Positions 1-64,000 of a stretch of DNA of 64,000 bases are shown here, piece after piece. The notes beneath the pieces are model-generated. The model was given only the letters and a program-made list of their open reading frames with translations, made no database searches and had not been told where the DNA came from. Each line of letters begins with the position of its first letter. Positions within the stretch are counted from its first letter, which is position 1. Source of the DNA: Actinoalloteichus hymeniacidonis. Its GTDB lineage: Bacteria; Actinomycetota; Actinomycetes; Mycobacteriales; Pseudonocardiaceae. The stretch lies in contig NZ_JACHIS010000001.1 in NCBI RefSeq assembly GCF_014203365.1, positions 1,364,001 through 1,428,000 on the forward strand. Direction: 5' to 3'. The position numbers were made by a program, and so were the translations under genes.

Positions 1-2
1 CC

Positions 3-101
3 GCCATGTCGCCGATGGAGGACGCGCCGATGTACCTGCGGAGCTTCCAGGACCCCGACGGGCATCAGTGGGAGATCGTCTACATGGAGATGGGCGAGTA
101 A
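3..101 (+). CDS. VOC (glyoxalase-fold) protein, C-terminal fragment
   Basis: Only the last 32 codons are inside the window; the gene begins upstream. The visible tail reads DPDGHQWEIVYMEMGE before a TAA stop. DPDGH.WE is the usual end of vicinal-oxygen-chelate proteins, where the final Glu is often a metal ligand. The specific substrate cannot be told from this piece. The next gene is on the opposite strand and converges with it. Confidence 0.7.
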   Translation, partial: AMSPMEDAPMYLRSFQDPDGHQWEIVYMEMGE

Positions 102-160
102 CGCGACGGCCCGAGGACGATCGGTCGTCCGGGCAGGCCGCCGCGTTGCACTGCGTTCCC

Positions 161-910
161 TCAGAGATCGACGATCGCCCCGGCGGAGATGTTGACCGTG
201 GCCGAGGTCATCGCACCCGCCCGATCCGAGGCGACGAACGCGGCGGCATTGCCCACCTCGGCCAGGGTTGCGGCCCGCTTGAGCAGGCTGGACTCGGCGA
301 TGCCTGCTTCGATGGCGCCCCGCAGGGCGTCGTCGGCGGCGATTCCCTCCGGTATCCCGCCGCTGACCAGGGTGACGACGCGAATGCCGTGTTCACCGAG
401 TTCGACCGCCCATTGCCTGCGCACGCCCTCCACCGCGTCCAGCGCGATCTTGAAGCCGCCCAGGCCGGGCATCGTCTGTGGTCCCGACCCGCCGAAGGCG
501 AGGATCACCCCGGATCGCTGCGGGATCATGTGCCGCGCTGCGGCCCTGGTGGTGAGGAACTGGGTCCGGGTCGCGGTGACGATCGGCGACAGGAAGTCGT
601 CCACCGAGATCTCGGTCAGCGGTTGTTGGACATCGCCGTAGCCGATGACGTTGAACGAGATGTCCACCCGGCCCATGCGCTCGACGACATCGTCGACGAA
701 GGCGTCCACGGCCTGTTCGTCGAGTGCGTCGAGCTGCGTGGCCTCGGCCCGGCCGCCTGCCGCTCGGATCTCACCGGCGATGTCCGTCGCGCGCGCCTCG
801 GTACGGCTTGCCACGAACACGGCCGCACCTTCCTTCGCGAAGGCGGTGGCCGCAGCGCGGCTGATCGAGCCCGCCCCGTAGAGGACGGCGATCTTGTTCT
901 CCAACAGCAT
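161..910 (-). CDS. SDR-family oxidoreductase, atypical active site
   Basis: A 249-residue Rossmann protein with the length of a classical short-chain dehydrogenase. The nucleotide-binding turn near residue 11 is YGAGSISRA rather than the usual TGxxxGIG. Where the catalytic YxxxK is expected the sequence is LGGFK, so the Lys is kept but the Tyr is Leu. A Ser is present upstream (FGGSGP). It could bind NAD(P)H but reduce or oxidise by another mechanism, or be non-catalytic. It is divergent from a TetR regulator (starting near 1148), which probably controls it through the palindrome at 1154-1169. The substrate is unknown. Confidence 0.85.
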   Translation of the reverse strand: MLLENKIAVLYGAGSISRAAATAFAKEGAAVFVASRTEARATDIAGEIRAAGGRAEATQLDALDEQAVDAFVDDVVERMGRVDISFNVIGYGDVQQPLTEISVDDFLSPIVTATRTQFLTTRAAARHMIPQRSGVILAFGGSGPQTMPGLGGFKIALDAVEGVRRQWAVELGEHGIRVVTLVSGGIPEGIAADDALRGAIEAGIAESSLLKRAATLAEVGNAAAFVASDRAGAMTSATVNISAGAIVDL

Positions 911-1147
911 CGAAAGGGCCTACCCTTCTCGGGCCGGAGCGAGGTGGACGGGTGCCCGCCGCGTCGGCTGGCGTCCTCGGGAACCGGCGTGATCTGAACG
1001 GGAATGTCGTCGACGCGAGAAATGCCACGCTCGTCATGCTGGGCGATATCGGGAGAATCGCTTTCGACCGTAGCCCCGGGGACCGACAACGCCTGTTGAG
1101 AAGACGTGATTTGCCAGCGGGGGTGTCCCGGCAGCATCGTCATGTGG

Positions 1148-1747
1148 ATGACCAGTGTGTCGACACACTCTCGCCCCCGTAAGCAGCGCGCCGCAGACGC
1201 GGCGATCGAGGTGATCGCCGATTCCGGGCTTCGGGGATTGACGCATCGCGCGGTGGATGCGCGGGCGGGACTGCCCGAGGGCAGCACCAGCAGTTGTTTC
1301 CGGACGCGTTTCGCTCTGCTCTCCGGGGTGGTGGACCGCCTGGTCGAGTTGGAGGAGACGTGGGCGGCGCAGTTCCCGACCTCGGGCTGGGCCATCGTCA
1401 CCTCGGACGACATCGGTCGGATCGTCGATGTCTACACCGAACTCCTGCTGCATTGGCTCGGGCCGGCCCGGTCGCGCACGGTCGCGCGTCTGGAGCTCTA
1501 CCTGGAGGGGGCGCGCCGCCCCGAACTGGTCGCTCGGCTGGATACCGCGAGCCGGTACTTCATCGACATGGCGGCGGCCGGAATGCGGGAGGTCGGCATC
1601 CCCGATCCGCAGGAGTCGGCGCGGGTGCTGGTCGCCCAGCTGGACGGGCTGATCTTCAGTGCGGTGACGCGCCCCCTCCTCGGCGGCACGGATCGCGAGT
1701 CCCTGCGCCAGTCGGTCCTCACCGTGTTGCGGGGCTTCCTGCCCTGA
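1148..1747 (+). CDS. TetR-family transcriptional regulator
   Basis: About 200 residues. The N-terminal helix-turn-helix contains GLTHRAVDARAGLPEGSTSS and the C-terminal half is a TetR-type ligand and dimer domain. I chose ATG 1148, which leaves about 13 residues before the first helix, as in the paralogue at 9362. The frame is also open to a GTG at 1106 preceded by GAGAAG, which would add an unusual Cys-containing extension. The regulator is divergent from the SDR gene and a perfect 16-bp palindrome overlaps its first codons. Its ligand is unknown. Confidence 0.85.
   Translation: MTSVSTHSRPRKQRAADAAIEVIADSGLRGLTHRAVDARAGLPEGSTSSCFRTRFALLSGVVDRLVELEETWAAQFPTSGWAIVTSDDIGRIVDVYTELLLHWLGPARSRTVARLELYLEGARRPELVARLDTASRYFIDMAAAGMREVGIPDPQESARVLVAQLDGLIFSAVTRPLLGGTDRESLRQSVLTVLRGFLP
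1154..1169. promoter_or_regulatory. 16-bp perfect palindrome, likely TetR operator
   Basis: AGTGTGTCGACACACT reads the same on both strands. It sits between the divergent SDR and TetR genes, overlapping the first codons of the regulator if ATG 1148 is the start. Size and place suit autoregulation by a TetR dimer. This is inference from symmetry and position. Confidence 0.5.
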
Positions 1748-1905
1748 CCCGCGTGTGAACCTCGCCGGCGACGCCGGTTTCGCGATTCGTGCTCGGCAGG
1801 GCGGACCAAGGGGTCTACCTGCGGCGATCGTGCCTTCGACGTTCGGTCGGTCACTTTCCTCGCCACCGCTGTCTCGACCCGTCTTGCCTCGACTACGCTG
1901 ATGTT

Positions 1906-1919
1906 GCTACAAATGTAGC
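1906..1919. promoter_or_regulatory. CTAC-N4-GTAG inverted repeat upstream of P450
   Basis: GCTACAAATGTAGC has 6-bp perfect arms around AA and lies 26 bp before the P450 start. The CTAC-N4-GTAG core recurs twice between the FAD monooxygenase and its TetR (9314-9329 and 9336-9351). The site may therefore be bound by that TetR or its relative at 1148. Confidence 0.5.
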
Positions 1920-1945
1920 GAACACGGGGTGGGGGAGTACGGACG

Positions 1946-3280
1946 ATGTCGAAGAACTCGATCGGGGAACGGGCGGGCTCGGGCGGAGGCGGGACGGATG
2001 CGGTGACCTACCCGCCCGGCGACACGCTGTTGGCGATGCATCGCCGCTTCGGGCCGTTGATGCGGCTCGGCGTGGGCCGGCGCGGCTTCGTGTATCTGAT
2101 GGGGCCGGAGGCCAATGCCTTCGTCTTCGCCAATGCCTCGCTCTTCCAGACCAGGGAGGCCTTCGAGGTACTGGTGCCCGTCAGCGGCGAGCGCTCTCTG
2201 CTGCTCAGCGACGGCGATGTCCACCGCAGACGGCGCAGGCTGGTCGCCCCGGCGCTGCATCACCGACAGATCGACGGCTACCTCGAGATCATGGCCAACC
2301 AGGCCGACGCGGCGTTGGACGGTTGGCGACCGGGGAGCCGGGTGGACGTCTACCAGGACTTCCGGGCCGCGATTCGCCGCACCACCATCGAATCGCTGTT
2401 CGGCAGTCGACTCGCGGCCGACGCCGACTTCTTCGGGAACCGGCTGCAATCGCTGCTGCGTCTCGTCGACGACCTGCCCACCATGCTGGCGTTGCGCCGC
2501 AGCCTCGGCACTCCGAGGTGGCGCGGTGCGATGGCCGACCGGGCCATGGTCGACGAGCGTATTCACGCCGAGATCGCGCGGGTGCGCAGCGGCGCGGTCG
2601 ACGGCGACGACAACGTGTTGGTGAACCTGGTGACGGCCAGGGACGAAGATGGCGATGCGCTCAGCGATATCGAGATCCGCGATCAGATGGTCTCGCTGAT
2701 CGTGGCGGGTTACGAGACCACCAGCGGGGTGTTCGGCTGGGCGGTGCACGCGATGCTGAGCAACCCGGGAGTCTGGGAACGCGCGGCCGCCGAGGTGCGC
2801 GATGTGTGCGGCGACCGGGCTCCGACCAGGGAGGATCTCCGCCGGTTGCCCTATCTGACCGGGGTCATGAACGAGACGCTCCGGCTGTGGCCGCCCGCGG
2901 TGATCTCCGCGCGCAAGATCGTGCAGGACTTCGAATACGCCGGTCGCCGGATTCCCGCCGGGCCCATGATGATCTTCAGCCCCTATGTGACGCACCGGCT
3001 CCCGGAATTGTGGACCGACCCGTTGAGTTTCCGCCCGCAACGCTGGGATCCGCAGGACCCCGACTACCGCAAGCCGGGTCCGCACGAGTTCCTGCCGTTC
3101 GGTGGGGGAGCGCATCGCTGCCTCGGATCGACGATGGCCACCACGGTGCTGACGGTGATGTTGGCCAGGCTGCTGAGCCGGACGACGCTGCGTGCCCTGC
3201 CCGGTAAGCCGAAGGCGGTCAGCTTTGCCGCGATGCGCCCCAAGGACGGGATTCCGGTGGAGGTTCTGACGAGTCGGTGA
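1946..3280 (+). CDS. Cytochrome P450 monooxygenase
   Basis: A 444-residue soluble bacterial P450, complete. Visible motifs are the I-helix oxygen-binding stretch AGYETTSG, the K-helix ExxR as ETLR, and the heme-binding loop FLPFGGGAHRCLG with the Cys ligand. The expected reaction is O2-dependent hydroxylation or epoxidation using electrons from a ferredoxin and reductase, neither of which is nearby. The substrate is not predictable. ATG 1946 has a GGGGGAG ribosome site 8 nt upstream, and a short inverted repeat lies just before it. Confidence 0.95.
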   Translation: MSKNSIGERAGSGGGGTDAVTYPPGDTLLAMHRRFGPLMRLGVGRRGFVYLMGPEANAFVFANASLFQTREAFEVLVPVSGERSLLLSDGDVHRRRRRLVAPALHHRQIDGYLEIMANQADAALDGWRPGSRVDVYQDFRAAIRRTTIESLFGSRLAADADFFGNRLQSLLRLVDDLPTMLALRRSLGTPRWRGAMADRAMVDERIHAEIARVRSGAVDGDDNVLVNLVTARDEDGDALSDIEIRDQMVSLIVAGYETTSGVFGWAVHAMLSNPGVWERAAAEVRDVCGDRAPTREDLRRLPYLTGVMNETLRLWPPAVISARKIVQDFEYAGRRIPAGPMMIFSPYVTHRLPELWTDPLSFRPQRWDPQDPDYRKPGPHEFLPFGGGAHRCLGSTMATTVLTVMLARLLSRTTLRALPGKPKAVSFAAMRPKDGIPVEVLTSR

Positions 3281-4433
3281 GCGTTGCGCTCCATCATGGG
3301 CGGTCCATCGAACAGGCCATGCACCCTAGCTCCGGCTAGGCGTGGGTAGCAGGCCTGCCTCGGTCGACACGCCCCGGGACGCGCGGGGACAACGGGTCGG
3401 TCCGGGGGCGGGCCGATCCCCTCCGAGCGGGGATTCGACATTCGAGGGGTGTTGTCGAATCGTGGGCCCGGGCTCGTCGCGGTGGCGATGAGCCCGGACC
3501 CCGCTCCACCGGGCTCGACCCGCAGTTCCGCCACGAACGCGCTGCTAATTGAGTTATTCACCGAATCATCCTCTTCTCCCGATGACCGCGTTCCTCTCTT
3601 GCGGCACCGGGGACTCGACTGGTGGTGACTTCTCCGTCGCCGATCTTTCCAGCGGGGGTATTACCCGGTTATTGACCGCGCTGGAGGGCCTTGCCGACCA
3701 GCCCGGCGCCCGCCGTGATCGTGCTCGACGCGCGTGGCATCGCCAGTCGGCGCCGCAGGCAGGCAATCGCGCGTGGGTGGGTTGCCTGCATTCCCATTCC
3801 GCTTCCCGGCCGGTTTTCCGCGCCGCCGTCACCGGCATCGATGAGTTGAATCTCGCAGGTAAACGGTGAATTGGGTGTTTTTTAGTTCGAAGGTGTAGAC
3901 CAACCGTTGTGGTATGGGGCATACTCTGTGTTGCTCGTTTCCGGTAAGACCCGTGCGTTCTCTGGTGTCCCCTTCTCGCTTCGTCCCGTGGCGTTGAAGA
4001 GCGATCGGAGTCGATGGCGTCCTACAACCGGTGATCGTCTCAGGTGCACTCCTCGGCTTCGATTCGCCGCTTTGTCGGCATCCTGTGGACCCGGACGATC
4101 CTGGTTCTCGACTGTCCTCGACCCGGGTCGCTCCCGCCTGCGCTTCGTTGCGTGTTGGGTGCTCCAGTGCTGAGTGCCGCCCATTTTCGCCGGTGAATCC
4201 GGCCGACGAGCAGCGTATTCCGGGAGTTCGACGGCGCATCGACGTCCCTGATTTCCTGCAGCCTGGTCATGTCTGTGACCAGCTGTTATGCGGGATGAAT
4301 GGGACAGTCGATCCGTTGTCGACCCCGAAGTGCGCACCCCTGTCTTGTTTCCGCGCGTGCGTGTGTCGGCACTCGAGAATTGATGAGTCAACGACTTTCC
4401 TCGTCGAATCCCAAGACCAAATCGGAGCTTCCA
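3281..4433. other. Long region without a convincing gene
   Basis: About 1.15 kb with no open frame showing normal codon bias or a recognisable domain; short frames overlap on both strands. It contains two consecutive hairpins near the P450 end. A patch around 3865-3930 has lower GC than its surroundings and may hold a promoter. It could be decayed coding sequence; I cannot name a parent gene. Confidence 0.5.
3432..3497. terminator. Tandem hairpins downstream of the P450
   Basis: First hairpin: 9-bp arms GATTCGACA (3432-3440) and TGTCGAATC (3453-3461). Second: 13-bp arms at 3468-3480 and 3485-3497 around a GGTG loop, with one G-T pair. There is no U-tract, as is common for actinomycete terminators. 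It lies about 150-215 nt past the P450 stop. Confidence 0.45.
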
Positions 4434-4799
4434 GTGACCTCGGTAGACGATCTTCTCGACAAACTACTCAAACGTGGATTTCAGTTCTCCCGCGCGCCGG
4501 GAGACGACGCTGTTCCGTTCACTTTGGTCGCCACCTTCGGCTGGTCCGGCCATATCGATGCGTTGCATGTCCGATCCGAGGACGATGCCACCGCCTGGCG
4601 ATCAGAGGACGCCGCTACGGGCGGAATCGGACGGGTGGTATGGAGTTTCGACGGAACTTTCGAGGACGCGGTACTGCAACTCCTCGGGCTTCCCGATCCG
4701 AGGACCCGAGGCGCCCCGAGGCAACCCGCGCGGGTGTCCGACGGGGTCTACCTCCCCCGGCAGTATCGACCGCCGAGGGGAGGGAGACGATTGCGTTGA
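4434..4799 (+). CDS. Hypothetical protein, 121 aa
   Basis: I do not recognise the family. The GTG at 4434 is chosen because GGAG lies 6 nt upstream and the protein then begins with a clean helix (VTSVDDLLDKLL). An in-frame ATG at 4383 would add 17 residues. Residues 20-85 look globular (TLVATFGWSGHIDALHV, IGRVVWSFDGTFEDAV); the last 35 residues are basic and Pro-rich. It has no membrane segment or signal peptide. It converges on the WGR gene. Confidence 0.6.
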   Translation: MTSVDDLLDKLLKRGFQFSRAPGDDAVPFTLVATFGWSGHIDALHVRSEDDATAWRSEDAATGGIGRVVWSFDGTFEDAVLQLLGLPDPRTRGAPRQPARVSDGVYLPRQYRPPRGGRRLR

Positions 4800-4828
4800 G
4801 CCAATGAGCCGAAGGAGAGTTCGGATTC

Positions 4829-6280
4829 TCAGAGCAAACGCCGGATCTCGCCCCTGGCGCGGTAGAAACCGCCGCGCTCGGATGGCAGTACCTCGGTGAC
4901 CAGATAACGCGCTCCGGGCACCCGAATGTTCTTCGGGAACTGGACTCGCCACGTCGGATCGAATCCGGGGGTGATCACGCGGATTCGAGTGCGCGAACCA
5001 TCCTGGATACACTCGACCTCGATCCCGCCGGTCTGCTGTGCCTGGGTGACCGTCACGGTCTCGATCTGCGTCGTCGGGGTGACCCGTTCCCACCCGGTGG
5101 CCTTGATGTCCGCGGCCATCGGGACGTTGCCGTCCTCGGCGTCGCTGATGGCGCTCTCGGAGGCATCGATGCATGCCAGGGTGCCCCGAGTGGTGACGAT
5201 GTACAGATGGCCCTCGTGGTACTGCATGGAGAACGCCGAGCCGCAGCCGGTGCCCAGTTTCCACAGCCGGGTGCCGTCGGCGGCGAAGCAGTAGACCGAG
5301 GAGGAGCTGTCGCCTGCGAACACGTATCGCCCGTCGGGCGAGGTCGCACACGAGTAGACGGAGGTGTCGCACTTGTAGCGGGCGCGCTCGGACCCGTCCC
5401 GCTTGTCGATCGCGTGCACCATGCCCCGCGAGGTGCCCGCGAAGACCTCGGTCCGCTCCTGCCAGCCGAACAGGACCTGGCCGCCGATGTCGGTGTGCCA
5501 CACCCGCTCGCCGTCCCGCGATCCGTAGCGCGTGACGCCCCGGTCGTGGCCGTGGTAGACGCCGTCGTCGTCGCAGCGGACCATCCAGCCGTAGTTGCCC
5601 GTGCTGTTGCGCCGCCACTGGAACTCGTCCTCGTGGTCGACGGTGGTGATGCTGCCTGCCCGGTCGGAGACCCCGAGGACACCGTCGTTGATGTCCAGCC
5701 AGTAGATGTCGACGTCCTCGGAGATCTCGTAGGCGACGTGCGGCACCTTGCCACCGAGGTCGTAGACCCGGCCGTCGTCGCAACCCGCGTAGATCCAGAA
5801 GTCATCGGAGACGATGCACTTGACGCCGTCGGGCAGGCCGTACCGGCGAGTGACGGTGCCATCGTGGTCGAGGGTGTAGACATCGCCGGACTGGTTGCCT
5901 ACCCAGACGCTCCGATCGTCCACATAGATCCCGAAGGCCGCAGCGCCGGAGTCGAAACGCCACAGCACCGGGGCCTGCCGTGCTGTCGATCTCGTGCTGA
6001 CGATCTCCCGCCGGGTGACCGTTCGCCGCTGTCGCACCCCGCGCACCGCCGGGGCATAGCCCTTCCTGGTCTTCTCTCCGATCTTGCGCGCGGCGGCGGC
6101 CAGAGCCTTGTCGTGACTGGCGAACGAACTCGTCCGCACCTGACCACGCTCGCCGATGCGGCCGTAGGTGATCATCACCTCGGTGCCGGTGACCCGCACC
6201 TCGTAGAACTTGTGCGAGCCTGCGTCCTCGGACAACTCCAGGTAGGTGATCTGGTCGGCCTGGCCGGCGCTGCTGGACAT
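4829..6280 (-). CDS. WGR-domain protein with PQQ/WD-like beta-propeller
   Basis: A 483-residue protein. Residues about 10-78 form a WGR domain (KFYEVRVTG, then YGRIGERGQV), named for a Trp-Gly-Arg core that appears here as YGR. WGR domains occur in PARPs and in MolR-type bacterial proteins and are thought to bind nucleic acid or protein. Residues about 110-390 carry repeated blades (VWVGNQSGDVYTLD, YVFAGDSSSSVYCF, LYIVTTRGTLACID) of a quinoprotein-like propeller. The last ~70 residues form a beta-rich tail. No export signal is seen, so it is probably cytoplasmic. ATG 6280 has GGGAG 8 nt upstream; an upstream in-frame start at 6334 lacks support. The role is unknown. Confidence 0.8.
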   Translation of the reverse strand: MSSSAGQADQITYLELSEDAGSHKFYEVRVTGTEVMITYGRIGERGQVRTSSFASHDKALAAAARKIGEKTRKGYAPAVRGVRQRRTVTRREIVSTRSTARQAPVLWRFDSGAAAFGIYVDDRSVWVGNQSGDVYTLDHDGTVTRRYGLPDGVKCIVSDDFWIYAGCDDGRVYDLGGKVPHVAYEISEDVDIYWLDINDGVLGVSDRAGSITTVDHEDEFQWRRNSTGNYGWMVRCDDDGVYHGHDRGVTRYGSRDGERVWHTDIGGQVLFGWQERTEVFAGTSRGMVHAIDKRDGSERARYKCDTSVYSCATSPDGRYVFAGDSSSSVYCFAADGTRLWKLGTGCGSAFSMQYHEGHLYIVTTRGTLACIDASESAISDAEDGNVPMAADIKATGWERVTPTTQIETVTVTQAQQTGGIEVECIQDGSRTRIRVITPGFDPTWRVQFPKNIRVPGARYLVTEVLPSERGGFYRARGEIRRLL

Positions 6281-6418
6281 TGCTGACGCTCCCTCATGGG
6301 TCCCGGTGCCTGCGAGGCCGGAGGGGCCGCACATGCGCTGTGTGACCGCAGACTAGAACCGATCACCGACATGGGGGATGGTCTTGGCCGGAGTCGCTCG
6401 CCAACTGCGGCAAAGGGA

Positions 6419-6451
6419 ATGCCCCCGCACCGCTGAGCGGCACGAGGGCAT
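6419..6451. terminator. Imperfect hairpin after the secreted-protein gene
   Basis: Arms ATGCCCCCGCA (from 6419) and CACGAGGGCAT (to 6451) pair at 9 of 11 positions. It is downstream of the minus-strand secreted-protein gene that ends at 6544, so it may end that transcript before the WGR gene. Confidence 0.35.
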
Positions 6452-6543
6452 CCTCGTCGGGCTGGCATAGGGGTACCGGCTGGCTCTTCACGGGTCGCGC
6501 GCGAGGGGCTCGGCGCGCCCGTGGCGGAGCACCGGAGGAGGGA

Positions 6544-7806
6544 TCAGGACGGTTCGACCTCCGTGGACACCGAGGATTCCTCGCTGTCCACGATGGAGTC
6601 CTCCGGGAGGGACTGGGTGACCGGCGGGGCGATGGTGATCAACGCGTGCGTGCCCTCGGCGGAGGACATCACGCCGGTCTCCAGGTTCTCCACGTAGCTG
6701 ATCACCGCGTACTCGCCGGGCGGATAGTCGGCGGTGAAGGTCATGATGCGTCCGGGGGAGATCGGTGCGGACCCGTTGCCCGAGCCGATGAACGGCGAAT
6801 CGACCTGCTCGGCCTGGGCGCCGCCGCCGATGCTCTGGAAGAACCGGTCGAGGTCCTCCGGGGTCGTGCCGGGGCGGACCGGCGCGAGGATCGCCTCGTT
6901 GTGCTGCCCCGACCAGTTCATCAGCACGATCGGCCTGCCGGAGGTCGGTTGCCCGGTCACCTGGAACCGGGTTCCCTCCGGGGTGTCGGCGATGGTGATC
7001 AGCGCGCTGGACGCGGTCTGCGCATCGGAGGACTGGACCTCGCCGGACTGGACCAGTTCGCCCGCCTCCCACTTCCACTCCCACTGCTGGGAGAAGACGA
7101 TGCCGTGGTCCCCGGCGATCTCGATGATCTGCTGTCGGCTCGGTCGGGCGTCCGTGCTCGGCTCCTCGGGCCGCTGCTCCCAGGTCGAGGTCGACAGCGG
7201 GTCGAGGTCGGTCGTGTCGACGCCCGGTGGCTGCATGGCGGCGTGCCGACCGGAATGCGGCGACCCGACCGCGACCTCGGCCGGACGGCTGTCGGGCCCG
7301 ATGTTCGCCAGCGCACTCGGCAGGCTTGCGGCGGTCCAGCCCACGTCGACCGGACGCACCCGCTCGGCGAGGTCGGGCTCGGTGGCATCCTGCACATCCA
7401 CCAGGTAGTGCCTGCCCGGCATCACCACCATGTCCACCGTCACGGGGATGTCCTCGACGATCGCCCCGCCCAACAGCTGGACCGACTCGGCCATGGCGCG
7501 ACGGGCTTCGAGGCCGGCCTCGTCGTCGTCGCCGTAGGCGGTCCGCAGGTTCGCCAGGTAGTCCTCCAGCGATTCGCCGCGATTCAGCCGGATCAGGTGC
7601 AACCAGGTGCCCTCCGGGTCGTCCGTGCTGATGTTCAGGGTCGCGTTGCCGGCTGGCAGCGTGTCGGGCGCGGTGGTGATTCCGGTGGAGCTCACCCGGA
7701 TATCCACCGAGTCGTCGATGGGCGGTTGCGCGATGGCGGGCGGAGCCTGAAAGCCGGCGACTACCAGCGTGATCAGCGCTCCGACGAACAGGGACCGTCG
7801 TCTCAT
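6544..7806 (-). CDS. Secreted hypothetical protein
   Basis: About 420 residues. It starts with a Sec signal peptide: MRRR, a hydrophobic core (SLFVGALITLVVAG), and a probable cleavage after APPAIA. The mature part has two similar-looking beta-rich halves (HLIRLNRGESLEDYLANL, with VMPGRHYLVDV in the first; DRFFQSIGGG, with DYPPGEYAVISYV in the second). This suggests an internal duplication of a blue-copper- or cupredoxin-like all-beta unit. That fold guess is weak and I see no clear metal ligands. There is no membrane anchor. The frame stays open far upstream, but the signal peptide fixes the start at ATG 7806. Confidence 0.7.
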   Translation of the reverse strand: MRRRSLFVGALITLVVAGFQAPPAIAQPPIDDSVDIRVSSTGITTAPDTLPAGNATLNISTDDPEGTWLHLIRLNRGESLEDYLANLRTAYGDDDEAGLEARRAMAESVQLLGGAIVEDIPVTVDMVVMPGRHYLVDVQDATEPDLAERVRPVDVGWTAASLPSALANIGPDSRPAEVAVGSPHSGRHAAMQPPGVDTTDLDPLSTSTWEQRPEEPSTDARPSRQQIIEIAGDHGIVFSQQWEWKWEAGELVQSGEVQSSDAQTASSALITIADTPEGTRFQVTGQPTSGRPIVLMNWSGQHNEAILAPVRPGTTPEDLDRFFQSIGGGAQAEQVDSPFIGSGNGSAPISPGRIMTFTADYPPGEYAVISYVENLETGVMSSAEGTHALITIAPPVTQSLPEDSIVDSEESSVSTEVEPS

Positions 7807-8120
7807 GGGGTTACTGTGGCGCCGGGTAAGTCGAGTCGCGCTCTGAGGTCGGGAGCCGGTCTCATCTTCGGCTTGCACTGCCGCTCGGCGGGTCCGACCG
7901 TCCGTCCGTCGGACGACAGACCCGCCGCAGCTCCGGCATCGACGCAGGTAGTCGACCCGAATCAACCGGAGGTCCCTGGTGGATTCCGTACTCGGCTCCC
8001 ACGGTGTCGAGGGTCGGGGGCGGCCGATGTCGGGATGACCTTTTCCGTCGAAGCGGTGAAACTCGGCCCCGGATGGGGCGACCCCCGGTCGAGCAGCCCG
8101 GGGCCGGCCGGCGACGGTGG
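7807..8120. other. Intergenic, promoter of the secreted-protein gene
   Basis: About 310 bp between two minus-strand genes. It presumably carries the 3' end of the monooxygenase transcript and the promoter of the secreted protein. No gene or strong hairpin was seen. Confidence 0.4.
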
Positions 8121-9305
8121 TCAGTCGGTGGCGCGGTCGGGCACTCGCGGAGGTGTCCACGAGGCGAACCGCCCCATGGACCGCAGGGAGAGCCGATTCG
8201 GCACGAGGCTCATCGCCGTGTCTCGCAGCGCCGCGACCGCCGGATTCCGGATTCCCATCCCGAAGCGGCCGAGTGCTCGCGACGCCCGGGCGACGGCCTG
8301 GGTCCTCGGCAGGCGGAGCCGGTCGTAGTCGGCCAGGGCCGTGGTCACGGCCTGCGGATCCTCGACATCGGTGACTCGGGACAACACCGAGGCCAGCACG
8401 ACGGCGTCCTCGATCGCCTGACAGGCCCCCTGCCCCAGATGCGGCGTCATGGCGTGAGCGGCGTCGCCGAGCAGCGCTACCCGACCCCGCACGTAGGAGC
8501 TGAGCGGTCGGCCGAGGAAGGCGATGTCGTGGTGGAGCACCTCCCGGGCGGGGGTGGCGGCGATGACCGAGGGGATCGGGGCATGCCAGTCGGCGAACCG
8601 GTTCTGCACCGTGCTCTTCTCGTCGGCGAATCGTCGACCCGCCGGGGCGAGCTCGGCGGCATACCAACAGACCCGGCCGTCGCCCAATGGGATCGTGCCG
8701 AACTCGGCCCCGCGTCCGATGCTGACGGTCATCTCGACGTCCTCGGCGGGGCTGCTGACGCCGCGCCAGGCCGTCCACCCGCTGTAGGCGGGCTGCGGGT
8801 GTTGTGGCCAGAGCTGCCTGCGGACCCGGCTGTTCATGCCGTCGGCGCCGATGAGCACATCGATGTCGCCCAGGTCCTCGTGTCCGGCGATCGCCGGGGC
8901 GGTGGCGTTCGAGACATCCTGGACCTGGGCCCCGAATCGGAAGGTCGTGGCGGGCAGCGCATCGGCGAGCAGCTGGTGGAGGTCGCCGCGATGCACTCCG
9001 AGTACCGGTCCGCCGAGGGCCTCGGCTCGGCCGGGGCCGTCCCAGCTGCTCAAGCGGCGACCGTTGGCGGCCCGAGCACCGCCCGGGCCCTGCTTCGCGA
9101 TCGCATCCTCGAAGGGGGCGCCCAGGCCCAGCTCGCGTAGGGCGCGCAGGGCATTGGGCCATAACGTCAGCCCGGCCCCGATCTCGCTGAATCTCGGCGA
9201 GCGTTCGAGCACCGTGACCCGCCAACCGATACGTCGAAGGCCGATGGCGGCACTCAGCCCGCCGATGCCGCCGCCGACGACCACCGCGTGTCCTCGTCGT
9301 CCCAT
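8121..9305 (-). CDS. FAD-dependent aromatic-type monooxygenase
   Basis: 394 residues, the usual size for a group A flavoprotein monooxygenase. Motifs in order: the FAD-binding GGGIGGLSAA near residue 10, the IGADGMNSRVR segment near 160, and the second FAD motif ALLGDAAHAMTPHLGQG near 285. Such enzymes hydroxylate aromatic or polyketide substrates using NAD(P)H and O2. ATG 9305 is chosen because GAGGAG lies 5 nt upstream; a GTG at 9311 is in frame. The gene is divergent from a TetR regulator, with two inverted repeats between them, so it is probably repressed by it. The substrate is unknown. Confidence 0.9.
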   Translation of the reverse strand: MGRRGHAVVVGGGIGGLSAAIGLRRIGWRVTVLERSPRFSEIGAGLTLWPNALRALRELGLGAPFEDAIAKQGPGGARAANGRRLSSWDGPGRAEALGGPVLGVHRGDLHQLLADALPATTFRFGAQVQDVSNATAPAIAGHEDLGDIDVLIGADGMNSRVRRQLWPQHPQPAYSGWTAWRGVSSPAEDVEMTVSIGRGAEFGTIPLGDGRVCWYAAELAPAGRRFADEKSTVQNRFADWHAPIPSVIAATPAREVLHHDIAFLGRPLSSYVRGRVALLGDAAHAMTPHLGQGACQAIEDAVVLASVLSRVTDVEDPQAVTTALADYDRLRLPRTQAVARASRALGRFGMGIRNPAVAALRDTAMSLVPNRLSLRSMGRFASWTPPRVPDRATD

Positions 9306-9313
9306 GACCACTC

Positions 9314-9351
9314 CTCTACATCCGTAGAGTTTTGACTCTACAGAAGTAGAG
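9314..9351. promoter_or_regulatory. Two TetR-type operators, CTCTAC-N4-GTAGAG
   Basis: Two perfect inverted repeats, 9314-9329 and 9336-9351, each with 6-bp arms and a 4-nt centre. Their centres are 22 bp apart, two helical turns. They fill the 56-bp gap between the divergent monooxygenase and TetR genes, overlapping the leader of one and lying 11 bp before the start of the other. This arrangement fits a repressor controlling both directions. Confidence 0.7.
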
Positions 9352-9361
9352 TGCCGGTACT

Positions 9362-9955
9362 GTGTCGCGGGTGGAGACGACAGGATCGAGCCGGATCGAG
9401 GTGATCACGGCCGCCGCCGTCCGCCTGCTCGCCCAGCATGGGATGCGCGGGCTGACGCACCGGGCCGTCGACACCGAGGCAGCACTGCCACCCGGGTCGA
9501 CGTCCTACTACGCCCGAACCCGATCGCGACTGCTCGAGATGACCATGACGCGCTTGGTCGAACGGGAGATCGGCGAACAACAGACCCGGCTCGACACCGT
9601 GGACCACGCCGATCTGGACGCCGTGAGCGAGGCCGCCGCGGAGTTCCTCCACGGCTTGATCGTCGCCGATCGGGTGTGGACGCTGGCGCGCTTCGAATTC
9701 GCCCTGGAGGCGACCAGAAGCCCCGAACTACGGGAGCTCTACGACCGCAGCAGCGATCGGATCAGGACGGCCGCCCGGCACATCATCGTGGCCGCCGGAT
9801 CGACCGAGCCCGACCGACACACCGACGTCCTGCTCGCCTGGTGCGACGGCACGCTCTTCTACTTCACCGGCGGCCGAGGTCGCGATCGGACACCGGAGCG
9901 CGCGCAGCTGGCGGCGGGACTACGCGACGTCCTGCGCGGCCTGTTGCACCGCTGA
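9362..9955 (+). CDS. TetR-family transcriptional regulator
   Basis: 197 residues. The DNA-binding domain includes GLTHRAVDTEAALPPGSTSYY, clearly paralogous to the regulator at 1148. A C-terminal ligand/dimer domain follows. GTG 9362 is used; there is no clear ribosome site, so the mRNA may be leaderless. It is divergent from the FAD monooxygenase and likely represses it through the two operators between them. The P450 at 1946 carries a related site and may be a second target. Confidence 0.9.
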   Translation: MSRVETTGSSRIEVITAAAVRLLAQHGMRGLTHRAVDTEAALPPGSTSYYARTRSRLLEMTMTRLVEREIGEQQTRLDTVDHADLDAVSEAAAEFLHGLIVADRVWTLARFEFALEATRSPELRELYDRSSDRIRTAARHIIVAAGSTEPDRHTDVLLAWCDGTLFYFTGGRGRDRTPERAQLAAGLRDVLRGLLHR

Positions 9956-10006
9956 TCGAGACTTCGCCGAGGGGACCGGACGGCTACCCGGTCCGGCCCG
10001 ACAGCG

Positions 10007-10037
10007 GCCCGCCACCGGCAGCACACGGGTGGCGGGC
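10007..10037. terminator. Hairpin between convergent genes
   Basis: Perfect 10-bp arms GCCCGCCACC (10007-10016) and GGTGGCGGGC (10028-10037) around an 11-nt loop. It lies between the convergent TetR and helicase genes and could serve both. A second shorter hairpin (GGACCGG/CCGGTCC, 9973-9994) precedes it. Confidence 0.6.
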
Positions 10038-10051
10038 GGTACGCAGACCGG

Positions 10052-13000
10052 TCAGACCCGATCCGCGTCGATGACCCTGCTGTCCACCACCTGGCCCTCC
10101 ACCACGCGGGGCGGCTCGCCGATCTCCATCTCCCAGCTGTCCAGATCCTCCGGCGTGCTGGGGTTCGTGCTCGTGGTGGTCCGTCGCTGCCTCGGCCGGC
10201 CGGCGGCAGCGCCGGTCCGCGCCGACGCCGTGCCGACACCATCGGTCCGATTCGCCTCGTCCTGATCCGGCGGATCGGTCTCCGGCTGCGGTCCAGACTC
10301 GGCTGCGGGCGACGGTTCGGCCGCCCTGGCCTGAGCGGCCTGCGCTGCCTGGGCGGCCTGAGCTGCTTGAGCCGCCTGCGCGGCCCGAGCCGCCTCGGCT
10401 GCGGCCTCGGCTTCCTGCACCTCGGCCCACGCCTGGGCGCCGCCCGCTCCCGCTCCCTCGAAGGGCTCGATGCCCAGCTGCTTCAACCGGGCCCACAGCG
10501 GACGCAACGCCGCCGCCGGATCACGGTGGTAGTTCGACTCCCGCACCCGCCAGAACCGCCAACCGCAGCGCTTGAGCTCCTGCTCGCGGTGCAGGTCGAT
10601 CCGGCGTTGTTCCGGCGTCGAGCGGAACGCGTCGCCATCGCACTCCACGGCCAGCCTGCCCGCCAGCCCCGTCACCACCAGGTCGATCCGACGGCCGTTG
10701 CTCTCCACCTGCGGCTCGACGTGGAAACCGCGCGCCGCGATATCGAGGAACACCCGCTGCTCGAACAGCGAATCGAAGGCCTGATGCCGGTCGGTCCGAT
10801 CCACCCCGGTGAGCATCATCGGCACCGGAACGGACCCGGTGGACTCCACATAGGTCAGCAGCGATCGACGCAGGTCGCCCTCGCGCAATCGACCGATGTC
10901 CACCGAGTGGAACAGCCACAGCTGGTCCTGCGCCCTGGTCGCGGCCACGTTGAACCGCTGCTGGAACTCGCGGCGGCTCAACGCCTTGAAGCGCTGGTCG
11001 GGGGCGACCACCATGGACAGCCACACGACATGCCGCTCGTCGCCCTGGAAGTCCGGCGGCGTTCCCACCCGCAGACTCGACCGTTCGAACTCCTCGGTGC
11101 TCACCCGGTCCAGCAGCATCGAGTTGATCAGCTCCGCCTGGGCGTGTCCCTGCAGCGTGATCACACCGAAGGTCCGATCCGCGTAGGCCGGATCCGCCAG
11201 GCACGCCACCACCGAGTCCACGATGGCTGAAGCCTCCGGCGGATTGGTCAACCGCAGTCCGGTGCCTTCGACGTAACCGTCCTCGACGTGGGTGGACCGC
11301 AGCGGCGGGAGTCGATCCGCGCCGAACTGCCGCACCGGCTCCAGCGGCGCATCCGAGTAGAACTCGTTCGACGACCAGTTGACGATCTCGGGCATGCTCC
11401 GGAAATGCTCCCGGAGGCGGATCACCTGGCTGAACCTGGTCCGTAGCAGCGAGAACGCGCTGGACTGCGGGGTGAACTCGGTGCGCAGGTAGTGCGGCAG
11501 ATCCGGGAGTTCGGCATCGAGCCGGTCGAACACGGCGTCGAGCGCCCCGCCACTGACCTCCGACGGCGTGCACTGCCGATCGTCTCCGACCACGATCACC
11601 CTGGGCGCCAACCACAGCAGGAACAGACTGGTGATACTGACCTGACTCGCCTCGTCGATGATCACCACGTCGAAGGCGTCGGGCTGCGGCGGCACCGAGT
11701 CGAGCACCTGGCGGATCGGCATCACCCACGCGGGAACGGCGTCCTGTGCGATCCGCATCGCCTCCCGTGCCGACTGGCGATAGCGCGCCGCGTACTTCCC
11801 GGTGCCCTTCCCGAGATTGCTCATCGCCGATCGATAGGAGCGAAGTGCCTGGGCCTGTTCCTCGGTCATCCGATCGAGACACGCCTGCCACGCCCGCACG
11901 GCCACCAACCGGGTGGTCACCAGCACCAGATCCTGGTCGGCGGCGGTCAGCGCCTCCTCCAGCTCGGCCTCCCGACCCGGCTCGACCTGCCGATCGACCC
12001 AACTGTCGGCACAGGCCCGCGCCCAGGCGGCCTCCCAATAGGCCAGCCTGCCGGTCCACGCGTCGTCGCGCGGTGTCTCGCGCAGCCTGGTGAACAACAC
12101 CGGGGCGGACTCGCGCAACCGCTGCGACAACATGTCGCTCCGAAGCTGGGCGGCCTGCTGCTCACGCGCCATCGACAGGTCTCGGCGGGCCTCGGCGTAC
12201 CGCTCGGCGTCGACCTCGATCATCGCCAGACCCAGCCGGGTCAACTCCGGCGGTCGATGCTCGGCGGGGACCGCCGCAGCCAACCGCTCGGCGGCCGCCT
12301 CCAACTCGCGTCGCGCACCGACACCCCGTCGATGCTCCGCCACCGCCATGACCGTGTCGCAGGTCCGCCGCAGGCCCGCGAGGCTGTCCAACCGGGGCCT
12401 ACGGGCCACCGGGATGCCTTCGAGCAGCTCGACGAGCGCGTCGCGTGCCGACAACAACGCGCGCAACTTCGCGCACGCCGTCCGCAGATGGATCAGCCGC
12501 TGCACGGCGGCCCCCGGTTCGGCCGGGACCACCACGGTGATCCCGGTCGGGGCGAACGCGGCGGCGATGTCCCGCGCGATCGCGACCATCCGCAGGTAGG
12601 CGGCTGCGATCCCCGCAGTGCGCGCATCCGACACCGGCTCGCCCTTGACCAGCACCGATTCGGCGTACTGCTCGACGGTCTTCTGCTCGCTGCTGCGCAG
12701 CAGCCGCTTGGGCCGGTTCCCCGCCCCGAGGTGCTCCGCCCAGCGTTCGAAAGCGGGTCCCGCGGTGAACGGATCGACGCTCTCGGAGATCTGCACCGGA
12801 ACGAAGTCCAGCCGCCGCTCGGCCTCCTCGGCCTTCTCCACCAACGACAACCGCTCGACGGCGCGTTCCCAGCCGTGTAGCGACTTCTCACTGAGCAGCG
12901 GATCGACCTGCGACAACGCCCATTCCCGGTCGACGGGCAACCGATCCAACTCGGCCCAGGCGTCCATCACCCGCTCGCAGACCGGTCCGAGCCGGTCCAA

Positions 13001-14824
13001 GCGATCGTCGTCCAGCGTGCCCAGCGTCTCGACCAGGGTGCCCGCCTCGCCGGTCCGGGCGGCGCGGCCGATCGCGACCAGATCCGATAACTCCGCGACC
13101 CGCGAATCGGCGAGCAGTAGCTCCGCAGGCGGGAACTGGTGCATGCGACGGGATTCCCGCGCCGGATCGGTGTGGGCGAGCAGATCGATCAGCTCGCGCA
13201 GTTCGCCCGCGTTCAGCGGCGGCGGGCCCTCGACCGGTCCCGGGATCCAACGGATCTCCTCGGGGTCGTTGGTCAATCTCCTGGCGATCGCGGCGAGGGT
13301 GCCGCGATAACCGGGGGCCACCTCGGGATGCTCGACGAGTTCCGACTCCCGCAGTTCCCGGATTCGTTCGAGCAGGTCGGCGCGATGGCGACGCAGCGCC
13401 TCCCGCAGGAAGGTCAGCTCCTCGATCTGCCGCGAGGTCTCCCGAGGATCGTGGTCGCTCTTGCGGCCTGCGATCGTGCTGACACTGCGATCGAACGCCG
13501 CGTCGCCCTTGACGTTGTCACCGGTCAGCGCGACGCAGAGATCCTGGATCTCCGGGGGAAGCTTGTCCCGCAGCACCCGCAGGGCCTGGTTCTTCTCACT
13601 GGTGACCAGGACCCGCTGGCCCCTGGCCAGCAGCGCGCTCACCAGGTTGGCGATCGTGTGGGTCTTCCCGGTTCCCGGTGGGCCCTCCACGACGACGCCG
13701 TCGTCGCTGGACAGCGCATCGATGATCTTGCGTTGTTCGGCGTTGGCGGGGAGCGGGAACAGCGGCTCCTCGACCGGATCGGCGACGGGTTCCGTCGACT
13801 CGCCGAACCAGGTCACCCGATCGTCGGTCTCGATCGGCTCGATCAGCTGGGCCAGTCCCAGCGGAATCGGCGTCGACGGCTCCGCGATGGCCTGCGTGAT
13901 GCGGTGGTAGTACTGCTGCAGGGCGAACGCGCCCCGTCTGCGGGCCAGCAGCGCGGGTGCCAGGGACAACAGCGGTTGGTCGCCCTCGGTCGGCGCCCAT
14001 TCGGCGTCGACGGCGATATCGATCTGCGCGGCCCGACCGGCCCATGCCCGCAGGAACTCCGGAATCAACGGATCCAGCACCGAACCGACGTCCTCGACGA
14101 GGCGGTGACGCAGCACCGGGTCGGCGGTTTGATCGAACCAGCGTTCGCCGTGCAGGACCTCGTCGGCCTCCAACCGCACCCGGGCCTCGACGTCGAGTGT
14201 GCAGACCAGATCGCCGCTGTCGGCGTCGCGCTCGATGCGGATCGGCTGGCTCAACAGATGGATGCGCAACGAGGAGTCGTCGTCCGGGTCCGGCAGCTGC
14301 AACAGCCCGCCCGCCAGGACCAGTTCGATCGACTCGGGTTGATCGGCGCCCAGCCGGTGCATCTCGAACAGCCGGATGTGGAGTTGACGGACTGCCTCGT
14401 TGCTCGCCCAAGGCCGCCAGGTGCGTTCCAACCACCGCACATAGGCGGAGGGGACGTCGGGGGCCTGCGAGATCGGGACGAGTGTCTCGGAGCCGGGCAG
14501 CATCGCCTGGGTGTTCAGCGTCGGCTCGGCAGGCAACATTCCCTCGCCTGCCGGTCGGTGAATCCAGCCCTCGAGTTCCTCGGGCGTCGCGGGTTCCGGC
14601 TGCTGCGGCGCATTGGGTACGCGCAGGAGTACCTCGCCGGGGGCGACTGGTTGCGCGATCTCGGCGATGTCACGGATCTCCGCGAGCCACAACGACTTCG
14701 GATGCCTATCGACATGTCGAGCCGGTCGGGACCGTGCGATGGACAGACGGCGCATGAACGCCATCAGGCGGGACACCTTGTCGCGTAAGGCAGGGTCGTT
14801 CCGTCGGTTGAGCAATGAGGTCAT
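10052..14824 (-). CDS. SF1 helicase fused to Vsr-like nuclease (candidate defence gene)
   Basis: About 1,590 residues. The Walker A GPPGTGKTHT lies near residue 377 and the DEASQ Walker B near 1056, typical of AAA_11/AAA_12 (Upf1-like) helicases; the ~650-residue insert between them contains long helices. Motif-rich helicase sequence continues to about 1290. Residues about 1345-1455 match the MTES_1575/Vsr type of PD-(D/E)XK nuclease (RRIDLVV, then AVECDGDAFR). An Ala-Ala-Gln repeat near 1480-1500 and a Pro-rich tail follow. Helicase-Vsr fusions such as DUF4011-helicase-Vsr are known as single-gene phage-defence candidates; I do not see the DUF4011 signature here. ATG 14824 is the first Met of a helical start; the frame runs to 14944, so the exact start is uncertain. 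Confidence 0.85.
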   Translation of the reverse strand: MTSLLNRRNDPALRDKVSRLMAFMRRLSIARSRPARHVDRHPKSLWLAEIRDIAEIAQPVAPGEVLLRVPNAPQQPEPATPEELEGWIHRPAGEGMLPAEPTLNTQAMLPGSETLVPISQAPDVPSAYVRWLERTWRPWASNEAVRQLHIRLFEMHRLGADQPESIELVLAGGLLQLPDPDDDSSLRIHLLSQPIRIERDADSGDLVCTLDVEARVRLEADEVLHGERWFDQTADPVLRHRLVEDVGSVLDPLIPEFLRAWAGRAAQIDIAVDAEWAPTEGDQPLLSLAPALLARRRGAFALQQYYHRITQAIAEPSTPIPLGLAQLIEPIETDDRVTWFGESTEPVADPVEEPLFPLPANAEQRKIIDALSSDDGVVVEGPPGTGKTHTIANLVSALLARGQRVLVTSEKNQALRVLRDKLPPEIQDLCVALTGDNVKGDAAFDRSVSTIAGRKSDHDPRETSRQIEELTFLREALRRHRADLLERIRELRESELVEHPEVAPGYRGTLAAIARRLTNDPEEIRWIPGPVEGPPPLNAGELRELIDLLAHTDPARESRRMHQFPPAELLLADSRVAELSDLVAIGRAARTGEAGTLVETLGTLDDDRLDRLGPVCERVMDAWAELDRLPVDREWALSQVDPLLSEKSLHGWERAVERLSLVEKAEEAERRLDFVPVQISESVDPFTAGPAFERWAEHLGAGNRPKRLLRSSEQKTVEQYAESVLVKGEPVSDARTAGIAAAYLRMVAIARDIAAAFAPTGITVVVPAEPGAAVQRLIHLRTACAKLRALLSARDALVELLEGIPVARRPRLDSLAGLRRTCDTVMAVAEHRRGVGARRELEAAAERLAAAVPAEHRPPELTRLGLAMIEVDAERYAEARRDLSMAREQQAAQLRSDMLSQRLRESAPVLFTRLRETPRDDAWTGRLAYWEAAWARACADSWVDRQVEPGREAELEEALTAADQDLVLVTTRLVAVRAWQACLDRMTEEQAQALRSYRSAMSNLGKGTGKYAARYRQSAREAMRIAQDAVPAWVMPIRQVLDSVPPQPDAFDVVIIDEASQVSITSLFLLWLAPRVIVVGDDRQCTPSEVSGGALDAVFDRLDAELPDLPHYLRTEFTPQSSAFSLLRTRFSQVIRLREHFRSMPEIVNWSSNEFYSDAPLEPVRQFGADRLPPLRSTHVEDGYVEGTGLRLTNPPEASAIVDSVVACLADPAYADRTFGVITLQGHAQAELINSMLLDRVSTEEFERSSLRVGTPPDFQGDERHVVWLSMVVAPDQRFKALSRREFQQRFNVAATRAQDQLWLFHSVDIGRLREGDLRRSLLTYVESTGSVPVPMMLTGVDRTDRHQAFDSLFEQRVFLDIAARGFHVEPQVESNGRRIDLVVTGLAGRLAVECDGDAFRSTPEQRRIDLHREQELKRCGWRFWRVRESNYHRDPAAALRPLWARLKQLGIEPFEGAGAGGAQAWAEVQEAEAAAEAARAAQAAQAAQAAQAAQAAQARAAEPSPAAESGPQPETDPPDQDEANRTDGVGTASARTGAAAGRPRQRRTTTSTNPSTPEDLDSWEMEIGEPPRVVEGQVVDSRVIDADRV
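10331..10385. repeat. 9-nt periodic repeat encoding Ala-Ala-Gln
   Basis: About six imperfect 9-nt units (plus strand CTGNGCNGC-like), in frame with the helicase gene and giving a repeated AAQ tract between its nuclease domain and tail. Copy number could vary by slippage without a frameshift. Confidence 0.7.
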
Positions 14825-15207
14825 CCTCGAAAGCCGTGAGCCGATCGCGATGGGGCGCGGACTGCTCGGTGAGCAGGGCCGGCGGGCGTCGATGAAGACA
14901 GGGCCGGGCCTGCCGGTCGGTCTACCACCCGTTCGGCCGAACAATGATCACGCAGGTGCTACAAGCTGGTCAAGGGTCGGCTGCATGGTAGTGCTCTCGG
15001 GTGATGTCGTCACGCTGACGGTACCGGTTGTTCGGCTTCGGGCGGTGCGGTAATCGGCCACTGTGGTGTGTGGTCACGGCAGTGGCGCGGAGGATGACGA
15101 TGATCTTCGCTGCGGATGGCGGGCTTCGGGTCGGTCGGGTCCATCGTGGACCCGACCGGTTCTGTGCTGCTGCCCCGAGGCGTGCTCCGGCTGATGCGGT
15201 CGCGTGG
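14825..15207. other. Intergenic between helicase start and NmrA-like gene end
   Basis: About 380 bp. It holds the presumed helicase promoter and leader on the minus strand and, near 15132-15158, the terminator of the NmrA-like gene. No gene is supported. Confidence 0.4.
15132..15158. terminator. Strong hairpin downstream of NmrA-like gene
   Basis: A perfect 12-bp stem, CGGTCGGGTCCA paired with TGGACCCGACCG, around a TCG loop. It lies 50 nt past the stop of the minus-strand gene that ends at 15208. Confidence 0.65.
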
Positions 15208-16065
15208 TCAGCCGCCGAACGCCGCCGCGTTCTCCCGAACCCACTGGGCGAAGGTCCGGGCGGGCCTGCCGGTGACCTGTTCGACGGTGGGCAGCACGGT
15301 GCGACCCGATTCCGGAGTCTCGGTACGCACCGCCAGGAAGAACTCGATGTCGGAGTCGGAGAAGCCGCTCTGCCGCCAGGCGGCGACGATCTCGGGGGTA
15401 CTCAGCTCGACGAAGCGGACCTCGCGGCCGAGCGCCTCGGCGATCGTGCGGACCTTCTCGGGTGGCGTCAGTACCTCTGGCCCGCTCAGCAGGTACGTCC
15501 GCCCGGCGTGTTCGTTGCGCTGCCTGCCGCCTGCGGTCAGCGCCACCGCGGCCACGGCGGCGATGTCGGCGTCGTGGACCATCGCGCTCAACGATTCGGG
15601 GAAGCCATCGCGGACGACGCCCTCGGCACGCACCGATTCCGCCCATTCCAGTGCATTGGACATGAACTCACCCGGTGCCAGGTGGGTCCAGTCCAGCCCG
15701 CTCGCCTCGACGGCCTTCTCCAGCGGGCCTGCCGCGAGGTCGCCCTTCAATACAGTCACCCGTCGGACGCCCGCCTGTTCGGCCAACGCGACGATCTCGG
15801 CACCATTGGTGAGCGGGGAGTAGTCCGCGCCATCGAAGGTGATCAGGTGGATGGCATCGACGCCGTCGAAGGCCGCTGCCAGGCCGGTGCCGTCGGCCAG
15901 GTTGCCCGCCATCGCCTCGGCGCCCTCGGGCAGGTCGGCTCGCGCGGGATCGCGGGTGAGGGCGCGGACTCGGTGCCCGTCGGCCAACAGCGCTTCGACC
16001 AGGGGACGTCCGACGTTGCCGGTGGCACCGGTGACGAGGACGGTCAGGGTGGTGTGTTCGATCAT
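15208..16065 (-). CDS. NmrA-like NAD(P)-binding oxidoreductase
   Basis: 285 residues, an atypical SDR of the NmrA/NAD(P)H azoreductase-like group. The N-terminal VLVTGATGNVGRPLVEAL is the glycine-rich dinucleotide site. RALTRDP after the second strand suggests NADP binding. It lacks the classical YxxxK. Members reduce quinones or azo dyes or act as redox sensors; which applies here is unknown. It is divergent, 62 bp apart, from a WYL regulator that probably controls it. Confidence 0.85.
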   Translation of the reverse strand: MIEHTTLTVLVTGATGNVGRPLVEALLADGHRVRALTRDPARADLPEGAEAMAGNLADGTGLAAAFDGVDAIHLITFDGADYSPLTNGAEIVALAEQAGVRRVTVLKGDLAAGPLEKAVEASGLDWTHLAPGEFMSNALEWAESVRAEGVVRDGFPESLSAMVHDADIAAVAAVALTAGGRQRNEHAGRTYLLSGPEVLTPPEKVRTIAEALGREVRFVELSTPEIVAAWRQSGFSDSDIEFFLAVRTETPESGRTVLPTVEQVTGRPARTFAQWVRENAAAFGG

Positions 16066-16127
16066 GGCGGGGACGCTAAGCCGGTTCGCGGTCGGTTTCC
16101 GGCCTCGATCCCGGTCAGACTGGCCGC

Positions 16128-17138
16128 ATGTTGGAGACCTCGGCTCGGCTGCTGCGCCTGCTGGACCTGTTGCAGAGCGGTCGGGAATTCGCCGGTTCGG
16201 AGTTGTCGCAGCGGCTCGGGGTGAGTCCCAGGACGGTGCGCCGCGACGTCGACAAACTTCGCACGCTGGGCTATTCCGTCAACGCCATCGGCGGCGTCGG
16301 CGGTGGCTATCAGCTGGCCTTCGGGGCGACGCTGCCGCCGCTGTTGCTCGGCGAAGACGAGGCGGTGGCCATCGCGGTCGGGCTGCGGATGGCGTCGGTG
16401 GGGGCGATCACGGGCATCGCCGAGAGCTCGGCGCAGGCCCTGGCCAAGCTGGACGGGTTGCTGCCGTCCCGATTGCGACGTCAGGTCAACACGCTCAGCG
16501 CCGCGCTGGTGACGATGCCGCTGCGCGGCCCCACCGTCGCCTCGTCGACCTTGACGGCGATCGCCTCGGCGGTGCGGGACCGCGAGCGACTCCGACTCGA
16601 CTACGTCTCCTACGGGGGAACGTCGACGTTCCGCGAGGTCGAGCCCTATCGCCTGGTCCACAACGGACAGCGCTGGTACCTCTTCTCCTGGGACGTCGAG
16701 CGATTGGACTGGCGGACGTTCCGAGTGGACCGGTGTTCGCTGCGTGTCCCGAACGGCCCCCGCTTCGACCCGAGACCGCTGCCGCCGGGCGACCTCGCCG
16801 ACCATGTCGCCCTCGGCACCACCACCCGTGTTCGGCGGTATCAGGCGGTGCTGACCATGCATGCCTGCGCCGAGGCGGTCGGCGACGAGGTGCCGCCCAC
16901 CCTCGGGGTGGTGGAGGCGATCGACGAACGGACCTGCACGCTGCGTATCGGTTCGGACAGCCTCGATCAACTCGCGGCCTGGGTGGCGGCCTTAGGTTTC
17001 GAGTTCGAGGTCCGCGAACCACCGGAGCTTCTGGAACACCTGCGTGTTCTCACCGGCCGACTGAACAGGGCGGCCTGGCCTGGCGGGGACGGTCCCGGCC
17101 GGACGAGCGCGGTGCCGGGCGATCAGAGGCCCGACTGA
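16128..17138 (+). CDS. YafY-type HTH/WYL transcriptional regulator
   Basis: 336 residues. Residues 5-60 form a DeoR-like winged helix (SRLGVSPRTVRRDVDKLR type, here LSQRLGVSPRTVRRDVD). Residues about 140-220 are a WYL domain (REVEPYRLVHNGQRWYLFSWD), a ligand- or nucleic-acid-sensing fold. A WCX-type C-terminal extension follows. In actinomycetes such regulators commonly sit beside the oxidoreductase they control, as with the divergent NmrA-like gene here. Confidence 0.9.
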   Translation: MLETSARLLRLLDLLQSGREFAGSELSQRLGVSPRTVRRDVDKLRTLGYSVNAIGGVGGGYQLAFGATLPPLLLGEDEAVAIAVGLRMASVGAITGIAESSAQALAKLDGLLPSRLRRQVNTLSAALVTMPLRGPTVASSTLTAIASAVRDRERLRLDYVSYGGTSTFREVEPYRLVHNGQRWYLFSWDVERLDWRTFRVDRCSLRVPNGPRFDPRPLPPGDLADHVALGTTTRVRRYQAVLTMHACAEAVGDEVPPTLGVVEAIDERTCTLRIGSDSLDQLAAWVAALGFEFEVREPPELLEHLRVLTGRLNRAAWPGGDGPGRTSAVPGDQRPD

Positions 17139-17291
17139 ACGGACACGGTGCTGTGCGCCTCGTCGCTTCACCGTGCGTCGATCATTTCCAGGGTTCACCC
17201 ACCTGATCGAGGGACATAAACTGCACTGGGTCGTTAAACTGTTGCCCAGCGTGAGGGTGGTGGGGGCTGCCCGAGCAAGACAGGGGGCGGG

Positions 17292-17672
17292 GTGTCGGAC
17301 ACGTACGAGATTGATCCCGAAAAGCTTCCCCAGGCGATCGCGGACCTGGAGGAGGCGTACGCGGCGGCCAGTGCATTGCGCAACCGGGTACTGGACTTGA
17401 GCGCGAACAAACCGGGGAACGGTTCGGACGAAGTCAGTATGAACGCGGCCGAACAGTTGAATCGGTTGGCGAGCGACCCGATGATCGACTCGCTCAGCAG
17501 CACGCAAGAGGCTCTATTGGCGGCCCTCGGGAAGACGATCGAACAGTTCAAGGAGATGCTGGCCGAGTACCTCGATCTCGAAGAGGTCAACCAGATTCCG
17601 GATTACGATCTCCCGGGCACCGACACGCCGCAGAGTTCATCCTGGGCGGTATCGGAGAATCGATCTCCGTAA
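17292..17672 (+). CDS. Small helical protein, probable type VII secretion partner
   Basis: 126 residues, nearly all helix (IADLEEAYAAASALRNRV; AEQLNRLASDPMIDSL; LGKTIEQFKEMLAEYL) with an acidic, Ser-rich tail. This layout resembles EspC/PE-like partners of PPE-type proteins. The gene just downstream on the same strand is PPE-like, which supports the link. There is no WXG motif or signal peptide. GTG 17292 has a GGGGCGG stretch upstream. Confidence 0.6.
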   Translation: MSDTYEIDPEKLPQAIADLEEAYAAASALRNRVLDLSANKPGNGSDEVSMNAAEQLNRLASDPMIDSLSSTQEALLAALGKTIEQFKEMLAEYLDLEEVNQIPDYDLPGTDTPQSSSWAVSENRSP

Positions 17673-17843
17673 CCCTGCTGAGTGTGCTACCGCGATGAGC
17701 GGCACCGATCCTCAGTGCGCCCCGGCGCCCGTCGCCGTGGCCCTAACACACCTCAGATGAGTCGAAACGGCTGTTCGATAGGCAACTGGCCACCGTGACA
17801 GCCAGCCGGAGAATGTCAACCGTTCCATTTGATCGGGGGATTC

Positions 17844-18890
17844 ATGCCTGGCTTGACCGAGCGCTTGCGGACCACGGCTGCGAGCTTCGAGAACCGGACA
17901 GCTTATGAACTTCGAAATCAGCTGGACGCTGTCGGCTATGGCGGGGATTTCGGTAAGGCTTGGCGCGAATGGGTCGAGGTCGCCTACGATTTCGAGTACA
18001 TCGGTGAGTACCTGGATGCCGCCATCAAGAAGGCTGCGGCGGCGCATAGCGGACTCGCGGCGGATGCCTCGCAGAATGCGGTCACACCGCTGGCCGAGTT
18101 CACCAGGCAGGCTAAAGAACAGGCATTGGCCATCGGCAGCGCCGTCAGCGGTCAGGGGCTGAGCCACAAGGTGGTTCGCCGGGCCGCGCCGTTGAACCCG
18201 GCCCCCGGACCGCCCGCGAAGGAGGGCTTCGAGAACGTCCTGCCATCGAGCTGGACCGGGCACGGCGACCGGGTGGAACACTACGAGGACGAGAACCGCG
18301 CTGCTCGATCGGCGATGTATGCCTATCAGGACGCCTCCAACGAGCAGCTGCGAAGCTTCCCGGTGTTCGATCCGCCGCCCGCCGTCGAGTATCGGGTGAG
18401 CGAGGCCGTCCCCACCCTGCCGAACGCCGACGACGAGCCCAGCGTGCAGCCGTCCTCCGTTGCAGGCGGTGTCCGAAGCCTCCCCGGCGATGCAGGGATT
18501 CCGGTGTCGCCGAGCGGGATCCCGGCCGAGCGAGCCGCTGGCGGCGGGCAACCGAGGTTCGTGTCCGGCGGCGCCGGGTCCAGCGCAGGAGCGGGCGCTT
18601 TCGGTCGCGGCCGGACCCATTCCGACACCGGCGGCAACCTCGCACCCCGCCGCACGACCGGTTCCGCCAGTCCGACCGAGAGCGGCAGGCCCACCGGCAT
18701 CACCCCGACGGGCGGCGGACCCGCCCCGACGGGCGGCGGGATGCCGGCCGGTCGTCCCACCGGAAACAGCGGCGACGGCGACGGTGGCGGCGGCATGGAG
18801 CTGGAACACGAGCGCGCCAGCTACCTGGTCGAGAGCGAAGACCTCTTCGGCGACGGACGACAGGTGGCTCCGCCGGTCGTCGGAGGCTGA
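17844..18890 (+). CDS. PPE-like type VII secretion-associated protein
   Basis: 348 residues. Residues 1-140 are helical with a WXG-like hairpin region (GKAWREWVEVAYDFEYIGEYLDAA). The middle (about 190-320) is a Gly/Pro/Ser/Thr-rich disordered linker. The end carries a YLVESEDLFGDGRQVAPPV motif that recurs at the tail of Pseudonocardiaceae ESX-type proteins. It is probably exported with the small partner encoded just upstream. ATG 17844 has GGGGGA 3 nt before it; a TTG at 17829 is in frame. Confidence 0.7.
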   Translation: MPGLTERLRTTAASFENRTAYELRNQLDAVGYGGDFGKAWREWVEVAYDFEYIGEYLDAAIKKAAAAHSGLAADASQNAVTPLAEFTRQAKEQALAIGSAVSGQGLSHKVVRRAAPLNPAPGPPAKEGFENVLPSSWTGHGDRVEHYEDENRAARSAMYAYQDASNEQLRSFPVFDPPPAVEYRVSEAVPTLPNADDEPSVQPSSVAGGVRSLPGDAGIPVSPSGIPAERAAGGGQPRFVSGGAGSSAGAGAFGRGRTHSDTGGNLAPRRTTGSASPTESGRPTGITPTGGGPAPTGGGMPAGRPTGNSGDGDGGGGMELEHERASYLVESEDLFGDGRQVAPPVVGG

Positions 18891-18925
18891 CCCGATCGGC
18901 ACAACGCCGCACCGGTTGACGGCTT

Positions 18926-19066
18926 TCACCCCGCGAAGACCCGAGGCTGCGCGAGTACCGCTGCGCAGCCTTCGGCATCCACGAGGCGTTCCGCGACGGT
19001 GGCCGCCGCGAGTTCTGGCGGCAGCGCCGCGGAGAACTTCAGTCCGGTCAGGGCCTGTTCGTCCAT
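18926..19066 (-). pseudogene. Possible helicase C-terminal remnant
   Basis: A 46-residue frame containing TGLKFSAALPPELAAATVA and ending QPRVFAG. It resembles the last ~45 residues of large DEAD/DEAH or Lhr-like helicases (GLKF..LP..L....L...L.D). No helicase body precedes it. Upstream on the same strand the coding-like signal jumps between frames (a TVLFRLRLRPELSLAEIG stretch at 19080-19180; TWTIILPGHGELRIGRE near 19470-19520). That fits a broken or composite relic. The assignment is tentative. Confidence 0.35.
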
Positions 19067-19514
19067 TCGGGCGCCTGCGGCTCGGGTGCCCGCCGAATCA
19101 GCTCCCCGATCTCGGCCAAGGACAACTCGGGGCGTAGCCGCAGCCGGAACAGCACGGTTCGGCCGAATCCCAGCAACGTCGCGCCCTGCCGATCTCGCTC
19201 TATCCGGCATCGAGCGGGATGAGGTCGTTCGTGGAGCCGGTGACGGTGACGGTGATGGCGTGGTCGTGCAGGCGTCGACGGGTTCGATCTCCGGCGATCG
19301 CGCAGGACTGTGGGCTTCCGGTGTGACGAGGCGTCGATGGGTCGATTTCCGCAGGTCCGCACGGTCGCCGCTCCCTTGGGCGGCAGCGCGGCAGAGGACC
19401 CCGTACCGAGACGGAGGAGCAGCTTCACCTCGGCGGTCTCCACCGCTGGTACCGGTCGTGTCCCGGTCTCGCGGCCGATGCGCAGCTCACCGTGCCCCGG
19501 CAGGATGATCGTCC

Positions 19515-20552
19515 ATGTCGACGTCACCAGGGCAGGGCCGAATCGAGTCGGATCAGGACCGATCGAACCCGCCCGGCCCAACCCCGTCCGCCCGCCGCAT
19601 CGCCGCCCTGGACGCCCTTCGAGGATTCGCGCTCTGCGGCATCATCTTCATCAACATTCCGCAGACCCTCGACATGCTGCCGGATCTGGCCGCTGCTCCG
19701 GACGGCCTGCGGATCTTCGTCCTCGGGCGGTTCTATCCGATCTTCTATCTGCTGTTCGGCGTCGGCTTCGGGTTGTTCCTCCGCTCCGCAGCTCGGCGCA
19801 CTGATCGACCTCGAATCCTGTTGCTGCGACGATTGGTGGCCTTGGGTGCTGTCGGCGCGTTGCATCACCAACTCCAACCGGGCGAGGTGCTGCTGCCCTT
19901 CGCGATCACTGGCTTGCTGGTCCTGCTGCCGTTGAGCTTCGCGTCGACTCGCGTGACGCTCGTCCTCGGTCTGGTCCTCACGGTGGCGGGGTTGGCGGCG
20001 GGTGTCGGCGGGCTCGCGCTGCTGCCGGGGTTGTTCGCCATGGGCTTCGCGATGGCGGCATCGGGCACGGCGGAACGCCTGCCCAGCCGCGCCGGGGTAC
20101 TGGCCAGCGCGGTGGTGGTGTCCGCCTTGGTTGCCTGCCTGTCTTATTGGTTGGTCACCTCGGTGGTGCCCGCAGTGGTGGCGCAACGGTTGGGCCTGGT
20201 GTTCTCATTGGCCATGTCGCTGGGATACGCCGCGCTGTTCCTGCTGCTGTTGCACACACCGCTGGGTTCGCTGCTCTCCGGTGTGTTGGCGCCCCTGGGT
20301 CGATTGGCCTTGACGAACTACCTGACGGCGACGGTGTTGTTCGTGGTGCTCGGCGAGCTGCTCGGGCTGCGTGGTTCGGCGGACTGGGGCACGGCTGCGC
20401 TGCTGGGAGCAGGCATTCTTGCTGTTCAGGCCGTGTGGAGCCCGTTGTGGTTGCGGGCTTTCCGCTATGGTCCGCTGGAGTGGGTGTGGCGGTGCAGCAC
20501 GTATTGGCGGTGGCTGCCGATCCGAGACGCGGCCGGGGGAGGGCATCGGTGA
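19515..20552 (+). CDS. DUF418-family membrane protein
   Basis: 345 residues with about eight hydrophobic segments. The N-terminal RIAALDALRGFALCGIIFIN and the C-terminal FRYGPLEWVWRCSTYWRW are the two signatures of the DUF418/YeiB family. Members are multi-pass inner-membrane proteins related to acyltransferase-3-like proteins and are suspected transporters or acyl carriers; the function is unproven. The gene precedes a two-component system on the same strand. Confidence 0.85.
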   Translation: MSTSPGQGRIESDQDRSNPPGPTPSARRIAALDALRGFALCGIIFINIPQTLDMLPDLAAAPDGLRIFVLGRFYPIFYLLFGVGFGLFLRSAARRTDRPRILLLRRLVALGAVGALHHQLQPGEVLLPFAITGLLVLLPLSFASTRVTLVLGLVLTVAGLAAGVGGLALLPGLFAMGFAMAASGTAERLPSRAGVLASAVVVSALVACLSYWLVTSVVPAVVAQRLGLVFSLAMSLGYAALFLLLLHTPLGSLLSGVLAPLGRLALTNYLTATVLFVVLGELLGLRGSADWGTAALLGAGILAVQAVWSPLWLRAFRYGPLEWVWRCSTYWRWLPIRDAAGGGHR

Positions 20553-20642
20553 ACAGCCGGTTTGCGGGGCTCGCCGGTTTCGGCGCCGATGAGTCATGGA
20601 GGGTTCGATGCCGCTAGGCGAGCCTGGCGCCTCGGCGGCACC

Positions 20643-21908
20643 ATGATCGGCGCGCTGCGCCTGCCGAGGCGATTTGGCGGCCGAACGCCGACTGCCCGCG
20701 ATGCCTCGGCCGCTTTCCTGCTGATCGGCGTGGTGTTGTTGTCGCGCATCGGCTTCGGGATGGCCAACGGCAGCGGGGAGTTCCCCGGTTCGTGGTCGGT
20801 GTTCCTGCTGGCGAATGTGCCGAGCGTGCTGGATCTCGCGACGATCGCCCTCCGGCGGCGTATACCTCGGACGGCGTTGGGCCTGGCGACGGCGGTGGTG
20901 ATAGCGAGTTCGGCGCTGCCGACGGCCTTCACCGGCACCGGGGTGGGCGTGGTGGTCTGCGCCTACACGGTGGGGACGCTCCTCCCGCGTCGCGGCGTGA
21001 TCCTCGCCCTGACCGGTTTCGGCGCGGTGCATGCGGTGGGTGGCGCCGTGGCGGTGAGCCTCGGCGTGTCGCTGACGCCGTTGTTGACCTTCCTGGGCAA
21101 CGACGGCAGCACCCCGGTCCAGATTCTGTTGGCCTCGATGGTCTCCTACGGGATGCCCGGGCTGCTCGGCCTCTATATCCAGGCCCGCCGCTCCTACATC
21201 GCGGAGTTGTCTGCGCGGTTGTCGCGGGCCGATATCGAGCGTGAGTTGCGGGCGTCGGAGGCCGTTGCCGAGGAACGGCGGCGGATTGCCCGCGAGCTGC
21301 ACGACGTCGCCGCGCACGACCTGTCGGCCATCATCGTGCAGGCGGGCGCCACGGACCGATTGATCGACGGCGATCCTGCGGCCGCCAAGGCGGCGTTACG
21401 CGCCATCCGCGCGCAGGGCCGCGAGACCTTGACGGCGATGCGCGGGTTGGTGGGGATCATGCGGGCGGGCGGCGAGCATCCGGATGACGAGGTATTCGCT
21501 CCGCAGCCGTCGATCGCGCGGCTTGAGGAGTTGGTGGCGGGTTCCCGGCGGCTCGGGATGTCCGTCGAGTCGGTGGTGTGTGGTTCACCGAGAACCTTGC
21601 CCGCAGTGATCGATCTGGCCGCTTATCGCTTGCTCCAGGAAGGTCTGACCAATGCGCGACGGCATGCGCCGGGCGCTCCGGTCACCTTGACCGTGCGCTA
21701 TGAATCTGCGGCCTTGGTCGTGTCGGTGACGAACACGGCGGCCGTGCAGGCATCGGGGGTGGTTTCCGAGGTGGGCTCCGGGCATGGACTCGTGGGTATG
21801 CGGGAGCGGGTCCACCACGCGGGCGGCATGCTGTCCGCCGGGCCGATATCGACGGGCGGTTGGTGCGTCGAGGCGCGGTTTCCGCTGTCGGATCGGGATC
21901 GTCGATGA
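20643..21908 (+). CDS. NarL-family sensor histidine kinase
   Basis: 421 residues. The N-terminal ~160 residues form four or five membrane helices with no large sensor loop. A HisKA_3 dimerisation domain contains the phospho-acceptor His in ARELHDVAAHDL, followed by an HATPase (LLQEGLTNARRHAPG, GHGLVGMRERV). Signals sensed at the membrane would be passed to the overlapping response regulator. The start is uncertain: ATG 20643 lacks a clear ribosome site, and ATG 20589 would add 18 residues. The stop overlaps the next start (ATGA). Confidence 0.9.
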   Translation: MIGALRLPRRFGGRTPTARDASAAFLLIGVVLLSRIGFGMANGSGEFPGSWSVFLLANVPSVLDLATIALRRRIPRTALGLATAVVIASSALPTAFTGTGVGVVVCAYTVGTLLPRRGVILALTGFGAVHAVGGAVAVSLGVSLTPLLTFLGNDGSTPVQILLASMVSYGMPGLLGLYIQARRSYIAELSARLSRADIERELRASEAVAEERRRIARELHDVAAHDLSAIIVQAGATDRLIDGDPAAAKAALRAIRAQGRETLTAMRGLVGIMRAGGEHPDDEVFAPQPSIARLEELVAGSRRLGMSVESVVCGSPRTLPAVIDLAAYRLLQEGLTNARRHAPGAPVTLTVRYESAALVVSVTNTAAVQASGVVSEVGSGHGLVGMRERVHHAGGMLSAGPISTGGWCVEARFPLSDRDRR

Positions 21909-22561
21909 CCATCGCTGTCGTGGTGGCCGACGACCAGGCCGTGGTGCGCGCGGGATTTCGCACGATCCTGGAGGTCGAGCCGGATATGACGGTGGTCGGT
22001 GAGGCCGCCGACGGGGCCCAAGCGGTGGCGGCGGCTCAACGGTTGCGCCCGAATCTGGTGTTGATGGATGTCCGGATGCCCGGTGTCGACGGGATCGCGG
22101 CTACCCGGACGCTGGCCGCGTCGAACCCGGACATCCCGGTACTGATCATCACGACCTTCGATCTCGATGAATATGTCTTCTCCGCGTTGCGGGCGGGGGC
22201 GGCGGGCTTTCTGTTGAAGGACACCGAGCCCGACGACCTGGTGCTCGCGGTCCGCGCGGTGGCCGCAGGCGATGGTCTGGTGTCGCCCCGCGTGACGCGC
22301 AGGTTGATCGCCGAGTTCGCGAGTTCGTCGCCCGCGCCGCCGACGAGTTCGACTTCGGTCGCGTTGACCGCCCGCGAACGCCAGACCCTGCTGTTGGTCG
22401 CCGAGGGCTTGTCGAACGCGGAGATCGCCGCATCCCTGGTCGTCAGCCCGTCGACGGTGAAGACGCATGTCGGCAACGTGTTGGCCAAGATCGGCGCTCG
22501 CGACCGGGTTCAAGCGGTGATCTGGGCTTATGAGCACGGCATCGTTCGTCCCGGCGCCTGA
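21905..22561 (+). CDS. NarL/LuxR-type response regulator
   Basis: 218 residues. The receiver domain has acidic residues ADDQ, the phosphorylatable Asp in LVLMDVRMPG and the conserved Lys in LLKDTE. The C-terminal LuxR-type HTH includes LTARERQTLLLVAEG and STVKTHVGNVLAKI. It overlaps the kinase by 4 nt, so the two are translationally coupled. The neighbours (DUF418 protein, erythromycin-esterase-like protein) are possible targets, but no operator is evident. Confidence 0.92.
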   Translation: MTIAVVVADDQAVVRAGFRTILEVEPDMTVVGEAADGAQAVAAAQRLRPNLVLMDVRMPGVDGIAATRTLAASNPDIPVLIITTFDLDEYVFSALRAGAAGFLLKDTEPDDLVLAVRAVAAGDGLVSPRVTRRLIAEFASSSPAPPTSSTSVALTARERQTLLLVAEGLSNAEIAASLVVSPSTVKTHVGNVLAKIGARDRVQAVIWAYEHGIVRPGA

Positions 22562-22619
22562 CTGCGGCCAGCTGCCTACGGTGATTTGAGACTTACCGTC
22601 GGACGACCTCTCTCGAATC

Positions 22620-22632
22620 GGAGAAAGTCTCC
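22620..22632. promoter_or_regulatory. Short inverted repeat in a low-GC promoter patch
   Basis: GGAGA-AAG-TCTCC lies 32 bp before the esterase-like gene, in an unusually AT-rich 70-bp stretch (ATATTATTGAATC near 22649). There is no ribosome site, so a leaderless transcript is possible. Confidence 0.3.
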
Positions 22633-22663
22633 ACAGAGTACTTCAACGATATTATTGAATCTC

Positions 22664-23851
22664 ATGAGTCAGGACATTCGAGACTTCGTGACCCCCGAGA
22701 CCGGCCTGCTGGCGCTGGGCGAGCCCACCCACCTGGAGCCGGCGTTTCCGCTGGTCCGCAATGAGATCTTCGCCCGCTTGGTCGAGTTCGGCTTCCGATC
22801 GATCGCCATCGAGAGTGATCGAGTGGCCGCGCTGGCGGTGAACGATTTCGTGCTGCATGGCACCGGCACGCTGGATGCGGCGATGGCCGAGGGCTTCTCG
22901 CACAACTTCGGCCACATCGACGCCAACCGACAGTTGGTCGCGTGGCTGCGCGACTACAACAAGGACCGCCCCGAGGCCGAGCGGCTCGCCTTCCACGGCT
23001 TCGACGCGCCGATGGAGACGATGAGCGTGCCCAGCCCCCGGCGTTACCTCGAATATGTGCGGGATTACTTGGACCTGGATCTCGACATCGCGAGCCTGAC
23101 CGGCGCCGACGAACTCTGGAGCAGGCAGGAAGCCGTGTTGGATGCGGCGTCCTCGCCTGGTGCGACCACCGAAGCGGAGAAGCTGCGCACCATCGCCGAC
23201 GACATGCTCGTCGCGCTCCTGGGGCGGGCCCCGCAGCTCATCGCGACCACCTCGCGTCCCGAGTGGTTCCGCGCCAAGAACTATCTGACCGCAGGCCTCG
23301 GATTGCTGCGGTATCACCGGCAGGCGGCGCGAACCGGTGACCCGTCGACCCGATGGTCCGGCCTGAGCGGCACCCGAGACGCCTCGATGGCGCAGAACCT
23401 TCTCGACATCCGGGAGATCGAACAGCGCCGAGGCCCGACGCTGGTATTCGCCCACAATCTCCATCTTCAGAAGGCGGCCAGTTACATGCGGATGGGCCCG
23501 ATGGAGGTGCACTGGTCCGGCGCGGGCGCGATCGCAAGCTCGTTGTTGGGCGAGCAGTACACCTTCGTGGCGGGCAGCGTGGGTCGCAGCGCGGCAATCG
23601 ACCTGGGCGAGCCCGCGCCGGAAACCCATGAGGGCGAGCTGCAACGCCGGTTCGCCACCTGGGGTCTGACCGCTGCCGCCGAGCTGACCTCGACGCGGTC
23701 CCGCACCGACACCACCGTCGAACAGGGCTATTTCCCGCTCGACGAGGCGAACCTGACCGGCGCGGATTCCGTCTGGCATATCAACACGGGCACCGAGTTG
23801 ATGCCGGAGAGCAGCGGGCTTCGGCTGCGCGCCCGGGAGGTCTCGTCCTGA
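22664..23851 (+). CDS. Erythromycin esterase-like protein
   Basis: 395 residues, of the Ere/succinoglycan-biosynthesis esterase-like family. The GEPTHLEPAFP motif with its His and the AIESD Glu match the catalytic region of Ere enzymes, which hydrolyse the macrolide lactone. HGFDAP and VFAHNLHLQ are further family motifs. Relatives in actinomycetes need not act on macrolides, so resistance is only a possibility. ATG 22664 is chosen since the region before it is AT-rich and non-coding, though the frame is open from 22586. Confidence 0.85.
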   Translation: MSQDIRDFVTPETGLLALGEPTHLEPAFPLVRNEIFARLVEFGFRSIAIESDRVAALAVNDFVLHGTGTLDAAMAEGFSHNFGHIDANRQLVAWLRDYNKDRPEAERLAFHGFDAPMETMSVPSPRRYLEYVRDYLDLDLDIASLTGADELWSRQEAVLDAASSPGATTEAEKLRTIADDMLVALLGRAPQLIATTSRPEWFRAKNYLTAGLGLLRYHRQAARTGDPSTRWSGLSGTRDASMAQNLLDIREIEQRRGPTLVFAHNLHLQKAASYMRMGPMEVHWSGAGAIASSLLGEQYTFVAGSVGRSAAIDLGEPAPETHEGELQRRFATWGLTAAAELTSTRSRTDTTVEQGYFPLDEANLTGADSVWHINTGTELMPESSGLRLRAREVSS

Positions 23852-23916
23852 GGTAATGGTTGCCCGCCGAGTCGGAGGTGGCTCGATCGCGCTCCGGCTC
23901 GGTGGGTGGCAACGGG

Positions 23917-24219
23917 TCAGCGTTTCCGAATCGGCGGGGTTCGCTCGGTACGCGACCGCTCGTTCTGTGGCTCCCGAGCGGGATTGCCGCGCAGCGCCCA
24001 GGCGTGGTCGGCGCAGGTGGGGCAGGTGACCTGCGGGCGAGTCTGGTCGCAGCGGGCGGCGTCGGTGTTGACGGTGAGAATCGCACCGCAGAACGCGGTG
24101 ATCTCGGTGCCTGCGGCCGGTCGTGGTGGGGCGGCGGCGTGCCGATCGGAGAGCGCGGAGCGCGTCCGGACGACGGGTTCCCAGAAGAGCTGGGGATCGC
24201 CGTGCCAGCCTGGAATCAC
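23917..24219 (-). CDS. Small zinc-finger-like protein
   Basis: 100 residues with Cys pairs CGAIL ... RCDQ ... TCPTCADHAW, a likely zinc ribbon as found in small actinomycete proteins that accompany Scr1/DUF397-type loci. The C-terminal end is basic (RSRTERTPPIRKR). Its GTG start overlaps the previous stop as GTGA, so it is the third gene of a coupled operon starting at 25357. A role in nucleic acid binding is a guess. Confidence 0.65.
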   Translation of the reverse strand: MIPGWHGDPQLFWEPVVRTRSALSDRHAAAPPRPAAGTEITAFCGAILTVNTDAARCDQTRPQVTCPTCADHAWALRGNPAREPQNERSRTERTPPIRKR

Positions 24220-24737
24220 CGGCCGGCTCGCACGATGTGTAGGCCGCGGGTCCGGTTGATCGGCTCCCGACGGCGGAACTCGATGCGGGTGGCAGCAGTC
24301 GGATGCGGCGGCGGTGGCTCGACCGGCTTGGGCAGCGGATAGGGATCGACGAGGTCGATGGCGTCGATCAACGCGAGCACCAGTGTCGGCAGTTGGTCGA
24401 GCTCGATGCGCCAGCTGCTGCGGGGCGCGCCGTCGCCCAACACCGCGAGATCGACCCCCAGTCCGGGGTGGATGGTCAGCGACAACACACGGGGGACGAG
24501 CCCGCGGCCGAGCGCGGGCAGTCGGGTTTCGCCTGCGTGGCGGAGGTCGAGATTGTCGATCAACGAGCGGGTGGCGGTCGGATTGAGCGCGGCAAGTCCG
24601 CTGGAACGGAATCCCAGATCGAGCAAGACGCGATGCGCCGACCGGTCGACGGTGATCGCGATCGATTGTGGAACCCGGTGCGGGCCGGATTGTTCGGCGG
24701 GAACCAGGATGAACAGACTGGGATCGGGGTAGATCAT
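24216..24737 (-). CDS. Hypothetical protein, middle gene of coupled operon
   Basis: 173 residues of unknown family, alternating strands (SLFILVPAEQ, SIAITVDRSAHRVLLDLG, RVLSLTIHPGLGVDLAVL, WRIELDQLPTLVLALIDAI) and ending in a Pro-rich, basic tail. There is no signal peptide or membrane segment. The start overlaps the upstream stop (ATGA) with AGGAG just before, and the stop overlaps the next start (GTGA). All three genes are likely expressed together. Confidence 0.6.
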   Translation of the reverse strand: MIYPDPSLFILVPAEQSGPHRVPQSIAITVDRSAHRVLLDLGFRSSGLAALNPTATRSLIDNLDLRHAGETRLPALGRGLVPRVLSLTIHPGLGVDLAVLGDGAPRSSWRIELDQLPTLVLALIDAIDLVDPYPLPKPVEPPPPHPTAATRIEFRRREPINRTRGLHIVRAGR

Positions 24738-25357
24738 GCGGCGCTCCTGATCGGAAGACTGAGGCTGCCGGTGAAGGCGGTGACATAGCCGGTGGGGCGC
24801 GGTGGCCGCGTCGATGGCGGTTGGGCGGGATCGGTCCGTTGCCCGAGATTCGAGCGGGGCGGTGGTTTCTCGGTGCAGCGCGCGACGATCGCGGCAACGC
24901 AGTAGAAGTCGTCGTCGGCAGGCTCGACGCCGTGGGATTCCCGCAGCAGCAGGGCATCGCCCGCCGACGGGTCGAACCGCGCGGCGTCGAAGGCGTGCCT
25001 GTCGTGGGGCGAGGGGTCGGACGGATCAAGCTCGTCGGACGCCTCCAGCGGGGCGGTATCCAGCGACGCGATGGTCAGTAACGCGTCGTCGAGGCGCTGC
25101 GCGGCGACCCGCGCCGCAGCCCGGCGGGACTCGGCGGGGCGTGAGGCCGGACGCGGGACACGCGGGGTCGAGGTGGTTCTGCGCTCGGTGTTGCGTGGTG
25201 CGCTCCGGGGCTTCGGAGCGGCGGATCTGCTGTCCGATGCGGCGCAGCTGGGTCGTTCGGGCGCCGGGCTGCCGAATGAGATCCAGATCAGCACCGCACC
25301 GAACACCATGAGCGCCAGCCCGCCCAAGGCAGTACCAACGAAGCCGTCGATCGGCAT
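24734..25357 (-). CDS. Single-pass membrane protein of unknown function
   Basis: 207 residues. Residues 4-27 (GFVGTALGGLALMVFGAVLIWI) form one membrane helix. The rest is a basic, Arg/Ser/Pro-rich stretch, then an acidic cytoplasmic domain (ASDELDPSDPSPHDRHAFDAARFD). ATG 25357 has an AGGAGG site 5 nt upstream. It is the first gene of a coupled three-gene operon, divergent from a DUF5753 regulator with a shared 95-bp control region. Confidence 0.65.
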   Translation of the reverse strand: MPIDGFVGTALGGLALMVFGAVLIWISFGSPAPERPSCAASDSRSAAPKPRSAPRNTERRTTSTPRVPRPASRPAESRRAAARVAAQRLDDALLTIASLDTAPLEASDELDPSDPSPHDRHAFDAARFDPSAGDALLLRESHGVEPADDDFYCVAAIVARCTEKPPPRSNLGQRTDPAQPPSTRPPRPTGYVTAFTGSLSLPIRSAA

Positions 25358-25374
25358 CACACCTCCTGAGTACA

Positions 25375-25393
25375 AACTCACTATGCTTGAGTT
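25375..25393. promoter_or_regulatory. Inverted repeat in divergent promoter of DUF5753 regulator
   Basis: Arms AACTCA (25375-25380) and TGAGTT (25388-25393) around a 7-nt centre. It lies between the start of the three-gene operon (25357) and the regulator (25452). It is a candidate operator for the XRE protein encoded alongside. Confidence 0.45.
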
Positions 25394-25451
25394 GGTATTC
25401 GGCGGGCAATCGCTCGATGGTGTGGATCTTTTAGGGAAAGGAGGCAGTAGC

Positions 25452-26324
25452 TTGTTGGCCATGAGCGGACTCAACAAATCGCCACGAGCACTGGCTTTGG
25501 GTTCGGATCTGGCAGAAGCGCGCATCAAGAGCGGCCTCAATCAGCGGGAAGCTGCGCAACGGTTCGGGTTTACTCAGGCCGTCATCGCCAGGATCGAAAC
25601 GGGTAGGCGAGTGCCTACGCCGGACGAGTGCGCGGTGCTGCTGGGCATCTACTCGACCCCGTTGGCCGAACGTGAACACATCTTGGAACTCGCCCGGGAT
25701 GTCGATCGAGAGACGTGGACGCCCGTCGGGAGTCGTCATGTGCCACGTCAGCTTGGTGCGCTGGTCAAATATGAGGCCGCAGCCACGGCCATCTGTGAAG
25801 TCAACCCGTTGGTGATTCCTGGTCTGTTGCAAACGTTCGAGTACGCTCAAGCGGTCATGTCGGCGGATCGACTCTCGCCAAGCGAGATAGACGCACGGGT
25901 TATGTTCCGCATGAACAGGCAGAAGGTTTTGCGGGGCGAGGAGCCGTCGAATTATCTGGCGATCATCGACGAGCTGGCCCTCATGCGGTTCGCGGGAGAT
26001 TCGAGCATCATGAAAAACCAGTATGCCAGACTCCTTGAATGGTTGGACTTCGATCACATCGACATCCGCATAGTTCCGCGCTCTACCGGGTTCTACCCCA
26101 GCTTGGCTGGCGGCTACGTCGTATTGGAATTTGACGACGGCCCGCCTGTAGTGCACGTGGAACACATGGGACAGGGAACATGGTTGCACCAAGCTAAATA
26201 CACGAAACCGCTGCTGTCTGCCCGCTCCTCGACGCTGAAGATCGCGCTTGACTCGGATTCCTCCAGGGATTTGATTGCCGCTTATGAAAAAGGAGAAAGT
26301 AATGGAAAAGCTCCGGTGGCGTAA
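25452..26324 (+). CDS. XRE/DUF5753 (Scr1-type) transcriptional regulator
   Basis: About 290 residues. The N-terminal XRE helix-turn-helix (LAEARIKSGLNQREAAQRFG, then IARIETGRRVPTPDE) is followed by a DUF5753 domain (VNPLVIPGLLQTFEYAQAVM; HIDIRIVPRSTGFYPSL). Such proteins pair with DUF397 proteins in Scr1-type regulatory or toxin-antitoxin-like modules of actinomycetes. I prefer the TTG start at 25452, 7 nt after AAAGGAGG; ATG 25461 is also in frame. Codon use is less GC-biased than the neighbours. Its 3' end overlaps the DUF397 gene. Confidence 0.9.
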   Translation: MLAMSGLNKSPRALALGSDLAEARIKSGLNQREAAQRFGFTQAVIARIETGRRVPTPDECAVLLGIYSTPLAEREHILELARDVDRETWTPVGSRHVPRQLGALVKYEAAATAICEVNPLVIPGLLQTFEYAQAVMSADRLSPSEIDARVMFRMNRQKVLRGEEPSNYLAIIDELALMRFAGDSSIMKNQYARLLEWLDFDHIDIRIVPRSTGFYPSLAGGYVVLEFDDGPPVVHVEHMGQGTWLHQAKYTKPLLSARSSTLKIALDSDSSRDLIAAYEKGESNGKAPVA

Positions 26325-26487
26325 GTCAAGTTGGAGTTCGACTAGTATTTCCTGTGTGGAGATCGGGTGTTCCAGTCAGTCGATTGGCATCCGGGACACC
26401 AAGAACAGGTCGGGTGGGATGTTGCAGGTCGACAGATCCGCCTTTGCCGCCTTCGTGGCCTCGGTGAAGGCCGACCGGCTGCGCTAG
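26302..26487 (+). CDS. DUF397 (Scr1-type) small protein
   Basis: 61 residues with the family pattern WRKSSWSS...CVEI near the N-terminus, IGIRDTKN in the middle and FAAFVASVKADRL at the end. ATG 26302 has AAAAAGGAG 6 nt upstream and overlaps the regulator gene by 23 nt, so the two are coupled. DUF397 proteins are thought to bind and modulate the partner DUF5753 regulator. Confidence 0.9.
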   Translation: MEKLRWRKSSWSSTSISCVEIGCSSQSIGIRDTKNRSGGMLQVDRSAFAAFVASVKADRLR

Positions 26488-26497
26488 CGGGTAAGCA

Positions 26498-26537
26498 ATC
26501 GGCCCGCCTGTCTCCGCGATGGACAGAGCGGGCCGAT
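26498..26537. terminator. Bidirectional hairpin between convergent genes
   Basis: Arms ATCGGCCCGC (26498-26507) and GCGGGCCGAT (26528-26537) are perfect, with inner TGTC/GACA pairing. It lies between the convergent DUF397 and ImmA/IrrE genes. Confidence 0.65.
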
Positions 26538-26563
26538 GCTTCGGTGAAGAGCGTGTTTCGCCA

Positions 26564-27670
26564 TCACGGCACCAGCCGCAGGCCCGTCCCGCCGGGGTGC
26601 CAGTCCGGCGCCGCGCCGTTCATTCGCGAGGTGCCCTCGGTGGACACCGCCGTCACCACCAACCCGAAGACCAGGCTGTTCAGCTCTTCCATGTCGATGG
26701 CCAGCGCGGCGGCGATCTCCTGCGGACCGCTCCCGTGCTCCCGCAACGCCCGAAACGCCTTGGCCAACAATTGCGAGCCCTCACGGGGCACGCCCCCGGG
26801 CTCGTCCCGGCGGAATCCGCGTCTGCTCAGCTCCCCGCACACCGTGCGGTACTGCCAATCCGACAACAGTTCCAGGTCGTGCAGGCGGTAGGTCAACGCC
26901 AATGCCGATACCCGCCAGCGGGACCGATACTCGACGACCTGATCCACCAACGGTCCGCGAGAAACCCGAGCCAGCACGTCCGCGCGTGGCAACAGGAAGG
27001 CCGCCGCGAAGGCGTTCGCCTCCGATTCCGCGCTCGGCCCGTCCAACGCGGGCGCGCCCGCATGCAACACCAGGTGCCCCAATTCGTGGGCGGCGTCGAA
27101 GCGGCAGCGTTCGGGCGACTTCGCCGTCGACAGGAAGACGAACGGCCGCTCGCCCTGCCAGAACGAGAAGGCGTCGACCTCGGCGCACTCACCTGGAACC
27201 GAGAACACCCGCACGCCCCGCGACTCCAACAGATGCACCATGTTCGGTGCGGGCGCGTGCCCCAGACCCCACTCGGCACGGACCATCTCCGCCGCCGTCT
27301 CCGGATCCGGCCGATGCAGGCTCGGCAATCCCGTGATGGGCAGCGCGAACCGGATGTCCAACCAGCCCGAGATCTCGGTAGCCAATTGCCCCGCGCCCAA
27401 CGCCGCACCCCGCAACCGTCCGGGGAGCTTGCTCGGCGCCCGGAACGACACCGCCGCACCCGGCAACTCCGCGACCTCGGGTCGGAAGAAGAACTCCGCC
27501 GGGAAGCCCAGCGCATCGGCCAGCCCGTGCACCGTCGCGACCGTCGGCCGTTGCCGGTCGCGTTCGTAGTTGCTGACGCTCTGCGCGCTGACGCCGACCT
27601 TGCGTGCCAGCTCGGCAGCGGTGAGCCCACGCCTGCGGCGGGCGAGCGAAATCCGGGATGCGGTCACCAT
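26564..27670 (-). CDS. XRE regulator with ImmA/IrrE metalloprotease domain
   Basis: About 368 residues. Residues 1-65 are an XRE HTH (LARRRRGLTAAELARKVGVS, SNYERDRQRPT). Residues about 170-260 are an ImmA/IrrE peptidase with the zinc motif HELGH in AAHELGHLVLH and a downstream Glu (ESEANAFAAAFLLP). Such proteins cleave a repressor or antitoxin, for example ImmA acting on ImmR in ICEBs1, to induce mobile or stress genes. ATG 27670 fits the HTH start; a GTG at 27739 overlaps the upstream stop as GTGA and would add 23 residues. It is coupled to the gene at 27736, its likely partner. Confidence 0.88.
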   Translation of the reverse strand: MVTASRISLARRRRGLTAAELARKVGVSAQSVSNYERDRQRPTVATVHGLADALGFPAEFFFRPEVAELPGAAVSFRAPSKLPGRLRGAALGAGQLATEISGWLDIRFALPITGLPSLHRPDPETAAEMVRAEWGLGHAPAPNMVHLLESRGVRVFSVPGECAEVDAFSFWQGERPFVFLSTAKSPERCRFDAAHELGHLVLHAGAPALDGPSAESEANAFAAAFLLPRADVLARVSRGPLVDQVVEYRSRWRVSALALTYRLHDLELLSDWQYRTVCGELSRRGFRRDEPGGVPREGSQLLAKAFRALREHGSGPQEIAAALAIDMEELNSLVFGLVVTAVSTEGTSRMNGAAPDWHPGGTGLRLVP

Positions 27671-27735
27671 GACCCGGTCATTCTCACCAAACACGGCCGG
27701 TGACAACAGTTGCCCTGCCGCAGACGTGGGAGCGG

Positions 27736-28398
27736 TCACCGCAGGGGGATTTCGAAGTCGAGCTCGTCCGGATCAGCTGGATCACCCGGCCGAATCGAAG
27801 GACCGGCGTTCGGCCGGAAGTCCAAAGGCGGCAGTGGGAAGCGCTCCGCCCAGTCGGTGATCTTCCTAGCACCGTCGATGGGCTTGGGCTGCGAGAACTC
27901 GGCCCTGACCTGGTGTTCGATGTCGTTCCACCACGTCACGAGAAACCACACCTTCAGCCCCGGGATCGGCGCCGTCGGTGTGGACGAATCACCAGTGGCG
28001 GGGTCGAACAGCGCGAATTGGGAGGGTCCGGGGTTGTCGTTCTCCAGCGTCAACTCTGCGGTCCGCGTGCCACTGTCATAGCGACTCGTCAGAGGCGCGT
28101 TCCGGTCGCCCGTTCCGGCGTCGCCTTGGAGGACACCGAGCGCCATCGGCACCTTCGGATGGCGGGAGAACGGCGCACCGTGGTGGTCGAGAAGAGACCA
28201 CCCTCGGCCCAAGAGGGTCTCGCGCAGGGTGCCGTGTCGGTGGGTCCAGTCCGCATAACCCTTCGACGTTTCAACGGCGCTCGGCGGGACGGCCCGCCGA
28301 GCGTTGATGCCTGCCCAGATCGCATCCTCGAAATCCTGCGGTGTCAGGTCGAACTCGGCCAGCTTCTTCTCGGTCCGCCGGTACAACTCGTCTGACAC
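27736..28398 (-). CDS. Hypothetical partner of the ImmA/IrrE gene
   Basis: 220 residues of unknown family. Visible features: an N-terminal helical part (YRRTEKKLAEFDLTPQDFEDAIWAGINARR), a central ALGVLQGDAGTGD loop, and a conserved-looking KVWFLVTWWNDIEHQVRAEF strand. There is no signal peptide or membrane segment. GTG 28398 has GGGAGG 4 nt upstream. It is immediately upstream of, and possibly coupled by GTGA to, the XRE-ImmA gene. That suggests a target, antitoxin-like or effector role, but this is inferred from position only. Confidence 0.6.
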   Translation of the reverse strand: MSDELYRRTEKKLAEFDLTPQDFEDAIWAGINARRAVPPSAVETSKGYADWTHRHGTLRETLLGRGWSLLDHHGAPFSRHPKVPMALGVLQGDAGTGDRNAPLTSRYDSGTRTAELTLENDNPGPSQFALFDPATGDSSTPTAPIPGLKVWFLVTWWNDIEHQVRAEFSQPKPIDGARKITDWAERFPLPPLDFRPNAGPSIRPGDPADPDELDFEIPLR

Positions 28399-28414
28399 AA
28401 GACCTCCCGGATTG

Positions 28415-28458
28415 GCTTATGAAAACGGTACCGCATGTGAGGTAGTGGATTCATAAGC
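28415..28458. promoter_or_regulatory. Paired 9-bp half-sites upstream of ImmA/IrrE operon
   Basis: GCTTATGAA (28415-28423) and TTCATAAGC (28450-28458) are perfect inverted copies, centres 35 bp apart. The region is AT-rich compared with its surroundings and lies just before the GTG at 28398. It is a plausible operator pair for the XRE protein. Confidence 0.5.
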
Positions 28459-28478
28459 AATGGGAGGGGGTCGGAGGA

Positions 28479-29243
28479 TTAGTGGTTCCGCCGGCGACGA
28501 GGCCGGACGGCGCGCTTGCCCTGCGGATATCGACGTGTGGTCCTCGATCCTTTCGTTTCCTCGGGCGTTGGCCGATCGTCGGTTTCCTGCGGTGGCGGCG
28601 GATACCCGGGTTCTTCCGGGGCGGCAGCGGCCTCCCGCGCCACCGCCATCCGCATCCGCATGGCTCCATTGCCGAACCGCGGCCGCCGCCCGACCAACCG
28701 CAGCGGCCTGTGGACCTGCCGTTCCCTGATCCAGCGTCGCTTCCCGACCGCTTCGGCAAAGGCGTGCGCGACCTCGTAGGCATCGCCCAGCTTTCCGAGG
28801 ACCAACACGATGAACGCTACGAAGATCGCCTGCGCACCGCGAAAGGAGTCCGGCACGAACAGCTGCGTCGCGACGATCCCGACCAGGTTCGGCAGCACAC
28901 CAAGGGTGTACTTCGCGGCGAGCTTCCTCAACGCGTGGAACTGCGGTGCCGTCGCCCCGAAGAACGGTGCGGCGACGCATCGCGACCACACCGTCGAGAG
29001 CGGGAAGCACACGACGAACAGGCTCACGATGAAGAAGACGTCCTGACCGTTGCGCGCCGGGATCGCCAACAGACCGACCGTGGTCAGCAGCATCATCAGG
29101 TCGACCAGCCGGATGAACGGATACGCCCGCCAGGGCCGCTTCCTCGGCGCGCGTAAGCCCGGACCCGCCTCGGGGTGGCGCCGCCGCCTGCGATCCCGCC
29201 TGTGGTGCTTGAGTCGGCGGGCGAGTCGAGACAGGACATTCAT
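28479..29243 (-). CDS. Membrane protein of unknown function
   Basis: 254 residues. A very basic N-terminal ~35 residues (LARRLKHHRRDRRRRRH) precedes about four membrane helices (LVDLMMLLTTVGLLAI; DVFFIVSLFVVCFPLSTV; LGVLPNLVGIVATQLF; AIFVAFIVLVLGKLG) and a long charged, Pro-rich cytoplasmic tail. I do not recognise the family. ATG 29243 follows a strong hairpin that separates it from the DGQHR gene, so it may have its own promoter or be subject to attenuation. Confidence 0.65.
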   Translation of the reverse strand: MNVLSRLARRLKHHRRDRRRRRHPEAGPGLRAPRKRPWRAYPFIRLVDLMMLLTTVGLLAIPARNGQDVFFIVSLFVVCFPLSTVWSRCVAAPFFGATAPQFHALRKLAAKYTLGVLPNLVGIVATQLFVPDSFRGAQAIFVAFIVLVLGKLGDAYEVAHAFAEAVGKRRWIRERQVHRPLRLVGRRPRFGNGAMRMRMAVAREAAAAPEEPGYPPPPQETDDRPTPEETKGSRTTRRYPQGKRAVRPRRRRNH

Positions 29244-29272
29244 CGTGTGGTTCGGCTCCGGGCGTGCATGCT

Positions 29273-29310
29273 CGCCACTGCCGTCGGCCGACGGGCCGAC
29301 GGCAGTGGCG
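29273..29310. terminator. 17-bp perfect hairpin between DGQHR and membrane-protein genes
   Basis: CGCCACTGCCGTCGGCC (29273-29289) pairs perfectly with 29294-29310 around a GACG loop. It lies 14 nt past the DGQHR stop (29324) and 30 nt before the next start (29243). It is the strongest hairpin in this part of the window. Confidence 0.75.
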
Positions 29311-29323
29311 TAGCCAGGTGGGT

Positions 29324-30559
29324 CTACAGGTAGGCGGGCGGCGAGTGGTACCACTTGGTGAGCACCCCGACCAGATGTTGCAGGTTCTGAGTCAACATCG
29401 ACGGCGACGATTGGCCGAGTGAGAAGTCGCTCTTCGTCTCATGACGAAGCCAGAAGCTCTCTCCGGAGATCGGCGCATTCATGTGCGGGCTGAGCCGTGA
29501 GAAGAACACCGCGATCTCCTCGGCGGGGACCCCCGACTCGGTCAGCTGGTGATACGTCCCGGCCAAGACACGGAGCATCCCCACCGAACCCAGCAGCGAG
29601 TTCCGACGCAGTTCCAACGGGGGCAGCGTGCGCTCGGCAACCGCGTCCAACTCCGGGAACGCCGAACAGATGCAGTCGAGGAAGCCGTGGATCTTCTCCA
29701 CGAGCACCTCGTCGGCGATCTCGGCCTCGCGCTTGCGGCCCATCCGCCCCGCCACTCCGACGGCGACGCCCCTGGTGAGGTCGGCGACATGCTTGGCCCC
29801 CAGCAGATTGGGGTTCCGCGCAGTCATGCGGTCCTGTTCCAGGTCGACGCGGTCCTTCAGCAACGCATGGCTGACGACCCGGTCGAGAATGCGGTTCGCG
29901 ACCTTGGAGCTGTCGAACCGCGATCGCAGGGCGCTGGAGATGCCCTTCGCATTGTCGGCCACGTCGACGAACATCTGCCGCGCCTGGATGTTGTTCGGCT
30001 CGACATAGATGTCCAACCCGATGGATTCACGCTCCAGCCTGGCCAGCTGGTCGGTCAGCGTGGTCCTGGCCGCCTTGAGTACCGGGATCTTCTCCGCGCG
30101 AACCGCCTTGGCAAGTTCACGGTCGAGTTTGGTGAGCTGGTCGCCGATGTCCTTGAGCGCCAGGTGGATACCGAGCACACGGTGCTGACCATCGATGATC
30201 AGCAGCGGCGAGACCGAACCGATCGCCCACGGAACCGAGAGGTAACCGACCGCATCGGTCTCGCTGCCGGGCACCGCTTCGAAGACGCAGCCGCCGTTGT
30301 CCCTCACCAACAGGGTGGGCGCGACCCACGACTGATTCTGTAGGACGTAATCCCCGAATCCCCTCGCGTGCTTCGGAGTGACCTTGCGGTTGTCCGGGTC
30401 CGGCTCCTCGACGCTGGGTACCGGTAACACCTGATCGAGGCTGGTCAGCGGAATCCGCAGGCTGTACACGACTCGGCCGCCCTGCGCGGATCGGCTGGCC
30501 AGATAGGTGCTGGAGCGCCGAGCACCGCTGAGCCGAGAGGAGTCGATGGAGAGAGACAA
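29324..30559 (-). CDS. DGQHR-domain (DndB-like) protein
   Basis: About 411 residues. The name-giving motif is LLIIDGQHRVLG near residue 122. Other DndB-like features are SLRIPL near the N-terminus, QARQMFVDVADNAKGIS (a ParB-like FxDxN variant) and a helical C-terminal half. DndB regulates DNA phosphorothioation (dnd) clusters, and related DGQHR proteins occur in other defence loci; no dndA, C, D or E lies nearby. The TTG at 30559 is preferred, with AGGGGG 6 nt upstream. The frame also runs to 30607. Confidence 0.8.
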   Translation of the reverse strand: MSLSIDSSRLSGARRSSTYLASRSAQGGRVVYSLRIPLTSLDQVLPVPSVEEPDPDNRKVTPKHARGFGDYVLQNQSWVAPTLLVRDNGGCVFEAVPGSETDAVGYLSVPWAIGSVSPLLIIDGQHRVLGIHLALKDIGDQLTKLDRELAKAVRAEKIPVLKAARTTLTDQLARLERESIGLDIYVEPNNIQARQMFVDVADNAKGISSALRSRFDSSKVANRILDRVVSHALLKDRVDLEQDRMTARNPNLLGAKHVADLTRGVAVGVAGRMGRKREAEIADEVLVEKIHGFLDCICSAFPELDAVAERTLPPLELRRNSLLGSVGMLRVLAGTYHQLTESGVPAEEIAVFFSRLSPHMNAPISGESFWLRHETKSDFSLGQSSPSMLTQNLQHLVGVLTKWYHSPPAYL

Positions 30560-30667
30560 GAAGTACCCCCTGGGAAGACACCGTGATCCCGAATTCTTCC
30601 GGATCAAGGACTGTGAACGGATAAGAATGCGCGAGCGTCGAGGCCGAAGGCAAGCCGAGTTAGTTTT

Positions 30668-30679
30668 GCTTGTTCAAGC
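30668..30679. promoter_or_regulatory. Small inverted repeat upstream of DGQHR gene
   Basis: GCTTG-TT-CAAGC lies in an AT-richer stretch about 110 bp before the DGQHR start. It is a possible operator or part of the promoter; the evidence is weak. Confidence 0.3.
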
Positions 30680-30831
30680 AATCACATTCCGGGCAGGCAT
30701 GTGACTCGATCGTGCCGGTCAGAAAATTTCATACCGAGTCGCTTGGTGGGGGTGTGGGTCGCATTTCCCGAGTTGCTTGTCGGGGCGATCTCTCGGCGAT
30801 CCCGTCGAGCGCGTGATCCCCGTTGGGTTCG

Positions 30832-31086
30832 TCAGCGCGGATACGGGTAGTTCGGCGGTGGCCCAGGCGGTCCCGGCGGCCCATACGGTCCAGTGTGGCC
30901 AGGCTGTCCGTACGGGGCGGGGTACTGGTACGTGGTGGTGACCTCCTTGCGTTTCACCACCGATCGGATGATCGGCAACGGTGCGTAGACCACTGAGAAC
31001 CAGGCGCCGAGGGTGATGATGGACATGAAGATGTGGAAGCCATGGGCAGTATTCTTGCGGTATCGCGTTACCTGATGGTGATACAC
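30832..31086 (-). CDS. Small membrane protein with Pro/Gly/Tyr-rich tail
   Basis: 84 residues. One or two hydrophobic segments (GFHIFMSIITLGAWFSVVYAPLPII) follow a basic N-terminus (VTRYRKNTAH). The C-terminal 35 residues are Pro/Gly/Tyr-rich (YGPPGPPGPPPNYPYPR). The GTG at 31086 is chosen because AAGGGG lies 5 nt upstream; the ATG at 31113 would place that ribosome site inside the gene. Similar small proteins are common in actinomycetes; the function is unknown. Confidence 0.6.
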   Translation of the reverse strand: MYHHQVTRYRKNTAHGFHIFMSIITLGAWFSVVYAPLPIIRSVVKRKEVTTTYQYPAPYGQPGHTGPYGPPGPPGPPPNYPYPR

Positions 31087-31506
31087 GATCGCCCCTTTTC
31101 TTCTCCCTATCATCGGCTGCCGGTGCGGCGCGTTACACGGATCGCCCTGCTAAGTCCGACGCTCTCGAAAACTGCGGCGAGCGCGCGATTTTCGGCGCCG
31201 GAATCAGCCGCTGCGACCGGGATGGTGTCGTGAGCCGGGCTCTCTTGGGCGAGTCCGGATCAGCGATGGGTGCATTGATGGCCATTTCGATCCGCGTGCA
31301 ATAGCAATACTGATTGCGTCCGCAACTTGTCGGATCGAGTCTGGCGCAATCAGTGCGTACCCGGCGGGCAGGCTTGGTTGAAAACCCGGCCCGACCGAAC
31401 CGTCGTGCAGACCAACACAGAGTGAACGCGCACCATCCGCAGACCGAAGGCGCCGTTCACCGCTTGAGCTCTGGATCCCTCCCGGATACCGGTGGTAACA
31501 AGATGT
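31087..31506. other. Divergent intergenic region
   Basis: About 420 bp between the small membrane protein and the S9 peptidase. It should hold both promoters. No gene, strong hairpin or clear operator was seen. Confidence 0.4.
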
Positions 31507-33567
31507 GTGATCAACGACTCCGACACCACCGGTCATCCCGTCTGCCCCTACGCCGATCTCGATGCTTATGCGGAGCTTCCCCGGCTCGCCGATCTTCGGT
31601 TATCACCCGGTGGGACCAGGCTCGTCGTCGGAGTGGCGATGCTCGATGCCACCAAGACTCGGCACATCAGCACGCTATGGGAAGTGGATCCGAACGGTGT
31701 CGAGCCCGCCCGCAGGCTGACCCGTAGCGAGAAGGGCGAATCCGCCGCCGGGTTCACCCCCGACGGCGACCTGCTGTTCGCCTCCAACCGACCCGCACCG
31801 GGCGCGACCGAGGATGCCGACGCGGCCGCGTTGTGGGTCCAACCCGCCTCCGGCGATGCGCAGGTGATCGCAGATCCGCCCGGTGGCGTGCACGGCGTCC
31901 TCGTCGCTCCCACGGGCACCGTTCTGTTCGGCTCGGGATTGTTGCCCTCGGCGGTCGACCTCGCCGAGGACGCGGCGCTGCGTACCCGGCGAAAGGACAC
32001 GAAGGTCTCGGCGATCCTGCACGAGGAATACCCGATCCGGCACTGGGATCACGACATCGGTCCAGACCGCACCCGGCTGTTCGTGGCCGAGATCGGAACG
32101 GGACCCTCCGATGCGCAGCTGACACCACGCGATCTCACCGGACACGTCGGTCGGGCGCTCGGCGATGGGTCCGACTGGGATCTCGCCCCCGACGGTAAGA
32201 CCGTGGTCAGTACGTGGATCGTGCCCGAGGTGACCGCCGCTCAACGGTTCACGCTCGTTGCGATCGACGTGGCCACCGGCGCTCGTCGGATTCTGGCCGA
32301 TGACCCCGGTCACGAGTACGAATCACCGAGGATCTCCCCGGACGGCACCCAGGTCGCGGCCGTTGTCCGTCGACGATCGACACCGAAGGATGCGGGGGAC
32401 ACCTGGCTGGCGGTCTTCCCGGTGGCGGGTGGGCCACAACGCGACCTGACGTCGGAATGGGACCGTAGGCCCAACGCACCTCGCTGGACGCCCGACGGCA
32501 CCGCGTTGATCCTCGCCGCCGATGACAACGGCCGGGCGCCGCTATGGCGGGTGGACATCGCCACGGGCAAGCCCACCCGGCTCACCGAGGACGATGCCGC
32601 TTACAGCGATATCGCGCTGTCGCCCGACGGGGCATGGCTCTACGCGTTGCGGTCGGCCATCGGCGCTCCACCGGCCCCGATCCGACTCGCCATGATTGAG
32701 GGCGCCATCCCCGAACCGCTGCCCGGCCCCGCCGAGGCTTTGGGCAGGATCGCTCCGCCCCCCGGTCGGCTCACCGAGATCACCGCGACGGCATCGGACG
32801 GCACCGCGCTGCGTGCCTGGCTCGCTTTGCCCGGCGGCGCTGGTCCGGGCGCTCCCGCGCCGCTGCTGCTGTGGATTCACGGCGGTCCGGTGATGTCGAT
32901 GAATGCCTGGTCTTGGCGGTGGAATCCATGGCTGGCGGTGGCCAAGGGCTACGCCGTCGTGCTGCCGGATCCCGCGCTATCCACCGGTTATGGGCGAGAT
33001 TTCATCCAACGCGGCTGGGCCGACTGGGGCAACGAGCCCTTCACCGACCTGATGACACTGGCCGATGTCGCGGCGGACCGATCCGACATCGATGCGGACC
33101 GCACCGCGGCGATGGGCGCCTCCTTCGGCGGCTACATGGCCAACTGGGTCGCGGGCCATACCGACCGCTTCGCCGCGATCGTCACCCACGCCTCCGACTG
33201 GATGTTGGCCGACGCCAACGAGTCCGGCGATGTCGCACACGAATTCACCCGTGAGATGACCTGGGAGGACGGCGATCGCAACTCCCCGCATCACGCCGTC
33301 GACCAGATCACCACGCCGATGTTGGTCATCCACGGCGACAAGGACTACCGGGTCCCGATCCACGAGGGCATCCGCCTGTGGCGGGACCTGCTGGTCCGAT
33401 CCGCCGACGACAACGGCGTGACCCCGCACAAGTTCCTCTACTTCCCCGATGAGAACCACTGGATCCTCGCCCCGCAGCACACCAAGCTCTGGTACGAGAC
33501 GGTCTTCGCCTTCCTCGATCATCATGTGCACGGCAAGCCGTGGCGTAGGCCGGAGATCCTCGGCTGA
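31507..33567 (+). CDS. S9-family prolyl oligopeptidase-like serine peptidase
   Basis: About 686 residues. Residues 1-400 form a propeller with TolB/DPP-like blades (SAAGFTPDGDLLFASN, PRISPDGTQVAAVV, PRWTPDGTALILAAD). Residues about 430-686 are the alpha/beta hydrolase: oxyanion region WIHGGPVMS, nucleophile Ser in MGASFGGYM, Asp in HGDKDYRVP and His in PDENHW. It is probably a cytoplasmic acylaminoacyl- or dipeptidyl-peptidase-like enzyme; no signal peptide is seen. GTG 31507 is used, with an in-frame GTG at 31492. Confidence 0.92.
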   Translation: MINDSDTTGHPVCPYADLDAYAELPRLADLRLSPGGTRLVVGVAMLDATKTRHISTLWEVDPNGVEPARRLTRSEKGESAAGFTPDGDLLFASNRPAPGATEDADAAALWVQPASGDAQVIADPPGGVHGVLVAPTGTVLFGSGLLPSAVDLAEDAALRTRRKDTKVSAILHEEYPIRHWDHDIGPDRTRLFVAEIGTGPSDAQLTPRDLTGHVGRALGDGSDWDLAPDGKTVVSTWIVPEVTAAQRFTLVAIDVATGARRILADDPGHEYESPRISPDGTQVAAVVRRRSTPKDAGDTWLAVFPVAGGPQRDLTSEWDRRPNAPRWTPDGTALILAADDNGRAPLWRVDIATGKPTRLTEDDAAYSDIALSPDGAWLYALRSAIGAPPAPIRLAMIEGAIPEPLPGPAEALGRIAPPPGRLTEITATASDGTALRAWLALPGGAGPGAPAPLLLWIHGGPVMSMNAWSWRWNPWLAVAKGYAVVLPDPALSTGYGRDFIQRGWADWGNEPFTDLMTLADVAADRSDIDADRTAAMGASFGGYMANWVAGHTDRFAAIVTHASDWMLADANESGDVAHEFTREMTWEDGDRNSPHHAVDQITTPMLVIHGDKDYRVPIHEGIRLWRDLLVRSADDNGVTPHKFLYFPDENHWILAPQHTKLWYETVFAFLDHHVHGKPWRRPEILG

Positions 33568-33580
33568 TCAACGAGGTGAG

Positions 33581-33618
33581 TGCCCTCGGCCGACGGTGCG
33601 GACCGGCGGCCGAGGGCA
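33581..33618. terminator. Hairpin after S9 peptidase gene
   Basis: TGCCCTCGGCC (33581-33591) pairs perfectly with GGCCGAGGGCA (33608-33618), 13 nt after the stop codon. Confidence 0.65.
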
Positions 33619-33857
33619 TTCCCGTCGGCATCGCCGGGTTCGGTGGCCGCCTCCGGTGCCCAGGTTGTCAAATGCCGCAATCGTGTCAGTGTTGAATGAA
33701 TTCAATGCGTTGCCGCATCGAGCTGGGAGACCGCTCCGACCGCGCGGTCCTCCGCTTCGTGTCCTCGGTGGTGCCGATACCGAAGATCGACACCACCTTC
33801 CGCTCCGCTCGCGGGCTCGCCCGACATTCCGGCGACAGGCCGCAGCGGTGGGACGAA

Positions 33858-35645
33858 TCAGCGCGACGGGGGACCCTGATGGGCGCCTGCCATTGCCTCT
33901 CGGCGGGGTGGTCTGCACGTGCTGAGCAATCTCGGCCTGCCCGACTGCTGCTCGCCTGCCGCGCCCACGTTTAACCCGGATCGACCGGCTCGCTGCCGCG
34001 CCCGAATGGTCGCCGCGAGTTCGGCCTCGACCGTGTCGACCCGCATCGAGACCTCGGACCAGGCGCGCACCAGCCGGGCATCCGGGCCGTGGTTCCTGGC
34101 TGCGGCCGCGAGCGGGCTCAAGGCGATCCGTCGCTCATCACGCCACCGCCGATCGCGGTCCAACCGTTCCTCGGCGTTTCGCACCATTGCCTCGAAGGCA
34201 GGGCAGAGCACGAAGGTGGCTAGTTCCCGGGCGGTGGCGCGCAATCCCGGATCGCCGCCCAACCGGGAGGGGCTGAGCAGGTATCTCGCGATCACGTCGG
34301 CGGCTAGCGGGCCTTGGCCGTCGATGCCGGTGGTGAGTCGAATGAGCGTCATCAACTCGAGAGCCACCAATAGATCGAAGTCGGCCAACGCCGACCGCAG
34401 CTCGACAGCCTCGGTCGATCGCAGGAGCGCCGGGTCGCAGTCGCCATTGAGCCGGGTCAGCCAGCGCGGCGTGGTGGACCCGAGCGGGGACACGGCCCGA
34501 TTCGCAGCGTCCGCCTTATCGACACCATCGGGTCGGCCAACGCTGGCGGCTTCCGCTTCGGCGTGCTCCCAGCCGTCGATGGCTGCGAGGACGCGGCTCG
34601 CGAGCCGACGAGCCCGATCGATCAGGTCGTCGTCGATCCGAGGCAGCGCACGGGCATCGGGGGACAGCCCGGCCTGGTACCACCAGCGGTCGATATCGGT
34701 GTCGACATCCGGCCAGGGTGGCAACGGCAACGACTCGACATTCGGCCGTTCATGTCGTCGATCGACCGACTCGAGTGCGATCCTGGCCTCCATCGAGCAC
34801 CGCTGGAAGGTCTCCAGTGCGTTCGACACGCGCCGCACGGATGCATCGACGGCGGCTCGTAGCGCCAGTACCGCCGGGCCCAGGATGGTCGGGTCGGCCG
34901 GTTCGTCGGCGTTGCCCCACCGGAGCGTGGCGTCCTGGTGGTCGCCGAGCTGCGGACGAAGGAAGTGTTCGTACAGCGGCGGTTCGCTGGAATGACAGCC
35001 CGCTCCGGGCGCTGACGGCCGACCTGCGTCGCCCACCGAAACGGCTAGCTCCATACCGGCGGACAGCGAGGTGCCGAGACGCGGAGAAATCGGGAGCGTG
35101 GTGCCCGGAAACTGATGAGCCGGGATGGACACGGCGCGGGAGAGCGCGTCCTGGTCGATATCGGATGCAGCGTCGAGAAGCGGCTGTCGGGCGATGGTTG
35201 CCAGGTCGGTCGGGGCACCGGTCGCGCCGCGTTCCACCTGCTCGCCGGAACGGCGGATATCGGACTGACCTGCGGTGACGGCGATGCCCACTGACCACAG
35301 CAGACAGGGCGTCGATTCGTCGCAGCCAGTGGCCGTGGACGCTGCGGTGGCCGCCAGTCTCGTCGCGATCTCCAGCAACGTGCGCCAACTCGACGGAGTC
35401 TCATCGGCGCGACAGTTCATTAACCGGCGGGCAATCGTCTCGCGAATCTCATCGAAGGTGACCGCGTTCGCACCAGAGCCGTCCTTGTCCAGCAGGCGAG
35501 CTGTCGAATCCGCTGCTGCGCGATGAGAACCGCCCAGTACCTCGGGCCGGACGTCCTCGGCGGAGACCGATCCGCCGACCGGTGGGTCTACCGTGCCGTC
35601 GGCGGTTGCCGACCACTCCTGTGACGGCACCATGACCGCGGTCAT
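33858..35645 (-). CDS. Large protein of unknown family, last gene of CRP/cyclase-like locus
   Basis: 595 residues, mostly helical, with no membrane segment, signal peptide or nucleotide-binding motif that I can see. A helical block near residues 65-110 (TFDEIRETIARRLMNCRADE; SWRTLLEIATRLAATAAS) is followed by a middle with DRWWYQAGLSPDARALPRID and a C-terminal helical half (ALADFDLLVALELMTLIRL; RATARELATFVLCPAFEAMV). It lies 258 bp downstream of, and on the same strand as, the P-loop/HEAT protein, so it may be an effector or scaffold of that system. Function is not assigned. Confidence 0.6.
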   Translation of the reverse strand: MTAVMVPSQEWSATADGTVDPPVGGSVSAEDVRPEVLGGSHRAAADSTARLLDKDGSGANAVTFDEIRETIARRLMNCRADETPSSWRTLLEIATRLAATAASTATGCDESTPCLLWSVGIAVTAGQSDIRRSGEQVERGATGAPTDLATIARQPLLDAASDIDQDALSRAVSIPAHQFPGTTLPISPRLGTSLSAGMELAVSVGDAGRPSAPGAGCHSSEPPLYEHFLRPQLGDHQDATLRWGNADEPADPTILGPAVLALRAAVDASVRRVSNALETFQRCSMEARIALESVDRRHERPNVESLPLPPWPDVDTDIDRWWYQAGLSPDARALPRIDDDLIDRARRLASRVLAAIDGWEHAEAEAASVGRPDGVDKADAANRAVSPLGSTTPRWLTRLNGDCDPALLRSTEAVELRSALADFDLLVALELMTLIRLTTGIDGQGPLAADVIARYLLSPSRLGGDPGLRATARELATFVLCPAFEAMVRNAEERLDRDRRWRDERRIALSPLAAAARNHGPDARLVRAWSEVSMRVDTVEAELAATIRARQRAGRSGLNVGAAGEQQSGRPRLLSTCRPPRREAMAGAHQGPPSR

Positions 35646-35903
35646 CGCCGTTCTTCGGCACCGAGACGAGCCCCGATGCCGATGTCGATTTCACAATGTT
35701 CCATCTCTGGTAATTCGTCCACTGAACCAGGAAAGTCAAGTCGCCCGATCTGGTGATCAACAAGGAATCAAGGCCGGTTGTGCGGCCGAGCCCGGGTCTG
35801 CCCGCACGACGTTCCATCGGGGACGGGCAGACCGAGGCCCGCATCGGGATGTGCGGCTGGACGGTCGCCACTGCACATCGGTCGAGCAATTCAGGTCGAC
35901 GGT

Positions 35904-37919
35904 TCAGCCGCGCCGATCCGCCCGCCCATAGGCCTGGAGTATCCGAGCCATCTGAAGCCCCCGCTGCGGAAAGCGCGTCACATAGGCCCAGCGGAACTTC
36001 GTCCGAGGCCACCAGCGTGAATCCGGCAGCACGAGCCGCATCATCCTGCACAACCGAGCCTCGTGTATCTCGTGGCCACCAGCCAACGTGCTGATCTGGC
36101 TGATCGCCTCATCGCCGAACACCGATGGGTCGTGCACCAACCTGGTCAGCAGGGTCGCCGTCAACGACTCGGTCTGCTGCGCAGTCCGTGAGGCATCGAC
36201 GTCCGGCGGTGGCCCGGTCAGCAGGATCCGGTCGTCCTGCGGATTGAAACCCAGCGCCCACAGGAACGTGGCGAACGCGACCTGCTGTTGGCCTGCACGG
36301 TTCACGGCGGGATCGGTCCATCGGCTCAACGCCGTGAGCACCGCCGACCGGCTCTTCTCGTCGGCGAGCAGTACCAAGAGGCTGCGCACGACGTTGTTCC
36401 GCAGCTGAGGGTTGGGAGCCTGCGCCAATCTCGCCAACCGCTGCAGCGACTTGGGCAGATTCTCCTTGCCATAGGAGGTACTCAGCATCAGCGCGGCGGT
36501 AGTCCGCACCATCACCTTGGTGTCGTTGTGGACCCAGTCGTCGACGAGGGTCTCGACCATCTCCGTCAACTGCGGGTTCCTGGCCAGCCGTCGAAGTGCC
36601 TGCGCAGCCAACTCACGACTCGACAGGCGTTGGTGAGACGCCAGACTCCGAATGCGATCCAACGGCCGATGCGCCGGGACATCCTTGGTGACCAGGCAGA
36701 GGGCGTTGACACAGGCCAAGCGGAACTCGGTCGGGAAGTTCGGTGCCGACATCCAATCGAGCAGGACCGGCCGCACCCGGTCGTAGTGTCGCCAGACGTA
36801 GGTCAGGATCGCCGCGCCTCGTTCCGAGGACAGGAATCGCACCGTCTCGTCCTGCAGACCCGGGTGGCGCGGGTGCTCGATGATGTCGCCCCGGGCTTCG
36901 ATGCGTCGCAACAGACCCGACCGGGAGGTCTCGAAGATCGGTATCGTCGCAGGGGGTACCCCGTCGATGGACTGCTGAGCCTTGTTGATCGCCTCCAGCA
37001 GCGACCGCGCCAGGTCGTACACCGGATCCATCGCTCGGTTCTCGAAGAACGCCACGGCGATCGCCATCGAGATCTCCATCGGCGTGCGTTCGACGGAGAA
37101 CCAGCGTTCGACGGTGGCATTGCGGTGACCTCGGAAGGAATCGAGCGTCTCGCGAATCCGAATCGGGTCCGCGCCCGCCGCCATCAGGGCGTCGGCGACC
37201 TGTACCGCACGTCCTGGGGACGTGCCGGGCCGCAGCAGATCCTCCTCGTTCTCCTTGGCCAGGCTGATGATCTCCTCGGCCCGGCAGGCATCCCGGTGGC
37301 CGACGATCGCCGAGAAGACATCCATCGCAGCAGGAGGCGACAACCGCACCTGGGTGGAGTCCAATTCGGAGGGAAGGTAGAAGGCGTCATCCGGAATCAG
37401 GATGAGCAGGCCGCCCTTCGCCCGTACCGCACTGGCCAACCTGCGGAAGCCCGGCTCGGACAAGGCGCTGTGGCCGTTGACCGCGCACAGCTCCCACAGG
37501 TAGGCGTGTCCCTGCTCGAATCGCGGTTCGACGGTGAGGGTCCGGTGCGGGTCGAGTTCGACCACCACCCTGGGCCGGTACTCCGCGAGCAGTCGTTTGG
37601 CGGCGAACTCACGGCCGCTGCCCTCCCCGCGCAGCGCCATGACGCCGGTTCTGCTCAGCAACCTCCGGGCGTCCTCGTATCCGCCGGGTTCGATGAACGG
37701 TGTGCCGTCGGCCATCTCATCCCGGCTCAACACCCGATCCCAGGGCTTGGCCTCGACGAAAAGCTCGGTGTAGTTCCACGTCTGGTTGCCGTGGATCGTG
37801 TCGGCCTGGACCCCGTGCGAATCGCCCTCCACCTGGAACCTCGAATAGCGTTCCGGGAAGAAGACCTTCTCCTTCTGATCGAGTTCCTCGGCCTGCTGGG
37901 GCCGATCCTCGGTCATCAT
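35904..37919 (-). CDS. Degenerate P-loop plus HEAT-like protein with N-terminal amyloid-type motif
   Basis: 671 residues. Residues 30-50 (VEGDSHGVQADTIHGNQTW region) closely match the last 20 residues of the protein encoded just upstream. A P-loop-like turn, ALRGEGSGREFAAKRLL near residue 95-110, lacks the Walker Lys (GEGSGRE), and HGHAYLWEL-type and GGLLILIPDD strands follow as in STAND-like ATPases. The last ~300 residues are alpha-helical repeats (LSSRELAAQALRRLARNPQL; VRTTAALMLSTSYG; LRNNVVRSLLVLLADEKS). The ATG overlaps the upstream stop (ATGA), so the two are coupled. This layout suits a sensor or scaffold that receives a signal through its N-terminal motif. Confidence 0.7.
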   Translation of the reverse strand: MMTEDRPQQAEELDQKEKVFFPERYSRFQVEGDSHGVQADTIHGNQTWNYTELFVEAKPWDRVLSRDEMADGTPFIEPGGYEDARRLLSRTGVMALRGEGSGREFAAKRLLAEYRPRVVVELDPHRTLTVEPRFEQGHAYLWELCAVNGHSALSEPGFRRLASAVRAKGGLLILIPDDAFYLPSELDSTQVRLSPPAAMDVFSAIVGHRDACRAEEIISLAKENEEDLLRPGTSPGRAVQVADALMAAGADPIRIRETLDSFRGHRNATVERWFSVERTPMEISMAIAVAFFENRAMDPVYDLARSLLEAINKAQQSIDGVPPATIPIFETSRSGLLRRIEARGDIIEHPRHPGLQDETVRFLSSERGAAILTYVWRHYDRVRPVLLDWMSAPNFPTEFRLACVNALCLVTKDVPAHRPLDRIRSLASHQRLSSRELAAQALRRLARNPQLTEMVETLVDDWVHNDTKVMVRTTAALMLSTSYGKENLPKSLQRLARLAQAPNPQLRNNVVRSLLVLLADEKSRSAVLTALSRWTDPAVNRAGQQQVAFATFLWALGFNPQDDRILLTGPPPDVDASRTAQQTESLTATLLTRLVHDPSVFGDEAISQISTLAGGHEIHEARLCRMMRLVLPDSRWWPRTKFRWAYVTRFPQRGLQMARILQAYGRADRRG
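37770..37832 (-). other. Coding segment for N-terminal RHIM/BASS-like motif
   Basis: Encodes residues 30-50 of the P-loop/HEAT protein: GDSHGVQADTIHG. It matches GDNNGVQADNIHG at the end of the upstream gene in 10 of 13 positions. Confidence 0.6.
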
Positions 37920-38839
37920 CGGCCGCCGAAATTGATGTCGCCGTGGATGTTGTCGGCCTGCACGCCGTTGTTATCCCCCCGAACGGCGAACTTGGCGACC
38001 GTGGTGTCACGGCCTGCGGTGTTTCCCGACGCGGTCGCGTTGAACGTGGTGCTGGTGAACTGGTTGTGATCGCCCGAGATTTGATGCCCGTGCACCGCCG
38101 CCTGATTAGTGAAGTTGCGACCGCCGGACACGGTGGTGGGCGGTCGCGGGCTGGGCGGTTCCGGAGCCGACGGCGCGTTCGTCGGACCGGGTGCCTCGTC
38201 GTTGCGGTCGGCGCTGGGTGCCGCGGCCTGGCGGGCGAACTCGGTGATGCTGAACGCATCGAAACCGGGCACCCGAATCCACGCCCGACCCGGGCTGGCC
38301 TTCTCCTCGAGGTGCACGGCGGCGAAGTCGTGGCTGTTCAATCCGGTCAACCAGCCATCACCGAACACTGCGCGATGTACCCGGTCCGAGAGGATCAAAC
38401 CGCTGTGCGGCGAACCATCGGAGCGCAAGCCCGAGCACCGCGCCAGGATGGCTTTGAACAGATCGGCATTGAGCAGCCGTGCCCGGTCGATGGCCGGTCC
38501 GTAGTAGCCGAGGGTGTCGGGCAATGCGCCGAGCTCGACGGCCAGCCGGAGTCGGACCGAGGGGCGGAACCGCGCATTGCGTTGCGCGGCGAGTTCATCC
38601 AATCGGGTGGCCAGCAGAACCACAGCGGGTAGATGAGTGGCCGGGAAGGCCAACAACCTGCCGTCGCCGGTGTGCTGATCCTCGGTGCTCATGACGTCGA
38701 CCAGCGCGGTTCCGGCCATCCCCGCTGTCAACAGGGCCGCCAGAATCCCAGGCAGGTCGCGTCGTTGTTCACCGGGGTATTCCGAGGAATCGATCAGATC
38801 GACGCCCAACAATGCCCGCTGTTCCGGCATCGTGCTCAC
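37916..38839 (-). CDS. Nucleotidyl-cyclase-like protein with C-terminal amyloid-type motif
   Basis: 307 residues. Residues 8-200 follow the class III cyclase-like layout common in actinomycete proteins: GVDLIDSSE (Asp14) then TGDGRLLAFP (Asp59), the usual metal-binding pair; RLRLAVELGAL; GPAIDRARLLNA where canonical enzymes have xVNxAARL; LILSDRVHRAVF; and AWIRVPG. The usual catalytic Asn is Asp, so activity is uncertain. A Pro/Ser-rich linker (205-240) leads to Gly/Asn/Gln-rich repeats (HGHQISGDHNQF; GDNNGVQADNIHGDINFGG). GTG 38839 has GGAGG 6 nt upstream. It sits between a CRP-type gene and its ATGA-coupled P-loop partner. Confidence 0.7.
   Translation of the reverse strand: MSTMPEQRALLGVDLIDSSEYPGEQRRDLPGILAALLTAGMAGTALVDVMSTEDQHTGDGRLLAFPATHLPAVVLLATRLDELAAQRNARFRPSVRLRLAVELGALPDTLGYYGPAIDRARLLNADLFKAILARCSGLRSDGSPHSGLILSDRVHRAVFGDGWLTGLNSHDFAAVHLEEKASPGRAWIRVPGFDAFSITEFARQAAAPSADRNDEAPGPTNAPSAPEPPSPRPPTTVSGGRNFTNQAAVHGHQISGDHNQFTSTTFNATASGNTAGRDTTVAKFAVRGDNNGVQADNIHGDINFGGR
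37919..37984 (-). other. Coding segment for C-terminal RHIM/BASS-like motif
   Basis: Encodes the last 22 residues of the cyclase-like protein, containing GDNNGVQADNIHGDINFGG. The V-Q-A/V-G/D core with flanking Gly/Asn resembles RHIM and bacterial amyloid signalling motifs. The pairing with the next gene is direct evidence; amyloid behaviour is inference. Confidence 0.6.
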
Positions 38840-38945
38840 CAGGTACCTCCATCGAAACGCCGGTTGTTCACACCGGATCGCCGGGAAGTCTTGGGCAGGA
38901 TCGTGTTGCCGTCTCCCGGAAAACCGGGATACGGACCGATGTTCT

Positions 38946-39599
38946 TCACACGCCGGAGGTCTTTTCCAAGTACCGGGCGAGCGCGATGCGATCGGGGATC
39001 AGGAACCACAATCGGGCGGTCGAGACCAGCCCCGCCTCGCGCAAGACGTTGAGGACCTCTTCCACCGATTTCGGTGATGCGGAGATGTATTGCGCGAGTT
39101 CCTGCTGGCTGATCCCCCGGATCTCGGTGCCCTTCGAGGTGGTCGTGCCGGGTTCCTCCGCCCAGTCGAGCAGCTGATGGACCACCCGGGCCCGTACCGT
39201 CTTCGTGGCGACGGCAAGCTGCCTGCGATCCGCCTGCCGCAGGCGTTCGTAGAGCGTTTGGTTCACCCACTGCACCACGGCCGGATCAAGCTGGTGCAGC
39301 CGACGAAAGGCCTCGCGGCCGATACTGACGGCCTGGACACGGTCCCGCGCGATCACCGTCGCACTACGCGGCTCGTCCTGGATGACACCCAGTTCACCGA
39401 TCAGCGCCCCGGCACCGTAGAAGCCGATCATCAATGCGGCTCCGGTCGGATCGTTGAGCATCACCTTGACCGTGCCCGATTCGATCAGCAGGACCTCGGT
39501 ACTCACGCTGCCCTCGTGGATCAGAGTTTCGCCCTGTACGTACGACTTGGGTCGACCCACTTCGCGCAGCCGCGCCCGTACGGCCATGGTCGATCCCAC
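38946..39599 (-). CDS. CRP/FNR-family regulator with conserved cNMP pocket
   Basis: About 217 residues. The cyclic-nucleotide-binding domain (residues ~10-120) has the phosphate-binding cassette GELGVIQDEPRSATVIA, including the Glu and Arg-Ser that hold cAMP/cGMP in CRP. A dimer helix follows, then a winged HTH (ISQQELAQYISASPKSVEEVLNVLREAGLV). No Cys cluster for an iron-sulfur centre is present. GTG 39599 has AAAGGA 6 nt upstream; GTG 39620 and ATG 39587 are alternatives. It lies 106 bp upstream of the cyclase-like gene on the same strand, which suggests it senses that protein's product. Confidence 0.85.
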   Translation of the reverse strand: MGSTMAVRARLREVGRPKSYVQGETLIHEGSVSTEVLLIESGTVKVMLNDPTGAALMIGFYGAGALIGELGVIQDEPRSATVIARDRVQAVSIGREAFRRLHQLDPAVVQWVNQTLYERLRQADRRQLAVATKTVRARVVHQLLDWAEEPGTTTSKGTEIRGISQQELAQYISASPKSVEEVLNVLREAGLVSTARLWFLIPDRIALARYLEKTSGV

Positions 39600-39812
39600 T
39601 CCACGTCCTTTGTGGTTCACGGTGTGGATTCTTGCGAACGCACTCGGTAAAGAGCACGGCCGTTCGGGTGATGCGAGTGGATCTTGGGGGAGTCAGCGAA
39701 TCCCCTGATGTCGATGGTGGCGTGCGCGGTTCGCCGCCGGGTCCTCGCGCGGCAGTCGGTCCATGGTGCGCCCGGGGATCGAGCGGGCCGAACGGTGGAT
39801 GTAGCCTGAGGG

Positions 39813-39829
39813 TATACACCGCGTGTATA
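39813..39829. promoter_or_regulatory. Palindrome TATACAC-CGC-GTGTATA
   Basis: Perfect 7-bp arms around a 3-nt centre, between the CRP-type gene (minus) and the DUF6518-like gene (plus), about 65 bp before the latter. The GTATAC-type half-sites resemble GntR/YtrA operators more than the CRP consensus. Which protein binds is unknown. Confidence 0.45.
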
Positions 39830-39893
39830 GATCGATGTCTCTTCGGATGCCGGTCGGGGCGCGAGGATGGTGAGGAGAGGGCGAGACCTGGTC

Positions 39894-40532
39894 ATGGATC
39901 TGCAATCACGGCACGATTCCGGCGCGTCCGTACTCGCTTCGACCGGGCGAATCGTGTCGGTGTTCGCGGGCGGGCTCGCGGTCGGCGTGGGCACTTTCTT
40001 CGGGCAGGGTTCGCTACCCGCGTTGCTGAGTCAGGCGTTGGCGAACTCGGGTGCGAGCTGGTCGGTGGCCACGTTCCTACTGGTGGCCTTCCTGGTGGCT
40101 GCCGGACCTTGGTCGTCGGCGATTGCGGGAATCCTGGCCATGGTCGGCATGGTGCTCGGGTACTACGGAACCGCCACGATCGTGCTGGGGACCAGCGGCG
40201 GGCGATGGATGATCATCTGGTTGCTGGTCGCCTTGGTGGCGGGCCCGGTGTTCGGGCTGGCCGGTTACTGGTGGCGGGTGCGACGACCGGGATTCGAGAT
40301 CGCGGGAATCGCATTGCTGGGCGGGGTCTATCTGGAGGAGGCCGGTCGAATCCTGCTGTCCGGTCCGCAGGACTATCCGTTCCAGGGACCCGGATGGCTC
40401 GCTTTGGTGATCGGCGTGGGCATTCCGCTGCTACTCGGTCGATCCTGGCGCAATCGAGGTATCGCGCTCGTCGCGGCATTGCCCGTCGCCTTGCTGATCC
40501 ACTTTGTATTGATGGTGTTGCTTCCGGGCTGA
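39894..40532 (+). CDS. DUF6518-like multi-pass membrane protein
   Basis: 212 residues with six or seven hydrophobic helices. LANSGASWSVATFLLVAFLVA, LGYYGTATIVLG, GPVFGLAGYWWR and EEAGRILLSG are features I associate with the DUF6518 family of actinomycete membrane proteins; the function is unknown. ATG 39894 is used, with an in-frame ATG at 39867. It is divergent from the CRP-type gene with a palindrome between them. Confidence 0.65.
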   Translation: MDLQSRHDSGASVLASTGRIVSVFAGGLAVGVGTFFGQGSLPALLSQALANSGASWSVATFLLVAFLVAAGPWSSAIAGILAMVGMVLGYYGTATIVLGTSGGRWMIIWLLVALVAGPVFGLAGYWWRVRRPGFEIAGIALLGGVYLEEAGRILLSGPQDYPFQGPGWLALVIGVGIPLLLGRSWRNRGIALVAALPVALLIHFVLMVLLPG

Positions 40533-41650
40533 TCTGCCGGGTTCGACGAGTGAATGGCCGCGCCTTCGTCGTGGTTCGGGGGCGCAATCGGGCCGCAGGC
40601 CCCCAGTTCACACCTTGGAGTGCATCGACCTGGGAGTCCTTGCCTTGATCGGTCGACTCCGTGCATTATTCGAACATGCGTTCGAGAATGATTGACTGTG
40701 TCCTGTTGAGCGGCTTCGCGCTCAGTCTGGCGATCTCGTTGCCACTGCTCGTGCGTCGGCTGGCGAGTAGGCGACTGCGGGTCGCCAGTGGTTCGGAGGC
40801 CCGCTTCGGTTCGGATCTCGGTCGGAATGTCGAGGATCGTGTCCACTCGCCCGATTCGCAGCACGGCGCTTCCGCTGTGTTGGGCGATATCGCTCATCGG
40901 TCGAAGCGCACTGTGGTGTGTCGCTTCCGATTCCTGGTGGCCGGTGGAGATCGGAAGCGTTCGTCGGTACCTCCACGGCGGGCGCTTCCGAGACCGATAT
41001 CAGGTCCACGGCCCGTCGTAATGCGGCGATGGCGATGCACGCCCGTACGTCGGCTGCATCGGCACCGGAGACCGGATCTTTGGCCCGGTCCTGGCTTAGA
41101 CAACGCAGTGAGAGGGCGTCCGACATCACGGTCGCCGTCGGTGTGGTGGGTGTCGTCCCGCCGATTACCGCGCGCTGTCGGACGTCGAGGTGCTCCGTCC
41201 GCCCGATGTCCGATCGTGAAGCCGAGTTCCGCCGCCCTCGAGTAGCAGTGCGGTCTGTGCGGCGTTGACTTGGTCGGACCCATTGGGATGATCCTTCGAG
41301 TGAGCATCGCACTCGTCCACTGTGGGCAAGATCCGAAAAGCGAGAGGAGAATGTTTTGGGAATGGCGTCGACTCGGCCCATTCGCCCGTAGGTAAAGGTC
41401 GATCCCGCCACCATAGCCAATCGGTACGACATTTCTCGGCGGCCGCCGGCGGTAGCCCGATCATGTCGTACCCCGGCGTCACCATGGATGGCTGTCCCGA
41501 TCTATCGGGACCGCCCGGCCAAGGCCGGCGGTGAACGCGCTAACCACACTGCCGATCGATCCATCCGTCGCACCTTACGAGGATGATCACGGATAGGGAC
41601 GAAACAACAGCGGAGTGGGCGGCGCGACTGATCGAGGCGGGGGAATTGGG
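40533..41650. other. Region without a confident gene
   Basis: About 1.1 kb. A frame starting near 40676 encodes one membrane-helix-like segment (DCVLLSGFALSLAISLPLLV), but its codon bias fades after about 80 codons. From about 40985 to 41170 another plus-strand frame (STARRNAAMAMHARTSAAS) has better bias. This pattern fits a small gene broken by a frameshift or decay. Neither piece matches a family I know. Confidence 0.4.
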
Positions 41651-43468
41651 ATGACGACGGGATACGCGGTACTGGACACCGAGACGACCGGCTTCACCCC
41701 GGGATGGCACCGGGTGGTCGAGATCGGCGTCGTATTGCTCGATGTAGACGGTGCGGTGGAGGGGGAGTGGTGCACGCTGATCAACCCGGAACGGGATCTG
41801 GGGCCGCAGCACGTCCACGGGATCAGCGCAGCCAACGTCCGTAGCGCGCCGCTGTTCGCCGATATCGCGGGTGATCTGGCGGAATTACTCGCGGGACGGG
41901 TCCTCGTGGGACACAACCTGTCCTTCGACGTGGACTTCCTCGCCTTCGAGTATGGGCGGCTCGGTCTCGACGTCCCGCTCGCGGTGATGCCTGGTCTCTG
42001 CACCATGCAGTTGGCCGAGCGGTACCTCGACATTCCGGCTCGCTCGTTGGCGGCGTGTTGCGCGGCGGTGGGTGTGCCGCTCATCGAGGCACATTCGGCG
42101 CAGCACGATGCCTACGCAACGGCCGGGTTGTTGGCCAGCTACCTCCAGGTTGTGGGGAGCCCCGTGCCCTGGCAGGACCTGTTGGCCTCGGCGTCGCAGT
42201 GGCGCTGGCCGGAGCTGCCGATGCCGACCGGCCGTACCGCCCACCGGGGTGCGGTGGTCGGGCCGCGTGAGCATTTCCTCACCCGGCTGCCGGAACACGG
42301 TGCGCGGTCGGTCGATCCCGGCGCGCTCGACGCCTATCTGACCTTGCTCGATGCCGCATTGCTCGACCGGCATCTCTCGCTCAGTGAGGAGGACGGTCTG
42401 ATCGACAACGCCTTGTCGGCGGGCCTCGGTCGCACCGAGGTGCTCGGTGCCCATCGCCGGTACCTCTCGGTGGTGGCGTGTGCTGCGGCCCAGGAAGGTG
42501 TGTTGCCCGCTGCCGTCGTTGCGGACCTGGTGACGATCGCGGCCTTGATCGGCTTATCCGTAGTCGATGTCGACCGGGCTCGGTGCCATGCCGTTCGGGA
42601 GCTGTCCAGCGCCGGAACAGGTGCGCTCGTTGCGTCGGGGGCACTGGTCGAGCCGGGAGCAGTGGCCGAGGCGGGAGATCTCGCGGAGTCGGGTACAGCG
42701 GGTGTCGCGAAGACGCAGGGTGAGTCTGCGCGGTGTGCCGGGGTCGAATTCGAGACGGTGGCCCGGGACGCGGCGGCGACGGTGTGCGAGTCGGTCGTGG
42801 GAGCGGATGAGCGGTACGTCGCGACCGGGCTTGGGACGGCCGCGGGAGCCGCAGCCGGCACTAGCCATGGCCTCGGTTCGGGCGCGCTCTCGGCTGCTTG
42901 GGGCAGTGGCACCGAGGCTTCTCCGTCCGACGAACGGCGTGCCGAGCCACGGTCGAAGTCGATCGCTGTCTTGGGAAAGCACAGCGAGACTCCTGGCGCA
43001 TCGGGGGAGGGCTCGGCCGCAGCCGCAGTGATCGAGACGGCCGCATCCGGACCGGCGCCCGCCACCATCCGGGCCCGACGGGTTTCCCGGCGGAGGGCGG
43101 GACACCGGAGCCAGCCGACGGCCGAGTCGACATCCGGGCCGACGGCGGACGCCGAGCACGCAGCACCATCGAAACCAGGTCCACAGACCTGGGGTCGGTT
43201 CCGGTTATGCACCGGCGATCGAGTCGTCTTCACCGGACAGACCCGTTCGCCTCGCGAGCGGTGGAGCCTGCGGGCGGTATCCGCAGGCCTGGTCGAAGGC
43301 AGTCATGTCACGCGTAAGACCAGGTTGGTGGTAGCGGCCGATCCCGATTCTTTGTCCGGGAAGGCGCGTCGTGCACGGAACTACGGCATCCCGATAGTCA
43401 CGGAGGAGGCGTTCACGAAGCTGTTGGAGAAGATGCTCGACACGGAACGGCCGAACGACTCCGGCTGA
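41651..43468 (+). CDS. DnaQ-like 3'-5' exonuclease with C-terminal BRCT domain
   Basis: 605 residues. Residues 4-165 are a DEDDh exonuclease: VLDTETTGF (Exo I), LVGHNLSFDVDFL (Exo II) and HSAQHDAYATAGLL (Exo III His/Asp). Residues about 190-320 form a helical part. Residues about 320-515 are an Ala/Gly/Ser/Glu-rich linker of low complexity. The C-terminal ~85 residues are a BRCT domain (GDRVVFTGQT, SHVTRKTRLVVAADPDS, KARRARNYGIPIVTEEAF). It resembles actinomycete DnaQ-BRCT proteins proposed to act in DNA repair or proofreading. ATG 41651 follows a GGGGGAATTGGG stretch. Confidence 0.9.
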   Translation: MTTGYAVLDTETTGFTPGWHRVVEIGVVLLDVDGAVEGEWCTLINPERDLGPQHVHGISAANVRSAPLFADIAGDLAELLAGRVLVGHNLSFDVDFLAFEYGRLGLDVPLAVMPGLCTMQLAERYLDIPARSLAACCAAVGVPLIEAHSAQHDAYATAGLLASYLQVVGSPVPWQDLLASASQWRWPELPMPTGRTAHRGAVVGPREHFLTRLPEHGARSVDPGALDAYLTLLDAALLDRHLSLSEEDGLIDNALSAGLGRTEVLGAHRRYLSVVACAAAQEGVLPAAVVADLVTIAALIGLSVVDVDRARCHAVRELSSAGTGALVASGALVEPGAVAEAGDLAESGTAGVAKTQGESARCAGVEFETVARDAAATVCESVVGADERYVATGLGTAAGAAAGTSHGLGSGALSAAWGSGTEASPSDERRAEPRSKSIAVLGKHSETPGASGEGSAAAAVIETAASGPAPATIRARRVSRRRAGHRSQPTAESTSGPTADAEHAAPSKPGPQTWGRFRLCTGDRVVFTGQTRSPRERWSLRAVSAGLVEGSHVTRKTRLVVAADPDSLSGKARRARNYGIPIVTEEAFTKLLEKMLDTERPNDSG

Positions 43469-43852
43469 ACCGGGGTGAGCCGACTACACCACGTGAGTCG
43501 TCGTCGTGGTGTCCAGGGGGAGTTTCGTTGTTGTATGCGTTGCCTCGGCCTGCGTGGCGCCCGGCACTGCGGCGTCCTCACGGAGCGAGCAGCTTCTTAT
43601 TGCGGCAGAGCGTGTTCGGCACCGCTGCGGTCGAGGATCGGGTGGATGCACTTACCGCGCATGGCGTGCGCCCGTAGCCATAGCCGTGGCCGTGGCTATC
43701 GCATCCCTTCGAGTTCTCAACACCTCTGAAAACGATCCGGGGGTTGCTGTCTTCCACATCACGGCTTGCCGAACAAGATCACCCCGTGCCACTACCGGGT
43801 AATCCTTGGTGCCCCATTGAAGCAGCGGGATTCTCTGCGGTGTTATCGCAGC
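43469..43852. other. Intergenic between exonuclease and SRPBCC gene
   Basis: About 380 bp. It begins with the terminator hairpin at 43486-43512. The rest has no supported gene; short frames on both strands lack domain or codon evidence. Confidence 0.4.
43486..43512. terminator. Hairpin after exonuclease gene
   Basis: ACACCACG (43486-43493) pairs with CGTGGTGT (43505-43512), 18 nt past the stop codon. Confidence 0.5.
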
Positions 43853-44350
43853 TCAGCCTTCGTTGCGGACGTCTTTCCCCTGCTCGGCGAACGCCTTGAA
43901 ATCCTGCATGTGCTGTTGCGACTGCTTGCGGAAGGTACCGGGCATCAGCAGTCCCACCAGCCGCATCAGCAAGCCACTGAACCGGTATTCGTTCTTGCTT
44001 ACCCAAAGCGTCGTCTCCGGACCGACCTCGGTCAGCCGGTCACGCACCGCGTTCCACATGCCCAGGCCGACGATCTCGCGGTCGAAGTGGACGACGGTCT
44101 CTTTCGGGATCCCGCTCAGCTCTACCGGTTCCCGGCGAGTGACCGTCTCGGTGGCTTCCATCTGCTGCTTCCCCGACTGAAACACGACTCGCGACTGGGT
44201 TCCGACCGCGCCGTGCACTCCACTCAGTGGCTCGTGCAGTACTAGGCCTCGCAGCCATTTCGGCAGGTGCGCAGGGTCGGCGAGCAGCTGGGCCGTCTGC
44301 TCCCTCGGCAGGGCGATCTCAATCGAGACGGTGTACTTCATTGCAGGCAT
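43853..44350 (-). CDS. SRPBCC (START-like) family protein
   Basis: 165 residues. The pattern MKYTVSIEIALPREQTAQLLADPAHLPKWLRGL is the usual N-terminal strand and helix of the SRPBCC fold, which forms a hydrophobic ligand cavity. ETTLWVSKNEYRFSGLLMRLVGLLM then FRKQSQQHMQDFKAFAEQ is the C-terminal helix. The ligand is unknown. A start three codons later at ATG 44341 is also possible. It is a separate transcription unit from the ArsR/AHSA1 pair upstream. Confidence 0.8.
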   Translation of the reverse strand: MPAMKYTVSIEIALPREQTAQLLADPAHLPKWLRGLVLHEPLSGVHGAVGTQSRVVFQSGKQQMEATETVTRREPVELSGIPKETVVHFDREIVGLGMWNAVRDRLTEVGPETTLWVSKNEYRFSGLLMRLVGLLMPGTFRKQSQQHMQDFKAFAEQGKDVRNEG

Positions 44351-44607
44351 CGTTCTTTCGGCTAGGTGTAGGCGACATGCTGGTGCACTGCTCGTCCTGC
44401 TTCTCGACCGAGAAACCTCGACGTTCTGTGTCCGCGGAAAACTCGCGGTTCACTGTCGGGTGGTCGGCGGCCATGCTTAGGCGGGCAGCCGAGGTAGCAA
44501 CTGATGAGTTCCCACATCGTGCGAACGACTCTTCGCCTGGCGATCGGCATTCGCGGCCTCGGTACGAGCCAAGGACGCCGATCAGCCCACGACGGCAGGA
44601 ATGGCAG

Positions 44608-45252
44608 TCAGGCCTGGTCGGGTACGTAGAACTTGGTGGTGGCCTCGACTGCGGCCGCGACCTGCTCCGGTTCGCCACCCCAGGCCAGGTGAGCCTGACC
44701 CCAGGCTGCGGCGCTGCCCCTGCTGAACTCGCGCCCCTCGGGCGACTTCTCGAAGTTGTCGTGGTCGAGGGTCGAGCCATCGGCCAGCAGCCGGGCCAGG
44801 GAGAGCAGAGCCAGGTCCCAGCCGACGCCGCCTGCGCCGGGGCCGTAGATCGGGAACGACGGCTCCCCGATGACCGCTGCGTGGATCAGCTCGAACTCGG
44901 TGTCGCCGTCCGGGCCTTCGGCCAGCCGCACTTCCACCTCACTCGTGCCGGGCCAGTCGTCGGCCTCCGGTCCGTAGAGCCAGGACACCTTCAGCAGCCG
45001 GGGCGGCTCGCACCGAAGAACCTCGCCGTGCTCCCCACCGTCCAACTCGAAATCTCCGCCGAGCCGCAGGTCCCCGGTGACCGGCTTCAACCAGCGTTGC
45101 AGTCGTTCGGGGCTGGTTATGGCATCCCAGACGTCGCCGATGGGTGCGTCGTACCGACGCCGGAGCTCGACGGTGTAAGCCTCGCCTGCCGGCACGCTGC
45201 CCGTGCCCATCGTCCGGCGGACGGCGGCCAGCTCCTCCACTACGTCTTTCAT
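44608..45252 (-). CDS. AHSA1/SRPBCC-domain protein
   Basis: 214 residues. The AHSA1-like core (VELRRRYDAPIGDVWDAITSPERLQRWL, GDFELDGGEHGEVLRCEPPRL) is followed by a longer helical tail. It lies 3 nt downstream of an ArsR regulator, a common pairing in actinomycetes (ArsR-SRPBCC) thought to respond to small molecules. There is no enzymatic motif. Confidence 0.85.
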   Translation of the reverse strand: MKDVVEELAAVRRTMGTGSVPAGEAYTVELRRRYDAPIGDVWDAITSPERLQRWLKPVTGDLRLGGDFELDGGEHGEVLRCEPPRLLKVSWLYGPEADDWPGTSEVEVRLAEGPDGDTEFELIHAAVIGEPSFPIYGPGAGGVGWDLALLSLARLLADGSTLDHDNFEKSPEGREFSRGSAAAWGQAHLAWGGEPEQVAAAVEATTKFYVPDQA

Positions 45253-45255
45253 ATG

Positions 45256-45645
45256 TCAGGTTCCGTTCGTTGGTGGGTTGGGCTTGCCCGCGCCTGCCGG
45301 GCCCGGTCCGTCGGCTGGGAGCCTGCGGGCCCGCTTGCCTCGGGCCAGCTCGGTTTCCAGGGCGTCGAGGCGTTGTGTCCAAATGCGGCGGAACTGGTCC
45401 AGCCACGCGTCGATCTCGCTCAGCGGAGCGGGCTCGATCGCGTAGATGCGGCGAGCGCCCTCCGCCTGTACCGACGCGAAGCCGTTGTCACGCAGCACGC
45501 GTAGATGTTGGGAGACAGCAGACTGGGAGATGCCGAACTCGGTCCGGATGACCTCCGTGACCGCGCCGGAGGTCCGCTCGCCATCGGCCAGCAATTCCAG
45601 AATGCGCCTGCGCACGGGATCGCCGAGGACGTCGAACGCGTGCAC
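45256..45645 (-). CDS. ArsR-family regulator
   Basis: 129 residues. A winged HTH (FDVLGDPVRRRILELLADG, SQSAVSQHLRVLRDNGFASV) is followed by ARRIYAIEPAPLSEIDAWL. It has no CxC metal-binding motif, so it likely senses an organic ligand or acts with the AHSA1 protein. A promoter placed so that the transcript would begin at the GTG suggests a leaderless mRNA, with an operator in the spacer. Confidence 0.88.
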   Translation of the reverse strand: MHAFDVLGDPVRRRILELLADGERTSGAVTEVIRTEFGISQSAVSQHLRVLRDNGFASVQAEGARRIYAIEPAPLSEIDAWLDQFRRIWTQRLDALETELARGKRARRLPADGPGPAGAGKPNPPTNGT

Positions 45646-45948
45646 GACGGTGACCGTAACGGCCGCTGCTTATATAAGTCAAGGCTGCTATTTGGTGTGC
45701 CGTGCACTGTGTTCGGCCGCTCCCGGCGTTCACGGCTCAGCCCGCGGTACCAGCGCTCGACCTCGGGTGGCAATGGTTTGATCGGCTAATCACGGCTCAT
45801 CCGGTGCCAAGATCGTTTCCGTGGGCGCGCTTAGGGAGGGCAAGCGTCTGGCAACACGCCGCACCTTCCCGAACCGCATCCCGGGCGTGTTGGTCAACAT
45901 CCGGTAACCTTGCACGGCGTTGAACACAGTCGTCCCTGCACACGCAGG
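45646..45948. other. Intergenic, includes likely CRISPR leader
   Basis: About 300 bp holding the ArsR promoter and, next to the first intact repeat, the presumed leader of the array. The degenerate repeats lie at the far end (46393-46505), which places the leader on this side. No gene is supported. Confidence 0.45.
45653..45682 (-). promoter_or_regulatory. Promoter and operator of the ArsR-AHSA1 operon
   Basis: On the minus strand, TTGACT (45682-45677) and TACGGT (45658-45653) are separated by 18 nt, placing the start of RNA at about the GTG 45645. The perfect palindrome CTTATATAAG (45669-45678) lies at the -35/spacer junction and is a likely ArsR site. Confidence 0.55.
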
Positions 45949-46505
45949 GTGGCACCGGCCCTTCGGGGCCGGTGAGGATCGCAACACCATCGACCTCTCC
46001 GATATGAACGGTGCCAGCCTGTGGCACCGGCCCTCCGGGGCCGGTGAGGATCGCAACCCTGTTGGCCGCCATCGACCAGGCGGCCCCGATCCGCGTGGCA
46101 CCGGCCCTCCGGGGCCGGTGAGGATCGCAACGCGCTCCCCCGCCACGGATACCGCTCGGCCACCGGCGGGTGGCACCGGCCCTCCGGGGCCGGTGAGGAT
46201 CGCAACGATTTTACTGCCGTTTGGCGGTCGTCGGATGGCGGTCGTGGCACCGGCCCTCCGGGGCCGGTGAGGATCGCAACACGCACTGCTGCCCCACCGG
46301 CTGAGCGCACGACGGACAGTGGCACCGGCCCTTCGGGGCCGGTGAGGATCGCAACATCGGGCACGCTCTGGCCGCCGACGGGGTGACGTCCTGTGTCACC
46401 GGCCCTTCAGCGCCGGTGGAGATCGCACCGACGTCCGCGTAACCGTGGTGGAGTCTGCGGTTTTCGGCGACACCGCCCCCACAGGGGCCGGTAAGGACTC
46501 GCAAC
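45949..46505 (+). CRISPR. Orphan CRISPR array: 8 repeats, 7 spacers
   Basis: The 37-nt repeat begins GTGGCACCGG and ends GATCGCAAC. Six copies are intact: 45949-45985, 46021-46057, 46095-46131, 46170-46206, 46244-46280 and 46319-46355. Two more are degenerate: 46393-46429 and about 46467-46505. Spacers are 35, 37, 38, 37, 38, 37 and 37 nt and all differ. Each intact repeat holds a 9-bp stem, CACCGGCCC/GGGCCGGTG, closed by TTCG (first and sixth) or TCCG (second to fifth). No cas gene is in the window, so the type is not assigned and the array would depend on a distant locus. Confidence 0.95.
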
Positions 46506-46555
46506 GCATCGGCGCTGCCGATCGAATCATGCAGGCTTAGATGGACGCGCAGTGA

Positions 46556-46593
46556 AAAGGACACCCGCCCCCTGCCTTGGGCGGGTGTCCTTT
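46556..46593. terminator. 15-bp perfect bidirectional terminator
   Basis: AAAGGACACCCGCCC (46556-46570) pairs perfectly with GGGCGGGTGTCCTTT (46579-46593) around an 8-nt loop. It has A/T tails in both directions, so it can end CRISPR transcription on the plus strand and the pectate lyase mRNA on the minus strand. Confidence 0.85.
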
Positions 46594-46693
46594 CCTCGAC
46601 CAACACCGTCGGTGGTCGTCTCTGGTGGGTCAGGGCTGTTCCGTGCGGCGCTGGTGCGGCCGCTGGAGGACCGCCGTGGCCTCGTGTCCGCCT

Positions 46694-47515
46694 CTACTGG
46701 TAGGAGATGTCCGATTCCTCGTAGAGGCAGTGCTGCCCGTCGGGGCCCTCACCGGTCTCCTCCGGTTCGTCACCGTTGTCGTTGCCCTCGTAGCGCTGGC
46801 AGATGGTGATGTCCTGGCCGTCGTCACCGATGATGGTGATGTTGGACAGGGTTGCCGTGTCGCCGTAGTTCTCGTTGATTCCGACGAGCCGGTCCCCTGG
46901 GGTGCGGACAGTGATGTCTTCGAGCACGACGTGCCGTTCGTACATGCTGCTGCAGTTGCCGCACGACCGGTACAGCGCGCCGAAGTCCTCGACCTCGAAG
47001 TTCGAGACGGTCAGGGTGCCGGGTCCGTTGTGCTGGAAGACCTTGTCCTCGGCCTGCGCCGCGCTGCCGCCCTCCACACGGAACTGGGCGGAGTCGGAGT
47101 CGGCCCGGAACGTTGCGGCGTCCTCGCCCACGTCCTCCCAGGTGATGTTGCGCAGTGTGCAGCTGCCTTGACAGTGGATGCCGTCGGCTGCGGGGCTGCC
47201 GAGGATGACGTTGCTGATCGTCACGCCGTCGGCAAGTTCGAACAGCGGGTCGCCACCCTCGTTCTGGCCACCTTCACCGAGATCACCTTCGCCGTAGTAG
47301 CGGGTGCCACCGCCGTCGAAGTCCTCGTCGAGTTCGATGGTCTCGGACACCGGTTCGTCCAAGGCCGTCAAGGGGGCCGGTGCGGTGGCGGCGGTGGGTT
47401 CGGCCGTTCCGAGGGCCGGGCTGAGCACCAGCGCCGCTGCGGCTAAAGGAAGCGTGACCAGTGCGGCCAATACCGACCGCGGTCGTTTCGAGGACGCTCG
47501 AGAAGACCACATCAT
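46694..47515 (-). CDS. Secreted pectate lyase, PL3 family
   Basis: 273 residues. A basic start (MMWSSRASSKRPRS) and a hydrophobic segment (VLAALVTLPLAAAALVL) form a Sec signal peptide, with cleavage likely near LGTAEP. The catalytic region has ILGSPAADGIHCQGSCTLRNITWEDVGEDAATF in pieces typical of PL3: DGIHCQGSC, WEDVGEDAATF, and KVFQHNGPGTL. PL3 enzymes cleave de-esterified pectin by beta-elimination using calcium. ATG 47515 has AAGGAG 5 nt upstream. A LacI-type palindrome lies 38 bp upstream, linking it to sugar control. Confidence 0.88.
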   Translation of the reverse strand: MMWSSRASSKRPRSVLAALVTLPLAAAALVLSPALGTAEPTAATAPAPLTALDEPVSETIELDEDFDGGGTRYYGEGDLGEGGQNEGGDPLFELADGVTISNVILGSPAADGIHCQGSCTLRNITWEDVGEDAATFRADSDSAQFRVEGGSAAQAEDKVFQHNGPGTLTVSNFEVEDFGALYRSCGNCSSMYERHVVLEDITVRTPGDRLVGINENYGDTATLSNITIIGDDGQDITICQRYEGNDNGDEPEETGEGPDGQHCLYEESDISYQ

Positions 47516-47984
47516 TGAGGCTCCTTGCTGACTGCGTACAGGAACGGATATCGGAAAGCGCTTTCCTTATGCGGCATGACGTTAGCGAACCGTTATCGGC
47601 TTTGTCAACTTCTCGGGCAGGCTGTTGGTGAGTAACCGTCGAGATTCTCGGAATTCGACATGAATCGACGAAGAATGAGTCGAATAGTGGCAGCAAGCGC
47701 TGCGTCTTCATGGAGCAGTGGCGACTCGGAAGTCGGACGGGACGCGAGTTTTGGCCCTTCTACCAGCGAAGATAGTTGTGCAGCGCGGCGCGTTCCTCAG
47801 GGGGCATCTGTTCCCCTGTAGCGCTGGGAGTGCTCGTTGTTATGTGTGTTCTTCGTTAGATTTTCCCGTAGGAAGGAGGTGTTAGCGCGATGGAAGCGAC
47901 GTATTCCGGATTGTCGGGCTATTGCCTTGCGGCCTTCGTAATCGTCTCCGCCAGGCAGGCCCGGTGGTGCGGGGGCACGCTTCG
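47516..47984. other. Promoter region of the pectate lyase gene
   Basis: About 470 bp between the pectate lyase start and the 3' end of the AraC gene, which is on the same strand. It contains the LacI-type palindrome at 47553-47566 and AT-richer stretches (47570-47660, 47770-47870). No gene is supported. Confidence 0.45.
47553..47566. promoter_or_regulatory. LacI-type operator upstream of pectate lyase
   Basis: GGAAAGCGCTTTCC is a perfect 14-bp palindrome with the central CG typical of LacI-family sites. It lies 38 bp before the start codon. Its sequence differs from the rhamnose operators near 57.6 kb, so a different LacI protein, not in this window, is the more likely partner. Confidence 0.7.
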
Positions 47985-48839
47985 TCATTCGCGAATTGCT
48001 GTTCCGGGCTTGCGCAATCGTTCAGCCGATGCATCGCGTCGACAGCCGCGTGCGTACCGGGCGGGGGAGACGCCGACGACCCTGGCGAAATCCCTGGTGA
48101 GGTGGGCCTGGTCGCTGTATCCGAGATCGGCGGCCAGGCTCGCCCAATCGACCGCGTCCTCGTCTGCCCGGAGGGCGGCCTCGTGGACGCGGGCGCGCAG
48201 CAGCACCCATTTCGGGGAGACGCCGACATATTCGGCGAACAGTCGTTGCAGGGTCCGTCGGCCCATGCCGACCCGGTCCGCCAGTGTGTCGACCCGTGCC
48301 AGGTCGGGTTCGTCCACGATCTGCCGCACCAGGTCGGCGACCACCGCAACCATCGGGTCCACCGCAGGCAGTCTGGGGCGGAGGAACTCGTCTGCCGAGG
48401 CGACCATCGCGGCCGGTTCGACGATGTCCAAGGCTCGACGTGCCTGTTCCTCGGCCTCGGTGTCGAGGAATTCGGCGAGTGGGATGACGCGGTCGGTCAG
48501 TTGCGAGACCGGGCCGTCGAGGAACGGGCGGAATCCGCCGGGACGAAAACGAATGCCGAGGACCCGACCCGATCCGGAGAGCAGCCGGGAGAAACGCCCG
48601 CGCATCACGCCGTTCACGGTGGAACCAGCCGGGTCGAACACCAGGTGCACCGTGGGGTGCGGGATCACCCATTGCCGATGCGACCGGTCGCCGGGCAGGT
48701 TCCAGTGGATCGTCCAGTAGTACTCGACGAAGGGGGCGATCTCCGGCGCGGGCGCATGTTTGCCCAGCTGGAAGTGTTGTCGGGCGGCGGCTTCGTACAG
48801 CACCCCGAGGTTGCGTCCTCGCCCGATGGTCGATGCCAT
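47985..48839 (-). CDS. AraC-family regulator
   Basis: 284 residues. The N-terminal part (residues ~1-160; HFQLGKHAPAPEIAPFVEYYWTI, VIPHPTVHLVFDPAG) is the sensor region seen in DUF6597-type AraC proteins. The C-terminal AraC HTH pair includes TLADRVGMGRRTLQRLF and ADLGYSDQAHLTRDFARVVGVSPARY. ATG 48839 is preferred; the frame extends to 48923. It is divergent from a DinB-like gene, its likely target. Confidence 0.85.
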   Translation of the reverse strand: MASTIGRGRNLGVLYEAAARQHFQLGKHAPAPEIAPFVEYYWTIHWNLPGDRSHRQWVIPHPTVHLVFDPAGSTVNGVMRGRFSRLLSGSGRVLGIRFRPGGFRPFLDGPVSQLTDRVIPLAEFLDTEAEEQARRALDIVEPAAMVASADEFLRPRLPAVDPMVAVVADLVRQIVDEPDLARVDTLADRVGMGRRTLQRLFAEYVGVSPKWVLLRARVHEAALRADEDAVDWASLAADLGYSDQAHLTRDFARVVGVSPARYARGCRRDASAERLRKPGTAIRE

Positions 48840-48988
48840 CCGCGCACCGTATGTCGCTGCCCTGACGGTGTCGTGTGTCGAGTCACTCCGTGCTGCGACG
48901 CCGGTTGTGACGTGTTTCTTCAAGAAGCGTGGGCCGTCCGCTTTCTAACCTCGGCGGGCCGTTTCGCCCACTCGCACGAGGAGACACC

Positions 48989-49573
48989 GTGACACTGCAA
49001 GCCCGGTTGGCCACCGCCGCCGCCACCCTGCGCGATCTCAGCGACGGGATCGACGCGGAGCAGCTCGCCGCACCCACGCCGTGCACGGAGTTCGACGTGC
49101 GCAAGCTGCTGGATCACGTCATCTGGGCCACTCGAATCCTCACGGCGGCGGCAGCCAAGCAGCCGTTGCCCGCCGATACGGATTGGACAGCGGATCTGAT
49201 GGACGATCAATGGCGGAGCCGACTCGCCGACGGCCTCGCAGGCACGGCAGCCGCCTGGGACGATCCCGCCGCCTGGGCGGGAACCACCGTTCTGGGCCCC
49301 GGCACGGAGCTACCCGCGACGCTGGTGGGGGAGTTGACCTTCGTGGAATTCGTGTTGCATGGCTGGGATCTCGCCAAGGCCACCGGACGCACCTACGACT
49401 GCTCCCCGGAGACGGCGGCCGCAGCGCTCGAGGTTCTGCAGAAGCTGTATGCCCAGACGCAGGGGCTGTCCTCGCTCGCCTTCGGCCCCGAGATCGCCGT
49501 GGACTCGGACGCGGACGCGTTCGACCGCGCGCTGGGATTGAGTGGGCGCGACCCCGGATGGACGGCAGGCTGA
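48989..49573 (+). CDS. DinB-like/TIGR03086 family protein
   Basis: 194 residues. The four-helix metal-binding fold of the maleylpyruvate isomerase/DinB group shows in LAAPTPCTEFDVRKLLDHVIWATRIL and FVEFVLHGWDLAKATG, with His residues at the expected metal sites. In actinomycetes such proteins may be thiol (mycothiol)-linked; no function is proven. GTG 48989 has GAGGAG upstream. The gene is divergent from the AraC regulator. Confidence 0.85.
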   Translation: MTLQARLATAAATLRDLSDGIDAEQLAAPTPCTEFDVRKLLDHVIWATRILTAAAAKQPLPADTDWTADLMDDQWRSRLADGLAGTAAAWDDPAAWAGTTVLGPGTELPATLVGELTFVEFVLHGWDLAKATGRTYDCSPETAAAALEVLQKLYAQTQGLSSLAFGPEIAVDSDADAFDRALGLSGRDPGWTAG

Positions 49574-49774
49574 CGCACGGCGGTGCACCCGTGCGAACGC
49601 GGTGACACGTCGCCCGCCGGTCCTCGATGACCGGAATGGGTCGCTTCTGCCACCTCGGTCGGCACCTGCTTGCGGGTTCCGGTCGGCGGCCGGTTGAATC
49701 CGGCGGGGCCGACCGGGCCTGCCAGGGCAGGAATGATGCCGGGACGCGGCCGGATGGATGAGGAGTGGTGCAGG

Positions 49775-51103
49775 GTGAGCGAGGATTCCACGCCGGTTCG
49801 CTATGCGGTGGTCGGGCTGGGATCGCGGGCGGAGATGTATGTCGACGCGCTGGCCACCCGGTTCCCCGAACACGCCGAACTCGTCGCGCTGTGTGATTCC
49901 AATCCGACGCGCATGCAGGTGCACAACGCCCGCCTCGCCGGACAACTCGGTGTCGCGGCGGTGCCGACCTACGCACCCGCCGATTTCTCCGAGATGCTGA
50001 CCAGGGAACGCGTCGACGCGGTGATGGTGTGCACCACCGACAGCTCGCACGACGACTACCTGGTGGCCACCGTCGAAGCCGGGCTGCGCGCCGTGACCGA
50101 GAAGCCGATGACGACCGACGTCGACAAGGCGCGTCGCATCCTGGAGGCGCAGGAGCGCACCGGCGGTCGGATCGAGGTCACCTTCAACTACCGCTACAAC
50201 CCGGTCCATCAGCGGGTCCGGGAGCTGTTGGCGGACAAGGTGATCGGCGATGTCGGATCGGTGCACTTCGAGTGGCTGCTCGACGTGCAGCACGGCGCCG
50301 ACTACTTCCGGCGGTGGCACCGTAATCGGGAGCACTCGGGCGGGTTGCTCGTGCACAAGTCCAGCCACCACTTCGACCTGGTCAACTGGTGGTTGGGCGA
50401 CGCGCCCGACTCGGTGATCGGCCTGGGCAATTTGTTCTTCTACGGCGCGGCGGGTGGTGCGCGCAACGGTTACGCCAAGGACTACGACCGGGCCGCGGGC
50501 TCCGAGGCCGCCGCCACCGACCCCTTCGCGCTCGACATGGCCGCCTCGCCCCGGCTCAAGGAGCTGTACCTGGACGCCGAGCACGAGGACGGCTACCAGC
50601 GCGACCGCAACGTGTTCGCCGCCGACATCGACATCGAGGACGACATGTCGGTGCTGGCCCGCTACCGGGGTGGCGCCTCGCTGACGTATCAGCTGACGGC
50701 CTACGCGCCCTACGAGGGCTACCGGGTGTCGTTCAACGGCACCAAGGGGCGGTTGGAGCTGGACGTGTTGGAGAACGACTACGCGCGTTCGCCTCTGGAA
50801 CACGGTTCGCGGATGGGCATCTCACCCGGTGCGGTGGAGGAAGCCGTTCCGACGCGTACGGCCATCACGGTGCGCCCGCTGTTCAAGCCCGCCGAGGTCG
50901 TGTTGGACGAGCCGATGCGACCCGGGCACGGCGGTGGGGACGAACTGATGCTGGACGCGCTGTTCGGCCCGGCCGCAGCCGACCCGCTGGGCCTGCGTGC
51001 CGACCACATCGCCGGGGCCAGGGCGTTGGCGATCGGGCTGGCGGCGACGAAGTCCTTCGGTACCGGTGGCCTGGTGCGGATCTCGGATCTGCTGCCCATC
51101 TGA
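49775..51103 (+). CDS. Gfo/Idh/MocA-family oxidoreductase
   Basis: 442 residues. The NAD(P)-binding fold starts RYAVVGLGSRAEMYVDAL. The TEKPMTT loop carries the conserved EKP Lys, and HKSSHHFDLVNWW holds the His near the active site. Such enzymes oxidise sugars, sugar acids or glycosides. Its place just before a GH42 galactosidase and near the rhamnose genes suggests a step in pectin-derived sugar breakdown. GTG 49775 is preferred to ATG 49754. Confidence 0.85.
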   Translation: MSEDSTPVRYAVVGLGSRAEMYVDALATRFPEHAELVALCDSNPTRMQVHNARLAGQLGVAAVPTYAPADFSEMLTRERVDAVMVCTTDSSHDDYLVATVEAGLRAVTEKPMTTDVDKARRILEAQERTGGRIEVTFNYRYNPVHQRVRELLADKVIGDVGSVHFEWLLDVQHGADYFRRWHRNREHSGGLLVHKSSHHFDLVNWWLGDAPDSVIGLGNLFFYGAAGGARNGYAKDYDRAAGSEAAATDPFALDMAASPRLKELYLDAEHEDGYQRDRNVFAADIDIEDDMSVLARYRGGASLTYQLTAYAPYEGYRVSFNGTKGRLELDVLENDYARSPLEHGSRMGISPGAVEEAVPTRTAITVRPLFKPAEVVLDEPMRPGHGGGDELMLDALFGPAAADPLGLRADHIAGARALAIGLAATKSFGTGGLVRISDLLPI

Positions 51104-51124
51104 GGCGGGAAGTCGACGGCGCGG

Positions 51125-51157
51125 GCCTGCCCGGCGGCACCGGCCGACCGGGCAGGC
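51125..51157. other. Intercistronic hairpin
   Basis: GCCTGCCCGG (51125-51134) pairs with CCGGGCAGGC (51148-51157) between the oxidoreductase and beta-galactosidase genes. It may act as a partial terminator or an mRNA stabiliser. Confidence 0.35.
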
Positions 51158-51230
51158 AGGCGCGACCATCCACCCGAGTCGGCCCGCTCCGGCGTCGACC
51201 GACTCGGCGCGACGCAAGGAGCATTCGAGC

Positions 51231-53279
51231 ATGGGCAAGGATCTGACCGCGCTGCGGAGCAGGCTCGGCGGCCCCGCCTACGGCTGCGACTACAACCCGG
51301 AGCAATGGCCCGAGGAGGTCTGGGCCGAGGACATGCGGTTGATGCGCCAGGCCGGGGTCAACCTGGTCAGCGTCGGCATCTTCTCGTGGGCGAAGATCGA
51401 ACCCCGTCCCGGCGAGTACGACTTCGGCTGGTTCGACCGGTTGATGGACCTCTTGGCCGCCAACGGCATCGGGGCGTGCCTGGCCACCATGACCGCCTCG
51501 CCGCCGCCATGGCTGGCCCGGTTGCATCCCGAGACACTGCCGATCACCGCGACCGGGGTTCGGTTGGCTCCAGGTTCACGGCAGCAGTTCTGTCCGTCGA
51601 GCCCGGTGTACCGCGACCACGCGCGCCGGCTGGTGGAGCAGATCGCCACCCGCTACCGGGACCATCCGGCCTTGGCGTTGTGGCACGTCAACAACGAGTA
51701 CGGCTGCCATATGAACGCCTGTTACTGCGAGGTCTCGGCGGCCGCGTTCCGCGAATGGCTCCGGGACCGTTACGGCGATCTGGCCACGCTGAACGCCGCC
51801 TGGTACACCGATTTCTGGTCGCAGCAGTACGGTGAGTGGGACGAGATCGGGGTGCCGAGCCTGGCGCCGTACCACCCGAACCCGACGCAGAGCATTGATT
51901 TCTCGCGCTTCACCTCGGATGCCTTCCTCGGCTGCTTCCGCACCGAGAAGGAGGTGCTGTCCCGGCTGACCCCCGAGGTCCCGGTGACCACCAACTTCAT
52001 CCACGAGGGACCGGCCATCGACCTGTTCGGTTGGGCCGAGGACCAGGACCTCATCGCCTTCGATTCCTACCCCGACCCCTTCGAGGCCGACAGCCACATC
52101 GCCGCCGGTTTCCACTATGACCTGATGCGCTCCCTGCGGCACGGTCAGCCGTGGTTTCTGATGGAGCAGGCCACGGCGGCGGTGAACTGGCGGGAGCGCA
52201 ACGCCATGAAGGCGCCGGGCGCGATGCGGCTGGGCAGCTGGCAGGCCGTCGCGCAGGGCGCCGACGCGGTGATGTTCTTCCAATGGCGGGCTTCCCGGGG
52301 CGGCACCGAGAAGTTCCACGCGGCGATGGTTCCGCACACCGGAACCGACACCCGGATCTTCCGCGAGGTGTGCGAACTCGGTGCCGAGCTCGCGGCGGTG
52401 CCCGGATTGGTCGACAGCCGGGTGCACGCCGACACGGCGCTGCTGTTGGACTGGTCGAGTTGGTGGGCCCTGGAACGCGATTCGCATCCGAGTGTCGACG
52501 TGACCCGCGGCGAGGCGGAGCTGGCGCACTACGCCCCGCTGTTCGAGGCCGGGGTGACCTGCGACGTCGTGCATCCGGAGCGGGATCTGTCCGGCTACCG
52601 GCTGGTGGTCGTGCCGAACCTGTATCTGATGACGGAATCGGTTGCTGAGCGCTTGCTTGCATATGTGCGGGGCGGCGGGCACCTGGTGGTGTCCTTCTTC
52701 TCCGGCATCGTCGACGAGAACGACCACATCCATCCAGGTGGGATGGCCCCGGCCCTGCGCGAGACCTTGGGAGTCTGGGTCGAGGAGTTCTGGGCCCTGC
52801 CCGAGGCGGGAACCGTGGCCGTGACCGGATTGGCGGGCAGCGATTCCACCGGCACCGGGCGGATCTGGTCGGAGGTGATCCGGCTGGAGGGCGCGCAGTC
52901 GCTGGCCGAGTTCGCCGAGGGCGAGTTGGTCGGTTCGCCCGCAGTCACCCGCCACCAACTGGATTCGGGTGTCGCCTGGTACCTGGGTACGCGCTTGGAT
53001 GCCGCCACGATGCGCGGCCTCCTCGATCGGGTGCGCGGCGAGGCCGGGGTCGCCCCCGACCTGGCGGTGCCGCCCGGTGTCCAGGCGGTCACCCGACATG
53101 CCGAGGACGGCACTCGTTTCCTGTTGCTGCTCAACCATGGCGACGAACCGGCGGAGATCACCCTCGACCAGCCGATGGTCGACCTACTGGCCGGTGTAAC
53201 CGAGCCCGACCGCGAATCCTCCACAGCGATCCGGCTGGGTAGCCGCGGGGTAGCGGTGCTGACCGCCGCGACGGATTGA
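51231..53279 (+). CDS. Beta-galactosidase, GH42 family
   Basis: 682 residues. The N-terminal TIM barrel contains the acid/base Glu in ALWHVNNEYGCH (near residue 155) and the nucleophile Glu in WFLMEQATAAVNW (near 310). Cys residues in NEYGCHMNACYC suggest the zinc site common in GH42. The trimerisation and C-terminal beta domains follow. There is no signal peptide, so it acts inside the cell on imported beta-galactosides, possibly galactan or RG-I side-chain fragments. ATG 51231 has AAGGAG upstream. Confidence 0.92.
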   Translation: MGKDLTALRSRLGGPAYGCDYNPEQWPEEVWAEDMRLMRQAGVNLVSVGIFSWAKIEPRPGEYDFGWFDRLMDLLAANGIGACLATMTASPPPWLARLHPETLPITATGVRLAPGSRQQFCPSSPVYRDHARRLVEQIATRYRDHPALALWHVNNEYGCHMNACYCEVSAAAFREWLRDRYGDLATLNAAWYTDFWSQQYGEWDEIGVPSLAPYHPNPTQSIDFSRFTSDAFLGCFRTEKEVLSRLTPEVPVTTNFIHEGPAIDLFGWAEDQDLIAFDSYPDPFEADSHIAAGFHYDLMRSLRHGQPWFLMEQATAAVNWRERNAMKAPGAMRLGSWQAVAQGADAVMFFQWRASRGGTEKFHAAMVPHTGTDTRIFREVCELGAELAAVPGLVDSRVHADTALLLDWSSWWALERDSHPSVDVTRGEAELAHYAPLFEAGVTCDVVHPERDLSGYRLVVVPNLYLMTESVAERLLAYVRGGGHLVVSFFSGIVDENDHIHPGGMAPALRETLGVWVEEFWALPEAGTVAVTGLAGSDSTGTGRIWSEVIRLEGAQSLAEFAEGELVGSPAVTRHQLDSGVAWYLGTRLDAATMRGLLDRVRGEAGVAPDLAVPPGVQAVTRHAEDGTRFLLLLNHGDEPAEITLDQPMVDLLAGVTEPDRESSTAIRLGSRGVAVLTAATD

Positions 53280-53321
53280 GTCTCGTCACGAGCGGTTCGC
53301 GCGAAACATGGGAGGAACGCG

Positions 53322-54218
53322 TCACGGTGGAGTCCGATCTTGACGACCGTGCAACCAATCCGAGCGTTGCTGACAGAGTTCGGCGAATTCCGAAGCGTTG
53401 CCGACCGTGAGCGCTACCGTCCGATGTGCGGCACGTAGGACGAGCACCGGGCCGGGTCTCGCGACGACACCGCGCCCTAGCCGTGCGTCGATCACCGGGT
53501 TCTCGGTGGTCGACGTCGACGCGGACTGTAGCTCGCTCAGCGGGAGGTGGCCGCTGGCAACGGTCCGAGCGCCGTGTTGACGAATGACCTGTACGACCCA
53601 GCGAACACGGTCGGCTTCAAGGTGGACGTGCGCATCCCGGAAACGTCGGACGCGCAGCCGTGTGGTCAAGGCGAAGCCGCTGCGTCCGGCCAACGCCAAC
53701 GGTGCTGACAGCAGAAGTCCGACCGCACCACGTGCCGCAGCGAACACCGGGACGGGCACGAGTATCGCGGCGATCAGCAGAACCGAAGCAAGACCTCGGT
53801 TGTCTCGAAGATCGGCAGAGCCCAGCAAGGCGATCGCGGCGAGTGCAGCCGTGACAAGCGTGGGGAGCAGTCCTGCGGAGGTCCACTCGGACACCTTCGG
53901 AATGACCAGGCCCCGGCGGATCCGGACAAGGATCAGTCCCACGGGAAGGCAGCACAACGCACCGATCACCAGCGCACCGAGGCCGCGTTCGCCCGCACCG
54001 AAGGTCAGCAGACCCAGCCCTACCAGTGCGATGACGAGTTGAACCGACGGCAGCACCACCAGCGCTAGCCGTAACCGGGACCGCACCCGTTGCCAGCGCC
54101 CTTCGAGGTCCACCCGTACCCGCTCATCGCAGTCCACCGGTAGGTGCTGGGGAATCAACGGGCCACCTGTCCCACTCGTCGACCTGAGTGGCTCCGCTCC
54201 GAATGGGGTGCGGGGCAC
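53322..54218 (-). CDS. Membrane protein downstream of CpnT-like gene (possible immunity protein)
   Basis: 298 residues. About four to six hydrophobic segments (LALVVLPSVQLVIALVGLGLL, ALVIGALCCLPVGLIL, LVTAALAAIALLG, VLLIAAILVPVPVFAAARG) are followed by a beta-rich cytoplasmic C-terminus. It lies 21 nt after the CpnT-like gene on the same strand. In such cassettes the last gene often encodes immunity, but there is no specific motif to prove this. GTG 54218 is used. Confidence 0.65.
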   Translation of the reverse strand: MPRTPFGAEPLRSTSGTGGPLIPQHLPVDCDERVRVDLEGRWQRVRSRLRLALVVLPSVQLVIALVGLGLLTFGAGERGLGALVIGALCCLPVGLILVRIRRGLVIPKVSEWTSAGLLPTLVTAALAAIALLGSADLRDNRGLASVLLIAAILVPVPVFAAARGAVGLLLSAPLALAGRSGFALTTRLRVRRFRDAHVHLEADRVRWVVQVIRQHGARTVASGHLPLSELQSASTSTTENPVIDARLGRGVVARPGPVLVLRAAHRTVALTVGNASEFAELCQQRSDWLHGRQDRTPP

Positions 54219-54239
54219 CTGGTCAGAGCCTGCTCGCGA

Positions 54240-55370
54240 TCATTCTCGTGCTTCCGGCAGCGGCGAATCGTCGCCCTGGTTCTGCGGGCGATGTCGGCCC
54301 GCCTGGTCGATGACATTCGAGCCGTTGATCCCGACCTGTTCCCGCGTCCCACTGTTGTACGGGTTCTCGAAACCCTCGGGAGCCCGACCACCGACGGGCC
54401 AGTTGCGGCCGCTGTCGAGCACTTCCCGTGCATGACTGGGATTGTTGCGCGGCGTCGAGTGCTCCGTCGTCTGATTCGGGAAGGTCGATTCCGCCAATCC
54501 CTGGGTTCGATCGGACATGTTGCCCTGAGCGCCGCCGATCGTCCCGGAGATGGTGTTGCTGGTGAGATTGCGGTAATCCCAGCCGCTGCCGTACTCGCCG
54601 CCGGTCAGGGAGCTCACGCCGCCCTGAGCAGTGAACTCCGTGACGCCTTGGGCGAACCCGCCCACTGCTCCGGCACCCGCTCCACGTAAGGCAGCCCCGC
54701 CCATTCCTCGGGACGCTCCGGTAGGGATGGCGCTCGTGACGGCGCCGCCCACCGTCTGCCCGGCCCCTTGGATGACGCCGTTGACGATGTGATTGCCGAA
54801 ATTGCCGTGATCGAGCCCGGACCGGTCTCCTCGGGCCATCTGGAAGGCCTGGATTCCGTAGTCGGTCGCCAGGTTCGTGGCGATGTTGAGCAGAATGTTC
54901 TGGATCAGCTTCTGCAGGATCTGGCGGACGACGACCTGGGTAGCGGCCTGCGCTACCGGGATGCCTGCGGAAGCGGTACCAAGACTGGCCGCCGCAGCCG
55001 CCAGCAATGCGATGATCTGCACCGCCAGTGCGGCCAGCGCGATGTAGATGCTGATCTTCGCGTGTTCGACCTCCAGAGCCATGTCTCCGCAGCCGGTGGA
55101 GAGCTGTTGGGACATCTCGGAGAACGCGACGAGGTAGCCTTCGAACTCTTCCCAGTAGGTTTGGAATTGTTCGGCGGTCTCGCCTTGCATCGTGGCGGCT
55201 GCCGATTGTGCCGCCGCCTGTGCGGTTTCCTTGACTGCGGTGATGTCGGTACCCGCGGTTTCCCAGGCGTCCCGCATCTCGCGGAGCTTGTCCTCATCGC
55301 TCTCGGGCCAATCGGCGCCGAGCGCTATCGATGCGACCCATTGCAGGGACTCGGGCAATTCCATTCCCAT
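54240..55370 (-). CDS. CpnT-like/WXG100-like type VII secretion cargo
   Basis: 376 residues. The N-terminus (LPESLQWVASIALGADWPES, DEDKLREMRDAWETAG) and the following helices match the N-terminal domain of CpnT-type outer-membrane channel/toxin proteins. A hydrophobic stretch (residues ~107-135) is followed by QILQKLIQNILLNIATNLATDYGIQAF and a Gly-rich region. The C-terminal ~100 residues are polar and disordered, with no toxin fold that I can see, so the toxin part may be novel or missing. ATG 55370 has GGGAG upstream; it follows the WXG100 gene by 17 nt. Confidence 0.75.
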   Translation of the reverse strand: MGMELPESLQWVASIALGADWPESDEDKLREMRDAWETAGTDITAVKETAQAAAQSAAATMQGETAEQFQTYWEEFEGYLVAFSEMSQQLSTGCGDMALEVEHAKISIYIALAALAVQIIALLAAAAASLGTASAGIPVAQAATQVVVRQILQKLIQNILLNIATNLATDYGIQAFQMARGDRSGLDHGNFGNHIVNGVIQGAGQTVGGAVTSAIPTGASRGMGGAALRGAGAGAVGGFAQGVTEFTAQGGVSSLTGGEYGSGWDYRNLTSNTISGTIGGAQGNMSDRTQGLAESTFPNQTTEHSTPRNNPSHAREVLDSGRNWPVGGRAPEGFENPYNSGTREQVGINGSNVIDQAGRHRPQNQGDDSPLPEARE

Positions 55371-55387
55371 GGCGTGCTCCCGGGTTA

Positions 55388-55717
55388 TCAGTAGCCCAAG
55401 CCCTGGGCCTGCTGTTGGAAGGCTTGTTCGGCGGCGTGATCATCGGAATCCCACTGCTCGGCCGATGCATCGAGGTTGTCGCGGATGGCGTTGAGCCCTT
55501 CTGCGAAGGTGCCGAAGGCGGCGGTTCCCTCTTCGGCGGCGGGTTCGTAGGCGGTGCCGAAATTCGTGCCGGGCTCGTCGTTGCCCCAGGCACCTGCTGC
55601 GGCGGACAGACTTGCCGTCAGACGCTCATGGGCATCGAGGAGCTGATCGGCGGCCGAGCTGAACTGCGGTGCCACTCCGCGCAATGCCGTGGTATCCGCG
55701 CTGTATCCGTCGCTCAC
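55388..55717 (-). CDS. WXG100/EspC-like small protein
   Basis: 109 residues in a helix-turn-helix layout (DTTALRGVAPQFSSAADQLL; AAGAWGNDEPGTNFGTAYEP; FAEGLNAIRDNLDASAEQW). The central AGAWGNDEPG resembles the WXG turn. It is likely a secretion partner of the CpnT-like protein. GTG 55717 overlaps the stop of the YbaB-like gene (GTGA). Confidence 0.75.
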   Translation of the reverse strand: MSDGYSADTTALRGVAPQFSSAADQLLDAHERLTASLSAAAGAWGNDEPGTNFGTAYEPAAEEGTAAFGTFAEGLNAIRDNLDASAEQWDSDDHAAEQAFQQQAQGLGY

Positions 55718-56250
55718 CAGGAACCCCTCCTCATCATGAAGCCGTCGTCATCGTCGGGTTCGTCGCGGCTGTCGCGTCGCTGTGGCGGCGGGTTCCCCGC
55801 TGTGCTGCGGTCGGGGCCGTCCATCGGCGCCAACGGGCGGTTCGCCGTTTCGAAAAGCTGTTGGAGGGACGGCGCGCCGTCGAACACCTCGGGTAGGTCG
55901 ACGACCGGTGGTTGGGTGACCTCGGCGAACGCATCACTGACCTGTGCCTGCGATTGCGCTTTGGCTCTGGCTATTGTTTCGACAATCGAGCCGGCCAGTC
56001 GCTCGGTCGTACTGCGGGCGAACACGGTGGGAGCCAGTTGCAATTGGGTGATCGCACCCGTGCCGTCCACAACCACACTGACAAGCCCGTCGGGCGAGGT
56101 TGCTTCGCCGTGTGCCTGCTTGGCGCTCTCCTGTGCTTCGGCGAGCTGATCGGTTTGTCGTTCGAGCTGTTCGGTCAATGCGGCGGCGTGCGCCTTCAGG
56201 ATCGGTAACCTCCGCTCCAGCTCGGCCCTTCTGTCGTCCGAATCCGACAT
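55714..56250 (-). CDS. YbaB/EbfC-family protein
   Basis: 178 residues. A coiled-coil N-terminus (ERRLPILKAHAAALTEQLERQTDQLAEAQ) precedes the YbaB core (GLVSVVVDGTGAITQLQLAPTVF) and a Pro/Asp-rich tail. YbaB proteins bind DNA; in actinomycetes they often lead WXG100/type VII operons, as here. ATG 56250 follows GGGGGTGATC; the frame is open to 56352. Confidence 0.8.
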   Translation of the reverse strand: MSDSDDRRAELERRLPILKAHAAALTEQLERQTDQLAEAQESAKQAHGEATSPDGLVSVVVDGTGAITQLQLAPTVFARSTTERLAGSIVETIARAKAQSQAQVSDAFAEVTQPPVVDLPEVFDGAPSLQQLFETANRPLAPMDGPDRSTAGNPPPQRRDSRDEPDDDDGFMMRRGSW

Positions 56251-56499
56251 GATCACCCCCGAAGGAAAGCGGATCACTCTAGAGGAAACCATAGGGCGAT
56301 TTCTGGGTCTGCTCGGATGATCGGTGAAAAAATATGGTCGTTCGGCCGTCATGGGAAACAGCTCGGCATTCGACCGATTCGACGGAGCAGTGCGGTGGAT
56401 AGAGCGCGCGACTCGACAGCCATCGGGTGCCCGAAGCGTGCGGTGGCGATGTGGAGCGTGGCGCGACGGCTTCGGGCCTGCGCGAGCGCGTCTAGGCCC

Positions 56500-57525
56500 T
56501 CACCCTCGCGATCGGCGCGGATGGCTGGAATCCCGAACCACCAACTCCGGGGTGAACACGGTGTGTTGGTGAGTGTGCTCCTTGGGGACGAGTGTCTCGG
56601 AGATCACCAGGTCCGCGGCGGTGCGGCCGATCAGGTAGCGGGGTTGGCGTACGGAGGTGAGGGGCACGGCCGCGGCCGAGGCGAAGTCGATGTCGTCGTA
56701 ACCGACCAGGGCGACATCCTCCGGAATGCGCACTCCGGCCCGCATCAACACCTGGAGCAGGCCTAGGGCGAGCAGGTCATTGGCGCAGAAGACGCCGTCG
56801 GGCAGTGTGGGGGCGGCGAGGAGTTGTTCGGCGGCACGCTGCCCGGAGGCGACGTTCAGCGCGGGCACCTCGACGGTGCGCAGGGCGTCCTCGGGTCGGC
56901 CGGTGCGCTCGACGGCCACTCTGGCGCCCGCGAGTCGGTCGGCGCACTGCCGGATCGACTCGGGGCCGGTGACCATCACCAGGTTCTGATGCCCGCCCGC
57001 GAGGAGGTGGGTGGTGGCGAGATCACCGCCGACGACGTCGTCGACCGACACCGAGCAGACCTCCTCGGATGCCGTCGGGTGATCGAGCAGCACGACGGAG
57101 ACGCCGCGTTGCTGGAGGCGACGGACCGGTTCGAGGGAGTCGCCGACCGGGGTGATCAACACGGCATGGGCGCGCTGCTCGATGAGCAGGTCCAGATAGC
57201 GGCTCTCCCTGGCACTGGATTCGTCGCTGTTGCAGAGGATCACCACGTGTCCCGCTTCGGTGGCGACGTCCTCCACCCCCCTGGCGACGTCGGTGAAGAA
57301 GGGGTTGCCGACGTCGAGGACCACCAGCCCGATCGTGCGCGCCGTGCCCGATCTGAGCTGGCGGGCGGATTCGTTGCGCACGAAACCCAGGCTCTCGATG
57401 GCCGCGAGTACGCGGTCTCTGGTCGCCGGTGCGACGACGGCCGGTCGGTTGAGCACGTTGGAGACCGTGCCGACCGAGACCCGCGCCGCCGCGGCGACCT
57501 CCCGGATGCTCGCTGTCGGGTTCAC
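56500..57525 (-). CDS. LacI-family regulator of rhamnose genes
   Basis: 341 residues. The N-terminal HTH (SIREVAAAARVSVGTVSNVLNRP, SLGFVRNESARQLR) is followed by a periplasmic-binding-protein-like domain (GLVVLDVGNPFFTDVARGVEDVA; HAVLITPVGDS; VALVGYDDIDFA). It is divergent from the rhamnose operon with two TTGAAACG-type operators between them, so it probably represses those genes and is released by a rhamnose-derived inducer. GTG 57525 has AAGGGGGA 8 nt upstream. Confidence 0.85.
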   Translation of the reverse strand: MNPTASIREVAAAARVSVGTVSNVLNRPAVVAPATRDRVLAAIESLGFVRNESARQLRSGTARTIGLVVLDVGNPFFTDVARGVEDVATEAGHVVILCNSDESSARESRYLDLLIEQRAHAVLITPVGDSLEPVRRLQQRGVSVVLLDHPTASEEVCSVSVDDVVGGDLATTHLLAGGHQNLVMVTGPESIRQCADRLAGARVAVERTGRPEDALRTVEVPALNVASGQRAAEQLLAAPTLPDGVFCANDLLALGLLQVLMRAGVRIPEDVALVGYDDIDFASAAAVPLTSVRQPRYLIGRTAADLVISETLVPKEHTHQHTVFTPELVVRDSSHPRRSRG

Positions 57526-57613
57526 CCGCGTCCCCCTTGATCGGACTACATCGTGGCTTGCGGACCTGCACCCCAGCCGTGCTGAATCGTCGTGTGCTGC
57601 GCCGGATGGCGTA

Positions 57614-57627
57614 TTGAAACGTGTCAA
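57614..57627. promoter_or_regulatory. LacI-type operator 1, TTGAAACGTGTCAA
   Basis: A near-perfect palindrome around a central CG, one mismatch from TTGAAACGTTTCAA. It lies 87 bp upstream of the LacI start and resembles the second site near 57.76 kb. Confidence 0.65.
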
Positions 57628-57755
57628 CAGGACGCGTGTGTGCTCGGGCGAGTATGCACCAGATCTTCGTGACCAACCCGAAACATGACCGATTCTCGTC
57701 GGAAAAGGTTGACTCTCCTCGGCGCTGTATCGCAAGCTGGGACCAACATTGCGGC

Positions 57756-57769
57756 TTGAAACGATTCAT
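57756..57769. promoter_or_regulatory. LacI-type operator 2, TTGAAACGATTCAT
   Basis: Shares the TTGAAACG half and a TTCA right half with operator 1. It lies 33 bp before the mutarotase start, well placed to block the rhamnose promoter. Confidence 0.65.
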
Positions 57770-57802
57770 TAATGCTGCGGAAACCGCCGAGAGGGGTCGA
57801 GA

Positions 57803-58123
57803 GTGGCCGAACGGGTGTGCTTCACGCTCCAGGTACGGGCCGACCGCCTGGAGGAGTACCGCGCGCGGCACGAGGATGTCTGGCCGGAGATGCGGAAAGC
57901 GCTATCCGAGGCGGGCTGGCGCAACTACTCCCTCTTCCTGCGGCCCGACGGACTGCTCATCGGCTACCTCGAGTGCGAGGACTTCGCCGCCGCCAAGGCC
58001 GCGATGGACGCCACCGAGGTCAACGACCGCTGGCAGACCTACATGGCCGACCTCTTCGTCGGCCTGGATGGCCATGCCGACGCGAGCATGCAGCCATTAC
58101 CCGAGGTCTTCCACCTCCCGTGA
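57803..58123 (+). CDS. rhaM: L-rhamnose mutarotase
   Basis: 106 residues. The RhaM ferredoxin-like fold shows in CFTLQVRADRLEEYRARHEDVWPEM, GWRNYSLFLRPDGLLIGYLE and VNDRWQTYMADLF. It speeds alpha/beta anomer exchange of L-rhamnose before isomerisation. GTG 57803 follows GAGAGGGGTCGAGA. It is the first gene of the rhamnose operon. Confidence 0.92.
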   Translation: MAERVCFTLQVRADRLEEYRARHEDVWPEMRKALSEAGWRNYSLFLRPDGLLIGYLECEDFAAAKAAMDATEVNDRWQTYMADLFVGLDGHADASMQPLPEVFHLP

Positions 58124-58181
58124 CCAGCCAGCCTTCCCGGTCTCGACGAGGAGCCGGGGGAGTCTTTCGAGGAGAAGCACG

Positions 58182-59363
58182 ATGACCGACATCGACCCGT
58201 CCCGGCGTGCCGCGCTGTTCGACGTCCTGCGTAGCCAGCGGATCGAGACGCCCTCATGGGCGTACGGCAACTCGGGGACTCGCTTCAAGGTCTTCGAGCA
58301 GGCAGGCGTGCCGAGGAACCCGACCGAGAAGATCGAGGACGCCGCGAAGGTCCACGAGTTCACCGGCATCGCGCCCAGCGTCGCCCTGCACATCCCGTGG
58401 GACCGGGTCGACGACTACGCCGCGCTGCGCAAGCACGCCGAGGACGCCGGCATCGCGTTGGGCGCCATCAACCCCAACGTCTTCCAAGAGGACGACTACA
58501 AGCTCGGCAGCGTGTGCAGCCCCGACGCGGGCGTGCGGCGAAAGGCCACCGACCACCTGCTCGACTGCGTCGAGATCGCCGGACAGACCGGCTCCTCCGT
58601 CCTGTCGCTGTGGTTCGCCGACGGCCTCAACTACCCGGGCCAAGACGACCTGCGTGCCCGACAGGACCGGTTGGCCGAGGCTTTGCGCGAGGTCTACGAC
58701 CAGATGCCCGCCGGGCTGCGGATGCTCCTGGAATACAAGTTCTTCGAACCTGCCTTCTACGCGACCGACGTCCCGGACTGGGGCACGTCCTTCGCGCACT
58801 GCCTGGAACTCGGCCCGGCGGCGCAGGTCCTGGTCGACACCGGACACCACGCACCCGGCACCAACATCGAGTTCATCGTCGCGTTCCTGCTGCGGGCCAA
58901 GCGGTTGGGCGGATTCCACTTCAACTCGCGCTTCTACGCCGACGACGACCTGATCGCAGGCGCGGCCGACCCGTTCCAGCTGTTCAGGATCATGAGCGAG
59001 GTCGCGCGCGGCGGTGGTCTCGACCGGGAGACCGGTGTCGAGTTCATGCTCGACCAGTGCCACAACATCGAGCCGAAGATCCCCGCGATGATCCGCTCGG
59101 TCTGCAACATCCAAGAAGCCACCGCCAAGGCACTGCTGATCGACACCGACGCGCTGCGCGCCGCCCAGAACGAGGGCGATGTGCTCGCCGCCAACGCGGT
59201 CGTGATGGACGCCTACAACACCGATGTGCGCCCACTGCTCGCCGAACTGCGCCAGGACCAGGGCCTGGACCCCGACCCGATGGCCGCCTACCTGCGCTCC
59301 GGCTACCAGGAACGCATCGTGGCCGAGCGGGTCGGCGGCAGCGCAGCAGGCTGGGGCGCCTGA
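58182..59363 (+). CDS. rhaI: L-rhamnose isomerase, TIM-barrel type
   Basis: 393 residues of the xylose-isomerase-like TIM barrel used for L-rhamnose isomerase in actinomycetes and Pseudomonas. Metal-binding stretches include LLEYKFFEPAFY, VLVDTGHHAPGTN and FHFNSRFYADDD. It converts L-rhamnose to L-rhamnulose. ATG 58182 has GAGGAG 9 nt upstream. Confidence 0.9.
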   Translation: MTDIDPSRRAALFDVLRSQRIETPSWAYGNSGTRFKVFEQAGVPRNPTEKIEDAAKVHEFTGIAPSVALHIPWDRVDDYAALRKHAEDAGIALGAINPNVFQEDDYKLGSVCSPDAGVRRKATDHLLDCVEIAGQTGSSVLSLWFADGLNYPGQDDLRARQDRLAEALREVYDQMPAGLRMLLEYKFFEPAFYATDVPDWGTSFAHCLELGPAAQVLVDTGHHAPGTNIEFIVAFLLRAKRLGGFHFNSRFYADDDLIAGAADPFQLFRIMSEVARGGGLDRETGVEFMLDQCHNIEPKIPAMIRSVCNIQEATAKALLIDTDALRAAQNEGDVLAANAVVMDAYNTDVRPLLAELRQDQGLDPDPMAAYLRSGYQERIVAERVGGSAAGWGA

Positions 59364-59419
59364 GAAGCAGCACCGCCGAGAACCCGCCCGCCGAGCATTG
59401 CGGACACGAGAGACGAGAG

Positions 59420-61474
59420 ATGACTACGCACCCAGAAGTCGAGAAGCTGCTCCAGCGCTGTCACGAGCTCGGCTCGGACCCGCGCAACACCAACTACGCG
59501 GGCGGCAACGCATCGGTCAAGGCCGATGACGTCGACCCGGTGACCGGGCAGCCCGTCGAACTCATGTGGGTCAAGGGCTCGGGTGGCGACCTCGGCACCC
59601 TGAAGGAGGCGGGGCTGGCGGTGCTGCGCACCGACCGGCTCCGCGCGCTGATCGACGTCTATCCCGGCGTCGAACGAGAAGACGAGATGGTGGCCGCGTT
59701 CGACTACTGCCTGCATGGCAAGGGCGGCGCGGCACCCTCCATCGACACGGCGATGCACGGTCTCGTCGACGCGGCGCACGTCGACCACCTGCACCCGGAT
59801 GCGGGCATCGCGCTCGCCACCGCCGCCGACTCCAAGACACTGACCCAGGAGTGCTTCGGCGACCGGGTCGCCTGGGTGCCGTGGCGGCGCCCCGGCTTCC
59901 AGCTCGGCCTGGACATCGCCGAGATCAAGCGCGCCAACCCCTCGGCCATCGGCGTCATCCTCGGCGGGCACGGCATCACGGCGTGGGGTGCCACCGCCGA
60001 GGAATGCCAGGCCAACTCGCTGGAGATCATCGACACCGCCGAGCGGTTCATCGAGACCAAGGGCCGTGCCGAACCCTTCGGCGCGGTGCTGTCCGACCGG
60101 ACGCCGCCAGCCGAACAGCAGCGCCGCGAGCGGGCCGCGGCCCTGTTCCCGGTGCTGCGCGGCCTGGCCTCCACGGACCGACGCCAGATCGGACACTTCA
60201 CCGACTCCGAGGTCGTCCTGGACTTCGTCTCCCGCGAGCGGATGCCCGAGCTCGCCGCGCTGGGCACCTCCTGCCCGGACCACTTCCTGCGCACCAAGGT
60301 GCGGCCGATGGTGTTGGACCTGCCGCCGGACGCGCCGTTGGACACGGCCATCGCGCGACTGCGTGAACTCCACGAGCAGTACCGCGCCGACTACCGCGCC
60401 TACTACGAGAAGTTCGCCACCCCCGATTCGCCTGCGATGCGGGGCGCCGACCCGGCGATCGTGCTGGTCCCCGGCATCGGCATGTTCTCCTTCGGCGCCG
60501 ACAAGCAGACCGCTCGGGTTGCGGGCGAGTTCTATGTCAACGCCATCAACGTGATGCGCGGCGCGGAGGCGATCTCCCGTTACGAGCCCATCGACGAGGG
60601 CGAGAAGTTCCGCATCGAGTACTGGGAACTGGAGGAGGCCAAGCTGCGGCGGCGCCCCAAGGCCAAGCCGCTGGCCACCCGGGTCGCCCTGGTCACCGGC
60701 GGTGCCTCCGGAATCGGCCTGGCCACCGCCCGCAGGCTCGTCGCCGAGGGCGCCTGCGTGGTGGTCGCCGACCGGGATGCCGAACGCGCCGCCGAGGTCG
60801 CGGCAGAACTCGGCGCCAACGCCTATCGGGCCGAGGACGTCGCGATCGCCGTCGGTGCCGATGTCACCGATTCGGCCGCCGTCGAGGCCGCACTGGCCAC
60901 GGCTGCACTGGCCTTCGGCGGTGTCGACCTGATCGTCAACAACGCGGGACTGTCGATCTCCAAGCCGCTGCTGGAGACCACCGACGCGGACTGGGACATC
61001 CAGCACCAGGTGATGTCCCGAGGCTCCTTCGTGGTGTCGCGCGCGGCGGCCCGGGTGCTCGTCGCGCAGGGCATGGGCGGCGACATCGTCTACATCGCCA
61101 GCAAGAACGGCGTGTTCGCGGGTCCCAACAACGTCGCCTACGGGGCGGCGAAGGCGGACCAGGCCCACCAGGTCCGGTTGCTGGCCGCCGAACTCGGCGA
61201 GCACCGCGTCCGGGTCAACGGCATCAACCCCGACGGGGTGGTGCGCGGCTCCGGCATCTTCTCCGGCGGCTGGGGTGCACAACGCGCCGCGGTCTACGGC
61301 GTCGAGGAGTCCGAACTCGGCAGTTTCTACGCGCAGCGCACCCTGCTCAAGCAGGAGGTGCTGCCCGAGCACGTCGCGGCCGCGGTGTTCGCACTGACCG
61401 GCGGCGACTTGACGCACACCACCGGACTGCACATCCCGGTGGATGCGGGCGTCGCGGCGGCGTTCCTGCGCTGA
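59420..61474 (+). CDS. rhaEW: Bifunctional rhamnulose-1-phosphate aldolase/lactaldehyde dehydrogenase (SDR)
   Basis: 684 residues. Residues 1-400 are a class II aldolase (GGNASVK, HLHPDAGIALATA with zinc His, GGHGITAWG). Residues about 415-684 are a short-chain dehydrogenase (ALVTGGASGIGLA, NNAGLS, YGAAKADQ). The aldolase splits rhamnulose-1-phosphate to DHAP and lactaldehyde, and the dehydrogenase oxidises lactaldehyde to lactate. This fusion is typical of actinobacterial rhamnose clusters. ATG 59420 follows GAGACGAGAG. Confidence 0.92.
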   Translation: MTTHPEVEKLLQRCHELGSDPRNTNYAGGNASVKADDVDPVTGQPVELMWVKGSGGDLGTLKEAGLAVLRTDRLRALIDVYPGVEREDEMVAAFDYCLHGKGGAAPSIDTAMHGLVDAAHVDHLHPDAGIALATAADSKTLTQECFGDRVAWVPWRRPGFQLGLDIAEIKRANPSAIGVILGGHGITAWGATAEECQANSLEIIDTAERFIETKGRAEPFGAVLSDRTPPAEQQRRERAAALFPVLRGLASTDRRQIGHFTDSEVVLDFVSRERMPELAALGTSCPDHFLRTKVRPMVLDLPPDAPLDTAIARLRELHEQYRADYRAYYEKFATPDSPAMRGADPAIVLVPGIGMFSFGADKQTARVAGEFYVNAINVMRGAEAISRYEPIDEGEKFRIEYWELEEAKLRRRPKAKPLATRVALVTGGASGIGLATARRLVAEGACVVVADRDAERAAEVAAELGANAYRAEDVAIAVGADVTDSAAVEAALATAALAFGGVDLIVNNAGLSISKPLLETTDADWDIQHQVMSRGSFVVSRAAARVLVAQGMGGDIVYIASKNGVFAGPNNVAYGAAKADQAHQVRLLAAELGEHRVRVNGINPDGVVRGSGIFSGGWGAQRAAVYGVEESELGSFYAQRTLLKQEVLPEHVAAAVFALTGGDLTHTTGLHIPVDAGVAAAFLR

Positions 61475-61542
61475 ACAGGAACGACCGGTAGATCGGCGCA
61501 GTACGACCACGGCGAGGGAAGGCCCAGGACAAGGAGGTCCCC

Positions 61543-61818
61543 ATGGTTGCGTTGGCGGTACGACCGGCTACGACCGATTCGGAGCGAGGCCAGAGCAGGC
61601 TGAGCAGATCCGAGCGGGTCATCGAGGTCCGACTGACCAGGGAGGAGCGCATGATTCTCGCGCTGCTCGCGGACGGCTATCTGCTCGACGGCATCGCGCG
61701 GCGGATGTGCACGTCCAACCGAACCCTGCGTAGGCGGATTCGCGGGGTGTGCGATCGGCTCGGCGTGCAGACGCCGATCCAGGCGGTGGCCTGGGCGGCT
61801 CGGCGTGGGCTGATCTAG
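61543..61818 (+). CDS. Small LuxR-type HTH protein
   Basis: 91 residues. The C-terminal ~60 residues form a LuxR/GerE-like HTH (LTREERMILALLADGYLLDGIARRM, NRTLRRRIRGVCDRLGVQTPIQAV). There is no receiver or ligand domain. It lies between the aldolase and kinase genes of the rhamnose cluster on the same strand, so it may be a local co-regulator. ATG 61543 has CAAGGAGG 7 nt upstream. Confidence 0.8.
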   Translation: MVALAVRPATTDSERGQSRLSRSERVIEVRLTREERMILALLADGYLLDGIARRMCTSNRTLRRRIRGVCDRLGVQTPIQAVAWAARRGLI

Positions 61819-62123
61819 CCAAGCCCATCCCGACAACGGTGTGCGGGCCGATGCCCGCAGACCCCCTTACCCGACCGTCCTGCCGTGACGTCCGGTCCTG
61901 GCCACGCCGGGGTGTCGACCCGAAACCGGAGTCGACATCTCGGTGCGACCGGCCGGTGCAGGGCGTCGTGATCCCGGGCGATCTAGAAGCGCGTGCCCGG
62001 TCGTCTCCCGGTGCGGGTCCCGCTGTGTCCTCGGCTGCCCGGCAAACGGGTGGACGCACCGGATTCCCCCGCCGCGCCCATGGCACGACGGGCGGGTTTC
62101 ATGACGACGAAGGGAACAGGCGC
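61819..62123. other. Intergenic before rhaB
   Basis: About 305 bp between the HTH gene and rhaB. It may hold a second promoter for rhaB. No operator matching the upstream rhamnose sites was seen. Confidence 0.4.
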
Positions 62124-63641
62124 GTGAGTTCATCGGGGCCGAGCGGCGGCGGATCGACGGTGTCGTGCGCGGCGGTGGACCTCGGCGCGTCCAGCGGCCG
62201 GGTCATCCTCGGGCGAGTCGGCGGAGGCGAACTGACCACCACCGAGGTCGCCCGATTCGACAACAAGCCGATCCGCGTGCCCCGCGGCGCGGACGACGAC
62301 CGGCTGCACTGGGACATCCTGCGGCTTTACGCCGATGTGCTCGCCGGTCTGCGCCGGGCCTCGGAGCTGGGGCCGCTGGACGGCATCGGGATCGACTCCT
62401 GGGCGGTGGACTACGGGCTGCTCGACGCGGGCGGTGAACTACTCGGCAACCCGATTCACTATCGAGACGCCCGCACCGACGGCGTCCTCGATCAGGTGCG
62501 TGCCGAGCTCGGCGCCCGCCGGATCTATGCCACCACCGGCATCCAGTTCATGCAGATCAACACGCTGATCCAGCTGGTGGCGGCGCGGGACAGCCCGGCC
62601 CTGGCCTCGGCGCGGCGGCTGTTGCTGATCCCCGACCTGCTCTGTTATTGGCTGACCGGCGAATTCGGCGCCGAGGTCACCAACGCGTCGACCACCCAGC
62701 TGCTCGACGTCGGACAGCGGCGGTGGGCGCGGGAGTTGATCCGCGATGCGGGGATCGACGAGGCACTGCTGCCCCGGCTGCGCGAACCGGGCGAGACCAT
62801 CGGCGTGCTCGCCGGGTCCGCCCGCGATCAGCTTGGCGGCCACGCAACACCGGTGGTGGCCGTCGGTTCCCATGACACGGCCTCGGCGATCGTCGCGGTG
62901 CCCGCCACGGGGACCCGGTTCGGCTACATCTCCTGCGGCACCTGGTCGCTCGTCGGGTTGGAACTGGCCGCGCCGGTGTTGTCCGAGGCGAGTCGGGCCG
63001 CGAACTTCACCAACGAGCTCGGTGTCGACGGCACCACCCGCTATCTGCGCAACGTGATGGGCCTGTGGTTGCTCCAGGAGTCCCTGCGGACCTGGCAATC
63101 GCGGGGACAGCAGCCCGAGGTGGTCGAGCTGTTGAGCGGGGCGGCCGAGGCGGCGCCGTTCCGCTCGCTCATCGACCCGGACGACCCGAGGTTCCTAGCG
63201 CCGGGGGACATGCCCGCGCGGATCGCCGAGGTGTGCCGCGAGACCGGGCAACCGGTGCCCGCAGACCGATACCAATTGGTGCGATGCATCCTGGAAAGCC
63301 TCGCGCTGGCCTACCGCCGCACCTTGCGCACGGCCTGCGAACTGGCCGATCGCGAGGTCGACGTCCTGCACATCGTCGGTGGCGGCTCTCGCAACGAGCT
63401 GTTGTGCCGGTGGACCGCGGATGCCTGTGGCATTCCGGTGGTCGCCGGTCCCGTGGAGGCCACCGCGTTGGGCAACCTGCTGGTGCAGGCCAGGGCGGTG
63501 GGAGCGGCCGGGGTCGGTGATCTGACCGCGATGCGTGCCCTGGTCGCCGCGACGCAGGACGTGCACGAATACCGACCCGGTGGCGACATCCCCGCATGGG
63601 ATGCCGCCGCCCGCCGCTGGTCGGCGATCTTCGAGCGTTAG
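62124..63641 (+). CDS. rhaB: L-rhamnulokinase
   Basis: 505 residues of the FGGY kinase family. VDLGASSGRVILG is the N-terminal phosphate motif, GIDSWAVDYGLLD, GNPIHYRDARTDG and NASTTQLLDV fit rhamnulokinase, and SHDTASAIVAVPA, YISCGTWSLVG and VGGGSRNELLCRWTAD form the second half. It phosphorylates L-rhamnulose at C1 using ATP. GTG 62124 has AAGGGA 9 nt upstream. Confidence 0.92.
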   Translation: MSSSGPSGGGSTVSCAAVDLGASSGRVILGRVGGGELTTTEVARFDNKPIRVPRGADDDRLHWDILRLYADVLAGLRRASELGPLDGIGIDSWAVDYGLLDAGGELLGNPIHYRDARTDGVLDQVRAELGARRIYATTGIQFMQINTLIQLVAARDSPALASARRLLLIPDLLCYWLTGEFGAEVTNASTTQLLDVGQRRWARELIRDAGIDEALLPRLREPGETIGVLAGSARDQLGGHATPVVAVGSHDTASAIVAVPATGTRFGYISCGTWSLVGLELAAPVLSEASRAANFTNELGVDGTTRYLRNVMGLWLLQESLRTWQSRGQQPEVVELLSGAAEAAPFRSLIDPDDPRFLAPGDMPARIAEVCRETGQPVPADRYQLVRCILESLALAYRRTLRTACELADREVDVLHIVGGGSRNELLCRWTADACGIPVVAGPVEATALGNLLVQARAVGAAGVGDLTAMRALVAATQDVHEYRPGGDIPAWDAAARRWSAIFER

Positions 63642-63664
63642 CCCGAGACCGCCGACCCGCTTGG

Positions 63665-64000
63665 TCAGCTGAGCAGCTGCTCGGCCTCGTTCATCACCTG
63701 CTCGGCGCCTTCCTCGATCGTGAGATCGCCGAAGTTGATCGAGTCGTAGATCCGGGTGAAGGTGCGCTTGAGCGAACCCCAGCCCGGCGGCGGCGAACTC
63801 GGCGCGGGGCTCATGACGTCGGCCATGCTCTCCTCGAAGTCGAAGAGGATCTTGTCCACGCCGTCCAGATCGGCGGCCACCGCGGCACGCACCTCGCTGT
63901 TGGGCGGCGTTCCCCGGACGGTGCCGAGAATCTCGCCGGCTTCGACGTCGTTCATCAGGAAGTCGATCAGCGCGGCCGATTCGGCGGGATGCTCGGTCTG
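63665..64000 (-). CDS. Sugar ABC transporter solute-binding protein, C-terminal fragment
   Basis: Only the last ~112 codons are in the window; the gene begins beyond 64000. The visible end, with ALIDFLMNDVEAGEILGTVRGTPPNSEVRAAV and INFGDLTIEEGAEQVMNEAEQLL, matches the C-terminal lobe of family 1 sugar-binding proteins. It converges with rhaB and is probably the uptake component for rhamnose or pectin oligosaccharides. Confidence 0.85.
   Translation of the reverse strand, partial: QTEHPAESAALIDFLMNDVEAGEILGTVRGTPPNSEVRAAVAADLDGVDKILFDFEESMADVMSPAPSSPPPGWGSLKRTFTRIYDSINFGDLTIEEGAEQVMNEAEQLLS

Follow-up and report, generated by a model that had tools for sequence, protein, structure and literature searches.

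The window, a 64,000-nucleotide stretch of Actinoalloteichus hymeniacidonis DNA (NZ_JACHIS010000001.1, positions 1,364,001-1,428,000; all coordinates below are those within it), is best explained as carrying a three-gene signalling module that consists of a Crp-like regulator, a class III cyclase and an AAA+/STAND-HEAT receptor-like protein. In this module a polymer seeded by the receptor would gather the cyclase, and the cyclic nucleotide (cNMP) would be read by the Crp-like factor, and we give this reading a probability of about 0.6.

Gene organization and the cyclase

The three genes lie on the minus strand. A 224-aa Crp-like cNMP-binding transcription regulator (38946..39620) is followed by gene A (37916..38839), which has a GTG start and encodes a 307-aa class III nucleotide cyclase-like protein with a C-terminal motif, and by gene B (35904..37919), whose 671-aa product has an N-terminal motif, a P-loop AAA+/STAND-like module and HEAT repeats. 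The stop codon of A and the start codon of B overlap by four bases as ATGA (37916..37919), and this -4 offset is common to 31 of the 48 non-redundant cyclase-partner pairs described below. The synteny of the three genes is conserved: a Crp-like homologue was found directly upstream and on the same strand at 54 of 73 unique cyclase loci. It was present at 38/40 close loci (cyclase E<1e-60) and at 16/33 distant loci, a set that includes one fragment of a split gene (L019) and, among those lacking a Crp-like gene, four loci with fewer than 500 bases of upstream sequence.

The cyclase domain of A spans approximately residues 5-206 (38222..38827, minus strand) and has the cyclase homology domain fold of class III nucleotide cyclases. 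Asp14, Asp59 (within GDG) and Arg121 were conserved in every ungapped row of a 73-row cyclase alignment (69/69, 71/71 and 72/72, respectively). We take the conserved aspartates to be the two metal-binding residues and Arg121 to be the catalytic arginine, which, judging from the alignment, would give A both of these hallmarks of class III cyclases. The active site of such enzymes is built between two subunits, and an Asn assists catalysis; the position taken as this Asn holds another residue in most rows of the same alignment. The Guanylate_cyc model (PF00211) had no match at E 0.01 in the window's genome, A included. We infer that A is active as a cyclase. The tail of A also carries a second conserved element, RNFTNQAAVHGHQISGDHNQFTS (38051..38119, minus strand), which was found once per genome in four genomes, each time within a cyclase gene (frames of 313-391 codons), and a search for a partner matching this element found none.

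The Crp-like regulator and a conserved palindrome

The upstream protein has the two domains of the Crp/Fnr family, a cNMP-binding domain (PF00027, 4.1e-20) and a Crp helix-turn-helix (HTH_Crp_2, PF13545, 2.3e-11), by Pfam. Its cyclic-nucleotide pocket residues, at positions that we assume to correspond to Gly-Glu..Arg-Ser of E. coli CRP, read GERS in 63 of 74 Crp-like rows with duplicate loci counted. The spacer between the Crp-like and cyclase genes contains the palindrome TCCCGG-N4-CCGGGA (38914..38929), a candidate operator. A dyad scan of 40 such spacers returned top dyads in 12, 9 and 8 spacers, compared with at most 3 in shuffles. The pattern TCCC-N8-GGGA, which was defined on the same spacers in which it was counted, had exact copies in 19/37 spacers of close loci, and 25/37 carried it with no more than one of its eight bases differing; close relatives contributed some of these spacers. 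In 200 spacer shuffles its mean count was 0.14 (maximum 3), and cyclase coding segments used as a control had it in 0/37. The palindrome is conserved among close loci; among distant loci its only occurrence (1/16) was at one fragment of L019, the split gene. The window palindrome is one of eight sites of the pattern genome-wide, and its 5-6-5 geometry is presumably that of CRP sites. We consider it a likely candidate for the operator of the Crp-like regulator, and binding of the regulator there, the identity of the cNMP and the transcriptional output are presumptive.

A matched motif at the end of A and the start of B

The first-pass annotation had claimed that the end of the cyclase and the start of the next protein are alike, and this was confirmed, with 10 of 13 core residues identical. 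The C-terminal motif of A covers residues 282-305 (37925..37996, minus strand), with the core GDNNGVQADNIHG at residues 288-300 (37940-37978), and the N-terminal motif of B covers residues 26-49 (37773..37844, minus strand), with the core GDSHGVQADTIHG at residues 32-44 (37788-37826). The C-terminal end of A reads ...VRGDNNGVQADNIHGDINFGGR, and residues 28-50 of B read ...FQVEGDSHGVQADTIHGNQTWNY. When the entire proteins were compared by BLASTP, the motif stretch gave E=2e-5 (12/24 identical, 18/24 similar) and the second-best stretch only E=3.3. Shuffling the A tail 1000 times gave no sequence that attained the true score against the B N-terminus (0/1000; the window pair is L001). The A tail scored 70 against B and 36-44 against five other proteins from this genome whose motifs are related, and the pair thus appears insulated inside its own genome. 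In the structure model of B, the motif sits within residues 1-59, a low-confidence part.

Motif matching across related pairs

Interface motifs should match inside each pair despite differing between pairs, and this logic was applied to the relatives of A and B. From 98 cyclase-type frames we dropped 26 duplicates and 24 frames that had no partner frame of at least 280 codons between -30 and +40, which left 48 pairs; a 49-pair set was obtained by widening the partner interval to -60 to +80. We found that across the 48 pairs the mean local score of the cyclase tail was 56.0 against the N-terminus of its own partner and 29.1 against other partners, compared with controls of 25.2 for the shuffled tail, 21.6 for cyclase-body segments against the own partner, and 21.4 for the tail against the partner body. 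The earlier expectation that homologous pairs carry matching motifs was borne out in 36 of the 48 non-redundant pairs at a shuffle p<0.01, a level missed by the other 12, including L043, a full-length pair with a 4-base overlap (p 0.59). With the 49-pair set the permutation p was 5e-5 (the floor), and the own partner ranked top for 21/49. Motif types matched within pairs of this set include GVQAG-like, GDVVTGxKNVY and ALMGNVGGDFTY; further matched types are SHRADGxGxVNAPGRDQ, GDGAQSAFGNT and VINNxxxxVxAxGAVFGx.

Lineage accounts for much of the similarity of N-termini and tails between pairs. Across the 48 pairs, similarity of the partner N-terminus correlated with that of the tail at 0.80, of the cyclase body at 0.72 and of the receptor body at 0.91, and once both bodies were removed, tail and N-terminus retained a partial correlation of 0.34 (p 0.0005, the floor with 2000 permutations). 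As cyclase bodies grew alike, the own partner outscored another partner in 92%, 83%, 78% and 59% of comparisons (n=1702, 384, 136 and 34), the last and lowest value being that of close relatives with a cyclase-body similarity of 0.6-0.99. Because the advantage of the own partner shrinks with cyclase-body likeness, the signal stems from divergent pairs, as expected for slow drift of the motifs. At the level of sequence, homotypic matching between cyclase tail and partner N-terminus is well supported, and a homotypic contact between A and B is highly probable.

Receptor swaps

Homotypic matching is also seen where the receptor differs. The cyclase tails of L142 and L144 carry an additional GVQIGDGNTQ after the usual GVQ/VQAG motif, and in both the downstream gene encodes an nSTAND1 protein (1.1e-111 and 1.8e-113) with WD40, whose N-terminus carries GVQVGEGNTQ and matches the tail with p 0.0005 and 0.0015, respectively. 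The tail of L145 has a third motif, ASGNGRVYQALGDQHI, at its end, and its downstream protein carries ASGNAGVYQAGRDQYI (p 0.0005). Since these tails match their new partners, the change of receptor body was accompanied by a matching motif added to the tail. A Crp-like gene is present at L144, and none was found by tblastn at L142 and L145. These natural swaps are ready-made specificity controls.

Relation to RHIM and BASS3 motifs

The matched motifs had originally been read as RHIM/BASS-like amyloid signaling motifs, with a search by motif models as the check. The RHIM core is given as G-(I,V)-Q-(I,V)-G in PMC7885112. Both window motifs read GVQAD and lack this core, the second hydrophobic-Gly being absent; the strict form G-[VI]-Q-[VI]-G occurred on both sides in 2/48 pairs (L010 and L091 only), and a relaxed core in 17/48. 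Pfam contains a RHIM model, and in a search that admitted matches up to E 10, with filters dropping most above 0.1, it matched none of A, B, 13 A-type proteins, 14 B-type proteins and 32 motif segments. The fungal Ses_B model (Pfam) matched 2/32 motif segments, with a best E of 0.036.

A BASS3 peptide from a Frankia protein aggregates with cross-beta signs and Congo red staining, according to PMC8086366. This single peptide was compared with nine sequences using 5000 shuffles each, and both sides of L142, both sides of L144 and the L145 tail matched at p 0.0002 (the floor), followed by L010 B (p 0.0006) and L010 A (p 0.009); the window motifs did not match it (A p 0.24, B p 0.13). In addition, a motif profile was built from 32 GVQ-type segments and searched in eight genomes. 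Five of the ten matches scanned precede NB-ARC, NACHT or nSTAND domains, the nSTAND case falling slightly below the cut-off, and the other five lie in proteins without a telling domain match. Within the window's genome, the profile matched, besides A and B, another five proteins at E <=0.1, two of them NB-ARC proteins.

The motif comparisons favored the amyloid reading for relatives, L142 and L144 being BASS3-like on both sides, and went partly against it for the window pair, as Pfam RHIM found nothing and the window motifs missed the BASS3 peptide. What stands of that reading is the pairing of the motifs, the profile matches to NLR-type proteins and the BASS3-like relatives; the window motif by itself matches neither the RHIM core nor the BASS3 peptide. 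The window pair has the arrangement of a BASS signalosome, in which a short motif is shared by an effector C-terminus and a receptor N-terminus encoded by adjacent genes. Given contact between A and B, amyloid templating is in our estimate probable.

Proposed mechanism and alternatives

We suggest that the HEAT part of B, the presumed sensor, would sense a trigger, whereupon B would oligomerize and gather its N-terminal motifs. The gathered motifs would seed a cross-beta RHIM/BASS3-like polymer into which the A tails would be templated, and the crowded cyclase domains would pair and make cyclic nucleotide. The Crp-like factor would bind this cyclic nucleotide and act at the palindrome before the cyclase gene, resulting in operon feedback. 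A pattern located the P-loop in 34 partners, and in 30 of these, window B among them, Arg takes the place of its Lys, making ATP-driven switching uncertain. Activation of the cyclase with a Crp-type output is rather likely, and the matched motifs in many related pairs suggest prion-like switching of an enzyme that makes a second messenger. A broader reading, which we offer tentatively and at somewhat below even odds, is that NLR-type receptors in actinobacteria seed a RHIM-related amyloid that assembles the cyclase, turns it on and starts a dedicated Crp program rather than cell death, with tails taking input from several receptor families. Tails would then carry one to three different motifs, and new receptors would join by motif addition; with one to three motifs on the cyclase tails, one enzyme could serve several receptor families.

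The main rivals are docking without polymerization and repression by B. The motifs might form a small homotypic beta-sheet contact, as a dimer or 1:1 and with no amyloid, through which B would scaffold or activate the cyclase. All of the sequence-matching evidence fits any homotypic contact and many motif types are un-RHIM-like, as the scarcity of relaxed and strict cores attests, but relatives with the same cyclase match the amyloid-forming BASS3 peptide (PMC8086366) and the motif profile matches NLR-type N-terminal regions, which leaves docking alone an unlikely account. It is less likely still that B keeps the cyclase inactive through the motifs until a trigger releases it. Translational coupling, the fixed gene order with its frequent -4 overlap, and the mostly degenerate P-loop would suit such an obligate complex; however, many motif-bearing cyclases were seen without an adjacent B and would be constitutively active, and fungal systems of the same layout act by recruitment (PMC7889193).

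The motifs could also be a relic of recent duplication or gene conversion involving the two genes and have no function in interaction, a reading that draws on the adjacency of the genes and on the DNA-level similarity that the first-pass annotation had noted. This similarity is real, with 30/39 core bases identical, but it is uninformative, lying near what residues and codon usage lead one to expect: codons at the shared residues are identical in 7/10 cases against 5.0 expected from the codon usage of the three genes, and recent duplication is therefore not demonstrated by it. The matching moreover extends to partners from a different NTPase family and to diverse motif types, and duplication or gene conversion is largely contradicted and very improbable.

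Comparison with known systems

The founding BASS paper, on bacterial NLR amyloid signalosomes and the RHIM-like BASS3, is reportedly that of Dyrka et al. 2020. In the BASS layout, motifs lie at the effector C-terminus and the NLR N-terminus and the genes are adjacent (PMC7889193), and the effectors named include Bell, CHAT and TIR (PMC7889193, PMC8086366, PMC9815663). The window pair likewise joins an effector with a C-terminal motif to an adjacent, overlapping receptor-like gene with an N-terminal motif, in filamentous actinobacteria, and has relatives in which both sides closely match BASS3, but its effector is a nucleotide cyclase encoded next to a Crp-like regulator and its own motif is divergent. 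Such an effector suggests that signaling ends in a messenger and in transcription and not in a lesion of the membrane.

In EAD coupling and in the iSTAND and iSTAND2 ternary systems, a STAND-like core protein and a signaling enzyme, which in some cases is a cNMP cyclase, carry the same homotypic adaptor; copies in adjacent genes are most alike, and EADs are small, mostly alpha-helical domains of MoxR-vWA and GTPase systems (PMC7159879, PMC8195603). Cyclase and STAND-like protein likewise share a putative homotypic adaptor in the window, but there it takes the form of a short motif, carried on a disordered tail, and a Crp-like factor is encoded by the third gene. Pycsar shares with the window a cyclase gene that adjoins the gene of a cNMP-binding protein, and the Crp-like protein matched the PADLOC models PycTIR (1.4e-16, residues 8-141, the cNMP-binding part) and PycC (4.9e-10, residues 14-148). 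PADLOC models, including the Pycsar cyclase, matched neither A nor 12 aligned homologues, and the window's cNMP-binding protein differs in its Crp-type DNA-binding domain. With animal RHIM and fungal PP motifs, many members of the cyclase-partner family share the G-phi-Q core, whereas the window motif is GVQAD without a Pfam RHIM match.

No paper among the matches listed joined an amyloid motif with a bacterial nucleotide cyclase, although Dyrka et al. 2020 may mention one. The BASS layout and EAD-type cyclase coupling are already known, and among these matches the cyclase effector with a Crp-like reader appears new. Such a combination would offer a measurable and possibly non-lethal output, and what bacterial amyloid signalosomes do becomes directly testable through the cyclase module.

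Distribution and loci without a partner

Eighteen close loci without an obvious partner were re-examined, and one, L091 (which coincides with the L142 locus), proved to have an nSTAND1 partner. The other 17 retained the tail motif, and a VQ-type pattern revealed no motif-bearing partner within the 1.4-4.4 kb downstream. One of these, L096, has a short frame that begins like the L144 partner and is perhaps a broken partner. Three genomes carry a B homologue that is not linked to the cyclase gene, and the own match was the best in one of the three. Cyclases of these kinds may therefore be served by other proteins with such motifs, or their tails may self-assemble as well.

At E 1e-6, 32/249 genomes in the family carried a B homologue; of three same-genus genomes in that search, only the window's has B. 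At E 1e-10, A homologues occur in 136/249 genomes of the family and 66/394 of the class, and the relatives include Amycolatopsis, Saccharopolyspora, Saccharothrix, Lentzea, Kibdelosporangium and Actinokineospora.

Variation of the motif at related loci

The C-terminal tail of the cyclase at the related locus L145 carries three successive motifs, each different from the others, and it is the last that matches the downstream protein. We consider this tail to be a modular array of interfaces. At L043, one of the 48 non-redundant cyclase-partner pairs, both proteins are full-length and their genes overlap by 4 bases; both ends have a motif-like appearance, although the match between them is not significant (p 0.59). 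The short amyloid-like motif also lies at or near the C-terminus of three small frames of 100-201 codons (L127, L133 and L138), preceded in L133 and in L127, which belongs to the same genome as the window, by a hydrophobic stretch. These three frames may encode Bell-type effectors.

Neighboring features of the window

A palindrome is kept between the Crp-like and cyclase genes (38914-38929), with a half-site that differs from TGTGA. In the Crp-like proteins, the recognition helix is likewise unlike that of E. coli CRP. A protein with a DndB-like match (29324-30607; PADLOC PDLC02658, E 1.1e-11) may belong to a defence locus of the phosphorothioation type or a related one. Among ten long ORFs of the window, picked by length, PADLOC returned no Cas match; a small CRISPR-like array (45948-46442) comprises seven copies of a repeat unit of ~37 bases (GTGGCACCGGCCCTCCGGGGCCGGTGAGGATCGCAAC), spaced 72-75 bases apart, the final copy being degenerate.
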